Source: Chloroflexota bacterium
GTDB lineage: Bacteria; Chloroflexota; Dehalococcoidia; Lucifugimonadales; Lucifugimonadaceae
Direction: 5' to 3'
DNA: 64,000 bases
Assembly: GCA_002730555.1 (NCBI GenBank)
Contig: PCAM01000002.1
Location: 22,768 to 86,767 of the forward strand
A program made the position numbers and the translations under genes. Positions 1 through 64,000 of this stretch are shown here, in pieces. Under the pieces are notes generated by a model. That model was not told the origin of the DNA and searched no databases. It was given only the letters and a program-made list of their open reading frames with translations. How positions within the stretch are numbered: the stretch's first letter is position 1; each line of letters starts with the position of its first letter.

Positions 1-34
1 TTACTTATATATAGCGCACGGTCAACCCGTTCCG

Positions 35-65
35 GATCCCGCCCGATCGACGTTCGGGCGGGATC
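35..65 (+). terminator. Strong hairpin upstream of polA, terminator-like
   Basis: A perfect 12-bp inverted repeat (35-46 with 54-65, 7-nt loop) is followed by only a short ATTT run. It could end an upstream transcript or act as a leader structure. The weak T tract keeps confidence moderate. Confidence 0.4.
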
Positions 66-81
66 ATTTGGCCCGCACGGC

Positions 82-87
82 TATAAT
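82..87 (+). promoter_or_regulatory. Candidate -10 box for polA
   Basis: A perfect TATAAT lies 67 bp before the chosen polA ATG. No convincing -35 hexamer is seen 16-18 bp upstream, where the hairpin arm sits, so this is a weak single-box call. Confidence 0.3.
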
Positions 88-153
88 CCGGGCATCCTTG
101 GACCCTCCGCTTTGCCGACAGTGCCGTCGCCGGTGAGTTGCAAGGACCGCACA

Positions 154-3087
154 ATGACCCAGTCTACTTTTTCGTACAACGACCGCCCTCTCCTGCTCGT
201 GGTAGATGGCCACGCCATGGTCTACCGGGCATTCTTCTCCATCCCGGAGCGGCTCAGCACGTCCACCGGACAGGACACTAGGGGCGCGTACGGTTTCCTG
301 ACAACGTTCCTAAAGGTCGTGCGCGACCACAATCCGACCCACGCCGCCGTGGCGTTCGATACCAGCGCTCCCACCTTCCGGGACGATCGATATCCGGAGT
401 ACAAGGCGGGCCGGCCACCCATGCCTCCCGAGCTGCGTCAGCAGTTTCCGCTCGTAAAGCGGATCCTGGATTCGTTCAAGATCCCGTATTACGAGAAGGA
501 TGGTTGGGAGGCTGACGACCTGATCGGGACCATGAGCCGACTCGCCACGGAAGCCGATATGAACACGCTGGTCGTGACCGGCGACCGGGACGAGCTCCAG
601 CTTGTGTCCGACACCGTGAACGTCCTGATGTACAGCGGGTACGGCAACACGAAGGTGTACGGGATCAACGAGTTTAGAGAGCGTTACGCCGGTCTGATGC
701 CGGAGTCGCTGCCGGACGTGAAGGCGCTGCAAGGCGATCCGTCGGACAACATCCCGGGCGTCCCGGGGGTCGGAGAGAAAGCCGCTTTTGCAGTGCTCAA
801 CGGGCGCGACCGTCTGGAGCAGGTGTACGAGGACCTCGACGCCATCGAGGCGATGCCAACGGCCGAGTTGCGGGGAGCGAAGCGCGTCCGAAGGCTCCTT
901 GAGGAGAATAGGGACATCGCCTTTGAGGGTCGGTGGCTGACGACGATCGCCCGGGATGCGCCGATGGAACTTGAGATGGAAGACGCGCTTTTCGGGAAGT
1001 ACGACCGCGAAAACGTGGTGGAAACGCTGCTGGACCTGGAGTTCAGGTCGGTCCTGAGGCAGGTTCCGGATCCGGCGATTCTGGAGGCGACGGGCGCGGA
1101 TTCCGCGAGCCCGGTTTCGGATGCTGGATCGCCGGCGGCGGGACAGCAGCTCGGCCTCGGGTTTGGTGGAGAGACCCCGTCCGCACAAGGGTCTAACGAG
1201 GCCTCGCTTCCCGCAACCACGGGAGACTCGGTGGACGTGGAGTACAACACTGTCACCAGCATGTCCGATCTTGAGGCGCTGGTCGAGGAGCTCTCGACGC
1301 CGGAGGGTTTCGCCTTCGACACGGAGACATCGGGCGTGAACCCGATGAATGCCGACCTGGTGGGCGTTTCGTTTTCAAACGCCGAGGGCCGGGCGTGGTA
1401 CGTGCCGTTAGGTCACTTCCCGCCGCCGCGGGTCGACGAAGCCGGCGAGGAACTCCCAGCTCAAGAGCAGATCCCGTTGGCGCAGGCGCTGGACGCGATG
1501 CGCCCCCTGTTCGCGAACTCGGACATCCCCAAGACCGCCCACAACACCAACTTCGATGTGATGGTGCTGAACCATGCCGGGCTCGAGGTGAGTGGTGTCG
1601 ATTTCGACACCATGATCGCGGCCGCACTAACCGGCAGGCGGCAGATCGGGCTGAAGCAGCTCGCGCTGGACTTTTACCAGGTGGAGATGACGCCCATCAC
1701 GGCGTTGATCGGCACCGGACGCAAGCAAATCACAATGGCGTCCGTTCCGGTCGATCAGGCTTCGCCGTACGCTGCTGCAGACGCCGATTTCACGTGGCGC
1801 CTGAAACGGGACTTGAGCCCGAAGTTGGACACGGACGAGGTCCGCCCGGTCTTCGAAGACATCGAGATGCCGCTACTCCCGGTGATCGTCCGCATGCAGC
1901 AAAAGGGCGCGATGGTCGATACCGGCCAACTCGACCGCTTTTCTGAGGAGCTGGCTGTGGAGCTGGACCGCCTCAAGGCGGACACGAGCAACCTGCTGGG
2001 CGGTACGGAGATCAACATGAACTCCAGCCAGCAACTGGCGACGGTGCTGTTCGACGAGTACGACGTCCCCAAGACGCGCCGCACGAAGACAGGCTACTCG
2101 ATGGACGCGGCGACGCTTGAGGGGCTGATGGACCAGGAGGACCTGAACCCCAACGCCTTCGAGTTGATCAAGAACGTGCTGCGATTCCGGGAGCTCGGCA
2201 AGCTGAAGTCGACCTATGTCGACGCCCTGCCCCGTCTCGTGGTGCAGAACACCGGGCGCGTCCACACCAGTTTCAACCAGGTCGGATCGGCCACCGGACG
2301 GCTGTCCAGTTCGGACCCGAATGTGCAGAACATCCCGGTACGCACGGAGCTCGGGCGGCGGGTCCGGCAGGCATTCAAGGCGGACGGCGAAAACGGCTGG
2401 ACTCTGCTCTCCGCCGACTACTCGCAGATCGAGTTACGCATCCTCGCCCACCTGTCGCAGGAGCCAGCACTGTTGTCGGCGTTCCGCAACGGTGAGGACA
2501 TCCACTCGGCCACGGCCACGGCGATGTACGGGGAGGACTCGGACGACCCGGCAAGCAACCGTCGAATCGCAAAGATTCTGAACTTTGGGGTGATCTACGG
2601 GCTGGGACCGGTCGGTGTGGCGCGACAGACGGACCTGACCCGGGCGCAGGGGGCTGATTTCATCACGATGTACTTCACAAAGTACCCGGGATTGAAGGAC
2701 TACCTTGAGGGCGTGAAGGACAGCGCCCGCGAGAAGGGCTATGTGAAGACGATCACGGGACGGCGACGGCGCTTGCCGGATATCCGCACCGGGAGCCAGA
2801 TGGCGCGGGCGGCTTCGGAGCGGATGGCGGTGAATATGCCGATCCAGGGAACGTCCGCCGACATCATCAAAATCGCGATGGTCAATATCGACCGCGAGAT
2901 TCAGGTGCGCGGCCTCAAGTCACGCATGATCATCCAGGTGCACGATGAGCTGATCTTCGAAGTGGCGCCGGGCGAGCTGATGGAGGTCCAGGCGCTGGTG
3001 TCGGAGCTGATGCCGTCGGCGATGGAGCTGTCGGTGCCGCTTGAAGTGGAGATCAAGACGGGCCCGACCTGGGGCGATATGGATTAG
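154..3087 (+). CDS. polA: DNA polymerase I
   Basis: This is a full-length family A DNA polymerase of about 977 residues for repair and Okazaki-fragment processing. The N-terminal 5'-3' nuclease shows the acidic and glycine-rich motifs GWEADDLIGT, VVTGDRDELQLV and GDPSDNIPGVPGVGEK. A 3'-5' proofreading domain in the middle keeps FDTETSG, HNTNFD and the YAAAD motif, so it looks catalytically complete. The polymerase domain carries motif A SADYSQIELR, motif B RRIAKILNFGVIYG and motif C QVHDEL. I chose ATG at 154 because AAGGA lies 7 bp before it. A TTG at 112 would add 14 residues with no recognisable role. No partner gene overlaps it. Confidence 0.97.
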   Translation: MTQSTFSYNDRPLLLVVDGHAMVYRAFFSIPERLSTSTGQDTRGAYGFLTTFLKVVRDHNPTHAAVAFDTSAPTFRDDRYPEYKAGRPPMPPELRQQFPLVKRILDSFKIPYYEKDGWEADDLIGTMSRLATEADMNTLVVTGDRDELQLVSDTVNVLMYSGYGNTKVYGINEFRERYAGLMPESLPDVKALQGDPSDNIPGVPGVGEKAAFAVLNGRDRLEQVYEDLDAIEAMPTAELRGAKRVRRLLEENRDIAFEGRWLTTIARDAPMELEMEDALFGKYDRENVVETLLDLEFRSVLRQVPDPAILEATGADSASPVSDAGSPAAGQQLGLGFGGETPSAQGSNEASLPATTGDSVDVEYNTVTSMSDLEALVEELSTPEGFAFDTETSGVNPMNADLVGVSFSNAEGRAWYVPLGHFPPPRVDEAGEELPAQEQIPLAQALDAMRPLFANSDIPKTAHNTNFDVMVLNHAGLEVSGVDFDTMIAAALTGRRQIGLKQLALDFYQVEMTPITALIGTGRKQITMASVPVDQASPYAAADADFTWRLKRDLSPKLDTDEVRPVFEDIEMPLLPVIVRMQQKGAMVDTGQLDRFSEELAVELDRLKADTSNLLGGTEINMNSSQQLATVLFDEYDVPKTRRTKTGYSMDAATLEGLMDQEDLNPNAFELIKNVLRFRELGKLKSTYVDALPRLVVQNTGRVHTSFNQVGSATGRLSSSDPNVQNIPVRTELGRRVRQAFKADGENGWTLLSADYSQIELRILAHLSQEPALLSAFRNGEDIHSATATAMYGEDSDDPASNRRIAKILNFGVIYGLGPVGVARQTDLTRAQGADFITMYFTKYPGLKDYLEGVKDSAREKGYVKTITGRRRRLPDIRTGSQMARAASERMAVNMPIQGTSADIIKIAMVNIDREIQVRGLKSRMIIQVHDELIFEVAPGELMEVQALVSELMPSAMELSVPLEVEIKTGPTWGDMD

Positions 3088-3111
3088 GCCTATAAGGCTG
3101 TTGTGAGGTAG

Positions 3112-3157
3112 ATGGGGGATATATCTCTATGCCCCCCTCTCGCACCTAATCCCCCAT
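3112..3157. other. Inverted repeat after polA
   Basis: ATGGGGGAT at 3112-3120 pairs perfectly with ATCCCCCAT at 3149-3157. The 28-nt loop includes a second C run. There is no T tract, so a terminator role is only possible. Confidence 0.35.
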
Positions 3158-3246
3158 GGGACTCCTAGCCATTAGGTTCTATCACTTACAGCTAATCATC
3201 TAGAAGAAGCTATTGGGCTAGCAGGTCAGAACTCACCTCTTGCGCG

Positions 3247-3486
3247 TCAGGCGTGCCGCCCGAGAGGAACGATCGGGGCGCTATTGATGCCGTCACTGAC
3301 CTCTTCCCCTACCAGAACGAGGCGCAGACCCGGTTGTAGCGGCGTCATTCCGTAGAACGTTTGTCCGTGCTCGGGCATTTCTCCCATGCCCAGGTTGCTA
3401 TAAGCACATCGAGACTTGCATCGAATGTCGCGTAGAGGATCACTAGGCTCGTCGTCAAGGCACACCGTCCGATCCCTGACCACCAA
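3247..3486 (-). CDS. Doubtful small hypothetical protein (79 aa)
   Basis: An open frame of 79 codons lies in the polA-tRNA gap. The middle part, with NLGMGEMPEHGQTFYGM and a valine-rich stretch, has a believable protein composition, but I recognise no family, transmembrane helix or signal peptide. There is no clear ribosome-binding site. It may equally be chance or a gene remnant. Confidence 0.2.
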   Translation of the reverse strand: MVVRDRTVCLDDEPSDPLRDIRCKSRCAYSNLGMGEMPEHGQTFYGMTPLQPGLRLVLVGEEVSDGINSAPIVPLGRHA

Positions 3487-3757
3487 GGTTACGGCTGAAA
3501 CCTCTCATCACCATCGTGTCGTTAACGGTCGATTTTCGACAGTTCGATCATCGTCTCTGGGCGGTGAGGATCATATGAATCGGCCGTATTCGCACATGAG
3601 CGTGGAGTGAATTTTTGTCGTCACCAGGGATTTTCCGACGGCCTGGCGAAGGAATTTCGCGTCAGGACTGGCGTCGAGACCCGGTCCATGTAGTGAAATT
3701 CGGTAGCCGGACATCCCCGGTGAGTGGTTTTGGACCGTTAGAATTTGAACCTGACTT

Positions 3758-3847
3758 GGAGGGGTGGCCGAGCGGTTTAAGGCGCCTGTCTTGAAAACAG
3801 GTTTACCGGCAACGGTAACGCAGGTTCGAATCCTGTCCCCTCCGCCA
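3758..3847 (+). tRNA. tRNA-Ser (anticodon UGA)
   Basis: The acceptor stem GGAGGGG pairs with CCCCTCC. The D arm GGCCGAGCGGTTTAAGGC, the long class II variable arm typical of serine tRNAs, the T loop GTTCGAATC and an encoded 3' CCA are all present. The anticodon loop CTTGAAA places TGA at 3792-3794, reading UCA and other UCN codons. No integrase or duplicated 3' end is seen beside it. Confidence 0.97.
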
Positions 3848-4164
3848 GTTGAAAGTTAATCCGGCTCCGGCGGCATTTCTGCTCCCGGGGTCGGTTCGCG
3901 TTCAACGGCAACGGCTATCGCGCCGAGACGGCCCGCTGGTTTGAGCGCCTGAGGAAGTCGCAACGCCTTCAGGGTCCGGTCAATCGTGTCCGATGCGTGG
4001 AATCAGGGGCCGGGCACACATCTAACGCCAGGTTCGGGTATGGTCTGCGGCGGTGGCCAGCGTTTTAGTGTGTCCGCCCTCACCCGCAACACGAATCCCG
4101 TGCAAGCTCGCCTTTTAACAACGGCGTGCGCCGACAATCCGCAGACCCGAAGGAATCACCACGT
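3848..4164. other. 317-bp gap after tRNA-Ser
   Basis: No gene, repeat-family member or clear terminator is seen. A short open stretch around 3897-3970 looks protein-like but has no start codon or recognisable family. Confidence 0.4.
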
Positions 4165-5091
4165 ATGGAAACCACCACGCTCGGCAAAACAGGACTCCAA
4201 ATTAGCCGTCTCGGAATCGGACTGTCAGAGATCGGTTCGATCCTCTCCGATGCCGATGCAAAAACGGCTTCTGATGTCTTAAATACGGCACTGGATCAGG
4301 GCATCAACTTTTTGGACACGGCCGCCTGTTACGGCCTGTCTGAGGACTTCATCGGACGGTCGATTCCCAACCGCCGGGACGAGTATGTGCTGGCATCAAA
4401 GGCCGGACACCACCTGCCCCGCAACGAGGGCGAAGACTGGACCTACGAGCTAGTCACGGAGTCGATCGAGCGCAGTTTGAGGCTCATGAATACCGACCAT
4501 CTCGACCTGATCCAGCTTCACTCTTGTGTCGTCGAGGTGCTTGAGAAGGGCGACGTTATACTGGCCATCCAGGACGCCAAGCAAGCTGGCAAAGTGAACC
4601 ACATTGGCTACTCAGGCGACAACGAAAACGCCGAATGGGCGGTCGATAGCGGACTGTTCGAGACCCTGCAAACGAGCTATAGCCTGGTGGATCAGAGGGC
4701 GCGGGAGAATCTGTTCCCGGGCGTGGTTGGACAGGGGATGGGGCTGATTATCAAGCGGCCGATAGGGAATGCCGTCTGGGGGCGGGCGACCGATCCGAAC
4801 CCGTATCACCACATGCCCACTTCTTACACCGAGGAGTACTTTCGGCGGGCCGGCGTGATGGCGGGTTTGGGCGCTGTGGAAGACGCTCCGGAGTCGGCGA
4901 TCGAGCTGGCTATGGGCTTCACGTTGACCCGGCCCGAGGTATCGACGGTGATCGTGGGCACGCTGAACCCGGCGCACCTAGCGTCGAACGTTGAGATGAT
5001 CGGCGACGGGCTTTCGATCTCCGGGGCTGCGGTAACCGATCTGGAGCGGCGGTATGACGCGGTTGGCGGCGACTGGGAGCAGCAAGGCTAG
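4165..5091 (+). CDS. Aldo/keto reductase
   Basis: This is an NAD(P)H-dependent AKR-family oxidoreductase of 308 residues with a TIM-barrel fold, probably cytoplasmic. The catalytic tetrad is visible: Asp and Tyr in FLDTAACYG, Lys in LASKAGHH and His in IQLHSC. The C-terminal STVIVGTLNPAHL region matches the cofactor-binding part of the family. The start at 4165 has GAAGGAA 10 bp upstream, whereas an earlier in-frame start adds an unrelated 13 residues. It precedes a Gfo/Idh/MocA dehydrogenase on the same strand, with a palindromic repeat between, suggesting a sugar or polyol oxidoreductase pair. The substrate cannot be read from sequence. Confidence 0.9.
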   Translation: METTTLGKTGLQISRLGIGLSEIGSILSDADAKTASDVLNTALDQGINFLDTAACYGLSEDFIGRSIPNRRDEYVLASKAGHHLPRNEGEDWTYELVTESIERSLRLMNTDHLDLIQLHSCVVEVLEKGDVILAIQDAKQAGKVNHIGYSGDNENAEWAVDSGLFETLQTSYSLVDQRARENLFPGVVGQGMGLIIKRPIGNAVWGRATDPNPYHHMPTSYTEEYFRRAGVMAGLGAVEDAPESAIELAMGFTLTRPEVSTVIVGTLNPAHLASNVEMIGDGLSISGAAVTDLERRYDAVGGDWEQQG

Positions 5092-5210
5092 CGATTGCCA
5101 GCGAGGCCATTCGGTTTGAGGGTCCCGTTTTCGGGTCATCACAAGCGTAGCCGAGGGTCCTTTAACGGCACGGGCGTTGAGTCGGAACAAACAGATTACG
5201 CACGAACAGA

Positions 5211-5250
5211 CTTCTCCCTCACCCTGGCCCTCTCCCGCTAGGAGAGGGGA
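5211..5250. repeat. Family A palindromic repeat, copy 1
   Basis: The pattern is CTTCTCCCTCACCC, then CTCTCCC, a short loop and GGAGAGGGGA. It is intergenic and recurs about ten times in the window. Confidence 0.75.
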
Positions 5251-5272
5251 CACAGTAAAGCGAAGGGTCGGA

Positions 5273-6415
5273 ATGCCTGATCGGCTCAAGATTGGCGTGC
5301 TGGGCGCCGGCGCGGCGGCGCGGTGGTACTACCTCCCGGCGACGCAACACTGGGACGACCGTCTGCAACTGACGGCCGTGTGCGATGTTAATGAGGCGCG
5401 CGCGCGACAGTTCGCCGATCAGTACGGCGGCACCGGGTACGGCGATTACGAAGCGATGCTGCGCGATCCGGAGGTCGACGCCGTTGCCGTGCTGACGCCG
5501 CACCGGTTTCACTCGGAGCAGGTGATCGGGGCGCTCCAGGCCGGCAAGCATGTACTGGTTGAGAAGCCGATGACGGAGGGCTTCGACGATGCCCTGAAGG
5601 TGTGCGAGTTGGCGGAGGCGAACGGGCTTTACGTCTCGTGCGCGCCGCCCAACATGCTTCATCCGGGACAGCGCCGCCTGATGGAGATAGTCTCGAAGGG
5701 CGTTATCGGAAAGATTAACCTGATTAAGATGAGCCAGAACTCGATGGGACCTGGATCACGCCTGGGGGCTCCAACAGATTTCTCATGGTTCTACCAGTCG
5801 GGCGCGGGCGGGATGTCCAGCATGGCCGGATACGGGCTGGTTCGGCTGACGGGGCTATTAGGTGGCGTGAAGTCGTTGGCCGCGATGGCGACGACCTCCA
5901 TCCCGGAGCGGGTAATGCGTGACGGACCGGCCGCCGGCAAGCGGGTCGCCGTTGATGTGCCGGACAACAACGTGATCGTGTTCGACATCGGGGACAACAC
6001 GCTAGGCACGATGGACACCGGGTACGTGGCGATGAGCTCCGAGGCGCCGATGATGTCGCTGTTCGGCACCGACGGCACGATCGAGGTGTACGGCGGCGAC
6101 CAGGTGCTGCGCATTCGTTTGTACCGGGACGACTGGAAGACGGACGTGGGCGGATGGCAGGACGTTGATATTCCCGGGCTGGACACCCGCTGGGCGCTGC
6201 ACCCGGCGACATTGCTGTCGCTGGCGGACGCCGTGCTGGATGGAAAGCCACTGCTGAACGGCCCGCGGCAGTTTTCGCACGTGATCGAGTTCATCGAGAA
6301 AGTGTGGAGGTCCGCCGAAAGCGGTCAGCGCGTGGATATGACAAGCGATTACACTCCGCCATCATGGGACGCTCTGCCCGTGGAGGTCCGAGACGATAAG
6401 TTCGGGCTGGCTTGA
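5273..6415 (+). CDS. Gfo/Idh/MocA family oxidoreductase
   Basis: This is a 380-residue NAD(P)-dependent dehydrogenase of the glucose-fructose oxidoreductase and inositol dehydrogenase family. The Rossmann fold begins at once with KIGVLGAGAAARW. The EKP motif is in HVLVEKPMTEG, and the C-terminal alpha/beta domain is complete. An upstream in-frame start would translate repeat A as TSPSPWPSPARRG, which is clearly not part of the enzyme, so ATG 5273 is preferred. It sits between an aldo/keto reductase and an HpcH-type aldolase on the same strand, consistent with oxidation of sugar or sugar-acid substrates. The exact substrate is unknown. Confidence 0.9.
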   Translation: MPDRLKIGVLGAGAAARWYYLPATQHWDDRLQLTAVCDVNEARARQFADQYGGTGYGDYEAMLRDPEVDAVAVLTPHRFHSEQVIGALQAGKHVLVEKPMTEGFDDALKVCELAEANGLYVSCAPPNMLHPGQRRLMEIVSKGVIGKINLIKMSQNSMGPGSRLGAPTDFSWFYQSGAGGMSSMAGYGLVRLTGLLGGVKSLAAMATTSIPERVMRDGPAAGKRVAVDVPDNNVIVFDIGDNTLGTMDTGYVAMSSEAPMMSLFGTDGTIEVYGGDQVLRIRLYRDDWKTDVGGWQDVDIPGLDTRWALHPATLLSLADAVLDGKPLLNGPRQFSHVIEFIEKVWRSAESGQRVDMTSDYTPPSWDALPVEVRDDKFGLA

Positions 6416-6437
6416 GCATCCTTAATACACGAACCTA

Positions 6438-6477
6438 CTTCTCCCTCACCCCAACCCTCTCCCACTGGGAGAGGGGA
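6438..6477. repeat. Family A palindromic repeat, copy 2
   Basis: CTTCTCCCTCACCCC is followed by CTCTCCC, loop ACT and GGGAGAGGGG. It fills most of the gap before the HpcH-type aldolase gene. Confidence 0.75.
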
Positions 6478-6508
6478 TTACTAACCCCGGAAATATCCAG
6501 GAGTCCAC

Positions 6509-7267
6509 ATGCCGGAGAATCGAATTTTCGCCGCCAACCGTGCCGGTAAGAAGGCGCATCTGCTCCAGTTCCATCACCCGTCAACGGAGCTGATTGAACT
6601 CGCAGCGATGGCAGGGATGGACGGCGTCGACCTGGACGGCGAGCACGGCCACTTCACACTGACGGAAATCGATGCGATCTGCCGGCAGGCGAACGCTTAC
6701 GGCATGACGGTCACGGCGCGCGTCCCGGCTATCGACGGTTCCGTGATCAACGGCTATCTGGCGCGCGGTGTGCAGGGCATCACAGGACCGCACATGGAGT
6801 CGGCGGAACAGGCGCGCCTACTTGTGGACACCTGCCTCTTCCTGCCGGAGGGAGCCCGATCATGGGGTCCGGCGCGCGGCAACGTGTACGGCCACTACGA
6901 CGCAATCTCAGACCTTCATGGCGGGAACACGGAGTTCCTGGCGAACGCAAACGCCAACATGTTGGTGGTAGCCCAGATCGAATCCCGCCTGGGCGTCGAG
7001 AAGGTCGACGAGATCCTGTCCGTTGAAGGGATCGACTGCGTCACCTTCGGCCCGAACGACCTTTCGGCTTCGCTGGGCTACCCCGGGCAGCCGGGCCACC
7101 CTGACGTGGTCGACGCGCACCGGCATATCACGAAGCGCGTGCGAGCGCATGGCAAACGGTTGCTGTCGGACCGCATGACGACGATCCGGGCGACGACGAT
7201 TGTGCTGGACGCGGTGCGGGCGCACATGGCGGATCACGGCGACGACCCGTCCGGCGAGGGCGCTTAA
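6509..7267 (+). CDS. HpcH/HpaI family aldolase
   Basis: This is a 252-residue class II, metal-dependent aldolase of the 4-hydroxy-2-oxoacid aldolase family, which splits 2-keto-3-deoxy acids to pyruvate and an aldehyde. Visible signature residues are His in DGEHGHF, Arg in TARVP, metal-binding Glu in QIESRLG and Asp in GPNDLSASLG. CAGGAG lies 5 bp before the ATG. The preceding dehydrogenase genes suggest a role in sugar-acid breakdown. A citrate-lyase beta-like activity cannot be fully excluded, but the motif set fits HpcH better. Confidence 0.88.
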   Translation: MPENRIFAANRAGKKAHLLQFHHPSTELIELAAMAGMDGVDLDGEHGHFTLTEIDAICRQANAYGMTVTARVPAIDGSVINGYLARGVQGITGPHMESAEQARLLVDTCLFLPEGARSWGPARGNVYGHYDAISDLHGGNTEFLANANANMLVVAQIESRLGVEKVDEILSVEGIDCVTFGPNDLSASLGYPGQPGHPDVVDAHRHITKRVRAHGKRLLSDRMTTIRATTIVLDAVRAHMADHGDDPSGEGA

Positions 7268-7476
7268 GGCGGCCGGCAAAACACCGTAGGGCGAATGTCT
7301 AGGCCCCCCTTGGGTCGAGACCAATCGACCCTCACGACCGTTGAAGGAACAGATTGGATGGCCGATATCGGCCACTATTTGGTGCAGCCCGGGAAATTCC
7401 TCACGCGCCGGCTTCGGAATGACAGAGTGGGCGTTTCGGTTACGAAAGAAATGCACATGATTGAACCCGCGCCCTT

Positions 7477-8475
7477 ATGACCTTTGATCACCTGCATCGG
7501 ACCGGGTTTGGAGGTACGCCGATTAACGCGCCGTCGCTGGATGACACCCGTGCCGCAGCGCGGCGGATAAAAGACGTGGCCGTGCGTCCGCCACTGATTC
7601 CGCGACGGTCCTATTCAGGCGCGCAACCAGACATCCTGCTCAAGCCCGAGACGCTCCAACCGGTGACTTCGTTCAAGATTCGCGGGGCGTACAACTGGGC
7701 GGCTTCGCTCACGGACGAGCAACGGTCCCGGGGGCTGTCCACAGTCAGCGCAGGCAACACGGCGCAGGCGTTGGCGTACGCCGCAATACTGGTGGGAGCG
7801 CACTCCCGCAGCCGGCTTCCGGAAACGACGCCGAGGGTCAAGATCAAAGCGATAGAGGCTTACGGCATGGAACCGATCTTGATGCCGGGCGATGAGCTTT
7901 TCGACTGGATGCTTTCGGCGGGCTGGAAGGATGAGCCTTATACATACCTTCATCCGTGGATCGAGCCACTGATGGTGGCCGGGAGCGCCACCGTGGGGTT
8001 GGAGATTCACGAGGACTTCCCGGACGTAGACACGGTTTTTGTCTCTGTGGGCGGTGGCGGGCTGATCTGCGGTGTCGGCAGTGCGCTCAAGGTGCTGAAC
8101 CCGCACGTGCGGATCGTGGCGGTCCAACCGCAGGCATGCGCGCCGTTATCGGCAAGCGTGGCGGCAGGCGGGCCTGTCTGGATCGATCCACAACCGACGT
8201 TGTGTGATGGTCTGGGAGTACCGCTTGTAACCGACGAGATGTGGCCGTTGTTGCGCTCCGTGGTGGACGATACGGTGACGGTTTCCGAGGAACAGGTCGC
8301 AAACGCCATCAGGCGCCTTGCGGTGGACAACAAGCTGGTGGTTGAGGGCGCGGGTGCGGCCTCGCTTGCTGCGGCTCTCGCGACACCAGTGAGCCGACGA
8401 GGCCGGTCCGTCTGTATCCTCAGCGGCGGCAGTATCGACAGCGACAAGCTGGCGGCGATAGTTGGTGGTTCGTAA
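7477..8475 (+). CDS. PLP-dependent threonine/serine dehydratase-like protein
   Basis: This is a fold type II PLP enzyme of 332 residues. The PLP lysine is in SFKIRGAYN, the SAGNTAQA loop corresponds to the substrate-binding SGNHAQG segment, and VGGGGL forms the phosphate-binding loop. Domain content ends after the catalytic core; there is no ACT regulatory domain, as in catabolic dehydratases and racemases. Asn followed by Thr rather than His in the SAGN loop is unusual, so the substrate may not be threonine. No clear ribosome-binding site precedes the ATG. Its TAA stop overlaps the next start as TAATG, suggesting translational coupling. Confidence 0.82.
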   Translation: MTFDHLHRTGFGGTPINAPSLDDTRAAARRIKDVAVRPPLIPRRSYSGAQPDILLKPETLQPVTSFKIRGAYNWAASLTDEQRSRGLSTVSAGNTAQALAYAAILVGAHSRSRLPETTPRVKIKAIEAYGMEPILMPGDELFDWMLSAGWKDEPYTYLHPWIEPLMVAGSATVGLEIHEDFPDVDTVFVSVGGGGLICGVGSALKVLNPHVRIVAVQPQACAPLSASVAAGGPVWIDPQPTLCDGLGVPLVTDEMWPLLRSVVDDTVTVSEEQVANAIRRLAVDNKLVVEGAGAASLAAALATPVSRRGRSVCILSGGSIDSDKLAAIVGGS

Positions 8476-8879
8476 TGGCAGATACCGAGCGTGATCCTAT
8501 CGTGATTCGCGCCACGGCGTCGGATCGGGTACGGGTCAAATATTTCTGGGAGGACACGGAACGTACCGACATCACCTTCGTCTCACATGAGCAGGACGCG
8601 CTCGTGGCCAAAAGGGAGCCGATCCCGTTCCGGATCGAATTCAAGGCGGACCGAGGTTCGCCCCTACGTGCACTCGGACTACCACCAGATCTTGCCGCCG
8701 ACCTCGGACTCGATCTCTTTGAAGGTCTTGGTCCAGAGCTGCGTGGACATGTACTTCCAACCGCCGTCCGGCAGGAGAGCCACTATGTTAGCCTCGCCCT
8801 CCCCACGATCCGGAATCGAGATCGTGCCGTCGCCTATCTTCTCGGCCATCTTACGGGCGCATGCAATTGCCGCGCCTGA
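8475..8879 (+). CDS. Uncharacterised ORF coupled to the dehydratase gene, running into antisense
   Basis: The start overlaps the upstream stop by one base (TAATG). The first 68 residues lie outside any other gene and look protein-like, with a charged segment RVRVKYFWEDTERTD. The remaining half is antisense to the 3' end of the cysteine synthase gene. I recognise no family. A fragment resembling the CGCCCCTACG half of repeat family B lies near 8660. The likeliest reading is a gene that lost its 3' part and now reads on to a chance stop. Confidence 0.35.
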   Translation: MADTERDPIVIRATASDRVRVKYFWEDTERTDITFVSHEQDALVAKREPIPFRIEFKADRGSPLRALGLPPDLAADLGLDLFEGLGPELRGHVLPTAVRQESHYVSLALPTIRNRDRAVAYLLGHLTGACNCRA

Positions 8880-9680
8880 CGAGATGCCGGCGAAGATGCC
8901 GCACTGCTGCATCAACTGCTGGGTCCAGAAGAACGAGTCTTCGCTCTCGACGAGAATTCGTGCGTCCAGCTGATCCAGGTCCAGTATCTCCGGGATGAAG
9001 CCGTGCTCGATGGAGCGCAGTCCCTGGATCACGTCGTCGGGCGGGGGCGCTACTGCCACGATCTTGACATCCGGGTTGTGCAGCCTGAGCGCCTTGCCGT
9101 TGCCCATGAGCGTGCCGCCAGTGCCGAGTCCGCCGACGAAGATATCCACGTCCGGCAGGTCACGAATAATCTCGGGACCGGTGGTCTCGAAGTGCGCCCG
9201 CGGGTTCGCTTCGTTGCCGTACTGGTACGGAAAGTAGTAGTCCGGGTTGTCGGACGCGATCTGCCTGGCGACGATGATCGCCTCGTTAGTACCCTTGTCG
9301 GCGTCCGAGAAGATGATCTCGGCGCCGTACGCCCGTAGAAGGTCGATGCGTTCCTGCGTCACACCGGCGGGCATTACGACCTTCAAGTCGTAGCCACGCG
9401 CCCGGGAGATCATCGCCAGCGACACGCCGGTGTTGCCGGATGTAGGTTCGATGATGGTGTCGCCCGGCTTCAAGAGGCCGTCGCGCTCGGCGGCCTCGAT
9501 CATGAACTTTGCGACGCGGTCTTTTACCGAACCCGATGGATTCGATCCTTCAAGCTTAGCGTGGATCCGAACGCCCTCGACGGGGCTGAGGGCGGAGACG
9601 TCCACGAGCGGTGTATCGCCGATAGCGTCCACGATGTCCCGCTTGAGCATGTTCGGGACGGGTTTGACTCTGAGGCTCAC
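8679..9680 (-). CDS. cysM: Cysteine synthase, CysM (O-phosphoserine sulfhydrylase) type
   Basis: This is a PLP fold type II enzyme making cysteine. PLP Lys is in NPSGSVKDR, the substrate loop is EPTSGNTG and the phosphate loop is GLGTGGT. Two features match mycobacterial CysM rather than CysK: the GLRSIEHGFIPEILD segment, where the family's phosphoserine-binding Arg sits, and the C-terminal GGWKYMSTQLW followed by GGKIWW, a tail that closes the active site. It would therefore use O-phosphoserine and a thiocarboxylated carrier protein; that is inference from family knowledge. The start is GTG at 9680. ATG at 9650 is a good alternative. A MoeB-type E1 gene lies upstream. Confidence 0.88.
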   Translation of the reverse strand: MSLRVKPVPNMLKRDIVDAIGDTPLVDVSALSPVEGVRIHAKLEGSNPSGSVKDRVAKFMIEAAERDGLLKPGDTIIEPTSGNTGVSLAMISRARGYDLKVVMPAGVTQERIDLLRAYGAEIIFSDADKGTNEAIIVARQIASDNPDYYFPYQYGNEANPRAHFETTGPEIIRDLPDVDIFVGGLGTGGTLMGNGKALRLHNPDVKIVAVAPPPDDVIQGLRSIEHGFIPEILDLDQLDARILVESEDSFFWTQQLMQQCGIFAGISSGAAIACARKMAEKIGDGTISIPDRGEGEANIVALLPDGGWKYMSTQLWTKTFKEIESEVGGKIWW

Positions 9681-9704
9681 GCGCGCATCCGTTTACTTAG
9701 CCAA

Positions 9705-9731
9705 ATATTACTGAAAGGGAAGAGTTATCAA
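9705..9731 (-). promoter_or_regulatory. Candidate promoter for cysM
   Basis: On the minus strand TTGATA (9731-9726) and TAATAT (9710-9705) are separated by 15 nt. The spacing is short but fits a separate cysM transcript after the moeB terminator. Confidence 0.35.
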
Positions 9732-9796
9732 TACTAAGGATATTCGACCGTCGGCTATCGCTGGCCGAATGGGCCGATCGACCGACTTCGGCAAAC

Positions 9797-9833
9797 GAAA
9801 AAGGGGACGAAGTGAGAGTTCCACTCCGCCCCC
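9797..9833 (-). terminator. Rho-independent terminator after moeB
   Basis: On the minus strand a 12-bp stem (9833-9822 with 9814-9803, two G-U pairs, 7-nt loop) is followed by TTTTT at 9802-9798. It lies 13 bp past the moeB stop and separates moeB from cysM. Confidence 0.85.
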
Positions 9834-9846
9834 GATGTCCGTCTTA

Positions 9847-10698
9847 TTAATCGGCGGTTACCGGCTCTTCGACGGGCTCAACCAGCGGGATGTTGACTCC
9901 GCAGAAGGCGTCGTAGTCGATGAGCTCGGTGACGGTCGGGTTGGTTCCGCAAAGCGGGCAGTCGGGGTTGTGGCGAACCTTGAGCACGCGGAACTCCATC
10001 GACAGCGCGTCGATGATGAGCAGTCGTCCGGTCAGTGGTTCACCGATCCCAAGAAGAACTTTGATCACTTCGGTCGCCTGAATGGTGCCGATCATTCCCG
10101 GCAGCGCGCCCAGCACACCGGCCTCTGCACAGCTCGGAACCTCGCCCGGGGGCGGGGGCTCTGGGAAGATGCAGCGGTAGCAACCGTTCCCCGGGATGTA
10201 GGTGCTGGCCTGGCCGTCGAACAACAGGATGCTGCCGTCCACGAGTGGCTTGCTCGACAGGAAGGATGCGTCGTTCACCAGGTATCGAGTTTGGAAGTTG
10301 TCGGCGCCGTTAACGATCACGTCGTACTGCGGAATGATGTCCATCGCGTTCATTGACGTGATGGGCTCTTCGTGGAGGACGACTTCGAGACCCGGGTTGT
10401 AGGCCTGCAGCGTCTCTTTCGCCGATTCGACCTTGGGCTGGCCGATGTCCTTCTCCTGGTGCAAGAGCTGTCGTTGCAGGTTGGATAGATCGACCACGTC
10501 GAAATCGACGAGCCCGATCTTGCCCACTCCGGCGACAGCCAGGTACATCGCGACAGGGGAGCCAAGGCCGCCCGCGCCGACGATCAGCACGCTGGAGCCG
10601 AGCAGCTTGCGCTGACCGGCGCTTCCCACGTCCGGCATGATGATGTGTCGGCTGTAACGCTGGACCTGGCCCGGCGTCATTGTTTTGACTTCTTTCAT
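9847..10698 (-). CDS. moeB: MoeB/ThiF-family adenylyltransferase (E1-like)
   Basis: This 283-residue protein adenylates the C-terminal Gly-Gly of ubiquitin-like sulfur carriers. Visible are the ATP-binding VGAGGLGSPVA, the Arg in LSNLQRQLLH, and the zinc pairs CYRC and CPLC. The C-terminal PTVTELIDYDAFCGV is typical of MoeB/MoeZ, but the rhodanese domain that follows in MoeZ is absent, so sulfur must come from another protein. Its position between an Rrf2 regulator and CysM suggests it activates a CysO-like carrier for cysteine synthesis. Service to ThiS or MoaD is also possible. No carrier gene is adjacent. Confidence 0.9.
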   Translation of the reverse strand: MKEVKTMTPGQVQRYSRHIIMPDVGSAGQRKLLGSSVLIVGAGGLGSPVAMYLAVAGVGKIGLVDFDVVDLSNLQRQLLHQEKDIGQPKVESAKETLQAYNPGLEVVLHEEPITSMNAMDIIPQYDVIVNGADNFQTRYLVNDASFLSSKPLVDGSILLFDGQASTYIPGNGCYRCIFPEPPPPGEVPSCAEAGVLGALPGMIGTIQATEVIKVLLGIGEPLTGRLLIIDALSMEFRVLKVRHNPDCPLCGTNPTVTELIDYDAFCGVNIPLVEPVEEPVTAD

Positions 10699-10928
10699 CC
10701 GATAATCAGCCTCGTCGTTTCGTTTACCGTGCTATTCGGTGCGACCAGTCGTGTCGCAATTGGTCCCGATCGATTTCAATTTAATCCAGTGGTTGCCCGT
10801 TCCCGAAGATTAGATTCAGACGGGACAGTCCAGATGCATTCCGAACGAAATCTGCAACCGCGAGTGTAGTCCGGTGGCAGCGATAGTGAAAAGGGCGGGA
10901 CTCTGGCCGGGCGCCGGTGCGCCCGTAT

Positions 10929-11345
10929 TTAGACCCCGAACCAGACCATCTCACGTTGCTCGGCAACGAGATCGGACACCCGGGTCTCCCTCAGGCGTTC
11001 CAGCAGCACCCGTTCCACATCACTCCAGAGCTCACGCTGCGAGCAAGCCCTGGAGAGCGTACAGTCCTCCGGCGAATCGACGCAGTCCAATGGAGCGAGG
11101 GACCGGTCGAAGCTCATGAAGACGTCCGCCACGGTGATCTCTTTTGCAGGCCGGGTGAGCATGTACCCTCCGGCGGGTCCGCGGCGTGATTCAAGCATAC
11201 CGCTGACCTGAAGTTCGCCCAGCACGTGGTGGAGGTATGCCTCCGGAATTTTCTGTTGCTCGGCGATCTCGCTGGCGGAGACGGGGACGGGCGTGGTGGT
11301 CTGTGCGAGGTGCATCAACACCCGCAGACCGTAATCCACTTTCAT
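10929..11345 (-). CDS. Rrf2 family transcriptional regulator
   Basis: This is a 138-residue winged-helix repressor of the IscR/NsrR/CymR family. The DNA-binding part spans the first 65 residues, with SASEIAEQQKIPEAYLHHVL and the wing RRGPAGGY. Cys88, Cys95 and Cys101 (SPEDC, SRAC) match the three iron-sulfur ligands of IscR-like members, which suggests a cluster-based sensor of Fe-S, redox or nitric oxide status. ATG at 11345 fits the family start MKVDYGLRVL; the TTG at 11408 would add 21 unrelated residues. It lies 230 bp upstream of moeB and probably regulates moeB and cysM. Confidence 0.88.
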   Translation of the reverse strand: MKVDYGLRVLMHLAQTTTPVPVSASEIAEQQKIPEAYLHHVLGELQVSGMLESRRGPAGGYMLTRPAKEITVADVFMSFDRSLAPLDCVDSPEDCTLSRACSQRELWSDVERVLLERLRETRVSDLVAEQREMVWFGV

Positions 11346-11654
11346 AGGAACTAGCACGGCGGCGTCCAATGCCGGGCTTCGGCACTTGCGTTGTCTGGCG
11401 ATCAACAAGTTTTACGATCCGACCATCCAAACGTAACGCAAGTATACAGGAGGTATCGGTGCTCACCTAAAAGAATGGGACCCGGCGATGTTTACGGGGA
11501 CGAATCCGCCTCGAGACGTGAAGACGGGGTCCGCCTCGTGTTACGATCTAGCGCTGCGCCTACGTGCGCGAATCCTTTTTCGAACCATCTGGTAATCCGC
11601 AACCCTAGACCCGCGTTCGGGCGTGCCCAGACCGTGGCTGAAGTAAATCGAGAT

Positions 11655-12326
11655 ATGGCAAGCGATAACGTCTCCCTCTCCGTTGAACCGCGTGAAGTGA
11701 CCGGCAAAAAGGTCCGGGCGCTCCGACGCTCCGGGATCACTCCGATCCACCTTTACGGCGGGAGCGGCGACTCTCTCACTTTGCAGGCCGAGACCCAGGC
11801 GCTACGTTCCGCCGTAAACACAGCCGGGCGTGGTCAGCCGATCGCGATCGAGGTAGACGGGGGTGAGAAGGCGCTGACTTTCGTCCGAGAGATCGCCCAG
11901 CACCCCGTTTCCGGTGAACTCCAGCACGTCGACTTTATCCGTGTGGACGCCAACGAACGGGTATCGGCCGAGGTCACGCTCACGATGGTCGGCGAAGCGC
12001 CAGCCACAAGAGGCGGCGGCGGCCAGTTCCTGCGCGGCATCCGTACCGTTACTGTCAGCGTTCTCCCGCTGGAAGTGCCGGACGAGATCGAGGTCTCGAT
12101 CGAGGGACTCGAAAACATCGGGGACAACATCCGGGTCGAGGATCTCATCCTGCCGGACGGCGTGGAGGCGATCAGCTCGCCCGACCAGGTTGTCGCCCGT
12201 ATCGCCATGACCCGCACCGCTGCCGTTGAGGTCGGTGAGGGCATGGAGGTCGAAGAAGGCGCTGAGGGTGAAGAGGGTGAAGAAGGCGCTGAGGGCGAAG
12301 CAGAAGGCACCGAGAGCGAAGAGTAG
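11655..12326 (+). CDS. rplY: 50S ribosomal protein L25 (CTC family)
   Basis: This 223-residue protein binds 5S rRNA. The N-terminal L25 domain (LSVEPREVTGKKVRALRRSG) is followed by the TL5/CTC C-terminal beta domain ending near VVARIAMTR. A tail of about 35 residues is almost only Glu, Gly and Ala and is encoded by tandem GA-rich repeats (12241-12310), common in long CTC forms. ATG 11655 is preferred because the 88 codons upstream in frame translate to non-ribosomal sequence. A terminator-like hairpin follows. Confidence 0.93.
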   Translation: MASDNVSLSVEPREVTGKKVRALRRSGITPIHLYGGSGDSLTLQAETQALRSAVNTAGRGQPIAIEVDGGEKALTFVREIAQHPVSGELQHVDFIRVDANERVSAEVTLTMVGEAPATRGGGGQFLRGIRTVTVSVLPLEVPDEIEVSIEGLENIGDNIRVEDLILPDGVEAISSPDQVVARIAMTRTAAVEVGEGMEVEEGAEGEEGEEGAEGEAEGTESEE

Positions 12327-12330
12327 ACCG

Positions 12331-12382
12331 CCGGGAACAAGGTCTTTATTCTGGGCGTCGGACGCTCTGCCCGGTCCTTTTT
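12331..12382 (+). terminator. Probable terminator after rplY
   Basis: CCGGG at 12331-12335 can pair with CCCGG at 12370-12374, with a smaller inner GGGC/GCCC hairpin, followed by TTTTT at 12378-12382. Confidence 0.5.
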
Positions 12383-12450
12383 CAGGGAGGAGGGGCGGCC
12401 GTGCTGTTTTCGCCAGTAATACGTCGGGCGATCCTTCGGGAGCCTCAGGG

Positions 12451-12488
12451 CGCCGCCCGCCCGTGGGCGGTCGCTATCCGCCCCTACG
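12451..12488. repeat. Family B repeat fragment
   Basis: GCCCGTGGGCGGTCGCTATC followed by CGCCCCTACG is a degenerate copy of the family whose consensus is roughly GTAGGGGCG-ATTGC-ATACGCCCCTAC. Confidence 0.5.
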
Positions 12489-13018
12489 GTGCATTCGTTT
12501 GCTGGACCGGTTTTCCGGTCACAAGATCCATCTCACACCTTTCAAATGCTTGGCGGAATCTTAACCACGTGTTCAAACGTAATAGCCCGACCACCATGCA
12601 CGAAAATACGACGACGGGCGCCGTGGGAAAGTGGCCACCGCAGCTTTTGCGCCCGACCCAACTCCCCAACGTAATCCGTTCGTATAACTGTTTGTGATCG
12701 GTTGGTGCCTGGGGGCGGAGTGCAGGATCTCTCGCATGGCGACGAGGGAAAGCCTCGCTTTTCTCGCTTCGTCCGTTACGCAACACGCGTAAAGAGTGAT
12801 TTCACGTCCACGGCCGCCAGCCGGTCTTCCTGAACGAACTTCACCTTACTTGAACCAATTGGTTACCCTCAGGATCTTCACAGTTTCCGGACATCTGGTA
12901 GCTATATTGATTAATCTCCAATGGGAACGCCCGGGCCTCCGGCACTCCGTCGACGGGCAGATCCCAACCCACTCCCGATGTTCCGGACTAGTAGCGACCC
13001 AGAAAGGCAGTCGACTCA

Positions 13019-14314
13019 ATGTCGCTGAACGCGAATCTGGCATCCCGGTTACACGCCGTGCTCATGGGCCGCAAAACCATGGTGGGCTGGGCCAGAGTGC
13101 TCGTGCTCATGGCCGCCATCGCGTGCAGCAACGCGGTCGACGACAACGTCGCGACCGATGTCGCGATTTCGGCCCCTGCCACGGCGGGTTCAAGTGCAAG
13201 CCCGGAGACGGGTCAGCCCGTCGTCGCGTCCGAAGACGATGTCGGCGACGACGTCATAGGCGACATCCCTTCTGAAACTTCCGGGTCTTCTGGCGACATT
13301 CAGGAGTCCGACCTAGCGCAGACCCTCAGCGCGAACGAGATCGTAACGGCGTTTGAGTCCGTGATCAACCGCGTGTTCGCCGAGTCCCTCGAATCGGTCG
13401 TGGAAATAACCGTCACCACGGTGACCGGCGGGGCGAGCGGCAGCGGGTTTGTTTGGGACGACCAGAATCACATCGTCACCAACCAGCATGTGATCGCAAA
13501 CGCCCAAGGTGTTGAGGTGTCTTTCTCCGACGGGCGCGCCTACTCCGCTACGGTCATCGGCGAGGATGCCGACGCTGACGTGGCGGTGCTGCTCGTGGAC
13601 ACAGACGACGCGCTGAAGCCGCTCAGTCTCGGCGACAGCAACACGGCGGTGCCGGGACAGATCGCCATTGCCCTCGGAAACCCGTTTGGCGAAGAATTCA
13701 CGCTGACCCAGGGGATTGTGAGCGCTGTCGGCAGGAGCATCCGCAGCGGCAACCAGGGCTTCACAACGCCGGATGTCATCCAGACGGACGCGGCGGTCAA
13801 CCCGGGCAATTCCGGTGGACCGCTGCTCAACAGACTCGGCGAGGTGATCGGCATGAACGCCCAAATACGCAGCGACAGTCGTCAGAACTCAGGCGTCGGG
13901 TTTGCCGTGCCGATCAACATCGCGAAACTAGTCGTGCCGGAACTGATCGAGAACGGGGAGTTTTTGTACTCATGGCTCGGCGTATCCGGCCACGACCTGA
14001 GCAGAATCCTAGCACTGGGGCTTGATCTGCCGGACGGTACTCAGGGCGCCTACATATCGGCGGTCATCGCAGACGGACCAGCGGAGGCCGCCGGACTGAA
14101 CGAAGGAACACGAACGATCAGGGTGGAGGGCCAGCCGATCGAGGTCGGGGGCGACACCGTGGTCGGGATCGACGGGACGCCGATCCGCAGCATGGCGGAC
14201 CTGATCTCCTATCTGACGAGCAACACCCGGCCGGGAGACACAGTGACGTTCGAGATACTGGAAGAAGGGGGCAGCACGGCGGAAAAAGACGTGACCCTGG
14301 GTGTTCGCCCGTAG
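13019..14314 (+). CDS. HtrA/DegP-type serine protease, likely lipoprotein
   Basis: This 431-residue protein is a trypsin-fold quality-control protease outside the membrane. An N-terminal hydrophobic segment (residues 22-36) ends in AAIAC, giving Cys36 as a possible lipid-anchored residue, though the lipobox is not ideal. A low-complexity acidic linker runs to about residue 100. The catalytic triad is His157 (TNQHV), Asp187 (DADVAV) and Ser265 (GNSGGPL). One PDZ domain occupies about 325-430 with YSWLGVSG and VVGIDGTPI. There is no second PDZ domain, as in DegS/HhoA-like proteins. It appears to be transcribed alone. Confidence 0.92.
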   Translation: MSLNANLASRLHAVLMGRKTMVGWARVLVLMAAIACSNAVDDNVATDVAISAPATAGSSASPETGQPVVASEDDVGDDVIGDIPSETSGSSGDIQESDLAQTLSANEIVTAFESVINRVFAESLESVVEITVTTVTGGASGSGFVWDDQNHIVTNQHVIANAQGVEVSFSDGRAYSATVIGEDADADVAVLLVDTDDALKPLSLGDSNTAVPGQIAIALGNPFGEEFTLTQGIVSAVGRSIRSGNQGFTTPDVIQTDAAVNPGNSGGPLLNRLGEVIGMNAQIRSDSRQNSGVGFAVPINIAKLVVPELIENGEFLYSWLGVSGHDLSRILALGLDLPDGTQGAYISAVIADGPAEAAGLNEGTRTIRVEGQPIEVGGDTVVGIDGTPIRSMADLISYLTSNTRPGDTVTFEILEEGGSTAEKDVTLGVRP

Positions 14315-14939
14315 GATTTCGCAACTTCCCCCGCGCGGTTCAACCCGTTGGGACCGCGATCTCCACAGTTGAACCCGACGTCCCTCCCCCCAACCGACTG
14401 TCGCGTATGCACGGGCAACGAGCACAAAAACGAACGAGAATCGCCATACGCCCAAAACGTACGGCGTTGCGACCGAGTTCAGGGTTGAGTGTGGACGTTG
14501 CGCATGGTCACTACTTGGGGGCGAGCGCGTTGGACAACCTTGCCCAAGATTCGTCTCGGAAATTCACTCGCTTATCCTTTCCTCGCCCATAAGCCACCGT
14601 CAACTTGTCGCTCGGTGATGTGTGGTGTCGAAATCCACACTTCTGGGTTCCGAAGTACCAACGATCCAACACATAAACACCACCGGAACGCCACACGCAG
14701 CGCACTGATATTCCGGTTTGACTGTTGCCCTTCATCCGACGACGACGGCGCGCTCGGCTTCGTGTTCAACATGCACTGGGCGAAGCCTACTGGCCTGCCC
14801 GCTCACGGCGATGAAGACGTCGAGCGTGAATCGGAACTTCCTCCGGCCCGCGCGAGGATAGTCGTTTTGCGTTTGTGACGGGCCGCTCCCGGCGTACACT
14901 GCTGCCGCCAGCATGATGCACCTGAAGGGAAAACCCGCC
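14315..14939. other. 625-bp gap, nothing recognised
   Basis: Short frames occur on both strands, but none has a family match, good start or conserved composition. No member of the repeat families was found here. Confidence 0.45.
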
Positions 14940-15830
14940 ATGATCGTCGACGTGCACACGCACCTGCCCACCCACCGCGACGCTGTCCCGGAGTCAGATC
15001 GATCCTACGAGAGCGCTATGCGTTCCGGCGATCCGACGTCTAGGACGAACTCGATCGCTGATTACCTGCAGGCCATGGGACCGGTAGACAGGACATTTGC
15101 GTTCGGCATCGCTCCGCGTCCGTGGCTAAAGGACCGTGACCTGGTCTTCAAAGCGGGTGATCTCGCGACCGACGACAAGAACCACAACGATGTGGCGGCG
15201 GAATTGCACCGGGCTGCGCCCGACAAGGTGATCCCGTTCATGTCGCTCCACCCTATGGACCCGAGGATGAACGACGAGTATGACCGTGCCGTTGGCGACC
15301 TGGGTTGCAAAGGAATCAAACTGGGACCGAATTACCAGGATTTCGACCCGGTGGGAGAGGATGCGTTCAAGCTCTACGCCCGGTTGCAGGCGGACCGTCT
15401 GCCGATCGTGTTCCACCAGGGTACGTCTCCGATGCGGGACGCGCCGCTGCGCTACGCCCAGCCGCTTGTGATGGACCAGGTGGCCATCGCTTTCCCGGAG
15501 TTGAGGATCGTCATGGCGCATCTGGGCCACCCGTGGCAGAACGATTGCCTGACGGTCGTTCGCAAGCATCCGAATGTGTGGGCGGACGTCTCGGCGCAGT
15601 TCTACCGTCCCTGGTCTTTCTGGAACGGGATGCAGCTGTTCCACGAGTGGGGTGTGACTGGGAAAATACTTTTCGCATCGGACTGGCCGGTGACGGTCCC
15701 GGGGGACAATATCGACGGACTGCGCAACCTCAGCAAGTACGCCACGGACCATCACCTGCCGGTGATACCCGAGGACGAGATCGAGGGGATCATCAACCGG
15801 GACGCCCTAGAGATTCTCGGGGTGGGCTAA
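14940..15830 (+). CDS. Amidohydrolase family 2 (ACMSD-like) protein
   Basis: This is a 296-residue metal-dependent TIM-barrel hydrolase or decarboxylase. The metal site begins with VDVHTHLP at the very N-terminus, continues with His residues in IVFHQGT and IVMAHLGHPW, and ends with the Asp in LFASDWPV. These are the signatures of the family that includes aminocarboxymuconate semialdehyde decarboxylase and related aromatic-acid enzymes. ATG 14940 has GAAGGGA 9 bp upstream. The substrate cannot be assigned. The next gene is a damaged MFS transporter, perhaps once its uptake partner. Confidence 0.87.
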   Translation: MIVDVHTHLPTHRDAVPESDRSYESAMRSGDPTSRTNSIADYLQAMGPVDRTFAFGIAPRPWLKDRDLVFKAGDLATDDKNHNDVAAELHRAAPDKVIPFMSLHPMDPRMNDEYDRAVGDLGCKGIKLGPNYQDFDPVGEDAFKLYARLQADRLPIVFHQGTSPMRDAPLRYAQPLVMDQVAIAFPELRIVMAHLGHPWQNDCLTVVRKHPNVWADVSAQFYRPWSFWNGMQLFHEWGVTGKILFASDWPVTVPGDNIDGLRNLSKYATDHHLPVIPEDEIEGIINRDALEILGVG

Positions 15831-15957
15831 GTCCGATCATCGATGATCCGAAGTGCAATGGGTGTAGGGGCCGGCATGATAGTCATTACCGTGCCGAGTT
15901 GCGCGAACATGGTGCGACCCGACGTTAAAGACCTGGCCAACTTGACGGGAGTACCGC

Positions 15958-16475
15958 TTGGCAGACCGGACAGACGACACAGGAACCAGCTGTGAATATC
16001 TCTATTACGGCTGGTACATCGTCGGCGCGATGTTCTTCACCACGGTCCTCATGGCCGGGTTCCGCAACGGCTTCGGCGTGTTCGTCAAAACGTGGGAAGA
16101 GGACTTCGGGGCCAGCGTCGGCCTGATCTCCTTCGCAGCGGGCGCTGGCTGGACCGTGAACGGACTGGTTCAGCCCACCTTCGGTCGACTCACCGACGCG
16201 TACGGCGCTGGGGGGGGGTGATCTTCAGCGTGATCGCAGTGGGCCTCGGCACCGGGATCGTCGGTCTTTCGGTAATCGCCTCTGGTTACGTATTTGATGT
16301 CCGGGATACGTACGACCCGGCATTCGCAGCCGGGGCGGCGTTCCCGTTCCTGACCGGGCTCGCCAGTTTCGCAATCAGGGAACGAAAGTACTCGGTCCGA
16401 TACCAGCCTCCGACTCCACTGCCCGCCAGCTCGTCTCCGGTTTCGGCGGGGGCGGCGGCGTCCGACGGGAATTAG
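15958..16475 (+). pseudogene. MFS transporter remnant: frameshifted and internally deleted
   Basis: A TTG start with GGGAG upstream opens a frame encoding the first two transmembrane helices of an OFA/monocarboxylate-type MFS permease (YYGWYIVGAMFF, then GLVQPTFGRLTDAYGAG). It stops right after a run of nine G (16210-16218). In another frame the sequence continues with a helix (VIFSVIAVGLGTGI) and then the C-terminal region GYVFDVRDTYDPAFAAGA with a last helix. About 250 residues from the middle of a normal 400-residue permease are absent. With seven or ten G the two parts would be in frame. It cannot make a working transporter. Confidence 0.8.
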
Positions 16476-16484
16476 GCCGAAGCC

Positions 16485-16724
16485 ATGTGGTTCCCGGTGT
16501 CATTTATGGAAACCGTGGCAGAGGCGTATCGACTGTTGCTGCACAACGTGGAGTCCGTCGATCCGACGATGATCGAGTGGGTCAAGCACGAAATCGACGA
16601 CATTCTGGGCGTTGGTCCGACGGCGATAGTGGTGGTGCTCGGAGCGCTGATGCTGGCATTCCCAATTGGTCTGCTGGTGATGGCGAGGCGCCGCGTGAGG
16701 AAGATGCGGGGCGAACGGTCTTAA
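16485..16724 (+). CDS. Small single-helix membrane protein
   Basis: A 79-residue protein has an amphipathic N-terminal half (MIEWVKHEIDDILGVG) followed by one strongly hydrophobic segment (AIVVVLGALMLAFPIGLLV) and a basic tail RRRVRKMRG. The charge pattern predicts an N-out, C-in helix in the cytoplasmic membrane. It starts 10 bp after the MFS remnant. I do not recognise the family. Protein-like composition and the clear membrane topology support a real gene; ATG at 16506 is an alternative start. Confidence 0.55.
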   Translation: MWFPVSFMETVAEAYRLLLHNVESVDPTMIEWVKHEIDDILGVGPTAIVVVLGALMLAFPIGLLVMARRRVRKMRGERS

Positions 16725-16800
16725 TCGCCCGGCGTGTAGTTGCCGGATGGCGAAGGGCGGAAAATACCTGCGGATCGAACCGTTCTTGTGGTCACGGCCC

Positions 16801-16851
16801 AGGGGTCGATTGGCATCGGCCCAAGGTTGGGTACCAATCCGCCCATACGGT
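16801..16851. repeat. Family B repeat, degenerate
   Basis: AGGGGTCGATTGGCATCGGCC is followed by GGTACCAATCCGCCCATACGG. These are two half-copies of family B in the gap before the DapA-like gene. Confidence 0.5.
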
Positions 16852-16947
16852 GATTTGATGGGCACGTCGGTAACCGCGGAACCTAGCGGGGCAAGCGCCG
16901 CCCCCACGGGGTTGGTCGCCGGGTCGACGCGCTGTGCTGGTTCAAGC

Positions 16948-16977
16948 GGATCCTGAATCGAGTTCAGGGTGACATTT
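16948..16977. repeat. Family C repeat, copy 1
   Basis: GGATCCTGAATCGAGTTCAGG followed by GTGACATT is an imperfect palindrome. It matches 24551-24580 almost base for base. Confidence 0.7.
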
Positions 16978-17021
16978 GGCGGGCATCCGGGGCCATTTTC
17001 TCCCTCACCCCGCTCACTCGC

Positions 17022-17966
17022 CTATCCCTTCTTCCAGCTGAGCAGCGGCGATAGGCGGTCCAAGATGATGTCTATCTCCTCGAAATCGATGGCATCCATG
17101 AAGCGGCGAGCCGGGATGCGCATCGTCGTTCCTGCGATGACGCCGCGCCGGTGGAGGATGGCCTTGTATGCGGCTGCGCCGTAGAGCGATTCAAACGTGA
17201 TGGCCGGGAGGATCGCCTGGTACATGTCGCGGGCCTCTTCGGTGACGATCTGGTTTCCCTGGTCGTCCGTCCCACCCCGCTCTAACGCGTCCCACACCCC
17301 TACGGCGGCGTCGGTTATCTGGCAGCCGGGCATGGTCCCGCATGACCCACGCCGGTACTCGTCCAGAATGTAGCGCCCGCCAACGCCTCCCATGATGCCT
17401 TTGCAGGCATCGCCCGCGCCCTTCAACAAAGCCGTGATGACGTGGCCGGGCGGCATGGATTCTTCCTTGAGGTACTGGATAGAGGGCACTTCCTTGAGCA
17501 GCCGGATCATGACGCCGTTCGGGATCACCGTCCCGGCGGGCGGCGTGTGGTTCTGGATGAACAGGGGAATCGAGAGCGCCTCGCCGACGGCCCGGTAGTG
17601 CTCCTCCATTTGTGCGGCTCCGACAACACGTGGAGGAGGCAGCACCATCACGGAGTCAGCGCCCGACTCTTGAGCCGCCAGAGATCGTGCGATTGCGTGT
17701 TGCGGTGACACGCCGGTGGTTCCGGCAACGAAGGGCACGGCGCCGTTCGTCACTTCCACCCCCACGCGAACCACCTCATCCCGCTCGTCATCCGTCAGAG
17801 TGAAAAACTCGCTGGCGTTCACCGGCATCACGATGCCGTGCGCGCCCGCCTCGATGCAGAACTCGACACAGCGGCGCAGGCTGTCCCAGTCGATCGACCC
17901 GCTCTCATGGAAGGGCGTGACCGGGATGGTGAAAACTCCGCGCCACCGGGCGTCTGCCGTTGTCAT
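17022..17966 (-). CDS. Dihydrodipicolinate synthase (DapA) family aldolase/dehydratase
   Basis: This is a 314-residue class I TIM-barrel lyase. The Schiff-base Lys is in IQYLKEESMPP. The usual Thr-Thr-Gly-Glu segment near residue 45 is replaced by MPVNASEF, and the usual catalytic Tyr after the fifth strand is replaced in FIQNHTPPAG, so lysine biosynthesis is unlikely. Members with such changes act on keto-deoxy sugar acids or hydroxyproline-type substrates; this is family-level inference. It is divergent from the dehydrogenase gene at 18178, which may share the intergenic promoter region and pathway. Confidence 0.85.
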   Translation of the reverse strand: MTTADARWRGVFTIPVTPFHESGSIDWDSLRRCVEFCIEAGAHGIVMPVNASEFFTLTDDERDEVVRVGVEVTNGAVPFVAGTTGVSPQHAIARSLAAQESGADSVMVLPPPRVVGAAQMEEHYRAVGEALSIPLFIQNHTPPAGTVIPNGVMIRLLKEVPSIQYLKEESMPPGHVITALLKGAGDACKGIMGGVGGRYILDEYRRGSCGTMPGCQITDAAVGVWDALERGGTDDQGNQIVTEEARDMYQAILPAITFESLYGAAAYKAILHRRGVIAGTTMRIPARRFMDAIDFEEIDIILDRLSPLLSWKKG

Positions 17967-18177
17967 GGGCTACTCCGTGTTCGTGCATCGGGCATGGTTC
18001 GTGATTCGCATAAGGCCGGGCGGGGTTATTCTGGTGCGCGCTCGGGGGCGTGTCCAGCGTCCAACGGGTGCACCCGGCGCATCAAATCCGCCATCGGCGG
18101 TTACAATCCGGCTGCTCGCCACCGTGGCGCAAGCTCACACAAGTTCGCCACGCCCCGACTCACACGAGGAGAACCCC

Positions 18178-19221
18178 ATGTCCGACACGATGCGCGCCGC
18201 TCTGGACGACGGCAACGGGATCGTTAGCATCCACCAGAATCCGATGCCGCAGCGGTTCCCCGGATCGGCACTGATCGCTGTAAAGCAGATCGGCATCTGC
18301 GGGTCCGACCTCCACATGAACAACGAGCGTTCAAGGCAGCAGACGCTCCCGTCCGGGCACGAGCCAACGGGTGAAGTGGCCGAAGTCCCGGAGTTCGAGG
18401 TTCGGATCCGGCCCGGCGATCGCGTGGCGGTTGAGACGATCGGCTCCGGCAAGGCGTGCGAGAAATGCTACTTCTGCCGCACCGGCCAGTACCGGCACTG
18501 CATCGACAAGGCCGAGGAGTCCGGAGGCGCGTTCGCCGATTACATGACCCGCACGCCGCTGGGATTGCACAAGCTGGCGGACAACATGTCATGGGAAGAG
18601 GGCGCGCTTGTGGAGCCGCTCGCCGTTTCCGTACACGCGGTGCGCTGGGGCGGGATGAAGGGTGGTGATACTGTTGCCGTGGTTGGCTCTGCGACGATCG
18701 GGCTGGCGGCAATCGCCGCGGCGCGAGCACAGGGAGCGCGGAAGATTGTGGCCTCCGCCCGGTACCCGCAGCAGAAAGAGATGGCGGAGCGTTGCGGCGC
18801 TGACCTCGTAGTAGGAAGCGAGTTAGGTGAGTTGGAGGACGCGGTGCAGTCGTTAACTGACGGGCTCGGCGCCGACGTCACGATAGAGACAGTTGGCGGC
18901 AACTCGATGGCGCCGCTTGAGACGGCGTGCGCCGCGGCGCGTTCCCAGGGCACGGTCATCGTGGTTGGCGGGTTCCGTGGCACGCTTCCCTACGCTTTCC
19001 TGCCGCCCATGCTCAGCGAGCTGACCTTCAAGTTTTCCTCCTGTTACGGGATCGTTGACGGAAAGCACGACTATGACGTGGCGATCAACATGCTGGCGGA
19101 CAAGAACACAGGGTTCAACGATATCGTGACCCACACCGTGTCCCTAGACGATATCGAGAAGGGTTTCGATCTGGCGTACGACAAGACCAGCGGCTCGGTC
19201 AAAGTCCACGTAACGGTCTAG
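18178..19221 (+). CDS. Zinc-dependent MDR alcohol/polyol dehydrogenase
   Basis: This 347-residue medium-chain dehydrogenase keeps the catalytic zinc ligands Cys (GICGSD), His-Glu (GHEPTGE) and the downstream Glu (EPLAV), plus four structural zinc cysteines in CEKCYFCRTGQYRHC. The NAD(P)-binding turn is degenerate (VVGSATIGLAA). It resembles threonine, sorbitol and sugar-acid dehydrogenases. ATG 18178 has GAGGAG 6 bp upstream; a longer frame from 17716 overlaps the divergent gene and is not real. The divergent DapA-family neighbour suggests a shared catabolic role. Confidence 0.9.
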   Translation: MSDTMRAALDDGNGIVSIHQNPMPQRFPGSALIAVKQIGICGSDLHMNNERSRQQTLPSGHEPTGEVAEVPEFEVRIRPGDRVAVETIGSGKACEKCYFCRTGQYRHCIDKAEESGGAFADYMTRTPLGLHKLADNMSWEEGALVEPLAVSVHAVRWGGMKGGDTVAVVGSATIGLAAIAAARAQGARKIVASARYPQQKEMAERCGADLVVGSELGELEDAVQSLTDGLGADVTIETVGGNSMAPLETACAAARSQGTVIVVGGFRGTLPYAFLPPMLSELTFKFSSCYGIVDGKHDYDVAINMLADKNTGFNDIVTHTVSLDDIEKGFDLAYDKTSGSVKVHVTV

Positions 19222-19870
19222 GTCTTTTCGGGCTTATCAATTCAGGGGCGTGGCGGTGGGATGGCTTGACATATAAGAGCGCCGCCAAGCGCGTTATTGC
19301 TGTCTTGTTGTGTTCATGTAGTGCCCACCCGATGGGCCTGACGCTGGCGGGCGTAACCGGGGTTGCGGCGTGCTTCAGCGGCAGCAAAGGGCGACGCCGA
19401 CTATTCGCAGGCACAGGCTTCGCTGACGATGATCGACGAGGCGTCCGCTTTCTGGGCGTAGGCGAAATCTTTCGAGGGCGAACTCCGCCGTCAGCCCTTC
19501 ATCGCGCGGGGACGGCCTCCGCCGAATGGGCGGAAGTACTCCGATCCTTCACCAGACCGTCTTTAGCGGACGACCAGTAACCCAGGCGATGCCAGGGACG
19601 CCCCCGAAAAGGCGCCCTTTTCGCATCCGAAAGAATCTGTGTTGACTTGTGATGATTTATGGATTTTTCGGGCATCTGAAACATTCTTGAAACACTCGCG
19701 GGTTAGGATCGAGTTCGTCCGGACGGAAAACCCGGGTAATTGCAGAATTCACCCATGTGGAGCCGGACGCGGTATGACTGTGGAGGCCGGAGATATATCA
19801 TTTCGGCTGAAAATCAGGTGGACACGGACCGCCCACTCTCTGAACGGCGGTTATTTGACTGGAGGCATGG
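19222..19870. other. 649-bp gap before glutamine synthetase
   Basis: No gene is supported. A near-perfect hairpin lies at 19605-19623 (CGAAAAGG, loop CGC, CCTTTTCG). The AT-richer stretch 19635-19680, containing TTGACT, probably holds the glnII promoter, but no good -10 box was found. Confidence 0.4.
19605..19623. other. 8-bp perfect hairpin
   Basis: CGAAAAGG and CCTTTTCG flank a 3-nt loop. It may be a terminator core or regulatory element; no free T tract follows on either strand. Confidence 0.3.
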
Positions 19871-20872
19871 ATGCCCTACAAAGCTGAATACATCTGGATC
19901 GACGGCAGTCAGCCGACGGCCAAAATGCGGTCCAAGACCAAGGTTATCGCCGACGGCGAGAAGCCCGGAATCTGGGGTTTTGACGGCTCAAGCACGCAGC
20001 AGGCAACGGGTGACAACTCGGACGTCGTTCTCAACCCGGTGCTGGTGCTTCCGGACCCCCTTCGCGGCGGCGACCATGTGCTCGTCATGACCGAGACGCT
20101 GCTGACCGACATGACCCCGCACCCCAGCAACACGCGCGCGGCCTGCGCGGCCGCTTCCGAGAAGCACGGCTCCTTCGACACCTGGTTTGGCATCGAGCAG
20201 GAGTACACGTTCTTTGACGGCATCAAACCGCTCGGTTGGCCGGACAACGGTTTCCCTGCCCCACAGGGCGGTTACTACTGCGGTGTCGGCGCCGATGAGG
20301 TGTTCGGACGCGAGGTCGTTGAAGATCACATGGACGCCTGCATGGAGGCCGGCATTCACATCTCCGGAATCAACGCAGAGGTGATGCCCGGCCAGTGGGA
20401 GTTCCAGATCGGCCCGGTAGGTACGCCCCGTGCAGCCGACGAACTGTGGCTGGCACGCTGGCTGCTCTACCGAATCGCCGAAGAGCACGGTATCTCCGCC
20501 ACGCTGGACCCTAAGCCCATCAGGGGTGACTGGAACGGCGCAGGCGCACACACGAACTTCTCGACCAACGCTATGCGGGAGAGCTACCAGCCCTGCATCG
20601 ACGCAGCGGAAGCACTCGGCTCAAACGTTGACGAGCACATCGCCAACTACGGCGATCGGATCGAAGAGCGCCTCACCGGAGAGCACGAGACGCAGAGATA
20701 CGACCAGTTCTCGTACGGTGAGTCAGACCGCGGGGCATCCATCCGGATCCCGTGGCAGGTCGTGAAGGACCAGAAGGGCTACATCGAGGACCGGCGCCCG
20801 AACGCCAACTGCGACCCGTACGTCGTGACCCGCCTCATAATCGAGACGGTCTGCGGAGCGGCCAGCAAGTAG
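19871..20872 (+). CDS. Glutamine synthetase type II
   Basis: This ATP-dependent enzyme joins ammonia to glutamate. At 333 residues it is short, like the eukaryote-type GSII, not the 450-470 residue GSI. Signature segments are FDGSSTQQA, FGIEQEYTFF, INAEVMPGQWEFQIGP, DWNGAGAHTNFST and GASIRIP, all intact. No adenylylation-site tail of the GSI type is present. GGAGG sits 5 bp before ATG 19871. A strong terminator follows, so it is a single-gene transcript. GSII occurs in scattered bacteria such as rhizobia and actinomycetes. Confidence 0.95.
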   Translation: MPYKAEYIWIDGSQPTAKMRSKTKVIADGEKPGIWGFDGSSTQQATGDNSDVVLNPVLVLPDPLRGGDHVLVMTETLLTDMTPHPSNTRAACAAASEKHGSFDTWFGIEQEYTFFDGIKPLGWPDNGFPAPQGGYYCGVGADEVFGREVVEDHMDACMEAGIHISGINAEVMPGQWEFQIGPVGTPRAADELWLARWLLYRIAEEHGISATLDPKPIRGDWNGAGAHTNFSTNAMRESYQPCIDAAEALGSNVDEHIANYGDRIEERLTGEHETQRYDQFSYGESDRGASIRIPWQVVKDQKGYIEDRRPNANCDPYVVTRLIIETVCGAASK

Positions 20873-20917
20873 GGCCAGTGAGACCTTTACCTGAGGCCTT
20901 GAAAGACATACGAGAGC

Positions 20918-20950
20918 GGCGGCGCCTTAGTGGCGTCGCCGTTTTTGTTT
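20918..20950 (+). terminator. Rho-independent terminator of glutamine synthetase
   Basis: GGCGGCGCC (20918-20926) and GGCGTCGCC (20932-20940) form a 9-bp stem with one G-U pair and a 5-nt loop, followed by GTTTTTGTTT. Confidence 0.92.
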
Positions 20951-21003
20951 GTGGATTGGTTATTCTGGAACGGGCGTGAACCTCCGGACCGTTCGATGCT
21001 CAC

Positions 21004-21240
21004 GTAGGGGCGGCGCTCACACCGCACGAGGGCGTATTGCCATACGCCCCTACATTCCGTTCATGGCCCTATCACCACACCATGTCTTGAGGCTCTCGAA
21101 GGCCCGGAACACACAGTTGGACCCAATTGCGGATTGCGATCCGCCCTCGCGCCCTACATCTTCTCCCGACCGGGAGAGGGGATCCCGAGACGCGCCCGGC
21201 TCTCGACAACACTGTAGGGGCCGTATCGCAATACGCCCAT
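21004..21240. repeat. Repeat island: families B, E, A, B
   Basis: Within the 521-bp gap 20873-21393 there are two family B copies (21004-21053 and 21213-21240), a family E copy (21083-21107, TTGAGGCTCTCGAAGGCCCGG-like) and a family A core (21161-21182, TTCTCCCGACCGGGAGAGGG). No gene is seen in the gap. Confidence 0.7.
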
Positions 21241-21393
21241 CCTTGTCCGGGGAGAAACTAACGTCCTCAGGCGATACAATGCGCGGAATTCCACGATTGG
21301 GTCACTCGTAACGGGCGCGAGGCCACAGTCCGGTACATGGTCGCTTGAAAACTACCCTCAACACCCCCATTCAGAACGACAGGGCAAAACCAC

Positions 21394-22206
21394 TTGAAAC
21401 TCACCAATCCTGATCTGATCCGGAGCATCACAAGCGAGTGGAAAGGCGAGCGGGATCGCAGCGGTCGGCCGCTCGTGGATTCCGGCATCATCAAGCGCAT
21501 GGAGGCCGTGACCAGTGAAGAGGCATGGGGCACGCTGCGCCGCAACGGCTACCACCACAACTTCGCAGGCGACTTCCACATCCTGCACCCGGAACGGATC
21601 CTCGTCGGACGGGCGGTCACGTGCCGTTTTGTTCCGACACGGCCTGATCTCAACAACGCCATCGAGCGCACCGGGGAGTCCGAGGGACGGATAGGCGGAC
21701 AGAACTCGTGGGTGATCGATGAACTGGTCGAGGACGATGTGATAGTGGTGGACCTGTTCGGCAAGATATTCGACGGGACATTTGCGGGCGACAATCTGTC
21801 CACGGCCATCCGGGTGAGCACGAAGCGCGGCATGGTGATCGATGGCGGGTTGCGGGACACGCAGCGCATTTATGAGATGGAGGGGTTCAACGCCTTCATC
21901 CGCGGCATGGATCCGTCCGCCATCAACGACGTCTCGATGCCGGACATCAACGGGGTTATCCGAGTCGGCGTGGCGACCTGCCTTCCGGGCGACGTGGTTC
22001 TGGGAACGATGGAGGGCGTGATGTTCATCCCGGCCCACCTTGCGGAAGAGGTCGTAGTTAGCTCGGAAAACGTACGGCTGCGTGACGAGTTCGGGCAGCA
22101 GCGGATCGCCGAGGGCGTGTACACGCCGGGCGAGGTGGACCGGGCCTATTCCGAGGAGATGGAGCTCGACTTCGAGGCCTGGTCGGCGAACCGCGAGTCG
22201 GCCTGA
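21394..22206 (+). CDS. RraA-like / HMG aldolase-family protein, copy 1
   Basis: This 270-residue protein belongs to the RraA, 4-hydroxy-4-methyl-2-oxoglutarate aldolase and demethylmenaquinone methyltransferase-like fold. The family core is visible as GDNLSTAI, then GMVIDGGLRDTQRI, where the Arg-Asp pair binds substrate and divalent metal. The N-terminal extension (about 90 residues) and C-terminal tail are longer than in E. coli RraA, so it is more likely a metabolic enzyme than an RNase E inhibitor. A close paralogue follows after 17 bp, forming a two-gene operon. Confidence 0.85.
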   Translation: MKLTNPDLIRSITSEWKGERDRSGRPLVDSGIIKRMEAVTSEEAWGTLRRNGYHHNFAGDFHILHPERILVGRAVTCRFVPTRPDLNNAIERTGESEGRIGGQNSWVIDELVEDDVIVVDLFGKIFDGTFAGDNLSTAIRVSTKRGMVIDGGLRDTQRIYEMEGFNAFIRGMDPSAINDVSMPDINGVIRVGVATCLPGDVVLGTMEGVMFIPAHLAEEVVVSSENVRLRDEFGQQRIAEGVYTPGEVDRAYSEEMELDFEAWSANRESA

Positions 22207-22223
22207 TTCGTTGATCTGATCCG

Positions 22224-23048
22224 ATGCAACTCACCAACAGCGAACTCGTACGTAGTGTCACCTCTGAATGGGACGGTAAGCGTGACGCGCACGGCCGGCC
22301 TCTGGTCTCGGACGGCATCCTAGAGCGTATGAAAGCTGTCACCACGGGAGAAGCGTGGGGGGTGTTGCGAAAGCACCACTATCACCACAACTTAGTGGGC
22401 GATTTCTTAAACCTCTCCTCTGAACGAAGGCCGGTTTCTCAGGTAATGGTGGGGCGCGCTATCACTTGCCGCTGGGTGCCGATGCGGCCCGATCTGCACG
22501 ATCCGCTTGTGTCTCTCGGCGAGGACGAGGGGCGCATCGGGTTCCTCAACTCCTGGGTGATCGACGAGATGGTGGACGGCGATGTGCTTGTGGCTGACCT
22601 GTTTAGCCGTGTGAATCTGGTTGGCGACAACCTGACGGCGGCGATCGTGGCGAACGGCGGCCGCGGAATGGTGATCGACGGCGGCATACGCGACACTCAA
22701 CGGATCATCGAGTTCCCGGATTTCGGCGTCTACATTCGCCGCATGCACCCGGAGGCGATCCCGGGCGTTACGATGCCTGACATCAACGGCGTGACGCGCA
22801 TCAACACCGCGACGTGCATGCCCGGAGACGTGGTGCTCGGGACGATGGAGGGCGTAATCTTCATCCCGCCCCATCTCGCGGAGGAAGTGGTTGTCAGCTC
22901 CGAAAACGTTCGACTACGGGACGAGTTCGGGCAGCAACGGATCACCGAGGGCATTTACACACTGGGCGAGGTGGACCGGAAGTTCACGGAAGACATGGAG
23001 CGCGACTTCGTTGGTTGGGTTGCGAATCGTAAGTACTGGCTTGAATAG
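22224..23048 (+). CDS. RraA-like / HMG aldolase-family protein, copy 2
   Basis: This 274-residue tandem paralogue of the preceding gene shares the N-terminal pattern (LTNSELVRSVTSEW), the core GDNLTAAI and GMVIDGGIRDTQRI, and a nearly identical C-terminal stretch (VVVSSENVRLRDEFGQQRI). Differences cluster in the segment after residue 55, which has a short insertion (SERRPVSQ). Conservation of the Arg-Asp pair suggests both copies are active. They could form a heteromeric enzyme or act on related keto acids. No good ribosome-binding site is seen, so translation may depend on coupling. Confidence 0.85.
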   Translation: MQLTNSELVRSVTSEWDGKRDAHGRPLVSDGILERMKAVTTGEAWGVLRKHHYHHNLVGDFLNLSSERRPVSQVMVGRAITCRWVPMRPDLHDPLVSLGEDEGRIGFLNSWVIDEMVDGDVLVADLFSRVNLVGDNLTAAIVANGGRGMVIDGGIRDTQRIIEFPDFGVYIRRMHPEAIPGVTMPDINGVTRINTATCMPGDVVLGTMEGVIFIPPHLAEEVVVSSENVRLRDEFGQQRITEGIYTLGEVDRKFTEDMERDFVGWVANRKYWLE

Positions 23049-23060
23049 TCTGGAAGGTGA

Positions 23061-23440
23061 AATACGCCGGCAGTACATGACCGTGGAGGTTGGCCGACGG
23101 ACGACCCGATCGACCGAGAGGAGCACGAGTGGGCCGACTGGGAACGCCAGACCCAGTCGTTCCGGACGGTGCTGGGTCCACCCCCCGACTGGTACAAGAG
23201 CTTTTCGTACCGGTCCGGGGCCGTGACGGAACCGCGGGTGGTGATGTCAGAGTTCGGGCTGGAGCTGGGGGGGACGAGACCGAGGTCCGGGTTGTCGACA
23301 GCAACTCTAAGCTACGATTCCTGATGATCCCGCGCCGACCTGAGGGTCTGGACGGCTGGATTGTTGAGGAGTTGGCTGAACTGGTGAACCGCAACAGCAT
23401 GATCGGCGTGGCGGCCGCGACGGGACCGGGTACGGACTGA
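23061..23440 (+). pseudogene. Nitrile hydratase-like beta/alpha chimera, frameshifted remnant
   Basis: After a stop at 23058 the frame encodes AVHDRGGWPTDDPIDREEHE and WADWERQTQ, which look like the N-terminus of a nitrile hydratase or thiocyanate hydrolase beta subunit. It runs straight into GPPPDWYKSFSYRS and VTEPRVVMSEFGLEL, typical of the alpha subunit C-terminal half. The cysteine cluster (C-x-x-C-S-C) that binds the metal is missing. At seven G (23267-23273) the frame breaks; with one more G it continues as DETEVRVVDSNSKLRFL to LVNRNSMIGVA. A deletion across the beta/alpha junction plus a frameshift explains it. No start codon is preserved in the first frame. Confidence 0.65.
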
Positions 23441-23457
23441 AGCTGACACCCTTCGCT

Positions 23458-24408
23458 TTGCGCGCGATGACGTCGGCCGATGTGCCTAGATGCGCCGAAC
23501 TGTTTGTTGAGCGGCATCGCGCACGGCGGGAGAACAACCCGCTTTACCCGGAGAATCTGGACACTACGACGGGAGTTGGAGAGCTGATCTCCGGCTGGCT
23601 TTCGACCGGCGAGGGGATCATCGCAGAGGCTGACGGGCGGATCATCGGATACCTGACAGGGCGCACCGTGAGCGGCCTTGGTGGCGTCCGGATGTCGTTC
23701 ATGTGGGAGTGGGCTCACGCCTCCCGGACTGATGCTCCAGACACCCTGTTTGCGGATATGTACACGGCGTGGTGCCGCTTGTCGAGCCAGCCGGAGACGA
23801 CGCTGCACATGGTGATCGTATTTGCCGATGATGTGGCGACCCATGACTGCCTGGTGCAGACGGGGTTTGGGCGTCACTTGATCAACGGCGGCAGAGCCGT
23901 CGGAGCTGCTGAGCCGGTTGAGTCCGGTGTCGCGGCCGACGCTTGACGAGCTGGACGCCGTGAACGCGATGGAGGCGGGGCTTCAGGCACACTTAGACGC
24001 GCCGCCGATCTGGCGGCCGAAATCGCCGGATGGCGGACATGTGTACGACAAGACGTGGATCGAGGGGCCATCAAGGGGTCTATTTGTGAGTCGGTCGGGT
24101 GGCGGGGGATCACCGGGTTCATGAGCGCAGAAGCGAGCGCGCAGGACCCGAAGTCGCTGATGTCGCCAGCGGTGCCGCACGTCACGGGCGCGTTCCTTAA
24201 CCCGGAAGCACGGCGGACGGGCGCGTCCAACGCGCTACTGGAGGCGCTGCTAGATTGGATTCACACCTGTGGATGGGAGTCGGCGACGGTGGACTTTGAG
24301 ACTTCTAATCCTGAAGGCGCCGGTTTCTGGTTAGGACCGGCCGGGTTTGAGCCGCTGCTGTACACGATGGTTCGGCGGCTGGATCCGAGGTACGTCAGTG
24401 GGGGTTAG
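23458..24408 (+). pseudogene. Two-domain GNAT acetyltransferase, twice frameshifted
   Basis: Three overlapping frames join into one protein of about 315 residues. The first (to about 23915) resembles a GNAT domain with GIIAEADGRIIGYLTG and a C-terminal GFGRHLINGGRAVG. The second encodes RPTLDELDAVNAMEAGLQ to about 24090. The third encodes VGWRGITGFM and a good acetyl-CoA motif region, NPEARRTGASNALLEALLDW, ending GFEPLLYTMVRRLDPR. Each piece continues the previous one after a shift near 23915 and near 24090-24105. It may instead be two genes with one damaged; either way a full product is unlikely. Confidence 0.6.
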
Positions 24409-24420
24409 GCGGGGGCAGTT

Positions 24421-24642
24421 GTACGGGCGCATGGCAATACGCGGCAACGGGTAGGGGCGGATTTGGTATCCGCCCGAGGTCAGGCCGCTGCCCGCCCCTA
24501 CGAAGGTCGTACGAATTCACTGATTACAGGCGTAGAAGAGTGCTGACCGGGAGATCCTGAATCGAGTTCAGGGTGACATTCTTGGTGTTACGCCCGGATT
24601 CTGACGTTCTCGTAGGACCGGCGGGCCGCTGCCCACCCCTAC
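24421..24642. repeat. Repeat island: families B, C, B
   Basis: Family B copies lie at 24421-24503 (two overlapping, with GTAGGGGCGGATTTGGTATC) and degenerate at 24610-24642. Family C lies at 24551-24580. The island fills the gap between the GNAT remnant and the MFS gene. Confidence 0.65.
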
Positions 24643-24659
24643 GGCGGGCGGTCTACCCA

Positions 24660-25919
24660 TCACTGATCCAGCGTGTAGGCGCGGATCGCCGGGCTGACCA
24701 GCCAGATTATCGCTGTCACGAAGCCGGTGCCGACCACTCCGATCATGAGCGTCGGCTCCGGTCCGAACGCCGCGAGGAGGCCGCCAAACACGATTCCCCC
24801 GGCCGGGAAGAAGCCCCAGGCCATCTCGTAGACTCCGAAGACCCGGCCGCGCATGTCGTCGTCGACCCGAGTCTGTACGGCCACGGTTCCGAGGGTGATG
24901 TGGACGGCGTTGACCACGCCCGCAACAAACGCCAATGCTACCGAAACGATGAGGATCGTTGAGATGCTGAATCCTCCGATCGCCAATACCGTCAGGGCGT
25001 TTGTCACCAGCATCGCAATTCCCGCCCGGCGTACGTTCCCGCGCCATCCCAGCCACAACGCTCCAACTACGGCCCCGACCCCCATCCCAGTGAGCATCGC
25101 CCCCTGCTCCACGGATCCTCCGCCGAATATGTCCTTGGCGTACACGGGCGCCAAGTAGATTAAGCCGCCAAGGAATAGTGCGTTGACGGCGGTGAATATC
25201 ATGACGATCAAGACGACGGTGTCGGTCCGGATCTTGCGCAGGGCGTCCGATATGCCCTCCCAGATCGGCGGTTGCCGTTCTCCGATGTCCTGTCGGGGAC
25301 GCAGCGTGACAAGCAACAGGGCTGCGATGGCGAAGGACGTCGCGCCCAGCGTGAACGTTCCATCGGCGCCGACCCGGGACAACAGAATTCCGCCTAGGAT
25401 GGGAGCGGCGATGCGGGAGATGTGGAACGAGGTCTGATCGAACGAAACCGCTCGTACGAGCTGGCTCCGATGCACCAGGTTCGTGATGAAAGCCTGTCGA
25501 GCGGTCCAGTCGTTTCCAAGCGCGGCGCCAAACGCCACCCCGGAGGCGACTATATGCCACGGCTCCAGTGCGTCGGCGAACGCGATGGCTGCGAGTACCG
25601 ACATCGTCACGGCCCCGATGGCCGACCCAGACACGAGCATGACCCGGCGTGGCACGCGATCCGCAAGTACGCCGCCGATGCCGGCGAAGATGAATTGCGG
25701 CACTGCGAGAGACACGCCCAACGCCGCGAGCCAGAGCCCGGACCCGGTCATGTCGTAGATCAGGAAGCTGTTCGACATGAACACGAGCATGTGGCCGGTG
25801 CTCCACGTGAGCGTGGAGGCGATGAACCTGACGAACTGGCTTTGGCGCAGCACGTGCGGGAGAGTTATCGTTAGAGGCGTGTCCTGGCGTGTCCCGGTGT
25901 CACCGGCTTTCTCGGCCAT
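24660..25919 (-). CDS. MFS transporter, EntS/MFS_3-like exporter
   Basis: This intact 419-residue permease has about 12 predicted transmembrane helices. The loop after helix 2 carries the family motif GGVLADRVPRRVM, and the matching loop in the second half has DDDMRGRVFGVYEMAWG, a signature of the EntS-type efflux branch. The product sits in the cytoplasmic membrane and probably exports a small molecule using the proton gradient. It stands alone between repeat island and sulfatase gene. The substrate is unknown. Confidence 0.88.
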   Translation of the reverse strand: MAEKAGDTGTRQDTPLTITLPHVLRQSQFVRFIASTLTWSTGHMLVFMSNSFLIYDMTGSGLWLAALGVSLAVPQFIFAGIGGVLADRVPRRVMLVSGSAIGAVTMSVLAAIAFADALEPWHIVASGVAFGAALGNDWTARQAFITNLVHRSQLVRAVSFDQTSFHISRIAAPILGGILLSRVGADGTFTLGATSFAIAALLLVTLRPRQDIGERQPPIWEGISDALRKIRTDTVVLIVMIFTAVNALFLGGLIYLAPVYAKDIFGGGSVEQGAMLTGMGVGAVVGALWLGWRGNVRRAGIAMLVTNALTVLAIGGFSISTILIVSVALAFVAGVVNAVHITLGTVAVQTRVDDDMRGRVFGVYEMAWGFFPAGGIVFGGLLAAFGPEPTLMIGVVGTGFVTAIIWLVSPAIRAYTLDQ

Positions 25920-26247
25920 AGCGGCTTATTGTGCGGTGTTGCGGGGTGCGATGCCATCGCCGGGAGAGATGCGTGATCGAGAGTTCGCGAGTCGGCGGTC
26001 GATGAGCGAGCGTGCGGTATAGGCGTGTCAAACACGGCGACATGCCACTGAGACGCGACTGCTGTCATCCTAGGCATAATGGCCATCCTGACCTTGATTC
26101 AGGATGACATGTGGCGGTTGTGGCGGTTTGGGGGCGTTGTTGACGTGACCGGATTCCCACGTGCGTGGTAATGACGGCTGTTGATGCGCGTGCATCTCTG
26201 CCAGCAACTAGGATCCTAGCTTGCAGCCAGTGAAACAGGGAGCAACC
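25920..26247. other. 328-bp gap with one family C repeat
   Basis: The gap between the divergent MFS and sulfatase genes holds the palindrome CATCCTGACCTTGATTCAGG at 26084-26110 (family C, copy 3). Otherwise nothing is recognised. Confidence 0.5.
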
Positions 26248-27711
26248 GTGGCAAGCACCGACACGAGCCGACCCAACATTCTGTTCATCCTAAGTGACGA
26301 CCAGGGACCATGGGCGATGAACTGTGCCGGCACGCCCGAGCTACGCACGCCGAACCTGGACCGCTTGGCGGAGACCGGGATCAGGTTTGAGAACTTCTTC
26401 TGCGCCTCGCCCGTCTGCTCGCCGGCAAGGGCGTCGATCCTCACGGGCCAGATGCCGTCGCAACACGGTGTGCAGGACTTCTTGAGGGCCGGAAACTCGG
26501 TGAACCTGCCGGGCGATGGGAAGACGGTCCAGTACCTGGAGGGTCGCACCACCTACACCGAAATCCTGTCCGACAACGGCTACACCTGCGGCCTGAGCGG
26601 CAAGTGGCACCTGGGCGATTCAGCGACCCCTCAGACGGGGTTCGAGTACTGGAACGTGCATGCCACGGGGGCGGGCAATTACTACAACGCTCCAATGTTC
26701 CGGAACGGCGAGTTGTACACGGCAGACGGCTACTTCAGCGATGTCATTACGGACAACGCTATGGGGTTTATGGAGTCTCAGCTTGGCGTCGAGAACCCGT
26801 TCTCGCTGAACGTCCATTTCACCGCTCCCCACGCTCCCTGGGGACCGGAGCAGCACCCTTCCGAGCTGTACGACGACTACTTCCAGAACTGCGCCTTTGA
26901 GTCGGTGCGCTGGGACCCGGTACACCCGAATCACCTCGCGAAAGAAGGTTCATCCGGGAGCGTCGGATCAACCGAAGAGGAGCGACGCCAGTTGCTGAGC
27001 GGCTACTTTGCCGCGATCAGCGGGATGGACAGCAATATCGGCCGGTTGATCGACTGGCTGGAGGCCAACGGTCTGCGGGAGAACACGCTGATCGTGTTCA
27101 CCGCCGACAACGGAATGAACATGGGGCATCACGGCATATGGGGTAAAGGGAACGGAACTTATCCGCCAAACATGTACGACACGGCGGTGAAGGTGCCAAC
27201 GCTGATGTCTCGGCCCGGTCACGTGCCGCAGGACGTTGTGGAAACGGGGTTGCTGAGTCACTACGACTTCATGCCGACGCTGCTGGAGTACGCGGGGCTG
27301 AATGGCACCGGCCCCGGATCCGGGTCCAGAGAGCGTCCGGGGGTCAGTTTTGTGCCAGTTCTGGAAGGCGAATTAATGGGTGCGGACCGGCCGGTGGTGG
27401 TGGTGGACGAGTACGGACCTACTCGGATGATCCGGACCGATTCGCTGAAGTATGTGCACCGGTATCCGGACGGTCCGTTTGAGTTGTATCACCTTGTCGG
27501 AGACCCTAATGAGACGACAAATGAGATCGACAATCCGGCGTTTGCTTCATCTATCGCGCTGATGCGAGGCCAGTTGCAGGAGTGGTTTGATCGGTACACA
27601 GAACCTGATCGTGATGGCCGGAAGCAGATGGTGAAGGGCCGAGGGCAGCTTGGTCTGGTTGGAGTGCCGGACGCGTTTGCGCAGGACGTGGTGTTTTTGC
27701 GGGATACGTAG
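26248..27711 (+). CDS. Type I (formylglycine-dependent) sulfatase
   Basis: This 487-residue enzyme hydrolyses sulfate esters. The formylglycine precursor is Cys57 in VCSPARASILTG, matching C-x-P-x-R. Metal-binding residues are in LSDDQG and FTADNGMNMGHHG, and SGKWHLG and PHAPW are the usual active-site segments. No signal peptide is visible, so it is predicted to be cytoplasmic, unlike many polysaccharide sulfatases. The start GTG 26248 has AGGGAG 5 bp upstream; TTG 26221 is the longer alternative. No formylglycine-generating enzyme gene is in the window. A role in sulfated organic matter use is inferred. Confidence 0.92.
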   Translation: MASTDTSRPNILFILSDDQGPWAMNCAGTPELRTPNLDRLAETGIRFENFFCASPVCSPARASILTGQMPSQHGVQDFLRAGNSVNLPGDGKTVQYLEGRTTYTEILSDNGYTCGLSGKWHLGDSATPQTGFEYWNVHATGAGNYYNAPMFRNGELYTADGYFSDVITDNAMGFMESQLGVENPFSLNVHFTAPHAPWGPEQHPSELYDDYFQNCAFESVRWDPVHPNHLAKEGSSGSVGSTEEERRQLLSGYFAAISGMDSNIGRLIDWLEANGLRENTLIVFTADNGMNMGHHGIWGKGNGTYPPNMYDTAVKVPTLMSRPGHVPQDVVETGLLSHYDFMPTLLEYAGLNGTGPGSGSRERPGVSFVPVLEGELMGADRPVVVVDEYGPTRMIRTDSLKYVHRYPDGPFELYHLVGDPNETTNEIDNPAFASSIALMRGQLQEWFDRYTEPDRDGRKQMVKGRGQLGLVGVPDAFAQDVVFLRDT

Positions 27712-27775
27712 GGTGTGCCGGCGATCAGTGGGATTGCGGGAAGACGCGCTGGCGCAGTGTCCTTCTGCCGAAGGG

Positions 27776-27813
27776 CCCCCTCACCCCAGCCCTCTCCCGA
27801 TTGGGAGAGGGGG
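27776..27813. repeat. Family A palindromic repeat, copy 3
   Basis: CCCCCTCACCCCAGCCCTCTC then CCGATTGGGAGAGGGGGC forms a strong hairpin between the convergent sulfatase and dehydrogenase genes. It might double as a bidirectional terminator. Confidence 0.7.
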
Positions 27814-27818
27814 CACGG

Positions 27819-28820
27819 CTACCCGTTCGGCTTGATCACCAGCTTGACGCCTTTGCCTTCGCCGGAGTCGATGATGGCCTGCGGGACGTCTCTTAGCTCG
27901 TAGCGGCCGGTGATTACACCGTCCAAATTTAACTTCGCCAGTTCGCCCGGAGTGCGTGCGAACACGTCTCCGCGGCCGAAGCCTGACTGTAGGGTGACTT
28001 CCCGATACTGCATGTCGTAGAGGTCGACCGGTAGCGGCGCACCCGCCGGGGCGACGCCGATCATGAGCACCTGGCCCCTCGGACGTACCAGCTCGACGCA
28101 TTTGGCGACCAGGTCCGCCCTGCCAACAGCCTCGGCGGCGATATCCAGTCCTCTGCCGTTTGTGAGATCAGCGATGAAATCTTCGACGCTTGACTCCGCC
28201 GGGTCGTGCAGTACATCGATGCCGAGCTGGGTCGCGAATTCACGCCTGTAACTCACGGGTTCGGATATTGCGACGGTCCGCATTCCATGTGTTTTCAGGA
28301 ACGCTGCCGTCATGAGACCCATCATCCCTCCGCCGATCACCAGCCCGACCGCATCATCCTCGATACGCAGACGGCTCACCCCGGATAGGCAGCACGATGC
28401 GGGTTCGGTGATGGACGCTATCTCGACGTCCAGTCCGTCCGGAACCGGTACGGCGGAAGCGTTCGGCACGGACGCCAGTTCGGCGAAAAATTCGTGTTTC
28501 TGCATGTTTCGTTCGCAGCGAGACACGGTCCACGTGCGGCAGCTCTCGCACTCCCCACACGAGGTGCTGTGGTTGAGCACGACGTTCTCGCCGATACGGT
28601 CCCGGCTGACGTTAGCACCCACTTCGATGATCTCCCCGGACGCCTCATGGCCCAAGATCTGCGGCGGCGTGGAGGGGAACAGCCCCTGCGTGATGTGAAC
28701 GTCTGTGCCGCACACGCCAACGGTGCCGATGCGGACCATCACGTCGTCCGGCCCGATGGTCGGGTCCGAAACGTCACCGTACTCGAAATCGCCGCCGCCG
28801 AGCCATATGCACGCTTTCAA
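27819..28820 (-). CDS. Zinc-dependent MDR dehydrogenase
   Basis: This 333-residue alcohol or polyol dehydrogenase shows the catalytic zinc motif VGVCGTD, GHEASGE and the structural zinc set CGECESCRTWTVSRC. The nucleotide-binding loop is VIGGGMMGLM. I chose TTG at 28820 because AGAGGAG lies 6 bp upstream and translation then begins LKACIWLGGGDFEYG as in relatives; an upstream TTG at 28871 adds 17 poor residues. It is convergent with the sulfatase and divergent from the ManD-like gene, so it may oxidise a sugar or sugar acid in the same pathway. Confidence 0.88.
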   Translation of the reverse strand: MKACIWLGGGDFEYGDVSDPTIGPDDVMVRIGTVGVCGTDVHITQGLFPSTPPQILGHEASGEIIEVGANVSRDRIGENVVLNHSTSCGECESCRTWTVSRCERNMQKHEFFAELASVPNASAVPVPDGLDVEIASITEPASCCLSGVSRLRIEDDAVGLVIGGGMMGLMTAAFLKTHGMRTVAISEPVSYRREFATQLGIDVLHDPAESSVEDFIADLTNGRGLDIAAEAVGRADLVAKCVELVRPRGQVLMIGVAPAGAPLPVDLYDMQYREVTLQSGFGRGDVFARTPGELAKLNLDGVITGRYELRDVPQAIIDSGEGKGVKLVIKPNG

Positions 28821-29215
28821 CTTGGTCTCCTCTGGTTGGTGTGGTTGCGGGCAAATGTGGGTGGATGCCAATCCCCCCTACAACGTTGCCACTGACGTGC
28901 CGGAACGTCATCTGCCAGGATCCGGTGGGAGTATCGCGTAGGTTGGGGTGGCATGGCAGTCGTTCCTGGCGACGACGCCAATCGTCATCCCCGTGCAGAC
29001 GGAAATCCAGATACGGTCTCCGGGTTGATACACCAGTGATCGCACCAAGGACGTTCCTGGCCCCCCTTCGAGGGAATAACGACATTGGCATGGGAATGGC
29101 GAGCTCGAATTGGCGGTCTGTGCACTCGTATTCGCCTGTAAAATGTTGCATTCAGTAACCACCCCCTGATCCCCTCCTACATTATGAGGGGGCATCAACG
29201 ATCCCGGGAGAACGA
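28821..29215. other. 395-bp divergent intergenic region
   Basis: It contains a family D repeat (28983-29012, CGTCATCCCCGTGCAGACGG followed by AAATCCAGA) and, just before the ManD-like gene, a hairpin (29167-29176 with 29186-29197) in the probable leader. No gene is seen. Confidence 0.5.
29167..29197 (+). promoter_or_regulatory. Leader hairpin before the ManD-like gene
   Basis: TGAT-CCCCTC pairs with GAGGGG-ATCA around loop CTACATTAT, with a two-base bulge. It ends 8 bp before the CGGGAG ribosome-binding site of the next gene. Confidence 0.4.
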
Positions 29216-30517
29216 ATGAGCAACGTCACTATCAGGGACATCCGGACGATCTTCACGGAGCCGGACGGCATTCGGCTTGTCATCGTGAAGATCGAGACGT
29301 CCGAGCCGGGGCTCTACGGGATTGGCTGTGCGACGTTTACGCAGCGCCCAACGGCTGTGAAAACGGCGCTGGACGACTACCTGAGGCTTTTGCTTGTGGG
29401 CCGGGATGTGGCGGATATCGAGGACGTTTGGCAGTCGAGTTACGTCTCGTCTTACTGGCGTAATGGCCCGGTCTTGAACAACGCCATGTCGGGGGTCGAT
29501 CAGGCTCTATGGGACATCAAGGGCAAGATGGCCGGGATGCCGGTGTACGACCTCTTCGGCGGCAAGGCGCGTGAGGCGGCGGCGGTGTACGTCCACGCCA
29601 AGGGCGCCGAAAACGCCGAGGTGGAGGACGAGGTGCGCAGCTTCATGGCGGAGGGCTACCACCACATCCGGGTCCAGATCGAGACGCCGGGCGGGTTCGC
29701 CACATACGGCACCGGCGGGCGCGGCTCGGCAAATATCGAGACGAGCGCCACGACCCCGGACGAAGGCCCCAGGTGGATCACGCAACGGATCGGCGAGCGC
29801 GATCCCAACCTCAAATACGCGCACCCGGGTGGCGTGTTCGAGCCCCGTCCCTACATGCGCTCGGCCCTGGGGTTGTTCGAGCACATCCGTTCAACCATCG
29901 GGTTCGATGTCGAGCTACTGCACGACGTGCACGAGCGCATCCCCCCGATCCTTGGCGTGTGGCTGGCGAAGGAGGTCGAACAGTATCAACTCTTCTTCCT
30001 TGAGGACCTGTTCCCGCCGGAAGACCAGGAGTATTTCCGGATGGTACGCGAGCAGACTTCCACGCCGATCGCGATGGGCGAGCTTTACAACAACCCGGCC
30101 GAGATGACGCCGATGGTGAAAGACCGGTTGCTGGACTTCATCCGGGTCCACATCTCACAGATCGGCGGGCTGAGCCCGGCGCGCAAGTTGGCGGCGCTTT
30201 GCGAGGCATTTGGCGTGCGCACGGCGTGGCACGGCCCGGGCGACACGTCCCCCGTGGGACACGCCGCAAACCTGATGCTGAACCTGAACACGATCAACTT
30301 CGGGGTCCAGGAGTATTCGATCTTTGGCGAGCGGACCAAAGAGGTATTCCCGGGCATCCCAGAGGTCCTCGACGGCTACATGTGGCCGAACGGCCAGCCG
30401 GGGCTGGGGATCGATATCGACGAAGGGCTCGCGGCGAAATTCCCGTTCCAGAAGCGCGCATACGGGGGCGCATGGTCGGCGCCGCGTCGCGCCGACGGAA
30501 GCGTCGTCCGGCCCTGA
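29216..30517 (+). CDS. Mannonate dehydratase-like (ManD/RspA) enolase-superfamily enzyme
   Basis: This 433-residue protein belongs to the enolase superfamily. Capping domain residues 1-115 are followed by the barrel. Metal ligands are Asp in LLHDVHERIP, Glu in FFLEDLFPPED and Glu in MGELYNNPAE, the ManD pattern, and the His in TAWHGPGDTSPVGHAA fits the active site. ManD enzymes dehydrate D-mannonate or D-gluconate to 2-keto-3-deoxygluconate; some RspA relatives are very slow and may have other roles. CGGGAG lies 5 bp before the ATG. KDG kinase and KDPG aldolase genes 16-19 kb away would complete the route. Confidence 0.88.
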   Translation: MSNVTIRDIRTIFTEPDGIRLVIVKIETSEPGLYGIGCATFTQRPTAVKTALDDYLRLLLVGRDVADIEDVWQSSYVSSYWRNGPVLNNAMSGVDQALWDIKGKMAGMPVYDLFGGKAREAAAVYVHAKGAENAEVEDEVRSFMAEGYHHIRVQIETPGGFATYGTGGRGSANIETSATTPDEGPRWITQRIGERDPNLKYAHPGGVFEPRPYMRSALGLFEHIRSTIGFDVELLHDVHERIPPILGVWLAKEVEQYQLFFLEDLFPPEDQEYFRMVREQTSTPIAMGELYNNPAEMTPMVKDRLLDFIRVHISQIGGLSPARKLAALCEAFGVRTAWHGPGDTSPVGHAANLMLNLNTINFGVQEYSIFGERTKEVFPGIPEVLDGYMWPNGQPGLGIDIDEGLAAKFPFQKRAYGGAWSAPRRADGSVVRP

Positions 30518-30541
30518 CGCCCTGGCTAGGGGGCGTCAGGG
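30512..30541. other. Perfect 11-bp hairpin over the ManD-like stop codon
   Basis: CCCTGACGCCC (30512-30522) and GGGCGTCAGGG (30531-30541) pair perfectly around an 8-nt loop. The ManD-like TGA is inside the left arm and the stop of the convergent small ORF is in the loop. No T tract follows on either strand. Confidence 0.5.
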
Positions 30542-30696
30542 AGCAGCGCCCCGAGAGCGAATTCGTCCGCCTGTGGAGCGCAGCCGAGGAAGGTGGCTAT
30601 GCCGTTCTCGTTGGCGATGTTGTACGTCCTAAGCGGCATCCACTCCGTTGTGTTCGTCCGTGGCCGGATTTTAGTCAGCGGAATCTCGTGTTCCAT
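30526..30696 (-). CDS. Possible 56-residue small protein
   Basis: A minus-strand frame translates as MEHEIPLTKIRPRTNTTEWM, then PLRTYNIANENGIATFLGCA and PQADEFALGALLPDAP. The composition is protein-like and unlike its surroundings, but the family is not recognised and no ribosome-binding site is clear. It begins 16 bp from a 76-bp palindrome and ends in the loop of the hairpin at 30512-30541. It may be a small gene or the tail of a lost larger one. Confidence 0.35.
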   Translation of the reverse strand: MEHEIPLTKIRPRTNTTEWMPLRTYNIANENGIATFLGCAPQADEFALGALLPDAP

Positions 30697-30711
30697 GAGC
30701 CACGTTTGCGG

Positions 30712-30787
30712 GATTGACCTGCCCCTTTAGACGGCACCAGTCAATAAATTAGAGACTGGACGTCTCCAGAAGGGGGGCAGGTCAACC
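30712..30787. repeat. 76-bp imperfect palindrome, MITE-like
   Basis: The outer arms TTGACCTGCCCC and GGGGCAGGTCAA, and inner arms AGACG with CGTCT and CCAGTC with GACTGG, line up as one long inverted repeat around an AT-rich centre. The outer arms resemble IS3-type insertion-sequence ends. No transposase lies nearby. Confidence 0.6.
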
Positions 30788-30984
30788 ACAGGATCACAAG
30801 GAGCTCGGGGCGGCGTTCACGTTCAGCCCAAGGGTGCTGGGTGCAGGCATGAATTACCGACATATGAAGCTGCGGTACCGGTATCGACTCTTCAGAGTGA
30901 CCGGACCTGCCTACTGGTTGCTCAGGATGCCAGTGGTTGATGGGGTGGAATTGACAGTACGAAAGGCACCCCCCTATATGACCC

Positions 30985-31190
30985 GAGTCTCTCCCGACCG
31001 GGAGAAGGGGCAAATGCGACCTTCGTCGTGGCGATGTGTCCTGAGACTCTCGAAGGGCCGGGTTGTGCGATGACACGCGTAACTCAGTAGACGTCCAGGT
31101 TGGCATTACGGTCGTAGGGGTCGATTGGTATCGACCCCTACAGGCTTGTCGCACTTCAAGGCTTCTCCATCACCCCAGCCCTCACCCACG
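30985..31190. repeat. Repeat island: families A, E, B, A-half
   Basis: Family A core at 30985-31011, family E at 31035-31062, family B at 31114-31141 (GTAGGGGTCGATTGGTATCG then ACCCCTAC), and a left half of family A at 31161-31190. Together with the palindrome at 30712 they make up most of the 680-bp gap 30518-31197. Confidence 0.7.
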
Positions 31191-31197
31191 TCCGTCC

Positions 31198-31971
31198 CTA
31201 CCCCTGGGCTACGTCAGGGTGCTCCCGCGGCGTCAGAAACAGCCCTCGGTCCAGGTAAGACGCGGAGTTCCCGATTATCACCGTGGTTTTCATGTCGTAC
31301 GGCAGCTCCATCATCCCGCCGACGGTAGAGAGGGTAGCCGTCTCATCCGGGCGCGTGGCGTCTCGCACGATGGCCACCGGGCCGTCCGCTTTCCGGTACT
31401 CGGAGATGATCCTCCACGCCTTCATCATATGTGAGGGGCGGTGTCGACTTGCCGGCTCGTAGATCACCACCGCCAGATCGGCCTCCAGCGTATTTCTGAG
31501 GCGCTTTTCGATCACCTCCCAGGGCACGAACCGGTCGCTCAGGCTTATCACAGCAAAGTCCTGGATCAGCGGCGTTCCGATGAGTGCGGCGGAGGCCGTG
31601 GCGGCGGTAACGCCTGGGATCACCTCAAGATTCACCGCTGCGGCGGCATCCTCGTCCATCTCGCCCAGCGCCCGGTAAACGGGCTCAGCCATGCCGTAGA
31701 TGCCCGGATCGCCCCCGGTGACTAGCGCTACTCTCTTGCCTTCCTGCGCGAGACGAACCGATTCCTGTGCCCGTTCAAGCTCGGCACCCATCGGGAACTC
31801 AAGGTAGTGCTTGTCCTCGATGAGGGGGATGATCAGCTCAAGGTACAGGCGATAACCGACGACGATGTCGCACCCGCGTATCGCACGTTCGGCACGCCGT
31901 GTCAGATAGTCCAGCCCGCCCGGACCTATACCGATCAGTGTCAATCGCCCGGCTGCCACGGGATCGGTCAC
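31198..31971 (-). CDS. cobJ: Precorrin-3B C17-methyltransferase
   Basis: This 257-residue SAM-dependent methyltransferase of the tetrapyrrole family acts in the corrin ring of cobalamin synthesis. The N-terminal LTLIGIGPGGLDYLT and the SAM loop VTGGDPGIYGMA are the family's hallmark segments, and the C-terminal domain ends after TTVIIGNSAS. GTG start at 31971 is preceded by AGGAGG. No other cob or cbi gene is in the window, so it is isolated from its pathway here; the rest may be elsewhere. Confidence 0.9.
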   Translation of the reverse strand: MTDPVAAGRLTLIGIGPGGLDYLTRRAERAIRGCDIVVGYRLYLELIIPLIEDKHYLEFPMGAELERAQESVRLAQEGKRVALVTGGDPGIYGMAEPVYRALGEMDEDAAAAVNLEVIPGVTAATASAALIGTPLIQDFAVISLSDRFVPWEVIEKRLRNTLEADLAVVIYEPASRHRPSHMMKAWRIISEYRKADGPVAIVRDATRPDETATLSTVGGMMELPYDMKTTVIIGNSASYLDRGLFLTPREHPDVAQG

Positions 31972-32276
31972 GCGCGCCTCCTAAATTCGGATTCCCCAAT
32001 TTGTCCTACGCAACGGAGCACCCAGCGATCTCCAGAGAATTCCGAGCCGAGTCCGAGTGCAGATTATTGCGGCGGCGGCCTGCTCTTACTAAAGAATACG
32101 ACGAATGCGTTGCAATAGACGCCGATAACGGACGGCGATTTAGACCCTCAATATTCAAATCTGTCGTTTTCGTTAGTCTGTTGTGAACACTGACTTACAT
32201 CAACGTATCTTGCCCGAGGCGACTCATCTCGACCGACCGGCGCAATCCCGTTCAATGCCTGCCAGAAGGTTTCATA
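31972..32276. other. 305-bp gap, nothing recognised
   Basis: It separates the divergent cobJ gene and tetR stub. Apart from their ribosome-binding sites, no repeat-family member or dyad was found. Confidence 0.4.
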
Positions 32277-32501
32277 ATGCCGAAGCGCACGCGCTCCGAC
32301 TCCAAAACCCCGATCAGGCAGATCCTTAAGGCTGCCCGCGAAATCCTGACCACGGGCGGTCTCGAATCGGTAATAATCACCGCGCTCGCCGATCTGTTGG
32401 ATATGAGTGAGGCCGCCCTTTACCGGCACGTCGACAGCAAAAACGAGATCCTCCTCGAGACGTATTCCCGGTACGGGAGCCAACGCGCGAAAGTAGCGTA
32501 G
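32277..32501 (+). pseudogene. TetR-family regulator stub
   Basis: The 74-residue product has a complete TetR DNA-binding domain: ILKAAREILTTGGLESVIIT followed by LADLLDMSEAALYRHVDSKNEI. It stops only 14 residues after the recognition helix region. Normal TetR proteins are about 190-200 residues and need the missing ligand-binding and dimer domain. The start has AGAAGG 8 bp upstream, so expression signals survive. Two dyad operators follow directly. It is either a truncation remnant or, less likely, a free-standing DNA-binding domain. Confidence 0.7.
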
Positions 32502-32513
32502 TGAGTATTCACT
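32500..32513. promoter_or_regulatory. TetR-type operator, imperfect copy
   Basis: AGTGAGTATTCACT is a near-palindrome overlapping the stop codon of the tetR stub. It differs from the second copy by two central bases. Confidence 0.55.
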
Positions 32514-32546
32514 TTCAAACCCGCAGCGGCGCGTAATACACATCTA

Positions 32547-32560
32547 AGTGAGTACTCACT
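32547..32560. promoter_or_regulatory. TetR-type operator, perfect palindrome
   Basis: AGTGAGTACTCACT is a perfect 14-bp palindrome of the kind bound by TetR-family proteins. It is 47 bp from the first copy and no gene starts just downstream. Confidence 0.6.
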
Positions 32561-32651
32561 ACATGGTTTCCCTATAGCGCTGAATCAGCTACAAGAGGTT
32601 CTTCCCCGGCGCACGTTTGGAGTCCTCGTACAGGGACTTTGATGCGCGGTC

Positions 32652-34250
32652 CTAACGCACTGCCTCTCCGGCCAGCACGCCCGTCACCTTCTCGCCCGCA
32701 ACGGCGGGCTTGCCGTTGACGAAGACGTAAGGGATGCCGGACGGGTGGACGGCCGGGTCCTCGAAGCTGGACTGGTCGTTCACGGTGTCTGCGTTGAACA
32801 GAACCAGGTCTGCGTAGTTGCCCTCTGCGATCACGCCGCGTCTGTCGATCTTGAAGCGCTCCGCCGGGTTCTGCGTGACCCTCTGGATCACCTGCTCAAG
32901 CGGCCGGTTAAGGCGGCGGCGCAACCGCCCGATGAAACGTGCGAAGCAGCCGTATGCACGCGGGTGGACAATGCCTATTAACGGTGGGGCGACGGGGATC
33001 GAATCACTGCCGATCATGTAGTCCGGCCGGTCCAGCAGGTTCATCACGTCTTCTTCGTGCTGGCGCCACACCCGCACGCTAGTCGGCGGGATCCCACGGA
33101 AACCGATGCCCATCTCCTCTTCTACCATCAGCTCCATCACCAGTTCTTCCACAGAGACGCCTTTCCCTTCAGCGGCGTCCTCAAAGGTCATGCCAACCAG
33201 GTCTGCGTTGGGACCCTCCGCTATGGCGGTGAACATGTTGCCGCCCATCGGGGTGATCGGCGTCTCCTGGAAGAACTTGATCAGGTCTCGCCGGGTCTCC
33301 AGGTCCCGGAGCCGCTCCATCATGGCGTCTGAGCCGCCTTCATGCACCCACCCGGGGATGAAGGTGTGCGGGAAGCTGGAGCCGACCGGGTAGACGTAGC
33401 ACTCAAGGCTCACATCGATCCCCTCCGCTTTGGCGGCATCGACCGGATCCATGATGGACGCGATGTCGCCGACGTGCGGGGGCGCGGTGCGGTAGTGCTC
33501 AAGGTGGACCGGGACGCCGGAGCGCCGACCGATCTCCAGTGCTTCAAGAACGCCCCCGCCCGCGTGCCCGCGTTCGGGGTTATGGTTGCGCAGGTGCGTG
33601 CTGTACGGAAGGCCAAACACGGCGGCGACCTCACACAGATCAACGAGTTCATCCGTATCGCTGTAGGCGTTCGGATAGTAGGACATCCCGGTCGAAAAGC
33701 CGCGTGCGCCCTGCTCCATCCCTTCTCTCAACATCCCCTTGGCGCGGTCCATATCCGCCCCACGCAGCGGCACGTCGTTCATGCCTACCGCCGATATCCG
33801 GACCGGCCCGTGGCCGATAAAGGTGGCGACGTTGCAGGAAGTTTTTAAGTGGTAGTTGCTGAGGAAGGCGTCTATGGACGACATATCCAGGTCTTCCGGA
33901 GGGAAGCCCAGGATCCCGGACAGGTACTTCCGGTACATCAGGTAGTTATCGTGCGACAGGGGGGCGTAGGACAGTCCGTCCGGGCAGAGGATCTCCGTTG
34001 TGACGCCCTGCCGGATACCGCTGGCGTGCTGCCCGTCCAGCAGTAGCGCGCCGTCCGAGTGAGCGTGGACGTCGATGAATCCAGGGGTGACGGTCAGCCC
34101 GGTGGCGTCGATCACCGTATCGGCGGTCGATTCTGTCAGGTCGCCGATGGCTGCGATCTCTTTTCCTGTGATGCCGACATCCGCCCAGACGCCGGGCGTT
34201 CCGGTGCCGTCTATCACTGTGCCGCCGGAGATGATGGTGTCGAAATTCAT
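32652..34250 (-). CDS. N-acyl-D-amino-acid deacylase-type amidohydrolase
   Basis: This 532-residue metal-dependent amidohydrolase resembles D-aminoacylases. The zinc site HxH is in GFIDVHAHSDG, the bridging Cys is in VTTEILCPDG, further His residues are in YSTHLRNHN and VHLEHY, and the last Asp is in YMIGSDS. The C-terminal composite beta domain (NYADLVLFNADTV) is complete. GAAGGA precedes ATG 34250. It releases fatty or acetyl groups from N-acyl-D-amino acids in the family; here the substrate is inferred. It stands alone on this strand. Confidence 0.9.
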   Translation of the reverse strand: MNFDTIISGGTVIDGTGTPGVWADVGITGKEIAAIGDLTESTADTVIDATGLTVTPGFIDVHAHSDGALLLDGQHASGIRQGVTTEILCPDGLSYAPLSHDNYLMYRKYLSGILGFPPEDLDMSSIDAFLSNYHLKTSCNVATFIGHGPVRISAVGMNDVPLRGADMDRAKGMLREGMEQGARGFSTGMSYYPNAYSDTDELVDLCEVAAVFGLPYSTHLRNHNPERGHAGGGVLEALEIGRRSGVPVHLEHYRTAPPHVGDIASIMDPVDAAKAEGIDVSLECYVYPVGSSFPHTFIPGWVHEGGSDAMMERLRDLETRRDLIKFFQETPITPMGGNMFTAIAEGPNADLVGMTFEDAAEGKGVSVEELVMELMVEEEMGIGFRGIPPTSVRVWRQHEEDVMNLLDRPDYMIGSDSIPVAPPLIGIVHPRAYGCFARFIGRLRRRLNRPLEQVIQRVTQNPAERFKIDRRGVIAEGNYADLVLFNADTVNDQSSFEDPAVHPSGIPYVFVNGKPAVAGEKVTGVLAGEAVR

Positions 34251-34856
34251 TTGTCGTCCTTCAGTTATCGACGGGCTGTCGAGCGATTGGTCGAACCGCC
34301 GTTATCCAATGCCGAATGAGTGACGGTCGCGCTTGCCCCCCGGGAGCGGACATCGTCCACCTCTGTCCCCCTGACCCTGCCCCCTCTTCTTCCAAATGGA
34401 GAGGGGATTCGCTGGGCGGGGCGACCGGAGATTACTCCCGTGAGGTTCCCGGCGCTAGATATTGCCGCAAACTCCATCGCAACGCGATTGTCACATTCAC
34501 GAAACACTTCCGTTACAGAGGTAAAGCGCAGGTGTAACAAACGACTCTGAATATGGACTCCATCGATTCTTGATCAGCTTTTGCCTATGGAGGGGAAGAG
34601 ATGGAGTTCAACGAGGGACCTGGTTACCAGATCCGTGAGTAGTGCGACCACCACGTCGGCAAGATCACGGGCATGCAACACCTCGGGGCCAGTGAACACC
34701 ACCCCTTTAGGAGTAACCTCCCTGTCTCGATTCGGCAGTCTGGTAGTTCCATGACACAGAAATCCCAGGTCGTTTGGATGTCGTTCTTCAGGCGTGACGC
34801 AGCCGGGTAAGGTAACGTTAATGTCAGCGAGCCAATGCAACTGAGGACGTATCCGT
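34251..34856. other. 606-bp gap with a family A repeat
   Basis: The region 34361-34407 is a diverged family A copy (CCCCTGACCCTGCCCCCTC then TGGAGAGGGGAT). A minus-strand frame at 34574-34873 is open but has no family match and is not called. Confidence 0.45.
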
Positions 34857-35114
34857 ATGAGCCAAGGTGCCACGATTCAACGGCTTCAACACGATGACGC
34901 CGACGCCGTATGTGAGCTTGACCGACAGATACTCGGTCCCGACCGTTCCCCGACCGGGGACCAATATGTGGAGCAGTTGTGCGGAGAGGCCCGCGAAGAG
35001 GGAATCGAAGAGTTGTACTCGGTCCTGCGAGCGGAAGACGAGCGCGACCAGGCGTTCCTGAGGTCCGCCGTTTTCGACGACGCCGGCATCAAGGCGTTCG
35101 TCCGCAAGCCATGA
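34857..35114 (+). CDS. Internally deleted GNAT-like mini-protein (85 aa)
   Basis: The first 40 residues (ATIQRLQHDDADAVCELDRQ, then ILGPDRSPTGDQYVEQ) look like the start of a GNAT acetyltransferase. The last 45 (AREEGIEELYSVLRAEDERD, then QAFLRSAVFDDAGIKAF) look like its C-terminal strands. The central acetyl-CoA-binding part, about 65 residues including the R-x-x-G-x-G/A motif, is missing but the frame is kept. GAGGA lies upstream. Its TGA overlaps the ABC gene start as ATGA, so it is translationally coupled to a transporter and still expressed in principle, though it cannot be an acetyltransferase. Confidence 0.65.
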   Translation: MSQGATIQRLQHDDADAVCELDRQILGPDRSPTGDQYVEQLCGEAREEGIEELYSVLRAEDERDQAFLRSAVFDDAGIKAFVRKP

Positions 35115-35908
35115 ACAAGGAGGTGCCATCCGGGGTCGCGAGGCGATCTGGCGACCCGATAATCGTCGCCAGGGACCTGCGCAAGCGTTACGACGGCATC
35201 CAGGCCGTTGATGGCGTGTCGTTTGAGGTCTACCCGGGCGAGGTGTTCGGGATGCTTGGCCCAAACGGCGCCGGCAAAACGACCACCGTCGAGATGTTGG
35301 AGGGGATGCGCTATCCGGATTCCGGTACGGCGCTGATAAACAGCATTGACGTCACGCGCGAGCCGATGCGCGTGAAGAGGATCATCGGCGTCCAGCTTCA
35401 GGCCAACGCTTTCTTTGACCGGCTGACTTTGTCCGAGTTGTTGAAGCTGTTCGGCACCCTTTACGGACACAGGGTAGTGGCGGCGGATCTGCTGGAACGG
35501 GTCGGGCTGGGCGATCGCGGCAAGTCGCAGTTCATCAGACTCTCCGGCGGCCAGAAGCAACGCTTCTCTATTGCTGCCGCTCTGGTTAATGAGCCCGTCG
35601 CCATGTTCCTGGACGAGCCGTCTACCGGGTTGGATCCACAGGCGCGACTCAATATGTGGGACCTGATCAAGGGGCTGCAGGCGGACGGCACGACGGTGGT
35701 TCTGACCACGCACTACATGGAAGAGGCGGAGGAGCTCTGTGACCGGGTGGCGATAGTGGACAGCGGACGAATCGTCGCCCTGGACACGCCACCAGCGCTC
35801 GTGGCCGGGCTGCTGGAGACCGGGTTTCGAAACGAGCGACCGACTCGCGAAGCTACTCTGGAAGATGTCTTCATCAACATCACCGGCCGGGCTTTGCGAG
35901 ATGAGTAA
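35111..35908 (+). CDS. ABC exporter ATP-binding protein
   Basis: This 265-residue DrrA/CcmA-type ATPase shows Walker A GPNGAGKTTT, signature LSGGQKQRFS, Walker B AMFLDEPSTGLDP and switch His TTHYMEEAEEL. The start ATG 35111 overlaps the previous stop. It works with the ABC-2 permease 33 bp downstream as a typical one-ATPase, one-permease exporter for drugs, lipids or small molecules. The C-terminal region after 230 lacks the long DUF4162 domain, so regulation through it is not expected. Confidence 0.93.
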   Translation: MNKEVPSGVARRSGDPIIVARDLRKRYDGIQAVDGVSFEVYPGEVFGMLGPNGAGKTTTVEMLEGMRYPDSGTALINSIDVTREPMRVKRIIGVQLQANAFFDRLTLSELLKLFGTLYGHRVVAADLLERVGLGDRGKSQFIRLSGGQKQRFSIAAALVNEPVAMFLDEPSTGLDPQARLNMWDLIKGLQADGTTVVLTTHYMEEAEELCDRVAIVDSGRIVALDTPPALVAGLLETGFRNERPTREATLEDVFINITGRALRDE

Positions 35909-35941
35909 CCCGGTCGCTCATTTCCCGGCAGGAAGGTCCGC

Positions 35942-37072
35942 ATGAGGGTCGCCCTGAGCCTGACCGTCGCCTCGCTGAAAATGTATTTCAGGAACAGGCA
36001 GGCGATCTTCTTTTCGCTCTTCATCCCCTTGCTCATCATGGTGATCTTCGGGCTGCTGGATTTTGACCGTTTCAGCGGGGCCCAGGTCGGCGTCGTAGAT
36101 GAGGCCGGGAACGAGGCGTCGGCTGCGGTGATCCTGGGGTTATCCAATCGGGACGATGACCTGATGGACGTCGAGCTTGGCACTCTGGCTGAAGAAACGG
36201 AACGCCTCCAAGACGGCGAGATCGACGCTATGTTCGTAATCCCTGCGAACTTCGCGGAGCCGGGCGGTCCGGTGACGTTGTCGGCGACCACTGATGAACG
36301 GTCGCCACAACGCGCGGCGCTTGCAATAACGCTGTTGGGGCAGAGCATCGGCAGCCTGGGCAGGCAGATTACCTCCACGGCCGATGGTGCTGATCCCCCC
36401 AGTGCCGCCGACGGTCCTCCATCATTCGGCACGATATTTCAATCGACCCTGCAGGGCGACGACCGCAGTTACACGGCTTTCCTCGTACCGGGGATCGCCG
36501 CCATGTCGATCATGCAGCTCGGCATCTTCAGCGTGGTGTTCGCGCTCGTGCAGTTTCGGCAGCAGGGGGTGCTGCGTCGCTTGAAAGCGGCGCCTTTGAA
36601 TCCAGCACAGTTCCTGTTCGCCCAGATATCGACCCGCCTGTCCATATCGGTGCTTCAGACGCTGATCCTGCTGCTGGCGGGGATGATCCTGTTCGATCTC
36701 GCCGTCGGCAATGGCGACGTTTTGTCGTGGATCCTGGTGATGGCGCTTGCGGTGTTCGGCGGGATCCTCTTTGTGACGATGGGGCTGGCGATTTCGGGCG
36801 TGGCGCGCACGGAAGAGGTGGCGGCGCCGGTGACGAACTTGATCTCGATGCCGATGATGTTCCTGTCCGGTGTGTTCTTCCCGCTGGACGCCCTGCCGGG
36901 AGTGGTGACAATTGTGACGCAGTTCCTGCCGCTCACGTTCCTGGCGGACGCCATCAGGGCCGTGGTGACGGACGGCGCCGGTATCAGCGACATCTGGAGT
37001 GAACTGGCGGGCCTAGCCGTCTGGACGGCCGTGGTGTTCGCCGCGGCGACGCGTCTCTTCCGCTGGGAGTAG
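35942..37072 (+). CDS. ABC-2 type permease
   Basis: This 376-residue membrane subunit partners with the ATPase just upstream. One helix (residues 20-40, IFFSLFIPLLIMVIFGL) precedes an external domain of about 150 residues, and five more helices follow from about residue 180. The pattern is that of YhgE/DrrB-like ABC-2 exporters. AGGAAGG precedes the ATG. Cargo is unknown; no biosynthetic cluster is next to it. Confidence 0.9.
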   Translation: MRVALSLTVASLKMYFRNRQAIFFSLFIPLLIMVIFGLLDFDRFSGAQVGVVDEAGNEASAAVILGLSNRDDDLMDVELGTLAEETERLQDGEIDAMFVIPANFAEPGGPVTLSATTDERSPQRAALAITLLGQSIGSLGRQITSTADGADPPSAADGPPSFGTIFQSTLQGDDRSYTAFLVPGIAAMSIMQLGIFSVVFALVQFRQQGVLRRLKAAPLNPAQFLFAQISTRLSISVLQTLILLLAGMILFDLAVGNGDVLSWILVMALAVFGGILFVTMGLAISGVARTEEVAAPVTNLISMPMMFLSGVFFPLDALPGVVTIVTQFLPLTFLADAIRAVVTDGAGISDIWSELAGLAVWTAVVFAAATRLFRWE

Positions 37073-37120
37073 GCCCCAATAGGGCGCTTATTGGACAGTC
37101 TCACGCTGTGTAAGCGAACC

Positions 37121-37412
37121 CGTCATTCCCACGCAGGTGGGAATCCAGATACATCTGAATTTCCATCAGGATGTTAGCTCCGATAACGGCGCGCCTCAAT
37201 GTCAGATCTTCTGGCAATTCAGTCGTGTCTCGGTCGCGACCCAGCCGTGTCGTGAGGCTCTCGAAAGACCGGGTTTGTACGACATCGCGATCGCGCTTCG
37301 ACCGCCTACTGGCGGTCCCCCTCATCCCAACCCGCTTCCGACCGGAAGAGGGGGCAACGTAATCCATGTCGTTGTACTCCACGCACTCACACCGCCATTC
37401 CCACTCAGGTTG
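37121..37412. repeat. Repeat island: families D, E, A, D
   Basis: In the 624-bp gap 37073-37696 lie family D (37121-37150, CGTCATTCCCACGCAGGTGG then GAATCCAGA), family E (37247-37273), family A (37317-37355, CCCTCATCCCAACCCGCTTC then CGACCGGAAGAGGGGGC) and a weak D-like copy (37393-37412). No gene is supported here. Confidence 0.7.
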
Positions 37413-37696
37413 GCATGATGGCGCCCCAAGAAGGAAGCGACCGACCGGGGTTGGTGCACGGTACCGTCCCGGCCGGCTCGCTTCTGTTTTCATGTACGGC
37501 TCACCCCACGCCACGGATTCCCTACAGGCCTGATCGATGCATCGATGACGCATACGGATTTCGCGCTGCACAGCCGTTCAGGTTCCGAGTACACGGGAAG
37601 AAATCTCGGCAAACCCGGCGCTGGTGATTACTGGACGTTGCGTTGTCAGGTGGTTAGCCTGTTGCTATACAGGTTGATAAGTGAGCGCTTGACAAC

Positions 37697-38362
37697 ATGG
37701 CGAGCGAAATAGGCGTCCCGGTTGGCGAACTTTCGCGCCGCACTGGGGTGAGTCCGGCGACTATAAACTTCTACGTGAACCGAGGGCTGCTTCCGCATCC
37801 GTTGAAGACGGCGCGTACACGTGCCACTTACCCACTGGCGATGGTTGACCGTATCGCACGGATCAAAGATTTCCAAGACAAAGGCCTTCCGCTCGCCGTC
37901 ATTGCCCGCCTGCTTGATAGCCTCAATCCGGCCGCTGAACTCGGGTTGTTCACGACACAGGCCCGCTCGCCACGGGGGCCGGTTGGGCTGACGGAGTACC
38001 TAGAACTAACGGGCCTTGACCGGGATGTCTTGGTCCGGTTGATCGAGGGCGAAATACTACGGCCGAACCGGGACGATTCCGGCCTGGTATTTGACCGCGC
38101 CGATCTTGCCGCCGGAAGGGCCGCAGCTCGACTCCTGAACGAGGACGTCGAGATCGAGATGATCCTGCGGCACGATGAGTTTCAGCCGGTGTCTCGGGCC
38201 GAGGCCCACTTCTTGGCGGAGCACCTCTCGCAGGCCATGCGCATGGAGCCATCGCATCGGAAAGCGACCGCAGCGCGCGCCGCTTTCGCCACGCTTCGTG
38301 ACTACATGAGGCTACGGGAGCTGGAGAACGAGTACCCGGACTGGGACCAGCCCAGGCGTTAG
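37697..38362 (+). CDS. MerR family transcriptional regulator
   Basis: This 221-residue regulator begins with a MerR winged helix-turn-helix (VGELSRRTGVSPATINFYVN, RGLLPHP, then RIKDFQDKGLPLAVIARLL). The remainder (about 140 residues) is helical with charged segments and no cysteine, so a metal-sensing role is unlikely. A helical C-terminal part of this length suits binding of a small ligand or another protein. Its target is not evident; it is convergent with the pterin dehydratase gene 10 bp away. Confidence 0.85.
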   Translation: MASEIGVPVGELSRRTGVSPATINFYVNRGLLPHPLKTARTRATYPLAMVDRIARIKDFQDKGLPLAVIARLLDSLNPAAELGLFTTQARSPRGPVGLTEYLELTGLDRDVLVRLIEGEILRPNRDDSGLVFDRADLAAGRAAARLLNEDVEIEMILRHDEFQPVSRAEAHFLAEHLSQAMRMEPSHRKATAARAAFATLRDYMRLRELENEYPDWDQPRR

Positions 38363-38372
38363 CACCAGAGGA

Positions 38373-38657
38373 CTAGAAGGCGTCGATCGCTTTCGCGACA
38401 TCGAATTCCCAGGCCGTCTGCCCACCCTGATAATGGGTCAACAGTGCCAACGTGACACGGTTGTATCGAATATCGATGTCCGGGTGATGGTTCCGGGATT
38501 CGGTGACCTCGGCGACGTCCCGGACGAATGCGATATCGTCCATGAATGACGGCGCTTCATACGTCTTTGTAATGCTCTCATCTGACCTTGACCAGCCCGG
38601 GGCGGCGGCGAGCCGTTCCGCTATCTGATCTTCGGTGAGTCGTGATCGGCTGACCAT
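38373..38657 (-). CDS. Pterin-4a-carbinolamine dehydratase
   Basis: This 94-residue PCD/DCoH-family enzyme dehydrates 4a-hydroxy-tetrahydropterins. The active-site motif is visible in VTESRNHHPDIDIRYNRVTL with the catalytic His pair, and the tail LLTHYQGGQTAWEFDVA matches the family. GGGAGG lies upstream of the ATG. No phenylalanine hydroxylase is in the window. In bacteria lacking it, the enzyme is thought to help molybdopterin or folate-type pterin chemistry. Confidence 0.92.
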   Translation of the reverse strand: MVSRSRLTEDQIAERLAAAPGWSRSDESITKTYEAPSFMDDIAFVRDVAEVTESRNHHPDIDIRYNRVTLALLTHYQGGQTAWEFDVAKAIDAF

Positions 38658-38757
38658 CGTTTACCTCCCAGTCGGCAAATCGACCGTGTAAAAGATTACC
38701 TGTCTGGACCATCATCACGCCCGCCGACGACAAGCCAAAGTAAACACCCTATCGGGA

Positions 38758-39189
38758 TTAGTCCTGATCGGGGTTTACGCGCTCTCTCACGTACGCGAGC
38801 ACCGATTCGATTCCCTCGAGCGGCGCTCCTAGCGAGATCGCGATCTTCACGTCCGCCTCGACAAGTTCCTCCTGCCCCAGCGCGGCGTGGGCGACGGCAC
38901 GGTTTCCGTACGCGTCTGAGTTGGAGGGGTCCAGGCTAATCGCCCTGTCCAGGTTGGTCACGGCCTGCACGAAATTGCCGAGGGACAGGTAAGCGGTGCC
39001 GAGGTTGAATTGCAGAGTGGCGTCTTCCGGTTCTATGTGTTGAGCCTGTTCAAACGATTCCGCAGCACGATCCGGAAACCCAAGTTGCGCGAATTTGAGC
39101 CCGCGCTGAAACCAGCCCAGGAAGTCGTCGGAAGCCGGCTCGGAGTCTTGGCCCGGTTCGATAGGTTGATCGCTCGGTTGTAGATTCAC
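38758..39189 (-). CDS. TPR repeat protein
   Basis: This 143-residue soluble protein has three to four tetratricopeptide repeats: GLKFAQLGFPDRAAESFEQA, NLGTAYLSLGNFVQAVTNLD and NRAVAHAALGQEELVEADVK. The N-terminal 25 residues are acidic and disordered. There is no signal peptide. TPR proteins of this size act as adaptors; the partner is unknown. The start is GTG with a weak ribosome-binding site. Confidence 0.85.
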   Translation of the reverse strand: MNLQPSDQPIEPGQDSEPASDDFLGWFQRGLKFAQLGFPDRAAESFEQAQHIEPEDATLQFNLGTAYLSLGNFVQAVTNLDRAISLDPSNSDAYGNRAVAHAALGQEELVEADVKIAISLGAPLEGIESVLAYVRERVNPDQD

Positions 39190-39282
39190 CCGATCACTTT
39201 ACTAAAGAGATCGTGAAGCGACTCGGGCCGTAAGTGACACTGACGGGCAGATCCCGGAGTTGAGCGAAAGGGGCGGGCGGTC

Positions 39283-39918
39283 ATGGCTGTCGCATCGATA
39301 CGATCAACGAAACGCGGACGGCGTGTGGCGCTGGACGCCATCGCGGCGTTGTTGGCGTTCGCCGCGGCAGGTTGCGGTTCGGGCTCGTTATCGACCGATG
39401 AAGCCGAGCCGCCCGCATCCACTGTGTCAGCGCCGACAAGTCCGCCGGCGACAACGGCGATCGTAACTTCCCCGTCGCTACTTGATCTGACACCTGCCAC
39501 ACCTGCGGCGGCGGCAACCAGTGCTCCGATGAAGAGTTCAGGCGCTGCGGTTCCAACCCCTGAGAACGCCCCTTCGCCCACCTCACCCGTTCCCACGCCG
39601 GCGCTTCCCGGCGACGACTCTGCAACAGTGACGTCGACGCCCACACCTCCTCCTACCGCCACAGCCACAGTTGCGCCGCCAGCAGACACGGCGGCGAACA
39701 TAATCGGGTTCGCCCACCCGAACGTCACGGTCGCCACCGGAACCACGATCACCTGGACCAACCAGGACGACGCGCCTCATACCAACACTTCCGGAGGTCC
39801 GGGCGCCACCACCGGCGAAACCGATGGCGAGGTCTTTGATCCCGGTGGAGCGTACTCGCTCAGATTCGACGTTCCAGGGCAGTTTGCGTACTTCTGTACT
39901 ATCCATCACTTCATGTAG
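39283..39918 (+). CDS. Cupredoxin (plastocyanin/amicyanin-like) lipoprotein, cut by a stop in its last strand
   Basis: This 211-residue blue-copper protein has an N-terminal signal with lipobox-like FAAAGC, then a Pro/Thr/Ala-rich spacer to residue 140, then the domain. Copper ligands are His in DDAPHTNTS and Cys, His and Met in YFCTIHHFM. The frame ends right after the Met ligand with TAG. The next codons in the same frame read ATVTVQ and then stop at 39939, just what the final beta strand of this family looks like. So a nonsense change (or stop-codon readthrough) is likely; copper binding may still be possible. Confidence 0.82.
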   Translation: MAVASIRSTKRGRRVALDAIAALLAFAAAGCGSGSLSTDEAEPPASTVSAPTSPPATTAIVTSPSLLDLTPATPAAAATSAPMKSSGAAVPTPENAPSPTSPVPTPALPGDDSATVTSTPTPPPTATATVAPPADTAANIIGFAHPNVTVATGTTITWTNQDDAPHTNTSGGPGATTGETDGEVFDPGGAYSLRFDVPGQFAYFCTIHHFM

Positions 39919-40041
39919 GCAACGGTGACGGTCCAGTAGACGACAACAGGCTCAAACAAACACGACGTACATCTCTGAACGGCGGGAACCTTAACGCCGG
40001 GAGGAGGCCCGGGCGCGATAGAATCGCCCTAACCCAGCCTG

Positions 40042-40063
40042 ACGCCCCGGCGGCTCGGGGCGT
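40042..40063 (+). other. Hairpin before the formyltransferase-like gene
   Basis: ACGCCCCG and CGGGGCGT pair perfectly around a 6-nt loop. Few T bases follow, so it is either a weak terminator of the cupredoxin gene or a leader structure. Confidence 0.4.
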
Positions 40064-40105
40064 TCCGTCCTCCAGATCGAAGCAAAACCGGGAGAGATTT
40101 ATCAG

Positions 40106-41029
40106 ATGCGCATCGTGCTAATCGGTCAGCAGGCATTCGGTCAGTCGGTACTGGAGGCGATCCTTGAAGCCGGGAAAGATGAGGTCGTGGGGGTCTTCTG
40201 TTCTCCGGACCACGAAGGCCGGCGGGAAGACCCGCTCAAGGCCGGCGCTGTCGAGAAGGACATCCCGGTGTTCCAGCCGGGCCGTTTCCGCAGCGTAGAT
40301 GCCATCCAGCAGTTCAACGGGTTGTACCCTGACCTGTGCGTGATGGCCTACGTGACGGACATCGTTCCGATGGAGATGATCGACGGCCCTACCCACGGCA
40401 CCATCCAGTACCACCCGTCGCTGCTCCCTCTCCACCGCGGGCCCAGCTCTATCAACTGGCCGATCATGATGGGCGAGACGCGGACTGGATTGACGATCTT
40501 CTGGCCGGACGAGGGGTTGGACACCGGCCCCGTGCTTCTTCAGAAAGAGGTTCAGATTGGGCCGGACGACACGCTCGGATCGGTCTATTTCAACTCCCTG
40601 TATCCGATGGGCATTTCGGCGATGCTTGAATCGATCGACCTCGTCCGAGACGGGAACGCGCCGAAGATCGTCCAAGATGAGTCAAAGGCGACCTACGAGA
40701 GCTGGGTGAAAGCCAGTGACGGGGCGATCGACTGGTTGCTGCCCGCTCAACAGATCTACAACGTGATACGGGGCTGCAACCCCCAGCCGGGCGCGGGTTC
40801 CACATACGCCGACGAGCGGCTTCGGATTTTCGACTCCGCTCTCGGAACCTCCGGGATGTCCGGGTCCGAACCGGGGACGGTCATATCGTCCGGGGAAGAG
40901 GGGTTTGAGGTGGCGACGGGCGACGGCAGTGTGTTGGTCAAACGGGTGCAGCGGCACGGCGGACAAAAAGAACCGGCCGCAGAATTCGCATCAGCGGCCG
41001 GGCTCAAGATCGGTGATCGCCTCGGGTGA
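40106..41029 (+). CDS. Stand-alone 10-formyltetrahydrofolate hydrolase/formyltransferase domain protein
   Basis: This 307-residue protein matches the folate-binding hydrolase half of 10-formyl-THF dehydrogenase (ALDH1L1) better than methionyl-tRNA formyltransferase. The N-terminus MRIVLIGQQAFGQSV, the phrases HPSLLPLHRGPSSINW and DEGLDTGPVLLQKE, and the C-terminal domain with NVIRGCNPQPGA all follow that family. The carrier-protein-like and aldehyde dehydrogenase domains are absent, so it would release formate or transfer formyl from the folate. GGGAGAG precedes ATG 40106. It could balance one-carbon units or formylate another amine. Confidence 0.82.
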   Translation: MRIVLIGQQAFGQSVLEAILEAGKDEVVGVFCSPDHEGRREDPLKAGAVEKDIPVFQPGRFRSVDAIQQFNGLYPDLCVMAYVTDIVPMEMIDGPTHGTIQYHPSLLPLHRGPSSINWPIMMGETRTGLTIFWPDEGLDTGPVLLQKEVQIGPDDTLGSVYFNSLYPMGISAMLESIDLVRDGNAPKIVQDESKATYESWVKASDGAIDWLLPAQQIYNVIRGCNPQPGAGSTYADERLRIFDSALGTSGMSGSEPGTVISSGEEGFEVATGDGSVLVKRVQRHGGQKEPAAEFASAAGLKIGDRLG

Positions 41030-41083
41030 GGTCTGCGGCTCTCTCCTTACAATCGGGCCTCTGAAATGACGACTCCGGACTAA

Positions 41084-41851
41084 CGGCGGGGTGAACGATC
41101 AGAAGGCGCGTCCTACGTCGTCGGGGTGCGCCAAAACTCGAGCAGCTCGGGGTGCGTGCGCACTCCACGGCCATCGTTAATCCCGACGTGGTGACCAAGA
41201 TAATCCTCTTTGCGCGCGACCATTAAGGCTCAACTTATTGTCATGGCCACGCGCGAACGTTCGGGACTGGTACGCCGAGTGGTCGGCTCCGTTACCGATC
41301 GCGTGATCCACTCCTCCCCGATACCGATGATGGTGGTGCCGCCAGATAACGAGTACGACATAGGTCAGTGGGTTCCGCGCTCGATCATCGTCCCGCTTGA
41401 CGGTTCAGAGCTCGCCAAAACGGCGCTCGCCCACGCCGAAGCCGTGGAGCGCGCCGCGATGATACCGATCACACTGGTGCGCTCGGTGTCGGTCCCCACC
41501 ACGTTCGGCGCAGACTCGTACGGCGGGATCCCGTCCGAATTTCCGAACTGCGCTGAAGAAGACATCAAGGCGGTAGAGCTTTATCTCGACGAAATCGCAA
41601 TCCGACTGAGGGCACGCGGCCATCAGATCGGGATACACGTGGGCACCGGACACCCGCCCAACGAGATCTGTAGAGTGTCCTGGGAGACGGAAAACGCGAT
41701 GGTCGTGATGACGACACGCGGTGCTTCCGGACTGACGCGGTGGGTCGTGGGCAACGTGGCCGATAGCGTGATCAGGTTGTCCGGCGTGCCCGTTCTGGTC
41801 ATCCCCCCCGGGCACCGGTCGCTAACTCCCGCACCCGAAATTCTGGATTAG
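41084..41851 (+). pseudogene. Two-domain universal stress protein with decayed first domain
   Basis: The intact frame from TTG 41210 to 41851 encodes the end of one Usp domain (QLIVMATRERSGLVRRVVGS) and a complete second Usp domain (IIVPLDGSELAKTALAHAEA to GLTRWVVGNVADS, VPVLVIPPG). Upstream the missing part of domain 1 is seen in two other frames: GERSEGASYVVGVRQ (from about 41087) and KLEQLGVRAHSTAIVNPDVV, then TKIILFARDH (to 41223). Shifts fall near AAAA at 41133-41136 and near 41222. The first half of domain 1 is gone. A truncated product with one working domain may be made. Confidence 0.7.
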
Positions 41852-41902
41852 AATTCTTCTCGATCCGACGTGTCGCGCAGACTCTGTTCACGCCGGAATG
41901 TC

Positions 41903-42847
41903 ATGACCAATTCTCCAACCGCAATACAAACGTTCGGACTCTCAAAAGCTTTCGGAGATGTCCTCGCCCTGAGAGACCTCGATCTTGAGGTGTTTCGCGG
42001 TGAGGTGTTCGGTTTTCTGGGACCGAATGGCTCCGGCAAAACGACGACGATACGCCTGTTACTGGACTTCATACGTCCAACCTCCGGGCGTGCTGAAATA
42101 CTCGGCCTGGACACCCGTAAACACGCCTTCGAACTGCGACGCCAGGTCGGCAACCTGCCGGGCGATTTTCTGATCTACCCTCAGCTCACAATCAACGCGT
42201 TCTTCCGGCTTTGCTCCGGCGGGCGCCCTGAGGGGATGCGGCGCGCACGTGATCTCGCTGATCGGTTTGGCCTAGACCTCAAACGTAAAGTGGGAACGCT
42301 TTCGACCGGCAATCGGCAGAAGGCCGGGCTTGTCCAGGCGCTGATGCACGATCCAGAACTCGTGATCCTGGACGAGCCGACCTCCGGCCTTGATCCACTT
42401 GTGAAGGAAGAGTTTTACGGTCTTGTCGACGAAGAGAAGGGCCGCGGCAAGACGATTTTTCTTTCGTCTCACGTCCTGTCGGAGATAGAACAAATCTGCG
42501 ACCGCGTCGGGATCGTCCGTGAGGGATCGCTCATAGCGGTGGAGGAGGTCGAAGGGCTCAAGCGGCACAAACGTCGGCGAATGGCAATTACGTTCTCCGG
42601 TCCGGCAGAGGTGTCGGTTCATGAGTGGCAAAAGGCCGAGGGCGTTGAGGTGCTGGCCCGGGCCGGGAATCGTGTCGAGCTTTCGATACCGGAGGGAAGC
42701 GTTGCCGGCGTGCTGAACATCCTGGCCGGTTTGCCTGTGGAGGACCTCGTGTTCCCGGAGGCGTCCCTGGAAAAGGCGTTCATGTCGCTCTACGCCGGGA
42801 CGACCGAAGAGGAGTCCCACGACGGATTCCCCGGTGAACTGTCGTGA
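41903..42847 (+). CDS. ABC transporter ATP-binding protein
   Basis: This 314-residue ATPase shows Walker A GPNGSGKTTT, Walker B LVILDEPTSGLDP and switch His LSSHVLSEIEQ. The signature is LSTGNRQKAGL, a variant seen in the NatA/CcmA-type exporter branch. The C-terminal 90 residues form the extra domain of this branch (LVFPEASLEKAFMSLYA). ATG 41903 is chosen because ABC homology begins there, not at the earlier ATG 41870. It overlaps the permease start by GTGA and forms an exporter with it. Confidence 0.92.
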   Translation: MTNSPTAIQTFGLSKAFGDVLALRDLDLEVFRGEVFGFLGPNGSGKTTTIRLLLDFIRPTSGRAEILGLDTRKHAFELRRQVGNLPGDFLIYPQLTINAFFRLCSGGRPEGMRRARDLADRFGLDLKRKVGTLSTGNRQKAGLVQALMHDPELVILDEPTSGLDPLVKEEFYGLVDEEKGRGKTIFLSSHVLSEIEQICDRVGIVREGSLIAVEEVEGLKRHKRRRMAITFSGPAEVSVHEWQKAEGVEVLARAGNRVELSIPEGSVAGVLNILAGLPVEDLVFPEASLEKAFMSLYAGTTEEESHDGFPGELS

Positions 42848-43665
42848 AGTTCGCACTCATAGCCGTGCATCTCCGGCTGAGCATGTATGAAATCCTGGCC
42901 TGGGCCGGGGGACTTCTCCTCTACGCAGCTGCAATCGTATGGATTTACCCGATGGTGTCCGCGGTGGAGGGGATGGGCGAATACCTGAAGGCGATGCCAG
43001 ATCAGTTCAGAGAGATGGCCGGGGTCACGGACCCGAGCCACGCGTTGGACGCTCAGGGCTTCTTCACGTTTGAGGGATTCTTGTCCACGGAGTACATGGG
43101 CTGGTTCCCGGTATTACTCGGGATCTACGCCATTATGTCTGGAGCTGGCATCGTGGCGCGGGACGCAGAACGGGGTGCGTTGGACATCATCCTGGCCCAG
43201 CCGGTACATCGCTACGGATTGCTGGTCACGCGGGCCATCACGCAGATAGGCGTGCTCGGGGTACTGACGTCGGGGTCATTCGGGACCCTGTTGGTGGGTG
43301 CATTGCTGCTGGATGAACCGATCGGGAAGTTGAACCTTCTGTACACGCACGCGGTTGCGCTCGGTCTGATTGTTTCGCTGTTTTCGTTCGCCACACTCTG
43401 GTCGACCATCTTCCTGCGTACATCGCGTGCGATGGCGGTCGCCGGGCTTGGCACGGTGCTGCTGTACGTCATAAACGTGCTTGCGCCATCGCTCGGATCA
43501 CTGGGGTGGTTGGAGAAGATGTCTCCATTCGCCTACTATGAGAGCCTGTCGCTGCTCAACACCGGCGATGTGGACCCGCTCTCGATCATCGTCTACCTGG
43601 GAATAACGCTGTTCGCGCTGGGGGCTGCGACACAGGTATTTGAGCGACGAGACCTCGTAAGTTGA
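42844..43665 (+). CDS. ABC-2 type permease
   Basis: This 273-residue membrane protein has six predicted helices, beginning with ILAWAGGLLLYAAAIVWIY, and a cytoplasmic turn AERGALDIILAQPVHRYGLL typical of ABC-2 permeases that move drugs or lipids. The start GTG overlaps the ATPase stop by four bases, so the two subunits are translationally coupled. The histidine kinase gene starts 66 bp later, so the kinase could regulate this exporter; that is speculation from context. Confidence 0.9.
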   Translation: MKFALIAVHLRLSMYEILAWAGGLLLYAAAIVWIYPMVSAVEGMGEYLKAMPDQFREMAGVTDPSHALDAQGFFTFEGFLSTEYMGWFPVLLGIYAIMSGAGIVARDAERGALDIILAQPVHRYGLLVTRAITQIGVLGVLTSGSFGTLLVGALLLDEPIGKLNLLYTHAVALGLIVSLFSFATLWSTIFLRTSRAMAVAGLGTVLLYVINVLAPSLGSLGWLEKMSPFAYYESLSLLNTGDVDPLSIIVYLGITLFALGAATQVFERRDLVS

Positions 43666-43731
43666 AACCGCCCGCATGCATCGGGAAACCCGGGATCGAC
43701 GGACCAGCTTCTCCGGGACCCAACGGCAATT

Positions 43732-45885
43732 ATGAACGTCGACGACGGACACACGCTTAATAGCGATATCGACCCGGAATCGAGGTACGCCGCCGTCGTC
43801 GAAACGATGGTGGACGCCGTCATCACCATCGACGAAACCGGAATCATCCTCTCCGGCAACTCTGCCATCAAGCGCATCTTCGGTTATGAACTTGAAGACG
43901 TGCTCGGCCGGAGCGTTTCGACGCTCATGCCCACGGCGTTCAGTTCCAATCACGATCAGCACATCCAGAAATATCTGGAGACGGGCAAGGCCTCGATAAT
44001 CGGCATCGGCCGGGAAACGATAGGCCAGCGCGCTGACGGCTCTCAGTTCCCGATCGATCTGGCCATTTCAGAAACCCAGATCGCTTCGGGCCGGCTGTTC
44101 ACCGGCATCGCCCGCGACATCAGCGAGCGCAAGCGGGCTGAAGCGGAGATCCAATCGCTCAACATGGAGCTTGAAAACCGGGTGGAGGAGCGGACCCGGC
44201 AACTGGAGTCCGCCAACGCCTCTCTCTCCCGGGAAGCATCGGATCGGGCCGCGCTGGCGGAGATGACGCGGATCATGACCTCCTCGCCGCGAGTCGGAGA
44301 TATCTTCGGACATTTCGCCGAGCAGATCGAGAACCTGATGCCGTTCGATCGGATGTCGATCTGCATATTCAATTCAGATGGGACCCTGCTGACGGAAACA
44401 TTCGCCGTGGAGCAATCCGGAGCGCTAACCAGCGCCGATCCGGATTTGGGGGCCCCTTGTCCGGTCGCTGGCACCGTCGCCGCTCAGATGCTGGATGACA
44501 GATCTGGAGTACTCGTCGGCGGTGCGTCGGTGAGCGAGATCCTCCGCTATTTCCCGTGCCACGCTCCGCTGTTCCCCGGATTGCAGGAAGTGGCGTCCGC
44601 CACAAAGTCCCAGGACACGTCCGCTCTGGCGGCGCCGATCATCGCCGCGGACCGTGTGATCGGCACTCTCAATCTGGCCTCTTTGCACACCCATGCGTAC
44701 GACGATCGAAATCTGGCGATGCTGGAGATGATCGGCAGGCAGATCGGCGCTCCGATCGAAAACTCACGCCTGTACGAGGAAGAGGCGACTCTGCGAGACG
44801 CCGCAGAGGTGGCGCGCGCGCGCCTGGAGAGCATCCTGCAGGTGTCCGCCGCGGCCGTGCTTATCGTGAACGCCGAGGACGGACGCGTGCTGTTAGCTAC
44901 GCATGAAGCGGAGCGGATCACCGGCAACTCGATCAATCCCGGGGCGCTTCCGGCCGAGTACCGGAAATCGATCAAATACTGGAATCAGAACGGCGGCCAC
45001 CTTGAGATAGATGACCTCCCGCTTTTGCGTGCCATCAGGACCAGTGCCGTCGTTCGGGAGGAGGAGGTCATCTTCGAGAAACCGGACGGGACGCGGACTC
45101 CTGCGCTTGTGAGCGCGGCCCCCGTCCTTGCGTCGGACGGACACGTCACGGCGGGCATCGCCGTATTCCAGGACATCACCGAGTTGAAACTCCTGGACGA
45201 GGTGAAGGCCGATTTCCTGTCGATGATTACGCACGACCTGCGCGGTCCTGTGACCGCCATAAAAGGGCTGGCGGCATCGGCGATGACGCACGCCCCGGAG
45301 TCGGGCAAGAACGCAGAGCAGCTACGGGAAGAGCTGGCCGCAGTGGACGACGAGTCTGACCGGCTAACGGAGCTCGTCTCAAACCTTCTTGACATGTCCC
45401 GCATCGAGGCCGGCGCCGTGCGGCTCGAACCGGAGGAGACCCACATAGCGGACCTCACCGACGACGCGGTGCGCAGGGCGAAGCGATCACGACTGGGCGA
45501 GGGAAGGGCTATCGAAGTGAATGCCCCTCTTGGCCTACCGCTTTTCTATGTGGACCCGGTGCAGATCGGACGAGTGCTGGACAACCTGATATCGAACGCT
45601 TTGAAGTACTCCGACGGCCCGATAAAAGTCGACGCGGGCCACGATCCTGAGAAGAATGCACTGGTGACCACAGTGCACGATTCCGGGGTCGGGCTCGCTC
45701 CGGAGGTCCAATCCGCCGTGTTTGAGAAGTTCTTCCGCGTGACCGACGTCGGACGAAAATCCGGCATGGGCGCGGGCCTAGGCCTGGCTATCTGCAAGGC
45801 AATCGTGGAGGGACATGGGGGCGAGATAAACGTGGAAAGCGAGCTCAGACAGGGGTCCAGCTTTTCATTCACGCTTCCCGTTTAG
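43732..45885 (+). CDS. FixL-like heme-PAS / GAF / PAS hybrid histidine kinase
   Basis: This 717-residue sensor kinase has no transmembrane helix. PAS1 (about 18-135) resembles oxygen sensor FixL: His74 (NHDQHIQKY) and Arg94 (IIGIGRETIGQ) are 20 residues apart as the heme-binding His200 and oxygen-contacting Arg220 are in FixL. A coiled coil (about 135-170) follows, then GAF (about 185-345), a second PAS-like region (365-490), HisKA with His501 (ITHDLRGP), and HATPase with NLISNALKY, DSGVGL and GAGLGLAI. Heme binding is an inference. Its partner regulator is 82 bp downstream. Confidence 0.9.
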   Translation: MNVDDGHTLNSDIDPESRYAAVVETMVDAVITIDETGIILSGNSAIKRIFGYELEDVLGRSVSTLMPTAFSSNHDQHIQKYLETGKASIIGIGRETIGQRADGSQFPIDLAISETQIASGRLFTGIARDISERKRAEAEIQSLNMELENRVEERTRQLESANASLSREASDRAALAEMTRIMTSSPRVGDIFGHFAEQIENLMPFDRMSICIFNSDGTLLTETFAVEQSGALTSADPDLGAPCPVAGTVAAQMLDDRSGVLVGGASVSEILRYFPCHAPLFPGLQEVASATKSQDTSALAAPIIAADRVIGTLNLASLHTHAYDDRNLAMLEMIGRQIGAPIENSRLYEEEATLRDAAEVARARLESILQVSAAAVLIVNAEDGRVLLATHEAERITGNSINPGALPAEYRKSIKYWNQNGGHLEIDDLPLLRAIRTSAVVREEEVIFEKPDGTRTPALVSAAPVLASDGHVTAGIAVFQDITELKLLDEVKADFLSMITHDLRGPVTAIKGLAASAMTHAPESGKNAEQLREELAAVDDESDRLTELVSNLLDMSRIEAGAVRLEPEETHIADLTDDAVRRAKRSRLGEGRAIEVNAPLGLPLFYVDPVQIGRVLDNLISNALKYSDGPIKVDAGHDPEKNALVTTVHDSGVGLAPEVQSAVFEKFFRVTDVGRKSGMGAGLGLAICKAIVEGHGGEINVESELRQGSSFSFTLPV

Positions 45886-45967
45886 CCCATAATGTGATCT
45901 GGCGAAGTTAAACTGGTTCTGATTTACTGAAGGCTCCGGGTTCCCACCCCATAATCTCTGGCTACTT

Positions 45968-46699
45968 GTGAATATCGATACGACACAACGTCGAAGGTCA
46001 AAACCTTCTGTCCTGGTCGTCGATGACGATCCCAAGCTCCGGCGGCTTGTGGAGCGCCAGCTCAGCGCCGAGGGATTTGATGTACTGCTGGCCTCGAACG
46101 GAGAAGAGGCTCTTTACCAGGCCTCACTCAGCCGGCCCAGCCTGATCGTCCTGGACATCTCCATGCCGGTGATGGACGGGTTTGAGGCGCTGGAGAGGCT
46201 GCGCGAGTTTTTCACCGACCCCGTAATCATCCTCTCGGCGACGGACCAGGAACGCGAAAAGGTCCGGGCGCTTGATCTTGGCGCGGACGACTATTTAACG
46301 AAGCCTTTCGGCGGGGCGGAACTGTCGGCGCGCATACGCGCAGCACTCCGGCGTGCCGACCGCCTGTCCGGGAACGGATCGAGCCAGGAACCGGTCGTGA
46401 CGACCGGGTTTGTTGAGGTGGACCTGAGCGCCCGAATCGTTAAACGCCGTGGCGAAGAGGTACGGCTTACCCGCACCGAGTACGACCTGTTGCGAATACT
46501 CTCGACCAACACTGGTAAGGTACTTACACATCGTGAGTTGCTACAGGCGGTCTGGGGTCCGGAGTACGGCGATGAGACGGAATACCTGCGGACTTTTGTG
46601 AAACAGTTGCGCCGCAAACTCGAAGAGGATCCGTCCCGGCCGCGTTACATCATCACGGAGCCGGGCATCGGGTATCGGCTCGTGCAGGTGACCGATTAG
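45968..46699 (+). CDS. OmpR/KdpE-type response regulator
   Basis: This 243-residue regulator has a receiver domain with phosphoacceptor Asp63 (LIVLDISMP), acidic pocket VVDDDPKL and the Lys in LTKPFGG. An OmpR-type winged helix follows (LTRTEYDLLRILSTNTGKVL, then YLRTFVKQLRRKLEEDP). It is therefore of the OmpR class, although the sensor is FixL-like and FixJ is of the NarL class. GTG is the start. It should bind promoters in response to the kinase. The next gene is convergent with only 4 bp between stops. Confidence 0.95.
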   Translation: MNIDTTQRRRSKPSVLVVDDDPKLRRLVERQLSAEGFDVLLASNGEEALYQASLSRPSLIVLDISMPVMDGFEALERLREFFTDPVIILSATDQEREKVRALDLGADDYLTKPFGGAELSARIRAALRRADRLSGNGSSQEPVVTTGFVEVDLSARIVKRRGEEVRLTRTEYDLLRILSTNTGKVLTHRELLQAVWGPEYGDETEYLRTFVKQLRRKLEEDPSRPRYIITEPGIGYRLVQVTD

Positions 46700-46703
46700 G
46701 CCC

Positions 46704-47720
46704 TCAGCGCTGGACGTCTGCTCCACCCAAGGACGCCGCCAGCACCTCGGCTTCTGACGCCAGGTTGAAGTCGCCGTGGATCGTATGCGCTATCGCCCCG
46801 GACGCCGCCGCAAAGTCGGCCGTCACCCCCGCGTCCCAGCCGTTCATGACGCCCCAGATCGCCCCCGCTGCGAACCCGTCTCCACCGCCCACCCGATCCA
46901 CGACCTCCAGTTCATGTCGGCGGCTCAGTGCGATCTCCGAGCCGTCGAAGTACACGCCCTGCCAGCTATTGTGATCGCTTGAGTGGATATCCCGGATGGT
47001 CAAGGCGACCTTCTTGAAAACGTACTTGGAGACGGCTGATTCCACGAACGGAAGATAAGCCTCGGCACTCCTGTCGTCCGGCTCGACGTTGCCATCGATA
47101 CCCAACATGACGCCGAGGATAGGGTCGCGTGCGCTGCCGATCGCGACGTCTACGTAACCCATGAGCGGGTCCAGCCGCTTTGCCGCCTCTTCCGGGCTCC
47201 AGAGGGCGCTACGGTAGTTGAAGTCGGTGCTGATGGTCATCCCCGCCGCCCTCGCCGCCTCACAGCCGGCGGCAACCGTCGCCGTCGCCTCTTCTGAAAT
47301 GGCGCAGGTTATCCCGGAGAAGTGGAACCAGTCACGCCCGGCGAATGCCCCGGACCAGTCCACCATCCCGGGTTCGATCTCGGACATCGCCGATCGCGCC
47401 CGGTCGTACACAACTGCCGATGGCCGCACCGATGCGCCGATCTCAAGGTAGTAGAGACCAAGTCGGTCGCCGCACCGGACCACCCGGGACGTGTCCACGC
47501 CGTACTGGCGTATGAAGTTCACGCACGCCTGACCGATGTCGTTGGCCGGTATGCGGGATATGAGGGCTGTGTCAACGCCGAACTGCTGAAGGGCGACGGC
47601 CACGTTGCACTCGGTGCCGCCGTAGATGGCGTCAAAACCCCGGGCCTGGGTGAGTCTTTCACTCCGTTGAGTGGTCAGGCGGATGAGTACTTCGCCGATG
47701 GTCACAAAACTATGGGGCAT
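46704..47720 (-). CDS. 2-keto-3-deoxygluconate kinase (PfkB family)
   Basis: This 338-residue PfkB-type sugar kinase has the N-terminal glycine motif IYGGTECNVAVALQQFG and the catalytic DRVGGGDGFAAGAIWG with the base Asp. KdgK-like features include WFHFSGITCAIS and STDFNYRSALW. It would phosphorylate 2-keto-3-deoxygluconate to KDPG. The KDPG aldolase gene lies two genes upstream on the same strand, which supports this substrate. Ribokinase or fructokinase activity is the alternative. Confidence 0.87.
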   Translation of the reverse strand: MPHSFVTIGEVLIRLTTQRSERLTQARGFDAIYGGTECNVAVALQQFGVDTALISRIPANDIGQACVNFIRQYGVDTSRVVRCGDRLGLYYLEIGASVRPSAVVYDRARSAMSEIEPGMVDWSGAFAGRDWFHFSGITCAISEEATATVAAGCEAARAAGMTISTDFNYRSALWSPEEAAKRLDPLMGYVDVAIGSARDPILGVMLGIDGNVEPDDRSAEAYLPFVESAVSKYVFKKVALTIRDIHSSDHNSWQGVYFDGSEIALSRRHELEVVDRVGGGDGFAAGAIWGVMNGWDAGVTADFAAASGAIAHTIHGDFNLASEAEVLAASLGGADVQR

Positions 47721-47778
47721 GACGGTGCACCATCTCCGTTATTCATTGATCGTTTCGTTCGATGGCCGGGCAGGTCAA

Positions 47779-48201
47779 CTAGAGTGCCGTGCCGTACATT
47801 TTGTCCGGTATTACGACGACGGTGGCCCGGTTTTCCGCCCGCATCGCCTCGTCATACTCGTCCCAGTCCGGGTGCTCTTTGCCGGCTGCGGAGCGATACA
47901 CGTCCCTCATGGCGTCACGAAGCTCGTCCGGGCTCGCCGTCTTTGAGGAGATAATCAGCGCACGGCCCTCCAGCACCACGTATCCCCACCAGCTGTCTTT
48001 CGACACGAGAAGTGAGCAGCGGGGGTCGCGCTCCAGGTTGCGGAGCTTTGCGCGATCCAGCGTCGTGGAGAAGGCAACACCGTCTTTGTACGGCCCGGTC
48101 GTGACGATGCTCATCTGCGTTGCTCCGTCGCGCCGGAAGGTGCTCAAGACGGCTTTGTGGTTCTCGGCCGCAAATTCCCTGACCTTTGGATCCAGTGACA
48201 T
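47779..48201 (-). CDS. PPOX-class FMN/F420-dependent protein
   Basis: This 140-residue split-barrel flavin or F420-binding protein belongs to the pyridoxamine-phosphate-oxidase-like superfamily. The N-terminal KAVLSTFRRDGATQMSIVTT and central RAKLRNLERDPRCSLLVSKD are the typical barrel strands. It lies between KDPG aldolase and KDG kinase in the same direction with gaps of 33 and 58 bp, so it is probably co-transcribed, but its biochemical tie to that pathway is not known. AAAGG precedes the ATG. Confidence 0.87.
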   Translation of the reverse strand: MSLDPKVREFAAENHKAVLSTFRRDGATQMSIVTTGPYKDGVAFSTTLDRAKLRNLERDPRCSLLVSKDSWWGYVVLEGRALIISSKTASPDELRDAMRDVYRSAAGKEHPDWDEYDEAMRAENRATVVVIPDKMYGTAL

Positions 48202-48234
48202 GAGGGTTACCTTTGTGCTCTCGTTTGGCCCCGC

Positions 48235-48909
48235 CTAGCGTCCGCGTAGCTCTTTGATAGTGGCAAGTACGTCCCGACAGCGCTCGGACAGGGTGTTCCA
48301 TGCGCCGTCAGCGACGATATCTGAAGAAACCAGGGCCGAGCCCATACCAACGGCGGGGACGCCAGCATCGAACCACGCCTTGAGTGAATCACGCGACCCG
48401 GCAACGCCGCCCGTCGGCATTATCGACGACCACGGCATGGGCGCACGCGTAGCTTTCACAAACCCGGGTCCGCCGACCGAGTCGCCCGGGAACAGCTTCA
48501 CGATCTCACACCCCAGCTCCTCCGCATGTGCGATCTCGGTAACGGAACCGCAGCCCGGCATGTACGCGATCTTCCGGCGGTTGCAGAGTCGTGCAGTGTC
48601 GTCGTCGGTCGCCGGGCTGACGATGAAGTTGGCGCCGTTGGCGATGTATAGCGCCACCGTCGGAGCGTCTTGGATGGAGCCGGCGCCCAGGATTACATCC
48701 GGCGCCTCCCTCGCCGCCCAGCGGTCCAACTCCGAAAATACCTCGTGGGCGTGGTCGCCGCGGTTGGTGAACTCGATGGCGGCAATACCGCCGTCACGGC
48801 AGGCGAGCACGATCGATCTGGCCGTGTCAAAGTCGCCGTTGTAGAAGATCGGCACCACGCCGGCTTCGTGGACGCTGTTCAGGACATCAAGCCTCGTGTG
48901 TCGTGCCAA
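48235..48909 (-). CDS. KDPG aldolase (Entner-Doudoroff type)
   Basis: This 224-residue class I aldolase splits 2-keto-3-deoxy-6-phosphogluconate into pyruvate and glyceraldehyde-3-phosphate. The Schiff-base Lys is in CEIVKLFPG, the proton-relay Glu is in AAIEFTNRGD, and the phosphate site is in MPTGGVAG. I placed the start at TTG 48909, with CGGAG 6 bp upstream, because the 77 codons before it translate to no aldolase sequence. It is first in the operon with the PPOX protein and KDG kinase. Confidence 0.9.
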   Translation of the reverse strand: MARHTRLDVLNSVHEAGVVPIFYNGDFDTARSIVLACRDGGIAAIEFTNRGDHAHEVFSELDRWAAREAPDVILGAGSIQDAPTVALYIANGANFIVSPATDDDTARLCNRRKIAYMPGCGSVTEIAHAEELGCEIVKLFPGDSVGGPGFVKATRAPMPWSSIMPTGGVAGSRDSLKAWFDAGVPAVGMGSALVSSDIVADGAWNTLSERCRDVLATIKELRGR

Positions 48910-49495
48910 GAGTCGCTCCGGGTACTGTCTTTCCGGGATTGACCGTCGTTCCGGTGGATATAGGCGAATAGTGTAATGCCGGTACCCGCCGTCGCATTGT
49001 TTCCGGGGGCTCGAAATCGTCCCCGGGATCCCGGGGATTGAATCGAACCCCGTGGGTGAATTGCCGGGGGATAAGCGCGTGTTTTCACTCAGTGGATCTT
49101 GCAGCGCGTCGCTAGTGTTGGTCATAACGAACGGCCACATGGATGACGGGGCGCCCGTCTCGACACGGCGCTCACCCGCCGCACACTTTCAAAAAGCAAA
49201 AGGGAATCGCCAGTTGCAGCAATATGAATCTGACCGCGCACTTAAACAGGTTGTCTCCCCGGTACTGCTGGTCTCGGTCAGAATGCTGTGGGCAGCGATG
49301 GCAACGGCAATATTGGGCGGCCTTCAAGGTCAGCATTCGGGGCGTTATCTTGCAGCGTTCTGAACAACCACCGTTGAGGATTTATTCGGACAACTTAGAT
49401 CGACAATTAGCCCGTTGATCACCAAGTCAGTCCGGGTAGATCCTCCATCCCGTGCATCCGCTCAAGTCAGCGGCGGTCAAGCTACAAGTCCGCCC
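48910..49495. other. 586-bp gap, nothing recognised
   Basis: It lies between the KDPG aldolase gene and thiS. No repeat-family copy, RNA gene or believable reading frame was found. Confidence 0.4.
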
Positions 49496-49519
49496 AAATA
49501 AAGCCCGCTGCGCGGGTTA
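49496..49519 (-). terminator. Terminator of the thi operon
   Basis: On the minus strand CCCGC, loop GCA and GCGGG are followed by CTTTATTT. The stem begins at the thiS stop codon. The stem is short but the T-rich tail is good. Confidence 0.65.
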
Positions 49520-49720
49520 ACCGCCTCCAGCTGGCCGAACGATCTCCAGCCGGTCCCCGTCCTGGATAACGATCGAATCGTACTCGGGACGCCTGACGAT
49601 GACGCCGTTAACGGCGACCGCAACTTTGCGCTCCGCGAGATCTTTGAATTCGAGATAAGCGATCAGGCTCATCGACCCGTCCAGCTCGGTCTCGCTCCCG
49701 TTAATCGTCACCGAAATCAT
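49517..49720 (-). CDS. thiS: Thiamine biosynthesis sulfur carrier ThiS
   Basis: This 67-residue ubiquitin-like protein ends in the required Gly-Gly (VRPAGGG). The beta-grasp pattern ISVTINGSETEL, VAVAVNGVIVRR and DGDRLEIVRPAGGG is complete. Its C-terminus is adenylated by an E1 such as the MoeB-type enzyme encoded at 9847 and then carries sulfur to ThiG. AAAGGA precedes the ATG. The extra third Gly at the end is unusual, as ThiS normally ends in exactly two. Confidence 0.92.
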   Translation of the reverse strand: MISVTINGSETELDGSMSLIAYLEFKDLAERKVAVAVNGVIVRRPEYDSIVIQDGDRLEIVRPAGGG

Positions 49721-49789
49721 ACTCTTGTCCTTTGAGTCCCCCTCTGAATTCTCTGACCGCTGACTCTGACAAATCCTTTAATCAGGGAT

Positions 49790-50446
49790 TCAGGCCCTCC
49801 TCCCATCGGGTTCCGCGTCCTCGATCGCATTTCTGAGCTCGGCGGCGGCACGTTCAGGATCCTTTGCCAGTAAGATCGCCCCGATCACGGCGACTCCGAT
49901 CCCGCCTGCGGCCACCACCCCTGCGGCGCGCTGTGGGTTGATGCCGCCTATACCAATTATCGGCGTGTCCACCGACTGAGCGACATCCCTGACAAGGCCA
50001 ACCCCTGCGGCCTTCTGCCTCGGGTGCGAAACCGTCTCGTAAAGAGTGCCCAACACCAAGAAATCCGCCCCGTCAGAATTCGCCTTCTGTGCACCCTGTA
50101 CGGAGTGAACAGACCGACCGATCAGCCACCTGTCGCCGCCAAGATTCCGGGCTGCTTTCACGGCCGTTCGACGCTCTCCCAGCTGGACACCGCTCGCGCC
50201 TACGGCAAGCGCCACGTCCACTCGATTGTTTATCGTCACAAGAGCATCATCACCTACCGTCTCCATCACGGAGGCCGCAAAATGAAAGAATTCCGTTCGC
50301 TCCAGCCCGGGCGCACGCACCTGAATCATGTTGGCGCCGCCTCGTATGGCCGCTCCGATGACCTCATGCAAGGCCGCAGGGTCTTCGCCGTGTTCCAGCG
50401 CCGTCACAAGGCAGAGCACTCGCTCGGGCAGTGGGGTTCGCGGCAT
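49790..50446 (-). CDS. thiE: Thiamine-phosphate synthase
   Basis: This 218-residue TIM-barrel enzyme joins the thiazole and pyrimidine halves of thiamine. Pyrophosphate-binding residues are in NMIQVRAPGL and TINNRVDVALAVGASGVQLG, and TPIIGIGGINPQRA is the phosphate-loop strand. It lies in the order thiG, thiE, thiS with small gaps. The R-A-P after the first strand replaces the common R-x-K, a mild difference from well-studied ThiE. Confidence 0.93.
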   Translation of the reverse strand: MPRTPLPERVLCLVTALEHGEDPAALHEVIGAAIRGGANMIQVRAPGLERTEFFHFAASVMETVGDDALVTINNRVDVALAVGASGVQLGERRTAVKAARNLGGDRWLIGRSVHSVQGAQKANSDGADFLVLGTLYETVSHPRQKAAGVGLVRDVAQSVDTPIIGIGGINPQRAAGVVAAGGIGVAVIGAILLAKDPERAAAELRNAIEDAEPDGRRA

Positions 50447-50471
50447 TTCGATCGACCGGTACCTCTACCGC

Positions 50472-51260
50472 TCAGTCCGCCGGTGAGGGCTCTGGCACGC
50501 CCTCAAGCGGTGATGATGCGGAAGCGTATGCCTTCGCAGGGATGCGCCCCGCCTGGTAGGCCATTCTGCCGGCCTGTACGCCAAGCTTGAACCCCTCACC
50601 CATCAAGGCCGGGTCTTCGGCCATCGCGATGGCGGTGTTAACCAGCACGGCGTCCGCGCCGACCTCCATGACAGAGGCCGATTCCGAGGGGGTGCCAAGA
50701 CCAGCGTCGACCACAACGGGGACCGAAGCCTGTTCGATGATTATCTGTATTTCGTCCAGGGTCAGCACGCCGCGACCGGAGCCGATGGGCGAGCCGAGTG
50801 GCATTACGGTTGCGCAGCCGATGTCTTCCAGCCGGCGGGCCAGTACGGGGTCGGCGCCGATGTACGGCAGCACCACGAAGCCGTCCTTGACCAGCCGCTC
50901 AGATGCCTCAAGCGTCCCGATCGGGTCCGGGAGAAGGTACTTGAGGTCCGGGATCACCTCTACCTTGATCCAGTCGGATCCGGTGACCTCACGCGCCAAC
51001 TGGGCGGTGAACACGGCCTCGTCCGCCGTTGTGGAACCGGCTGTGTTCGGGAGGATCTGATACTTGTCCCAATCGAGGTAGTCGAGGAGCGTCTTCTCGT
51101 TTGGGTCGTCAAGATTCAGGCGGCGAATGGCGACGGTGATGATCTCCGTGCCAGACGCCTCTACGGACGCCACGAGGTCTTCCGGGGACCGGTGCTTGCC
51201 GGTGCCCGTCATCAGGCGCGACGTGAAGGTCTTACCGCCGATTGTTAGGTGGTCGCTCAT
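50472..51260 (-). CDS. thiG: Thiazole synthase
   Basis: This 262-residue TIM-barrel enzyme makes the thiazole phosphate of thiamine from DXP, dehydroglycine and ThiS-thiocarboxylate. The imine-forming Lys is in WIKVEVIPD, and [11 protein letters not shown] and [21 protein letters not shown] are family signatures. The ribosome-binding site ACGGGAG lies 7 bp before the ATG. A TPP riboswitch precedes it. ThiO or ThiH, which supply dehydroglycine, are not in the window. Confidence 0.95.
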
Positions 51261-51302
51261 CAGATCGCTCCCGTGCTCGTTGTCTGCTGCGCAAGCGGTG
51301 CT

Positions 51303-51430
51303 CCGGGTGCGCGAACACCCGGGGTCTGAGAGCCATTTGACGAGAATTCCTACGTTGGCATTAACCAGATCAGGTTTCAGGGTCGGTGGCGGTTCCGGCC
51401 ACCCTCTCAGCCTGGCTCCCCAAGCTCCCC
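51303..51430 (-). promoter_or_regulatory. TPP riboswitch (THI element) and expression platform
   Basis: On the minus strand the conserved parts appear in order: CTGAGAG (51410-51404), the helix with GGGTGG, ACCTGATCTGG (51375-51365) and AATGCCAACGTAGG (51362-51349). These are the pyrimidine and pyrophosphate sensor regions of TPP aptamers. Downstream CTCTCAG (51332-51326) is fully complementary to the CTGAGAG element, and a 7-bp hairpin (51322-51303) follows. No T tract is present, so control is probably at translation of thiG. Confidence 0.9.
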
Positions 51431-51596
51431 GAGCGCGAATGCGAATCCGCGCCTCTCAGTACGGTCAGCAAGCGTAAGTCCATCGAGCCAGAGCGTCAAA
51501 TGGGTTGCGTGGGCAATCGCATCGAGCCACCGGTGGTATTCTGGCCGCCCACTTGCTATTTCTTCGTATCAATAGCCAGAACACTGGAGCTTCTTG

Positions 51597-52562
51597 ATGA
51601 GCCGCGTCGTCTTCTACTCAGAACCGAGTCATCGTGTGGCGCTCGCCGAATCGCTTGCGCCGGACGATCTTGATGTTTCGGTTGTCGATACCGGGCTTTC
51701 TTGGAAGAAGCGCAAGGAGCTTCTCAAGGACACCGAGGTCCTGATCCTGGGCGGGCTGGCGATGCCGTACGAAGAACTGGTCCAGCTACCAAAGCTGAAG
51801 ATGCTCCAGTTGATGAGCGCTGGGTATGACCAGATTGACGTCCCTGCGGTCCGCGAGCAGGGCATCTTTGTGGCGAACAACTCGCCCCAGATCGCCCGCT
51901 CCGTGGCTGAGCACGCGCTGGGCCTGATGCTGACGGTGCAACACAAGTTCGTGCCCGGCGTGGAAGGGGTTCGGGACGGCACTTGGCGGGAGCCTGTGCG
52001 CTCGGGCGTGTACGAGGTCGGTGGAAAGACGATCGGCATCATTGGCCTTGGCAATATCGGGCGGCTGGTGGCGCAGATGGTTCGGGGATTCGGACCCGCC
52101 GAGGTGATCTACAACGACACGGCGCCAATTCCCGCCGATGTAGAGGCAGAGCTTGGCGTGCGGCGCGTTGGGTTTGAGGAGCTGCTCAAGACCTCCGACA
52201 TCGTGACCGTTCACGTGCCCCTGTTCTCCGGAACGAGAGGGATGATGAACGCGCACGCCTTCTCGCTGATGAAAGAATCCGCCATCTTCATCAACACCTG
52301 TCGTGGGCCGGTCCAGAACGAGGCCGATCTTATAGACGCCCTGAACGACGGACAGATACGCGCCGCCGGGCTGGATGTGTTTGAGGTGGAGCCGACGCCA
52401 GTCGACAACCCGTTGCTCAGTATGGAGAACGTCGCGGTCACGCCCCATCTTGCTGGCTCCAGTGAGGAACGGGTTGAACGGGCGCTTGTGTTCTCGTACC
52501 AGAACGCCCGGCGGGTGGTTTCCGGCGGGGATCCTGAGGGCCAATTTGAGGTGCTGACATAG
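51597..52562 (+). CDS. D-isomer-specific 2-hydroxyacid dehydrogenase
   Basis: This 321-residue NAD-dependent enzyme reduces 2-keto acids or oxidises D-2-hydroxy acids. The nucleotide fold is GIIGLGNIGR, the catalytic Arg is in NTCRGPVQNE, Glu in DVFEVEP, and His in TPHLAGSSEE. The N-terminal ligand loop LMSAGYDQID is typical of the phosphoglycerate dehydrogenase/hydroxypyruvate reductase branch. No ACT domain is present. ATG 51597 follows a TTG that could also start. The HAD gene begins near its end. Confidence 0.9.
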   Translation: MSRVVFYSEPSHRVALAESLAPDDLDVSVVDTGLSWKKRKELLKDTEVLILGGLAMPYEELVQLPKLKMLQLMSAGYDQIDVPAVREQGIFVANNSPQIARSVAEHALGLMLTVQHKFVPGVEGVRDGTWREPVRSGVYEVGGKTIGIIGLGNIGRLVAQMVRGFGPAEVIYNDTAPIPADVEAELGVRRVGFEELLKTSDIVTVHVPLFSGTRGMMNAHAFSLMKESAIFINTCRGPVQNEADLIDALNDGQIRAAGLDVFEVEPTPVDNPLLSMENVAVTPHLAGSSEERVERALVFSYQNARRVVSGGDPEGQFEVLT

Positions 52563-52588
52563 ATCGCTGGCGGGCAACCGGGCTGGTC

Positions 52589-53341
52589 TTGGACCTTGAC
52601 GGGACGCTGATCGACACGGATGAGCGGCTGTCCCCGGGTGTGATCGAGGCGGTGTCCCGCGCTGCCGCCCGCGTGCCGGTTGCGATTGCCTCCGGGAGGG
52701 AGCCGGGCGATGTCGCCCGCTACGCACGCCAACTGGGACTCACGACGCCGCAGATATCCGACAACGGCGCACGCATCCTGGACCCGGCGGACAACTCGAC
52801 CATCGAGGCGCATTTGATGGATGAGACGGACGCTCGTTCCATCACGGCGGGGTTGGACGCGCGTGGGATGCGTTTCTTTGCCGTGGATGGATGGAATCTG
52901 AAGCGCACCATCCCGGAGATCGAGGCGTGGGAGATAACGGTGATTGCCGCTTCCACGCAGGACCGGGACGCGCCAACCGATTTTCAGGAAGCGACGGTGC
53001 GGGCCGCGATGGAGCTTGCGTCTGATCAGGTGGCGGCGATTCTGTCGGTCGGGGCCGACGGCAATCGCTGGTACGTGAACTACACCCGGAGGGGCGTCGA
53101 CAAGGGCACGGGGCTGCGGAGCTGGGCGGAGCGCGTGGGAGTGTCGCTGGACGGCGTGGTGTTTGTTGGCGATTCGCTCAATGACGTCGAGGCGTTTGCG
53201 GTGGCGGGCATACCGGTGGCTATGGGCAGCGCCTCCGATGAGGTGGCAGCGGCGGCGCAGGAGAGGGTAGGCGATGTCCGTGAGGACGGTGTGGTGCAGG
53301 CGATAGAGCGGTTTGTTGCCCCGACGGGACGTTTATTTTGA
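52589..53341 (+). CDS. HAD superfamily phosphatase (Cof type)
   Basis: This 250-residue phosphatase of the Cof/type IIB HAD branch has motif I DLDGTLID, motif II IASGRE, and motif III/IV VFVGDSLNDVEAF. The cap domain sits between II and III. In-frame codons before TTG 52589 (RWRATGLV) extend the first beta strand as in relatives, yet no ATG or GTG occurs there; only CTG 52583 is further upstream before the stop at 52547. So the true start is uncertain. It lies 26 bp after the dehydrogenase and is probably co-transcribed, perhaps cleaning up a phosphosugar. Confidence 0.85.
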   Translation: MDLDGTLIDTDERLSPGVIEAVSRAAARVPVAIASGREPGDVARYARQLGLTTPQISDNGARILDPADNSTIEAHLMDETDARSITAGLDARGMRFFAVDGWNLKRTIPEIEAWEITVIAASTQDRDAPTDFQEATVRAAMELASDQVAAILSVGADGNRWYVNYTRRGVDKGTGLRSWAERVGVSLDGVVFVGDSLNDVEAFAVAGIPVAMGSASDEVAAAAQERVGDVREDGVVQAIERFVAPTGRLF

Positions 53342-53422
53342 GGCCCGGCCCGGCAGTTATTTACAACGCGTTTTCTCAAATGATTGTTGACGCGATCAGA
53401 TCAGCCTCGAGGGAAAACTAGA

Positions 53423-53463
53423 CTTCTCCCTCACCCTACCCCTTCTCCCGTTGGGAGAAGGGA
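53423..53463. repeat. Family A palindromic repeat, copy 4
   Basis: CTTCTCCCTCACCCTACCCC then TTCTCCCGTTGGGAGAAGGG. It is the same order of elements as copies at 5211 and 6438. Confidence 0.75.
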
Positions 53464-53523
53464 CCCGGCGCGCTATTCTGGAAGTGGGCAACGGGCCTTG
53501 ATCGTTAGATGACGCTGGTGGAA

Positions 53524-53562
53524 CCTCCCCCACCCCCTCTCTCCCACCGAGAGAGGGGGGCG
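53524..53562. repeat. Family A palindromic repeat, copy 5
   Basis: CCTCCCCCACCCCCTCTCTC then CCACCGAGAGAGGGGGGCG. Together with copy 4 it occupies the gap between the convergent HAD and accDA genes and may terminate both. Confidence 0.7.
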
Positions 53563-53602
53563 TGAACATGTCGCGAGCATCCGTTTGAACTTTGACGTGG
53601 CC

Positions 53603-55465
53603 CTAGTTGCCGGACGACTCGTCTCCTGGTTCCAGTAGCGTTTCGTCGTCGGGGTCGTTGCCCGATCTGAGCGCCCGCATGCTGGCGGTTAGCGCCCTGC
53701 GCCAGACGTTCAGCTCACGTCGCAGTGCGGAGCGGAACGGCCGACCGGACTCGCCGATGTTCCTGTACTTCCGCTGGCGCCGTCTCACCAGCGTCCGGCG
53801 GTGCCGCTCAACGACCTCCGTGATCTCGATCATGAGCGCCCGTTTGAGCAGGCGTGACGCCTCCAGCGGGTCGCGGTGAGCGCCGCCGTCCGGTTCTCTA
53901 ACGATCTCGTCGATAATCCCCATGCGGCGACTGTCTACGGAAGTAAGCCGCAGCGCGCCAACCACCTGGTCTGCCGCCGCGGAGTCACGTAGCTCGGCCA
54001 CCGCCGCTCGTTCCGGCGAGATCGGCGTGTAGATGGCGTTCTGGAGCATCAGAACGCGGTCGGTCACGGCGAAGGCCAGCGCCGCCTCACTTCCGCCCTC
54101 CCCGATCAACACGGAGATAGTTGGTACCTCGACATCCAGGAGCGTCGATATCGTTTGAGAGATGGCCTGCGCCTGCCCGCGTTCCCACGCCTCCAAGTCG
54201 AGCGCCGACCCGGGCGTGTCCACGAGCGTCACGATCGGCAGGTTGAATCGGGCCGCAAATCGGACGGCGCGTCGCGCCTTACCAAACCCTTCAGGGGTTA
54301 TAGATCCGCTTGCAGACAGGCCTTCCGGTGTGTCGTCCTCGGATGACGAAATCATGCCGCTCGGCGGGGTTTTCTCCTGCCCGATCACGACTACCGACTG
54401 GCCCGCCAGACGTGCGATACCGGTGATTACCTCAGACGCGTCGGCATACTGGCGGTCGCCGTGAATCTCCACGAGATTGGCGAACACCTGGTCGATGAAG
54501 TGGCGTGATGTTGGACGATCCGGGTGACGGGCGAGCTGCACCATCTCCCACGCCTCCATGCGTCTCGGGCGTGCCCGTGGCGGGCGGCCGCGGTGCCGTT
54601 TAGCGAGACGGAACTCGGGCCTGAGCAGTTCCAATATCGTGGAAACGACGTGCTTGATTCGCTCGCGGTCGACCACTCCGTCGAGCATGCCATGGCGGAA
54701 GTGAACCTCCGCCGAGTGCTGCCCTGCGACGAGTGATCCGCCGGATTCTTCTTTGAGGGAACGGAACGGGGCGAAACCCACATGCGCGCCGGGTTCGGCA
54801 AATATCAGGTCCGCCTGCGATCCGAACGATGCGTACACCTGGCCGGTCGCCGGGTCGCCGAGAACAGAAACGAGGGGCACACCGCGCCTGTGCATCTCAT
54901 TGGCGGCGACGGTCGTCTTCGCCATCTGCATGAGCGAGAGGACGCCTTCCTGGATACGTGCGCCGCCGCTGTTGATCACGGAGATGGCGGGGTAGCGCTT
55001 GCGCGCCGCCATCTGAAGTGCGAGGGTGACCTTTTCGCCGACCACAAGGCCCATGCTGCCGCCCAGGAAGCCGAAGTCCAAGACTATTAGCACGACCGGC
55101 GTGCCGCCGATGGTGCAGACGCCGGTGATGACGGCCTCGGTCAATCCGGTCCGGTCCTGGTCCTGCAGCAGCCGGTCACGGTAAGAAACACGTGCGGAGA
55201 AAGAGAGCGGATCGAGCGACCTTATCCAGCGGGAGGTCTCACGAAAAGTCCCGGAATCCGCCAGTATATCGACCCGTCTGCGGGCGGACATGGTGTAGTG
55301 GAACCGGCAACACGGGCAGACCAGGTACCGCTCGTATGTGGGACTGCCTTCGAGCGATCCGCCACAGGCGAGACAGGTTGTCCGAACACCCTCAAGGTCG
55401 AGTTCGTGCTGTTCGGAGCTGTCGGGCGGATCCTGGCCCGGGAAGAGTGGGGTGATATTGGTCAC
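53603..55465 (-). CDS. accDA: Acetyl-CoA carboxylase carboxyltransferase, fused beta-alpha (AccD-AccA)
   Basis: This 620-residue protein joins both carboxyltransferase halves. Residues 1-285 are the AccD part with a zinc ribbon (Cys31, Cys34, Cys50, Cys53) and the crotonase-like fold GLVVGEKVTLALQ. From about 305 the AccA part follows: HPDRPTSRHFIDQVFANLVE, PEGFGKARRA, TPGSALDLEAWERGQAQA and SVLIGEGGSEAALAF. Together they transfer CO2 from biotin to acetyl-CoA for fatty-acid synthesis. The fused order beta-alpha fits the usual gene order accD-accA. The start is GTG with GAGG upstream. The last 60 residues are a basic extension. Confidence 0.93.
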   Translation of the reverse strand: MTNITPLFPGQDPPDSSEQHELDLEGVRTTCLACGGSLEGSPTYERYLVCPCCRFHYTMSARRRVDILADSGTFRETSRWIRSLDPLSFSARVSYRDRLLQDQDRTGLTEAVITGVCTIGGTPVVLIVLDFGFLGGSMGLVVGEKVTLALQMAARKRYPAISVINSGGARIQEGVLSLMQMAKTTVAANEMHRRGVPLVSVLGDPATGQVYASFGSQADLIFAEPGAHVGFAPFRSLKEESGGSLVAGQHSAEVHFRHGMLDGVVDRERIKHVVSTILELLRPEFRLAKRHRGRPPRARPRRMEAWEMVQLARHPDRPTSRHFIDQVFANLVEIHGDRQYADASEVITGIARLAGQSVVVIGQEKTPPSGMISSSEDDTPEGLSASGSITPEGFGKARRAVRFAARFNLPIVTLVDTPGSALDLEAWERGQAQAISQTISTLLDVEVPTISVLIGEGGSEAALAFAVTDRVLMLQNAIYTPISPERAAVAELRDSAAADQVVGALRLTSVDSRRMGIIDEIVREPDGGAHRDPLEASRLLKRALMIEITEVVERHRRTLVRRRQRKYRNIGESGRPFRSALRRELNVWRRALTASMRALRSGNDPDDETLLEPGDESSGN

Positions 55466-55566
55466 ACGCAGCCTCGTACCCTAAGCTTACCGCGCTTGTC
55501 GCGAACCGGCACGGCACAATGGCGAGTCAGAAGGCCCGGCTGGCCACGGGCCTTGTAGGTGAAACG

Positions 55567-57987
55567 TTAAAGAACGGGCCGTGGTTTTCCCGGCTCGCCG
55601 ATCCCCACGATCCCGGCCTCTTCCAGTTCATCCATGAGCCGCCCGGCGCGGGGGTAGCCGATGCGCAAGCGGCGCTGCAGAAGCGAAATGGACAGCGTCT
55701 TATGCTGGCCCGCCATTTCGCAAGCCCTGTCGAACAGCGAGTCGCCGTCGTGTCCGCCGTCGCCGAAGTCGCCGGTATCCGCCGATGCCGCTTTGGGTTC
55801 AATTTTCTGCAGTCGCGGCCCATCCACGGCCTTCCAGAAATCGACAACCCCCGCTACCTCGGGGTCGCCCAGGAACGCGCCCTGGATACGCAGGGGCTTT
55901 GGCCTGTCGATCGGGAGGAAGAGCATGTCGCCCTTGCCGAGCAGCTTCTCGGCACCCGGGCCATCGATGATCGTCCGTGAGTCGATCTGCGAGGTCACGC
56001 CGAACGATATGCGGCTCGGGAAGTTGGCCTTGATGAGGCCGGTCACGACATCGACCGATGGCCGCTGAGTGGCGATGACAAGATGGATGCCCGTGGCGCG
56101 ACCGAGCTGCGCCAGCCTGCACAGCAGACGCTCTACTTCTGAAGCCGAGGTCAGCATGAGGTCGGCGAGCTCGTCCACCATAATGACGAGATACGGCATT
56201 TTCGTGACGGCCTGCTCGTTGTAGGCAACTATGTTGCGGACGCTGGCGCTCTCCAGCACTTTGAAACGGTCCGTCATTTCGTCAACGAGCGACTTCAAGA
56301 TGCCTACCGCGATGTCTGATTCAACCACCGGCGCTGCGTACAGATGCGGAACGCCGGTGTACGGCGTTAGTTCGACGCGCTTGGGGTCGATCATCACTAT
56401 GCGCACCTGCTCCGGCGTTCTGCTCATTAGCAGTCCGGTGGCGATGGTGTTCATGCACACGCTCTTGCCTGACCCGGTGGCGCCCGCTATGAGCAGGTGC
56501 GGCATGCGTGTCAGGTCGATCACCACGTGCTCGCCACCGCTGCCAACGCCGAGCGGGACCGGGAGCGGCGCTGCAGATGCGAACTCCTCGTAAGCGTCCG
56601 ATTCGATCACGGTACGCAGGGTGACGGGCGTCGGCCGAGAGTTCGGCACTTCTATACCGACGAGGGACGCTCCCGCCACCGGCGCTTCAAAGCGCAGGCT
56701 GGGCGATGCGAGTGACAGCGCGAGGTCTTTCTCGCGTGCCAGGATGTTGTCCACCCTGACCCGCTGGCGTCCGGAGCTGCGTTCCGCCCCGGGGGCCTGT
56801 TCCGCCACGAGGTTCTTGGACCCACGGCCACGGCCCCAGCCCGGCACGATGCCGTACATCGTCACCCGGGGACCCACCCTGACATCCCCAACCGATACCT
56901 CGATACCGTGGTCGGCCAGGGTCTCTACTATGAGTTCGGATGTAGCCTCAATCTCCGTTTCCGGAACGCCACCCCCGGGAGCGGTCTTGAGCATCTCGAT
57001 ATCGGGGAGCGGCCATGCAAAGGGCGGCACGTGCAGGAAGGAAGGAAGGATCGGAGCGAGGAGCCCAGGCTCGCCTTCCCCAAGATCGCTTTCAGGGTCT
57101 TCTAGGTCCAGCGCGTCTTCATCATCGATCAGTGTCTCGACGACCGCCCTGACGGTTCTGCCGTCGGCGTCGATGATCGTCTCCTCGGTCGGATCGATCT
57201 CGGTGGCGAGGAGGTCCGGCCGGACATTGCCGACGAGCGGCGGGGCCGGTTTGTCGGTGGTGAACGACGGATTTTTTATCTGATCCGCCTCGGTGCCGAA
57301 CGTGGCGGCGCCGTTCATGAGCTCTTCCGCCGTGGGGCCGGATTCTGCACGGGAGGATCGCCACGCCGCTATGCGTGACGCCAGACCGGCAATCCCAGCG
57401 ATGAAGAGCACGCTGAAGGCGACCAATCCGGACCAGATCGTCTGCAACGTCGCAAGCGCTATGCGCGGCCATGCGGTCGCCGCAGCGATGACGACGAGAA
57501 CGACTACACGTGATATGGCGAGCGCCGTCTGGCTGGCGGTTCCGCCGGAATCTGCCCATTCCGCCGGCCAGCGGGCGAGGTAGTTACCAAAAGAGCCCCC
57601 GTACGACTGGTTTATCAAGTTTTCGCGGCTGTTCGCAAAGTCGTCAGGTACCTGAAACAACCCGAGCACGCCGACGACCGCCAGCCCGAGTACGGAGATC
57701 GAAAAGGCGTAGCGCGGGTACGTTTTGAATAACGCCGGCGCAACGTTCAGGAGCATCACGACCGCAGCTAACCAGATGAGCAGGGGTACCGCGGACCAAC
57801 CGAGATGGAACCGCAAGGCGTCGAATAACAGCACGGCGAGCACAGCCGCGGCGGCGAGAACGATCACCGCCGACCGTGAGTATGCGTTTCTTGCCGTGGC
57901 GCTGACGCCGATCGCGCCCAGAGCGTATCCGCTCACCGTGAGGCGGCGCGTCTGCGATCCAATTGTCTGGATAGCTCCGCCTAACAT
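55567..57987 (-). CDS. ftsK: FtsK/SpoIIIE DNA translocase
   Basis: This 806-residue septal DNA pump has five hydrophobic helices in the first 210 residues (around 39-60, 65-86, 92-112, 158-180, 183-208), then a linker, then the motor. Walker A is LIAGATGSGKSVCMN and Walker B is YLVIMVDELADLM. The last 65 residues (LLQRRLRIGYPRAGRLMDEL) form the gamma winged helix that reads oriented DNA signals. AGGAGG precedes the ATG. It lies downstream of RNase J on the same strand. Confidence 0.95.
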   Translation of the reverse strand: MLGGAIQTIGSQTRRLTVSGYALGAIGVSATARNAYSRSAVIVLAAAAVLAVLLFDALRFHLGWSAVPLLIWLAAVVMLLNVAPALFKTYPRYAFSISVLGLAVVGVLGLFQVPDDFANSRENLINQSYGGSFGNYLARWPAEWADSGGTASQTALAISRVVVLVVIAAATAWPRIALATLQTIWSGLVAFSVLFIAGIAGLASRIAAWRSSRAESGPTAEELMNGAATFGTEADQIKNPSFTTDKPAPPLVGNVRPDLLATEIDPTEETIIDADGRTVRAVVETLIDDEDALDLEDPESDLGEGEPGLLAPILPSFLHVPPFAWPLPDIEMLKTAPGGGVPETEIEATSELIVETLADHGIEVSVGDVRVGPRVTMYGIVPGWGRGRGSKNLVAEQAPGAERSSGRQRVRVDNILAREKDLALSLASPSLRFEAPVAGASLVGIEVPNSRPTPVTLRTVIESDAYEEFASAAPLPVPLGVGSGGEHVVIDLTRMPHLLIAGATGSGKSVCMNTIATGLLMSRTPEQVRIVMIDPKRVELTPYTGVPHLYAAPVVESDIAVGILKSLVDEMTDRFKVLESASVRNIVAYNEQAVTKMPYLVIMVDELADLMLTSASEVERLLCRLAQLGRATGIHLVIATQRPSVDVVTGLIKANFPSRISFGVTSQIDSRTIIDGPGAEKLLGKGDMLFLPIDRPKPLRIQGAFLGDPEVAGVVDFWKAVDGPRLQKIEPKAASADTGDFGDGGHDGDSLFDRACEMAGQHKTLSISLLQRRLRIGYPRAGRLMDELEEAGIVGIGEPGKPRPVL

Positions 57988-58081
57988 TGCGCCTCCTGAA
58001 GAAAACCGGCCGAGGGATTACCGACTATGCGCCGATCGGTCGTCATTGACCTTAACAGCGGCAGCCCCAACGTGACTCGGA

Positions 58082-59740
58082 TCAGAGATCGAACGCCACG
58101 GGGATGATGGATGGACGGCGCCGCGTTCGCTGGCTGAAGAACCTGCCCACGGTCTTTTTGACGATGGCCTCGACCTCGTTCCACTGTATGGACTTATCGG
58201 AATCGCGGTCAAGAACGGCACTCAACTCATCTATGGCATCTTCAAACAGGGCATCGGCCTCTGCGTAGTGGACGAAGCCGTTTGAGACGATCTTCGGCCG
58301 TCCGGCGACGCGACCGTTCGAGTCCCGGCCGAGCACCACCACGACGAAACCGTCACGGGCCAGCAGCCGGCGCTCAACGATAACGTTGCCGTGCTCGTCC
58401 CATTTTCCGTAGCCATGGATGAAGACGTGTCCGGCGGGGATTTGCTCCACCACTTCCGCCGTGTCACCGGTCAGGCGCAGCACGTCGCCGTCCTGCAGCA
58501 AGAAGGCGTCGTCCGGGTGCACGCCGTGTTCGATCGCGAGATCAACGTGCGCCCGCAGCATCCGGTACTCGCCGTGGATCGGCACAAAGTGCCTTGGCTG
58601 CAGCAGATTGTGTACCGCCCGCAACTCCTCGCGGGCCGCGTGGCCGTGTACATGGACGTTCCGGGTGTTGTGGGTGACAACGTGCGCCCCTTGCTCCACG
58701 AGGTCGTTGATCAGGTTACTGACCGATGTTTCGTTGCCGGGGATCGGCGTGGCGGAGATTATGACGGTGTCGCCCTTCCGGATATCGACATCGTTGTGCG
58801 TCCCGGCGGCCATGCGGGCGAGTGCCGATTGCGGCTCTCCCTGCGCACCGGTGTTCATGTAGACGACCCGGTGGCCCGGAAGCCCCAGGGCGTCCTGGGC
58901 GCTGATCAGGGTCTCGTCTTTGATGTTCAGGTGGCCGAGGTCACGTGAGATCTTGAGGTTGTTAATCATGCTGCGGCCGACGATGGCGAGCCGGCGTCCG
59001 TGGGCGACCGCGGCATCGGCGATCATCTGGATGCGGGCGATCTGTGAGGCGAAGCTGGCGACCAGCACCCTGCCCTCGGCGTTTCCGACGATGTCGTGCA
59101 GGGTTTGCGCAACCTCCCTGTCGGAGCCGGAGTAGCCCTCGTTTTCGGCGTACGTGGAGTCGGCCATGAGGAGGAACACGCCGTCCGCTGCGAACTCCGC
59201 CATGCGGGCGAAGTCAGTCGGCTCGCCGATGGTCGGGTCGTTGTCCAAACGGAAGTCTCCGGTGTGGACGACCGTCCCGAGCGGGGTCCGCAGCGCAATG
59301 CCCATGGCGTCCGGAATACTGTGACACACGTCAAACCATTCGGCCTCGAAAGTGGTCCCGAAGCTGACCTGTTCGCCGGGTGTGACCAGGTTCAGATCGG
59401 CCTCACGCAGGAGCCCCCGCTCCTTCAGCTTGTTGCGGATGAGCGCCATCGCCATATTGGGCGCGTAAATCGGGACGGGGAGCGCTTCCATGATGTGCGG
59501 CAGTGCACCAATGTGGTCCTCGTGTCCGTGTGTGACGAGGATAGCCCTGACACGATCGATGTTCTCGATCAGGTAGTTGATGTTGGGGATGACGATGTCG
59601 ATCCCCGGCATGTCGTCTTCCGGGAACAGGACCCCGGCGTCGATTACAACGACGTCCTCTTCCGTTTCGAGGACCATCATGTTTTTCCCGATCTCACCCA
59701 GCCCGCCCAGCGGCAGGATCTTTAGCGCTTCGTTGGCCAT
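58082..59740 (-). CDS. rnj: Ribonuclease J
   Basis: This 552-residue metallo-beta-lactamase/beta-CASP nuclease has 5'-3' exo- and endonuclease activity on RNA. The zinc motif is VTHGHEDHIGALPHI, further ligands are in VVHTGDFRLD, the beta-CASP part has LVASFASQIARIQMIADAA and HVHGHAAREEL, and the C-terminal domain is complete to RRRPSIIPVAFDL. AGGAG lies 5 bp before the ATG. Presence of RNase J agrees with an RNA-decay system unlike the RNase E type. Confidence 0.95.
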   Translation of the reverse strand: MANEALKILPLGGLGEIGKNMMVLETEEDVVVIDAGVLFPEDDMPGIDIVIPNINYLIENIDRVRAILVTHGHEDHIGALPHIMEALPVPIYAPNMAMALIRNKLKERGLLREADLNLVTPGEQVSFGTTFEAEWFDVCHSIPDAMGIALRTPLGTVVHTGDFRLDNDPTIGEPTDFARMAEFAADGVFLLMADSTYAENEGYSGSDREVAQTLHDIVGNAEGRVLVASFASQIARIQMIADAAVAHGRRLAIVGRSMINNLKISRDLGHLNIKDETLISAQDALGLPGHRVVYMNTGAQGEPQSALARMAAGTHNDVDIRKGDTVIISATPIPGNETSVSNLINDLVEQGAHVVTHNTRNVHVHGHAAREELRAVHNLLQPRHFVPIHGEYRMLRAHVDLAIEHGVHPDDAFLLQDGDVLRLTGDTAEVVEQIPAGHVFIHGYGKWDEHGNVIVERRLLARDGFVVVVLGRDSNGRVAGRPKIVSNGFVHYAEADALFEDAIDELSAVLDRDSDKSIQWNEVEAIVKKTVGRFFSQRTRRRPSIIPVAFDL

Positions 59741-60016
59741 ATGGCTCCTATGTGATTATTCGTTTTGGGGTCTGCGCCCGCCGCCCGCCAACTCTGGTTG
59801 GCCCGTCGCGCTGCGCATTTATTGAATCGATAAGTAATTGATGGTGAGTTGTGGCTCTATTGTGCGGGATGCAGGCCGGTAGCGGTGACACGTCGTCGAC
59901 TTGTCATGCGGCGCTGCAATTGTTGGCGGCGGCTTCAGGCTTCAAGTGTTCGGTTGCCTGGCGCAAATCTGTGACCGTGAGTACCGTCGGTTATCGACCG
60001 GTCCGGAACAGTTTTA

Positions 60017-60709
60017 TTAGAAGAGGCGATTCTGGCCGGCCCCGTCCCCGCTGGGCGTTTCGGCCGGTGTCAGGTCGATGGGCGCCGAGGCACCGGCTTC
60101 CGTTTGTGGAGCCGCGGTCGCACTGATCTCAAGTGACCGAAGCACGGCCTCCGGTAGCCGCCGGATATCGTTCTCAAGTGTCTGCCGCAGGTTGGTTGAC
60201 CGCAGCGCCGCCGCCGGGTGGTAGAGCGGGAAAACGACGATATCCCGCCAAACGGTGGCGCGCCCGTGTTGGTCCGATATGCGGGCGTCGGGCAGGAACC
60301 GGTTCATGGCGTGTCGGCCCAGTGTTGCGATCACGTGCGGCTTCAAAAGGCTGATCTGGGCTTCAAGGTAGGGCCAGCAGGCGCGCACTTCGTCCGGGAG
60401 CGGGTCGCGGTTGTCCGGCGGCCTGCACTTCACGACGTTTGTGATGTACACGTCCGAGCGGACCAGCGGCACCACGCCCAGTAACTCATCCAGCAGTTGG
60501 CCCGCACGCCCCACGAAAGGAAGCCCCTGCTGATCTTCGTTGAACCCCGGACCCTCGCCGATGAACAGAATCGACGGCGAATCGGACCCCTCTCCGGGCA
60601 CTGCGTTGGTCCGGGTTCCCGACAGGCCGCACTTTGAGCAACTTCGTACGATGGTGGCGATGTCCTCAATGGAAGACATCTCACCGATGTACTCATCGTT
60701 GGAGGTCAT
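60017..60709 (-). CDS. Uracil-DNA glycosylase, family 4 (iron-sulfur)
   Basis: This 230-residue DNA-repair enzyme removes uracil from DNA. Four cysteines for a 4Fe-4S cluster are visible: Cys24 and Cys27 (CSKC), Cys95 (VVKCRPP) and Cys111 (ACWPYLE). Motif A is FIGEGPGFNEDQQGLPFVG and motif B is YHPAAAL. The C-terminal 40 residues are a low-complexity Ala/Pro tail. The last base-recognition details fit type 4 UDGa. It lies between acpP and RNase J genes on the same strand. Confidence 0.93.
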   Translation of the reverse strand: MTSNDEYIGEMSSIEDIATIVRSCSKCGLSGTRTNAVPGEGSDSPSILFIGEGPGFNEDQQGLPFVGRAGQLLDELLGVVPLVRSDVYITNVVKCRPPDNRDPLPDEVRACWPYLEAQISLLKPHVIATLGRHAMNRFLPDARISDQHGRATVWRDIVVFPLYHPAAALRSTNLRQTLENDIRRLPEAVLRSLEISATAAPQTEAGASAPIDLTPAETPSGDGAGQNRLF

Positions 60710-60796
60710 GCTGGCCTCGGCTTCCTCGACCAGTTAGATCGGGGCCGTAACTCCCCCGTAACCCGGGACTAGGGGGCCGGGGAAGGGGCTTCGGAG

Positions 60797-61054
60797 CTAA
60801 TCGCTTACGCTCTTGGTTGCAAGGTAGTCCACTACATCTTGGACCGTGTTAAGTCCCTCGGCGTCCTCGTCGGAGATCTCCAGCGGGGTGTCGTCGCCGC
60901 CAAACTCCTCTTCAAGGGCCATGATTAGCTCGACAACATCAAGCGAGTCAGCTTCGAGGTCCTCAGTGAAGGACGACTCGAGTTGGATGTCATCGGGCTC
61001 CACGCTGAGTTTGTCGGCCGCGATATCCCGCACCCGCTCGAAAACTGTCGCCAT
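60797..61054 (-). CDS. acpP: Acyl carrier protein
   Basis: This 85-residue acidic helical protein carries fatty-acid intermediates. The phosphopantetheine site is Ser37 in [20 protein letters not shown]. The helix order and the final [18 protein letters not shown] are typical. It is in the same direction as nusB and fabD in the fatty-acid block. The gap of 131 bp upstream may carry its own promoter. Confidence 0.96.
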
Positions 61055-61185
61055 TCGTTACCTCCGTAACAGGGGGTCGTTTGTATTCTAGCTGCTTCTT
61101 CAGACCCGATCTCCCACCGCTGGCCCATCCTATTGGCAAGCACCGGTATCGGGTCAAGTATTTTCCGTCTACTTCTGACGGCGGA

Positions 61186-61764
61186 TTATCGTAGCACCGT
61201 CCCGAGCACTCCGTTTATGAATCGCGGAGATGTTTCGGAACCGTAGAGTTTTGCGATCTCAACGGCCTCGTTTGCGATCACCGCCGGCGGGGCGTTGTCG
61301 TCCCCTTCAAGAGACAGTTCGGCAAGGGCGAGCCGAAGGATTGCGCGGTCCACGCGGTCTATACGGGCCACGGGCCGGGCCGGGGCAAGTTCACCGATAC
61401 GGTCATCCAGCGCCAGCCGGTCCGACTCAACGGCCTCGACCAGCCGGGCGGCGAATTCAAGTTGATCGTCCGGCAAGGCGTCACGCTCCGCGATCTGGTG
61501 CAGCGCCCTGACCGCCGGGTGTCCGGTGCTCTCCGCCTCGTACAACGTCTGTGTCGCCGCAGCCCGGGCAGCACGCCGCCCTGAAAGCGGGGACTCTTCC
61601 GTTTCCGAGTCCGGTTCCATATGGATGAGGCCGGGCGTCTGCGGAGAAAGTATCTCCGGCAGCGGCTCGGGCGGCGGAATATCGTCGCCGCGCGAGTCGT
61701 ACTCAGGGTCGCTCCCCGGGTAGAGATTCCCCTCGTGTTCAGGAGTGTGGCGCGGGCCGGTCAA
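61186..61764 (-). CDS. nusB: Transcription antitermination factor NusB
   Basis: This 192-residue protein acts with NusE (S10) at boxA in rRNA antitermination. The NusB fold begins at about residue 62 (RRAARAAATQTLYEAESTG) and ends with ANEAVEIAKLYGSETSPRFI and NGVLGTVLR. A 60-residue acidic, Pro-rich N-terminal extension precedes it, beyond the usual 130-150 residue length; no internal start with a good ribosome-binding site is evident. It lies between fabD and acpP. Confidence 0.92.
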   Translation of the reverse strand: MTGPRHTPEHEGNLYPGSDPEYDSRGDDIPPPEPLPEILSPQTPGLIHMEPDSETEESPLSGRRAARAAATQTLYEAESTGHPAVRALHQIAERDALPDDQLEFAARLVEAVESDRLALDDRIGELAPARPVARIDRVDRAILRLALAELSLEGDDNAPPAVIANEAVEIAKLYGSETSPRFINGVLGTVLR

Positions 61765-61809
61765 AGCAACCTCATTGCTCGATGCTTGAAGCGGGCCGGA
61801 AGGCGGCTC

Positions 61810-62748
61810 TTAGCTTGCGAGCGCTACCACGGATTCCATGTCCGAGATGTTTGAGACGGTGGCCTCACGGTCAATGCGCCTCATCATGCTGGCGAGGACC
61901 TTGCCCTGGCCAACCTCGACGAAACTGCGCACGTCTTCGCCGAGCATGAAGCGGATGGAGTCAGACCAGCGAACACAGGACATGATCTGCATGCCCAGTT
62001 CTTCTTTGATCTCGGCAGCGGTCGTGATGGAGCGTGCGTCGCAGTTTGCAATCACCGGGACGGCAGGGTCGTGCCAGTCCAGCGAGTCGATGACTTCGAG
62101 CAGGCCGGAGCGGGCGGGTTCCATAAGGCCGGAGTGGAATGCACCGTCCACGGGCAGCGGGACGCACTTGCGTGCGCCACGGGCGGCCGCAAGGTCGATC
62201 GCCTTGGCAAGGGACATGTGATCACCGGAAACGATGATCTGCTCATCGGTGTTGATGTTTGAGATGTAGGTGCCGGTCTCGTTGCAGATCTCTTCGACGG
62301 AGAGTTCGTCGATGCCAAGCAGTGCGGCCATGCCGCCGGGTCGCTCGTCACAGGCGTGCTGCATCAGGCGGCCACGCTCCACTACGAGCCTAGCGGTGTC
62401 GGCGACGCTGAGTGCGCCTGCGACGTGGAGTGAACTGTATTCGCCGAGGCTGTGGCCAGCAACCATCGCGATATCCGGACAACTTCCATGCGCCTCTTCC
62501 AGCGCCTTGTAGGCGGCGAGAGACACGGCCGTGATGGCCGGCTGGGCGTTCTCTGTCTTGGTCAGTTCTTCCTGGGGGCCATCGAACATGATCGACGTAA
62601 GCGACCGTCCAAGGGTGTCATCTATCTCGTCAAAGACCGCTCTCGCGGCCACAGAACCGTCGTACAGATCCTTGCCCATCCCGACGGTTTGTGAACCCTG
62701 GCCGGGGAAAAGGTAAGCAACCTTCTCGGTCTGTGAGGCTGGTGACAT
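61810..62748 (-). CDS. fabD: Malonyl-CoA:ACP transacylase
   Basis: This 312-residue enzyme loads malonate onto ACP. The nucleophile is Ser100 in MVAGHSLGEYSS, the catalytic His205 is in VDGAFHSGLME, and the N-terminal AYLFPGQGSQ and Arg in VERGRLMQ are characteristic. It sits 59 bp after rpmF and 45 bp before nusB on the minus strand. FabH, FabF and FabG are not in the window. Confidence 0.96.
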   Translation of the reverse strand: MSPASQTEKVAYLFPGQGSQTVGMGKDLYDGSVAARAVFDEIDDTLGRSLTSIMFDGPQEELTKTENAQPAITAVSLAAYKALEEAHGSCPDIAMVAGHSLGEYSSLHVAGALSVADTARLVVERGRLMQHACDERPGGMAALLGIDELSVEEICNETGTYISNINTDEQIIVSGDHMSLAKAIDLAAARGARKCVPLPVDGAFHSGLMEPARSGLLEVIDSLDWHDPAVPVIANCDARSITTAAEIKEELGMQIMSCVRWSDSIRFMLGEDVRSFVEVGQGKVLASMMRRIDREATVSNISDMESVVALAS

Positions 62749-62807
62749 CGGGTTTCTACTGCTCCTGCTTGTGCCGTTCAGGCAGATTCGCCTATTTGCC
62801 GGGGGAC

Positions 62808-63038
62808 CTAGTGGTTGTGCCCGGCGTGGTCGTCGGTTTCTGCGACCTCAACCCCCGGCTCTCGCACGTCCACGACGGATCGGCCCTTGTAAAAGCCACA
62901 CGTCGGGCAGACCCGGTGTGGAAGCTTGACGGATCTGCACTGCTGGCAGACCGAAAGGGCGCCCCGAGACAGGAAGTGATGGGCGGCGCGTCCGCCCTTG
63001 CGAGCACGGGAATGTTTTTTCTTTGGAAGTGGGGCCAT
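62808..63038 (-). CDS. rpmF: 50S ribosomal protein L32
   Basis: This 76-residue ribosomal protein starts MAPLPKKKHSRARKGGRAAH and has the zinc-binding form with Cys31, Cys34, Cys44 and Cys47. The C-terminal extension (about 25 residues, ending HAGHNH) is longer than usual and His-rich. ATG 63038 with GGAG upstream is the right start; the longer frame from 63113 adds no ribosomal sequence. The gene order yceD-rpmF-fab is widely conserved. Confidence 0.95.
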   Translation of the reverse strand: MAPLPKKKHSRARKGGRAAHHFLSRGALSVCQQCRSVKLPHRVCPTCGFYKGRSVVDVREPGVEVAETDDHAGHNH

Positions 63039-63154
63039 TTTACGGGTTCTCCAATTGACCGAACCGAAATGAGAGTCTCGTCTCACCCATTCCGAAGCGC
63101 AAGGTAGATGCACAGCGAAGTTGGTTTGGTACGGCGTTGTTAACGTTTTGGGTT

Positions 63155-63685
63155 TTAGTTCTTGAACTCAAGTAGGGCTGCGAGACGAGGATCGATCATC
63201 TCGATATCGCACGCGCAGGGGTTGGTGTTTTTGTTCGTCCCACATTCCGGGCAGATACCGGCGCAATGCGGTCGACACAGGGGTACCATCGGCGTTTCCG
63301 AGATCAAACCCTGCCTGATCGCTTCTGACGTATCGAGGTCGTTGGCTTCATCTACCCAGAATTCCGGGATTTCTTCTTCCCCTATGACCTCCTGCCGCAA
63401 AAGTGATGATCCGGCGCCAAGGTCGCCGTTGAGGGGGAAGTATTCGTCCTCGACTACGGTGTGAAGAACTGTGATCGCAGAGTCCAGGCAACGAGAGCAC
63501 TCATTGACGCCCACGCCGGTGACTTCGCTACGCAGAAAGATCCCCCGATCGGTGCGGGTAAGTTTGACGTCTCCTGATATCCCATGGAAGTCGCCGTCTT
63601 CATGACTGATGGACTCGTCCTCGATCGAATAGACGCGAGAGGCTCCGAGTTCTCCGGAGAGGAGTGCCGTGACGTTATAGATCAT
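63155..63685 (-). CDS. DUF177/YceD family protein
   Basis: This 176-residue protein belongs to the YceD family, linked in many bacteria to rpmF and to 23S rRNA accumulation. Visible are the paired cysteine motif NECSRCLDS and the C-terminal PLCRPHCAGICPECGTNKN with CACD. The cysteines suggest zinc binding. It is the first gene of the leftward block with rpmF and fabD, and a hairpin and a tandem repeat lie upstream. Confidence 0.93.
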   Translation of the reverse strand: MIYNVTALLSGELGASRVYSIEDESISHEDGDFHGISGDVKLTRTDRGIFLRSEVTGVGVNECSRCLDSAITVLHTVVEDEYFPLNGDLGAGSSLLRQEVIGEEEIPEFWVDEANDLDTSEAIRQGLISETPMVPLCRPHCAGICPECGTNKNTNPCACDIEMIDPRLAALLEFKN

Positions 63686-63705
63686 GGGATTGGTAGGTGC
63701 GGATC

Positions 63706-63721
63706 CCGGGGCGAACCCCGG
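63706..63721 (-). promoter_or_regulatory. Leader hairpin with UUCG-type loop
   Basis: On the minus strand CCGGGG, loop TTCG and CCCCGG make a 6-bp stem capped by a very stable tetraloop, 20 bp before the yceD ATG. Confidence 0.45.
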
Positions 63722-63784
63722 CTCACTGCCCCCTGTTTGTCGGGGCGATACGAGTGTTGCGGCGCAGCGTGCGCGCGATCACTA

Positions 63785-63812
63785 CAAACGTTGACTCACA
63801 AACGTTGACTCA
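63785..63812. repeat. Perfect 14-bp tandem repeat upstream of yceD
   Basis: CAAACGTTGACTCA occurs twice back to back. The position, 100-128 bp before yceD, suits an operator or promoter element. Confidence 0.6.
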
Positions 63813-64000
63813 AATTACCCGGGAAATTATCGCGCTGCCTCCGCGCGGGCGCAAGAATCCCAAATGTTCAGAGGGTTTGGCGTTGGTGTGAATACAGACG
63901 GGACTGTGGTTAGCACCGGTCAGACAGAGTCACATGTCCCAGGATTGCCCGCCGATTACCCCCGGAAGCGGTCAGGCGTTGGCCCCATCGATCAGCGCTC

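Follow-up and report, generated by a model that had tools for sequence, protein, structure and literature searches.

A premature TAG ahead of the closing strand of a cupredoxin gene in a Chloroflexota genome, with gene decay as the most likely cause

In the stretch of 64,000 nucleotides analysed here ("the window"; Chloroflexota bacterium, family Lucifugimonadaceae, contig PCAM01000002.1), a cupredoxin reading frame ends one beta strand earlier than its family would lead one to expect. The initial annotation had noticed this stop and left three causes standing side by side: a nonsense mutation, suppression of the stop, or programmed readthrough. Which of them applies is the question raised by this locus. 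Our analysis indicates that the observation is real and that its cause is most likely an ordinary one, namely gene decay.

The truncated frame and the strand beyond its stop

The locus is composed of the following features:

38758-39189, minus strand: TPR protein gene, the left flank used for synteny
39283-39918, plus strand: truncated open reading frame of 211 amino acids, with ATG at 39283 and TAG at 39916-39918
39373-39375, plus strand: Cys31 of the signal/lipobox AFAAAGC, lipobox-like by inspection only
within 39283-39918, plus strand: Thr/Pro/Ala-rich linker between the signal and the cupredoxin domain
39694-39915, plus strand: amicyanin-like cupredoxin domain as far as, and including, the axial Met, from a profile match and alignment A1
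39778-39780, 39895-39897, 39904-39906 and 39913-39915, plus strand: putative copper ligands His, Cys, His and Met
39916-39918, plus strand: premature TAG, at a codon that reads CAG in G003 and in G005 and CAA in the two copies from G001
39919-39936, plus strand: untranslated remainder ATVTVQ, corresponding to the last beta strand of the fold (domain residues 75-80 in the model)
39937-39939, plus strand: ancestral stop, also TAG, at the position of the orthologues' stop
40106-41029, plus strand: formyltransferase-like gene, the right flank used for synteny

The frame thus ends where it had been said to end, at a TAG immediately 3′ of the Met codon in YFCTIHHFM. Beyond it lie the six codons GCA ACG GTG ACG GTC CAG and then the second TAG, which places the premature stop seven codons before the original end of the gene. 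The further claim that these codons encode the closing strand of the family held up as well, since the matches to both family profiles lengthen when the TAG is read as a residue and the orthologues share the tail. With PF00127, the score rises from 29 to 37 bits (curated cut-off 21.2) and the match, which had ended at profile position 88, now runs from 10 to 99 of 99; with TIGR02657, the gain is from 42.2 to 47.9 bits, the restored match reaching position 82 of 83 and both scores lying below the cut-off of 110.2 bits for this amicyanin equivalog. Moreover, among 3077 six-frame stops in the window, only the cupredoxin TAG is followed by a tail of the form [AG]x[VIL]x[VIL]x-stop, a pattern chosen post hoc and carried by the orthologues too. 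Judged from these sequence patterns, the tail is not a product of chance.

The His, Cys, His and Met residues, which we take to be the type-1 copper ligands of the family, are all invariant in alignment A1. The closest solved sequence matches are the cupredoxin domain of a copper nitrite reductase, a blue copper domain protein and amicyanins. The protein shares with amicyanin and plastocyanin the ligand spacing His...Cys-x2-His-x2-Met and the beta-sandwich, but differs from them in scoring below the equivalog cut-off, in its long Thr/Pro/Ala linker and in ending before the last strand, whereas in the solved amicyanins the match runs to the last profile position, closing strand included. In the structure model of the domain (mean pLDDT 86, pTM 0.75), residues 75–80, which follow the Met, form a confident beta strand, with mean pLDDT of about 92–94 in blocks 71–81. 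A complete beta-sandwich is therefore not encoded by the frame as it stands, the closing strand lying 3′ of the TAG and being present only if the stop is read, and we regard the gene product as a truncated derivative of a PF00127 family member rather than a complete member. According to the model, loss of this strand would probably destabilise the domain.

The stop codon and the locus in related genomes

Comparison with orthologues, which had been proposed as a check, was the most informative step. Three genomes of the same genus (G003, G005 and G001) carry the cupredoxin gene in the same setting, with the TPR gene on one side and the formyltransferase-like gene on the other, giving four syntenic copies, two of them from G001, where one of the two contigs shows the right flank only. 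These two similar G001 copies (L084 and L085), lying on separate contigs of one assembly, are perhaps strain variants that were binned together. In all four copies the codon after the Met encodes Gln (CAG in the G003 and G005 genes, CAA in the G001 pair), and all four end as MQAxVxVQ-stop at the place of the window's second TAG. Hence the lesion is most simply explained by one C-to-T transition, CAG to TAG. Orthologues ending naturally at the Met would have spoken against a lesion; none was found, all class-level matches listed extending past the Met. No homologue among the four orthologous copies and the class-level matches listed has a stop at the same codon. In-frame stops do occur in other homologues, within the domain in G112 (TAG), G212 (TAA) and contig C6 of G037 (TAA), and as a single TAG in a cupredoxin homologue of G051, yet each is at a different site, and such a scatter of mixed TAG and TAA codons is what random decay would give.

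The gene is also missing from this locus in part of the genus. In four species (G002, G004, G006 and G007), both flanks are present with no cupredoxin between them, the distance from flank to flank being 189–260 bp against 916 in the window, 1050 in G003 and 998 in G005, and no match to the first or the second cupredoxin was found in these genomes. By the flanking formyltransferase (83–85% identity), these four are the closest relatives of the window's species. In a tree of three flanking proteins they fall in two places, with modest support on the relevant branches (80 and 84), which suggests two independent losses in the genus. In G014, from a different genus, a cupredoxin adjoins the same formyltransferase, and thus the presence of the gene at this locus is probably ancestral.

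Taken with the damage to a second cupredoxin described below, the orthologous Gln and the empty locus in four species argue for the first of the three causes. The product of the intact gene would have been a blue-copper electron carrier of amicyanin-like type, exported and probably lipid-anchored. More recently, a C-to-T transition would have turned CAG, the codon for the Gln that follows the axial Met, into TAG. Since release factor 1 (RF1) should terminate translation there, the product would lack its closing beta strand, would probably have no stable fold and would be non-functional. This would be an early step in the loss of a dispensable gene, in a lineage from which cupredoxins are disappearing. 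We give this reading as a whole, in which the mutation is genuine and no fault of assembly, a probability of roughly 0.8. It resembles other bacterial nonsense pseudogenes in its single sense-to-stop change, its intact orthologues and the loss of the gene in related species, and differs from them in that the lesion would be very young and lies very near the 3′ end. Counting against decay, none of the four putative copper ligands has been lost and there is no sign of relaxed selection. A codon model gave a dN/dS of 0.08–0.13 on the window branch, with no difference from the remaining branches (likelihood ratio test p 0.53–0.99), the lesion being too young or the signal too small. This low value indicates that the cupredoxin domain was constrained until recently; it fits a young lesion, and equally an artefact or a gene that is still used.

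The most serious competitor to a real nonsense mutation is an artefact of assembly or sequencing, or a minority-strain base in a metagenomic consensus, the living gene having CAG. A single base separates the window gene from an intact one, dN/dS is low, the remaining frame and the ancestral stop are intact, and the genome is an incomplete assembly (2.57 Mb in 41 contigs, 91.7% complete). Nonetheless, the conserved genes of the window show no other in-frame stop, and the absence of the gene elsewhere in the genus makes a real lesion unsurprising. We consider such an artefact improbable, at about one chance in eight.

Truncation, readthrough and suppression

Perhaps the 211-amino-acid form works as it is, ending at the axial Met. 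Its four putative copper ligands are retained; on the other hand, all relatives listed extend beyond the Met and residues 75–80 are modelled as a confident beta strand, which leaves a functional truncation very unlikely.

Equally doubtful is a readthrough of the TAG, programmed or at a low level, that gives some full-length protein. Readthrough has been proposed for bacterial genes that contain in-frame stops and have a low dN/dS (PMC7918605), and the window gene shares both properties. That argument, as given there, rests on conservation of the stop in evolution and fails here, where other species do not share the stop, unlike what is argued for the proposed readthrough genes. In addition, the RNA 3′ of the TAG folds no better than shuffled sequences (z +1.19) and RF1, with its GGQ and PAT motifs, is present. 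Programmed readthrough, the third of the causes first put forward, thus finds no support, the stop occurring in no other homologue listed and the downstream RNA having no notable structure. A related idea, in which a leaky stop peculiar to this species tunes down full-length cupredoxin as a regulated intermediate before gene loss, seems just as unlikely.

The remaining cause, suppression, had led to the suggestion that a suppressor tRNA and other genes with in-frame UAG be looked for. None of the 41 tRNAs scoring above the cut-off in this 91.7% complete genome has a stop-reading anticodon (CUA, UUA or UCA); all are ordinary in this respect, including the tRNA-Leu whose anticodon UAG reads the codon CUA. 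tRNA-Ile(GAU) was not recovered from the genome, which means that the tRNA set is incomplete and that a suppressor could sit in the unassembled part. Two sub-threshold tRNA fragments are incomplete (L080, at 103008–103075 of contig C6, and L081, at 23421–23476 of contig C8, both in the window's own genome, G000). These 3′ fragments end alike in AGGGCCCACCA and are possibly integration scars. Within the window, TAG is the commonest stop, closing 14 of 31 conserved genes, the cupredoxin included, and the other conserved genes that end in TAG do so at, or a few to about 20 residues from, the ends of their orthologues. In the window's conserved genes, no second in-frame TAG was found. Many apparent in-frame stops proved false: those at 50472–51260, 53603–55465, 55567–57987 and 58082–59740, for example, belong to shadow frames opposite real genes, the one at 51573 lies upstream of the true start, and the one at 45883 is a gene end. 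Furthermore, the stop that closes the restored frame is a TAG as well, and general suppression would read that codon too. Genome-wide suppression or reassignment of UAG, whether by a suppressor tRNA, pyrrolysine or a recoded code, found no supporting point and, with RF1 present, is largely refuted and the least probable of all the readings.

The second cupredoxin and the meaning of the loss

The only other significant match to the domain in the window's genome is a remnant on contig C21 (77674–77787, minus strand; L138, 76000–80000), lying in an open stretch of about 59 codons that follows an argS-like gene. The remnant matches the final part of syntenic proteins of 423–443 amino acids in G001, G003 and G005, where this second cupredoxin is full length, and the downstream sequence is shared. 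With a premature TAG in the first and a remnant of the second, the species seems to have lost or damaged both of its cupredoxins. Among the eight genomes, nirK (TIGR02376) was found only in G005 (L151) and G001 (L152); it was found neither in G003, the exception, nor in the five genomes whose cupredoxins are broken or missing, the window's own included. This gives a weak hint that the cupredoxins may have been lost after a redox partner such as NirK had gone.

Consequently, the premature TAG should not be counted as evidence of recoding in the window's genome. It is worth noticing that the co-loss of two cupredoxins, perhaps together with NirK, offers a small lead on their redox partner. Finally, this gene has apparently been caught at the first step of its loss, within a genus in which other species are already without it altogether.
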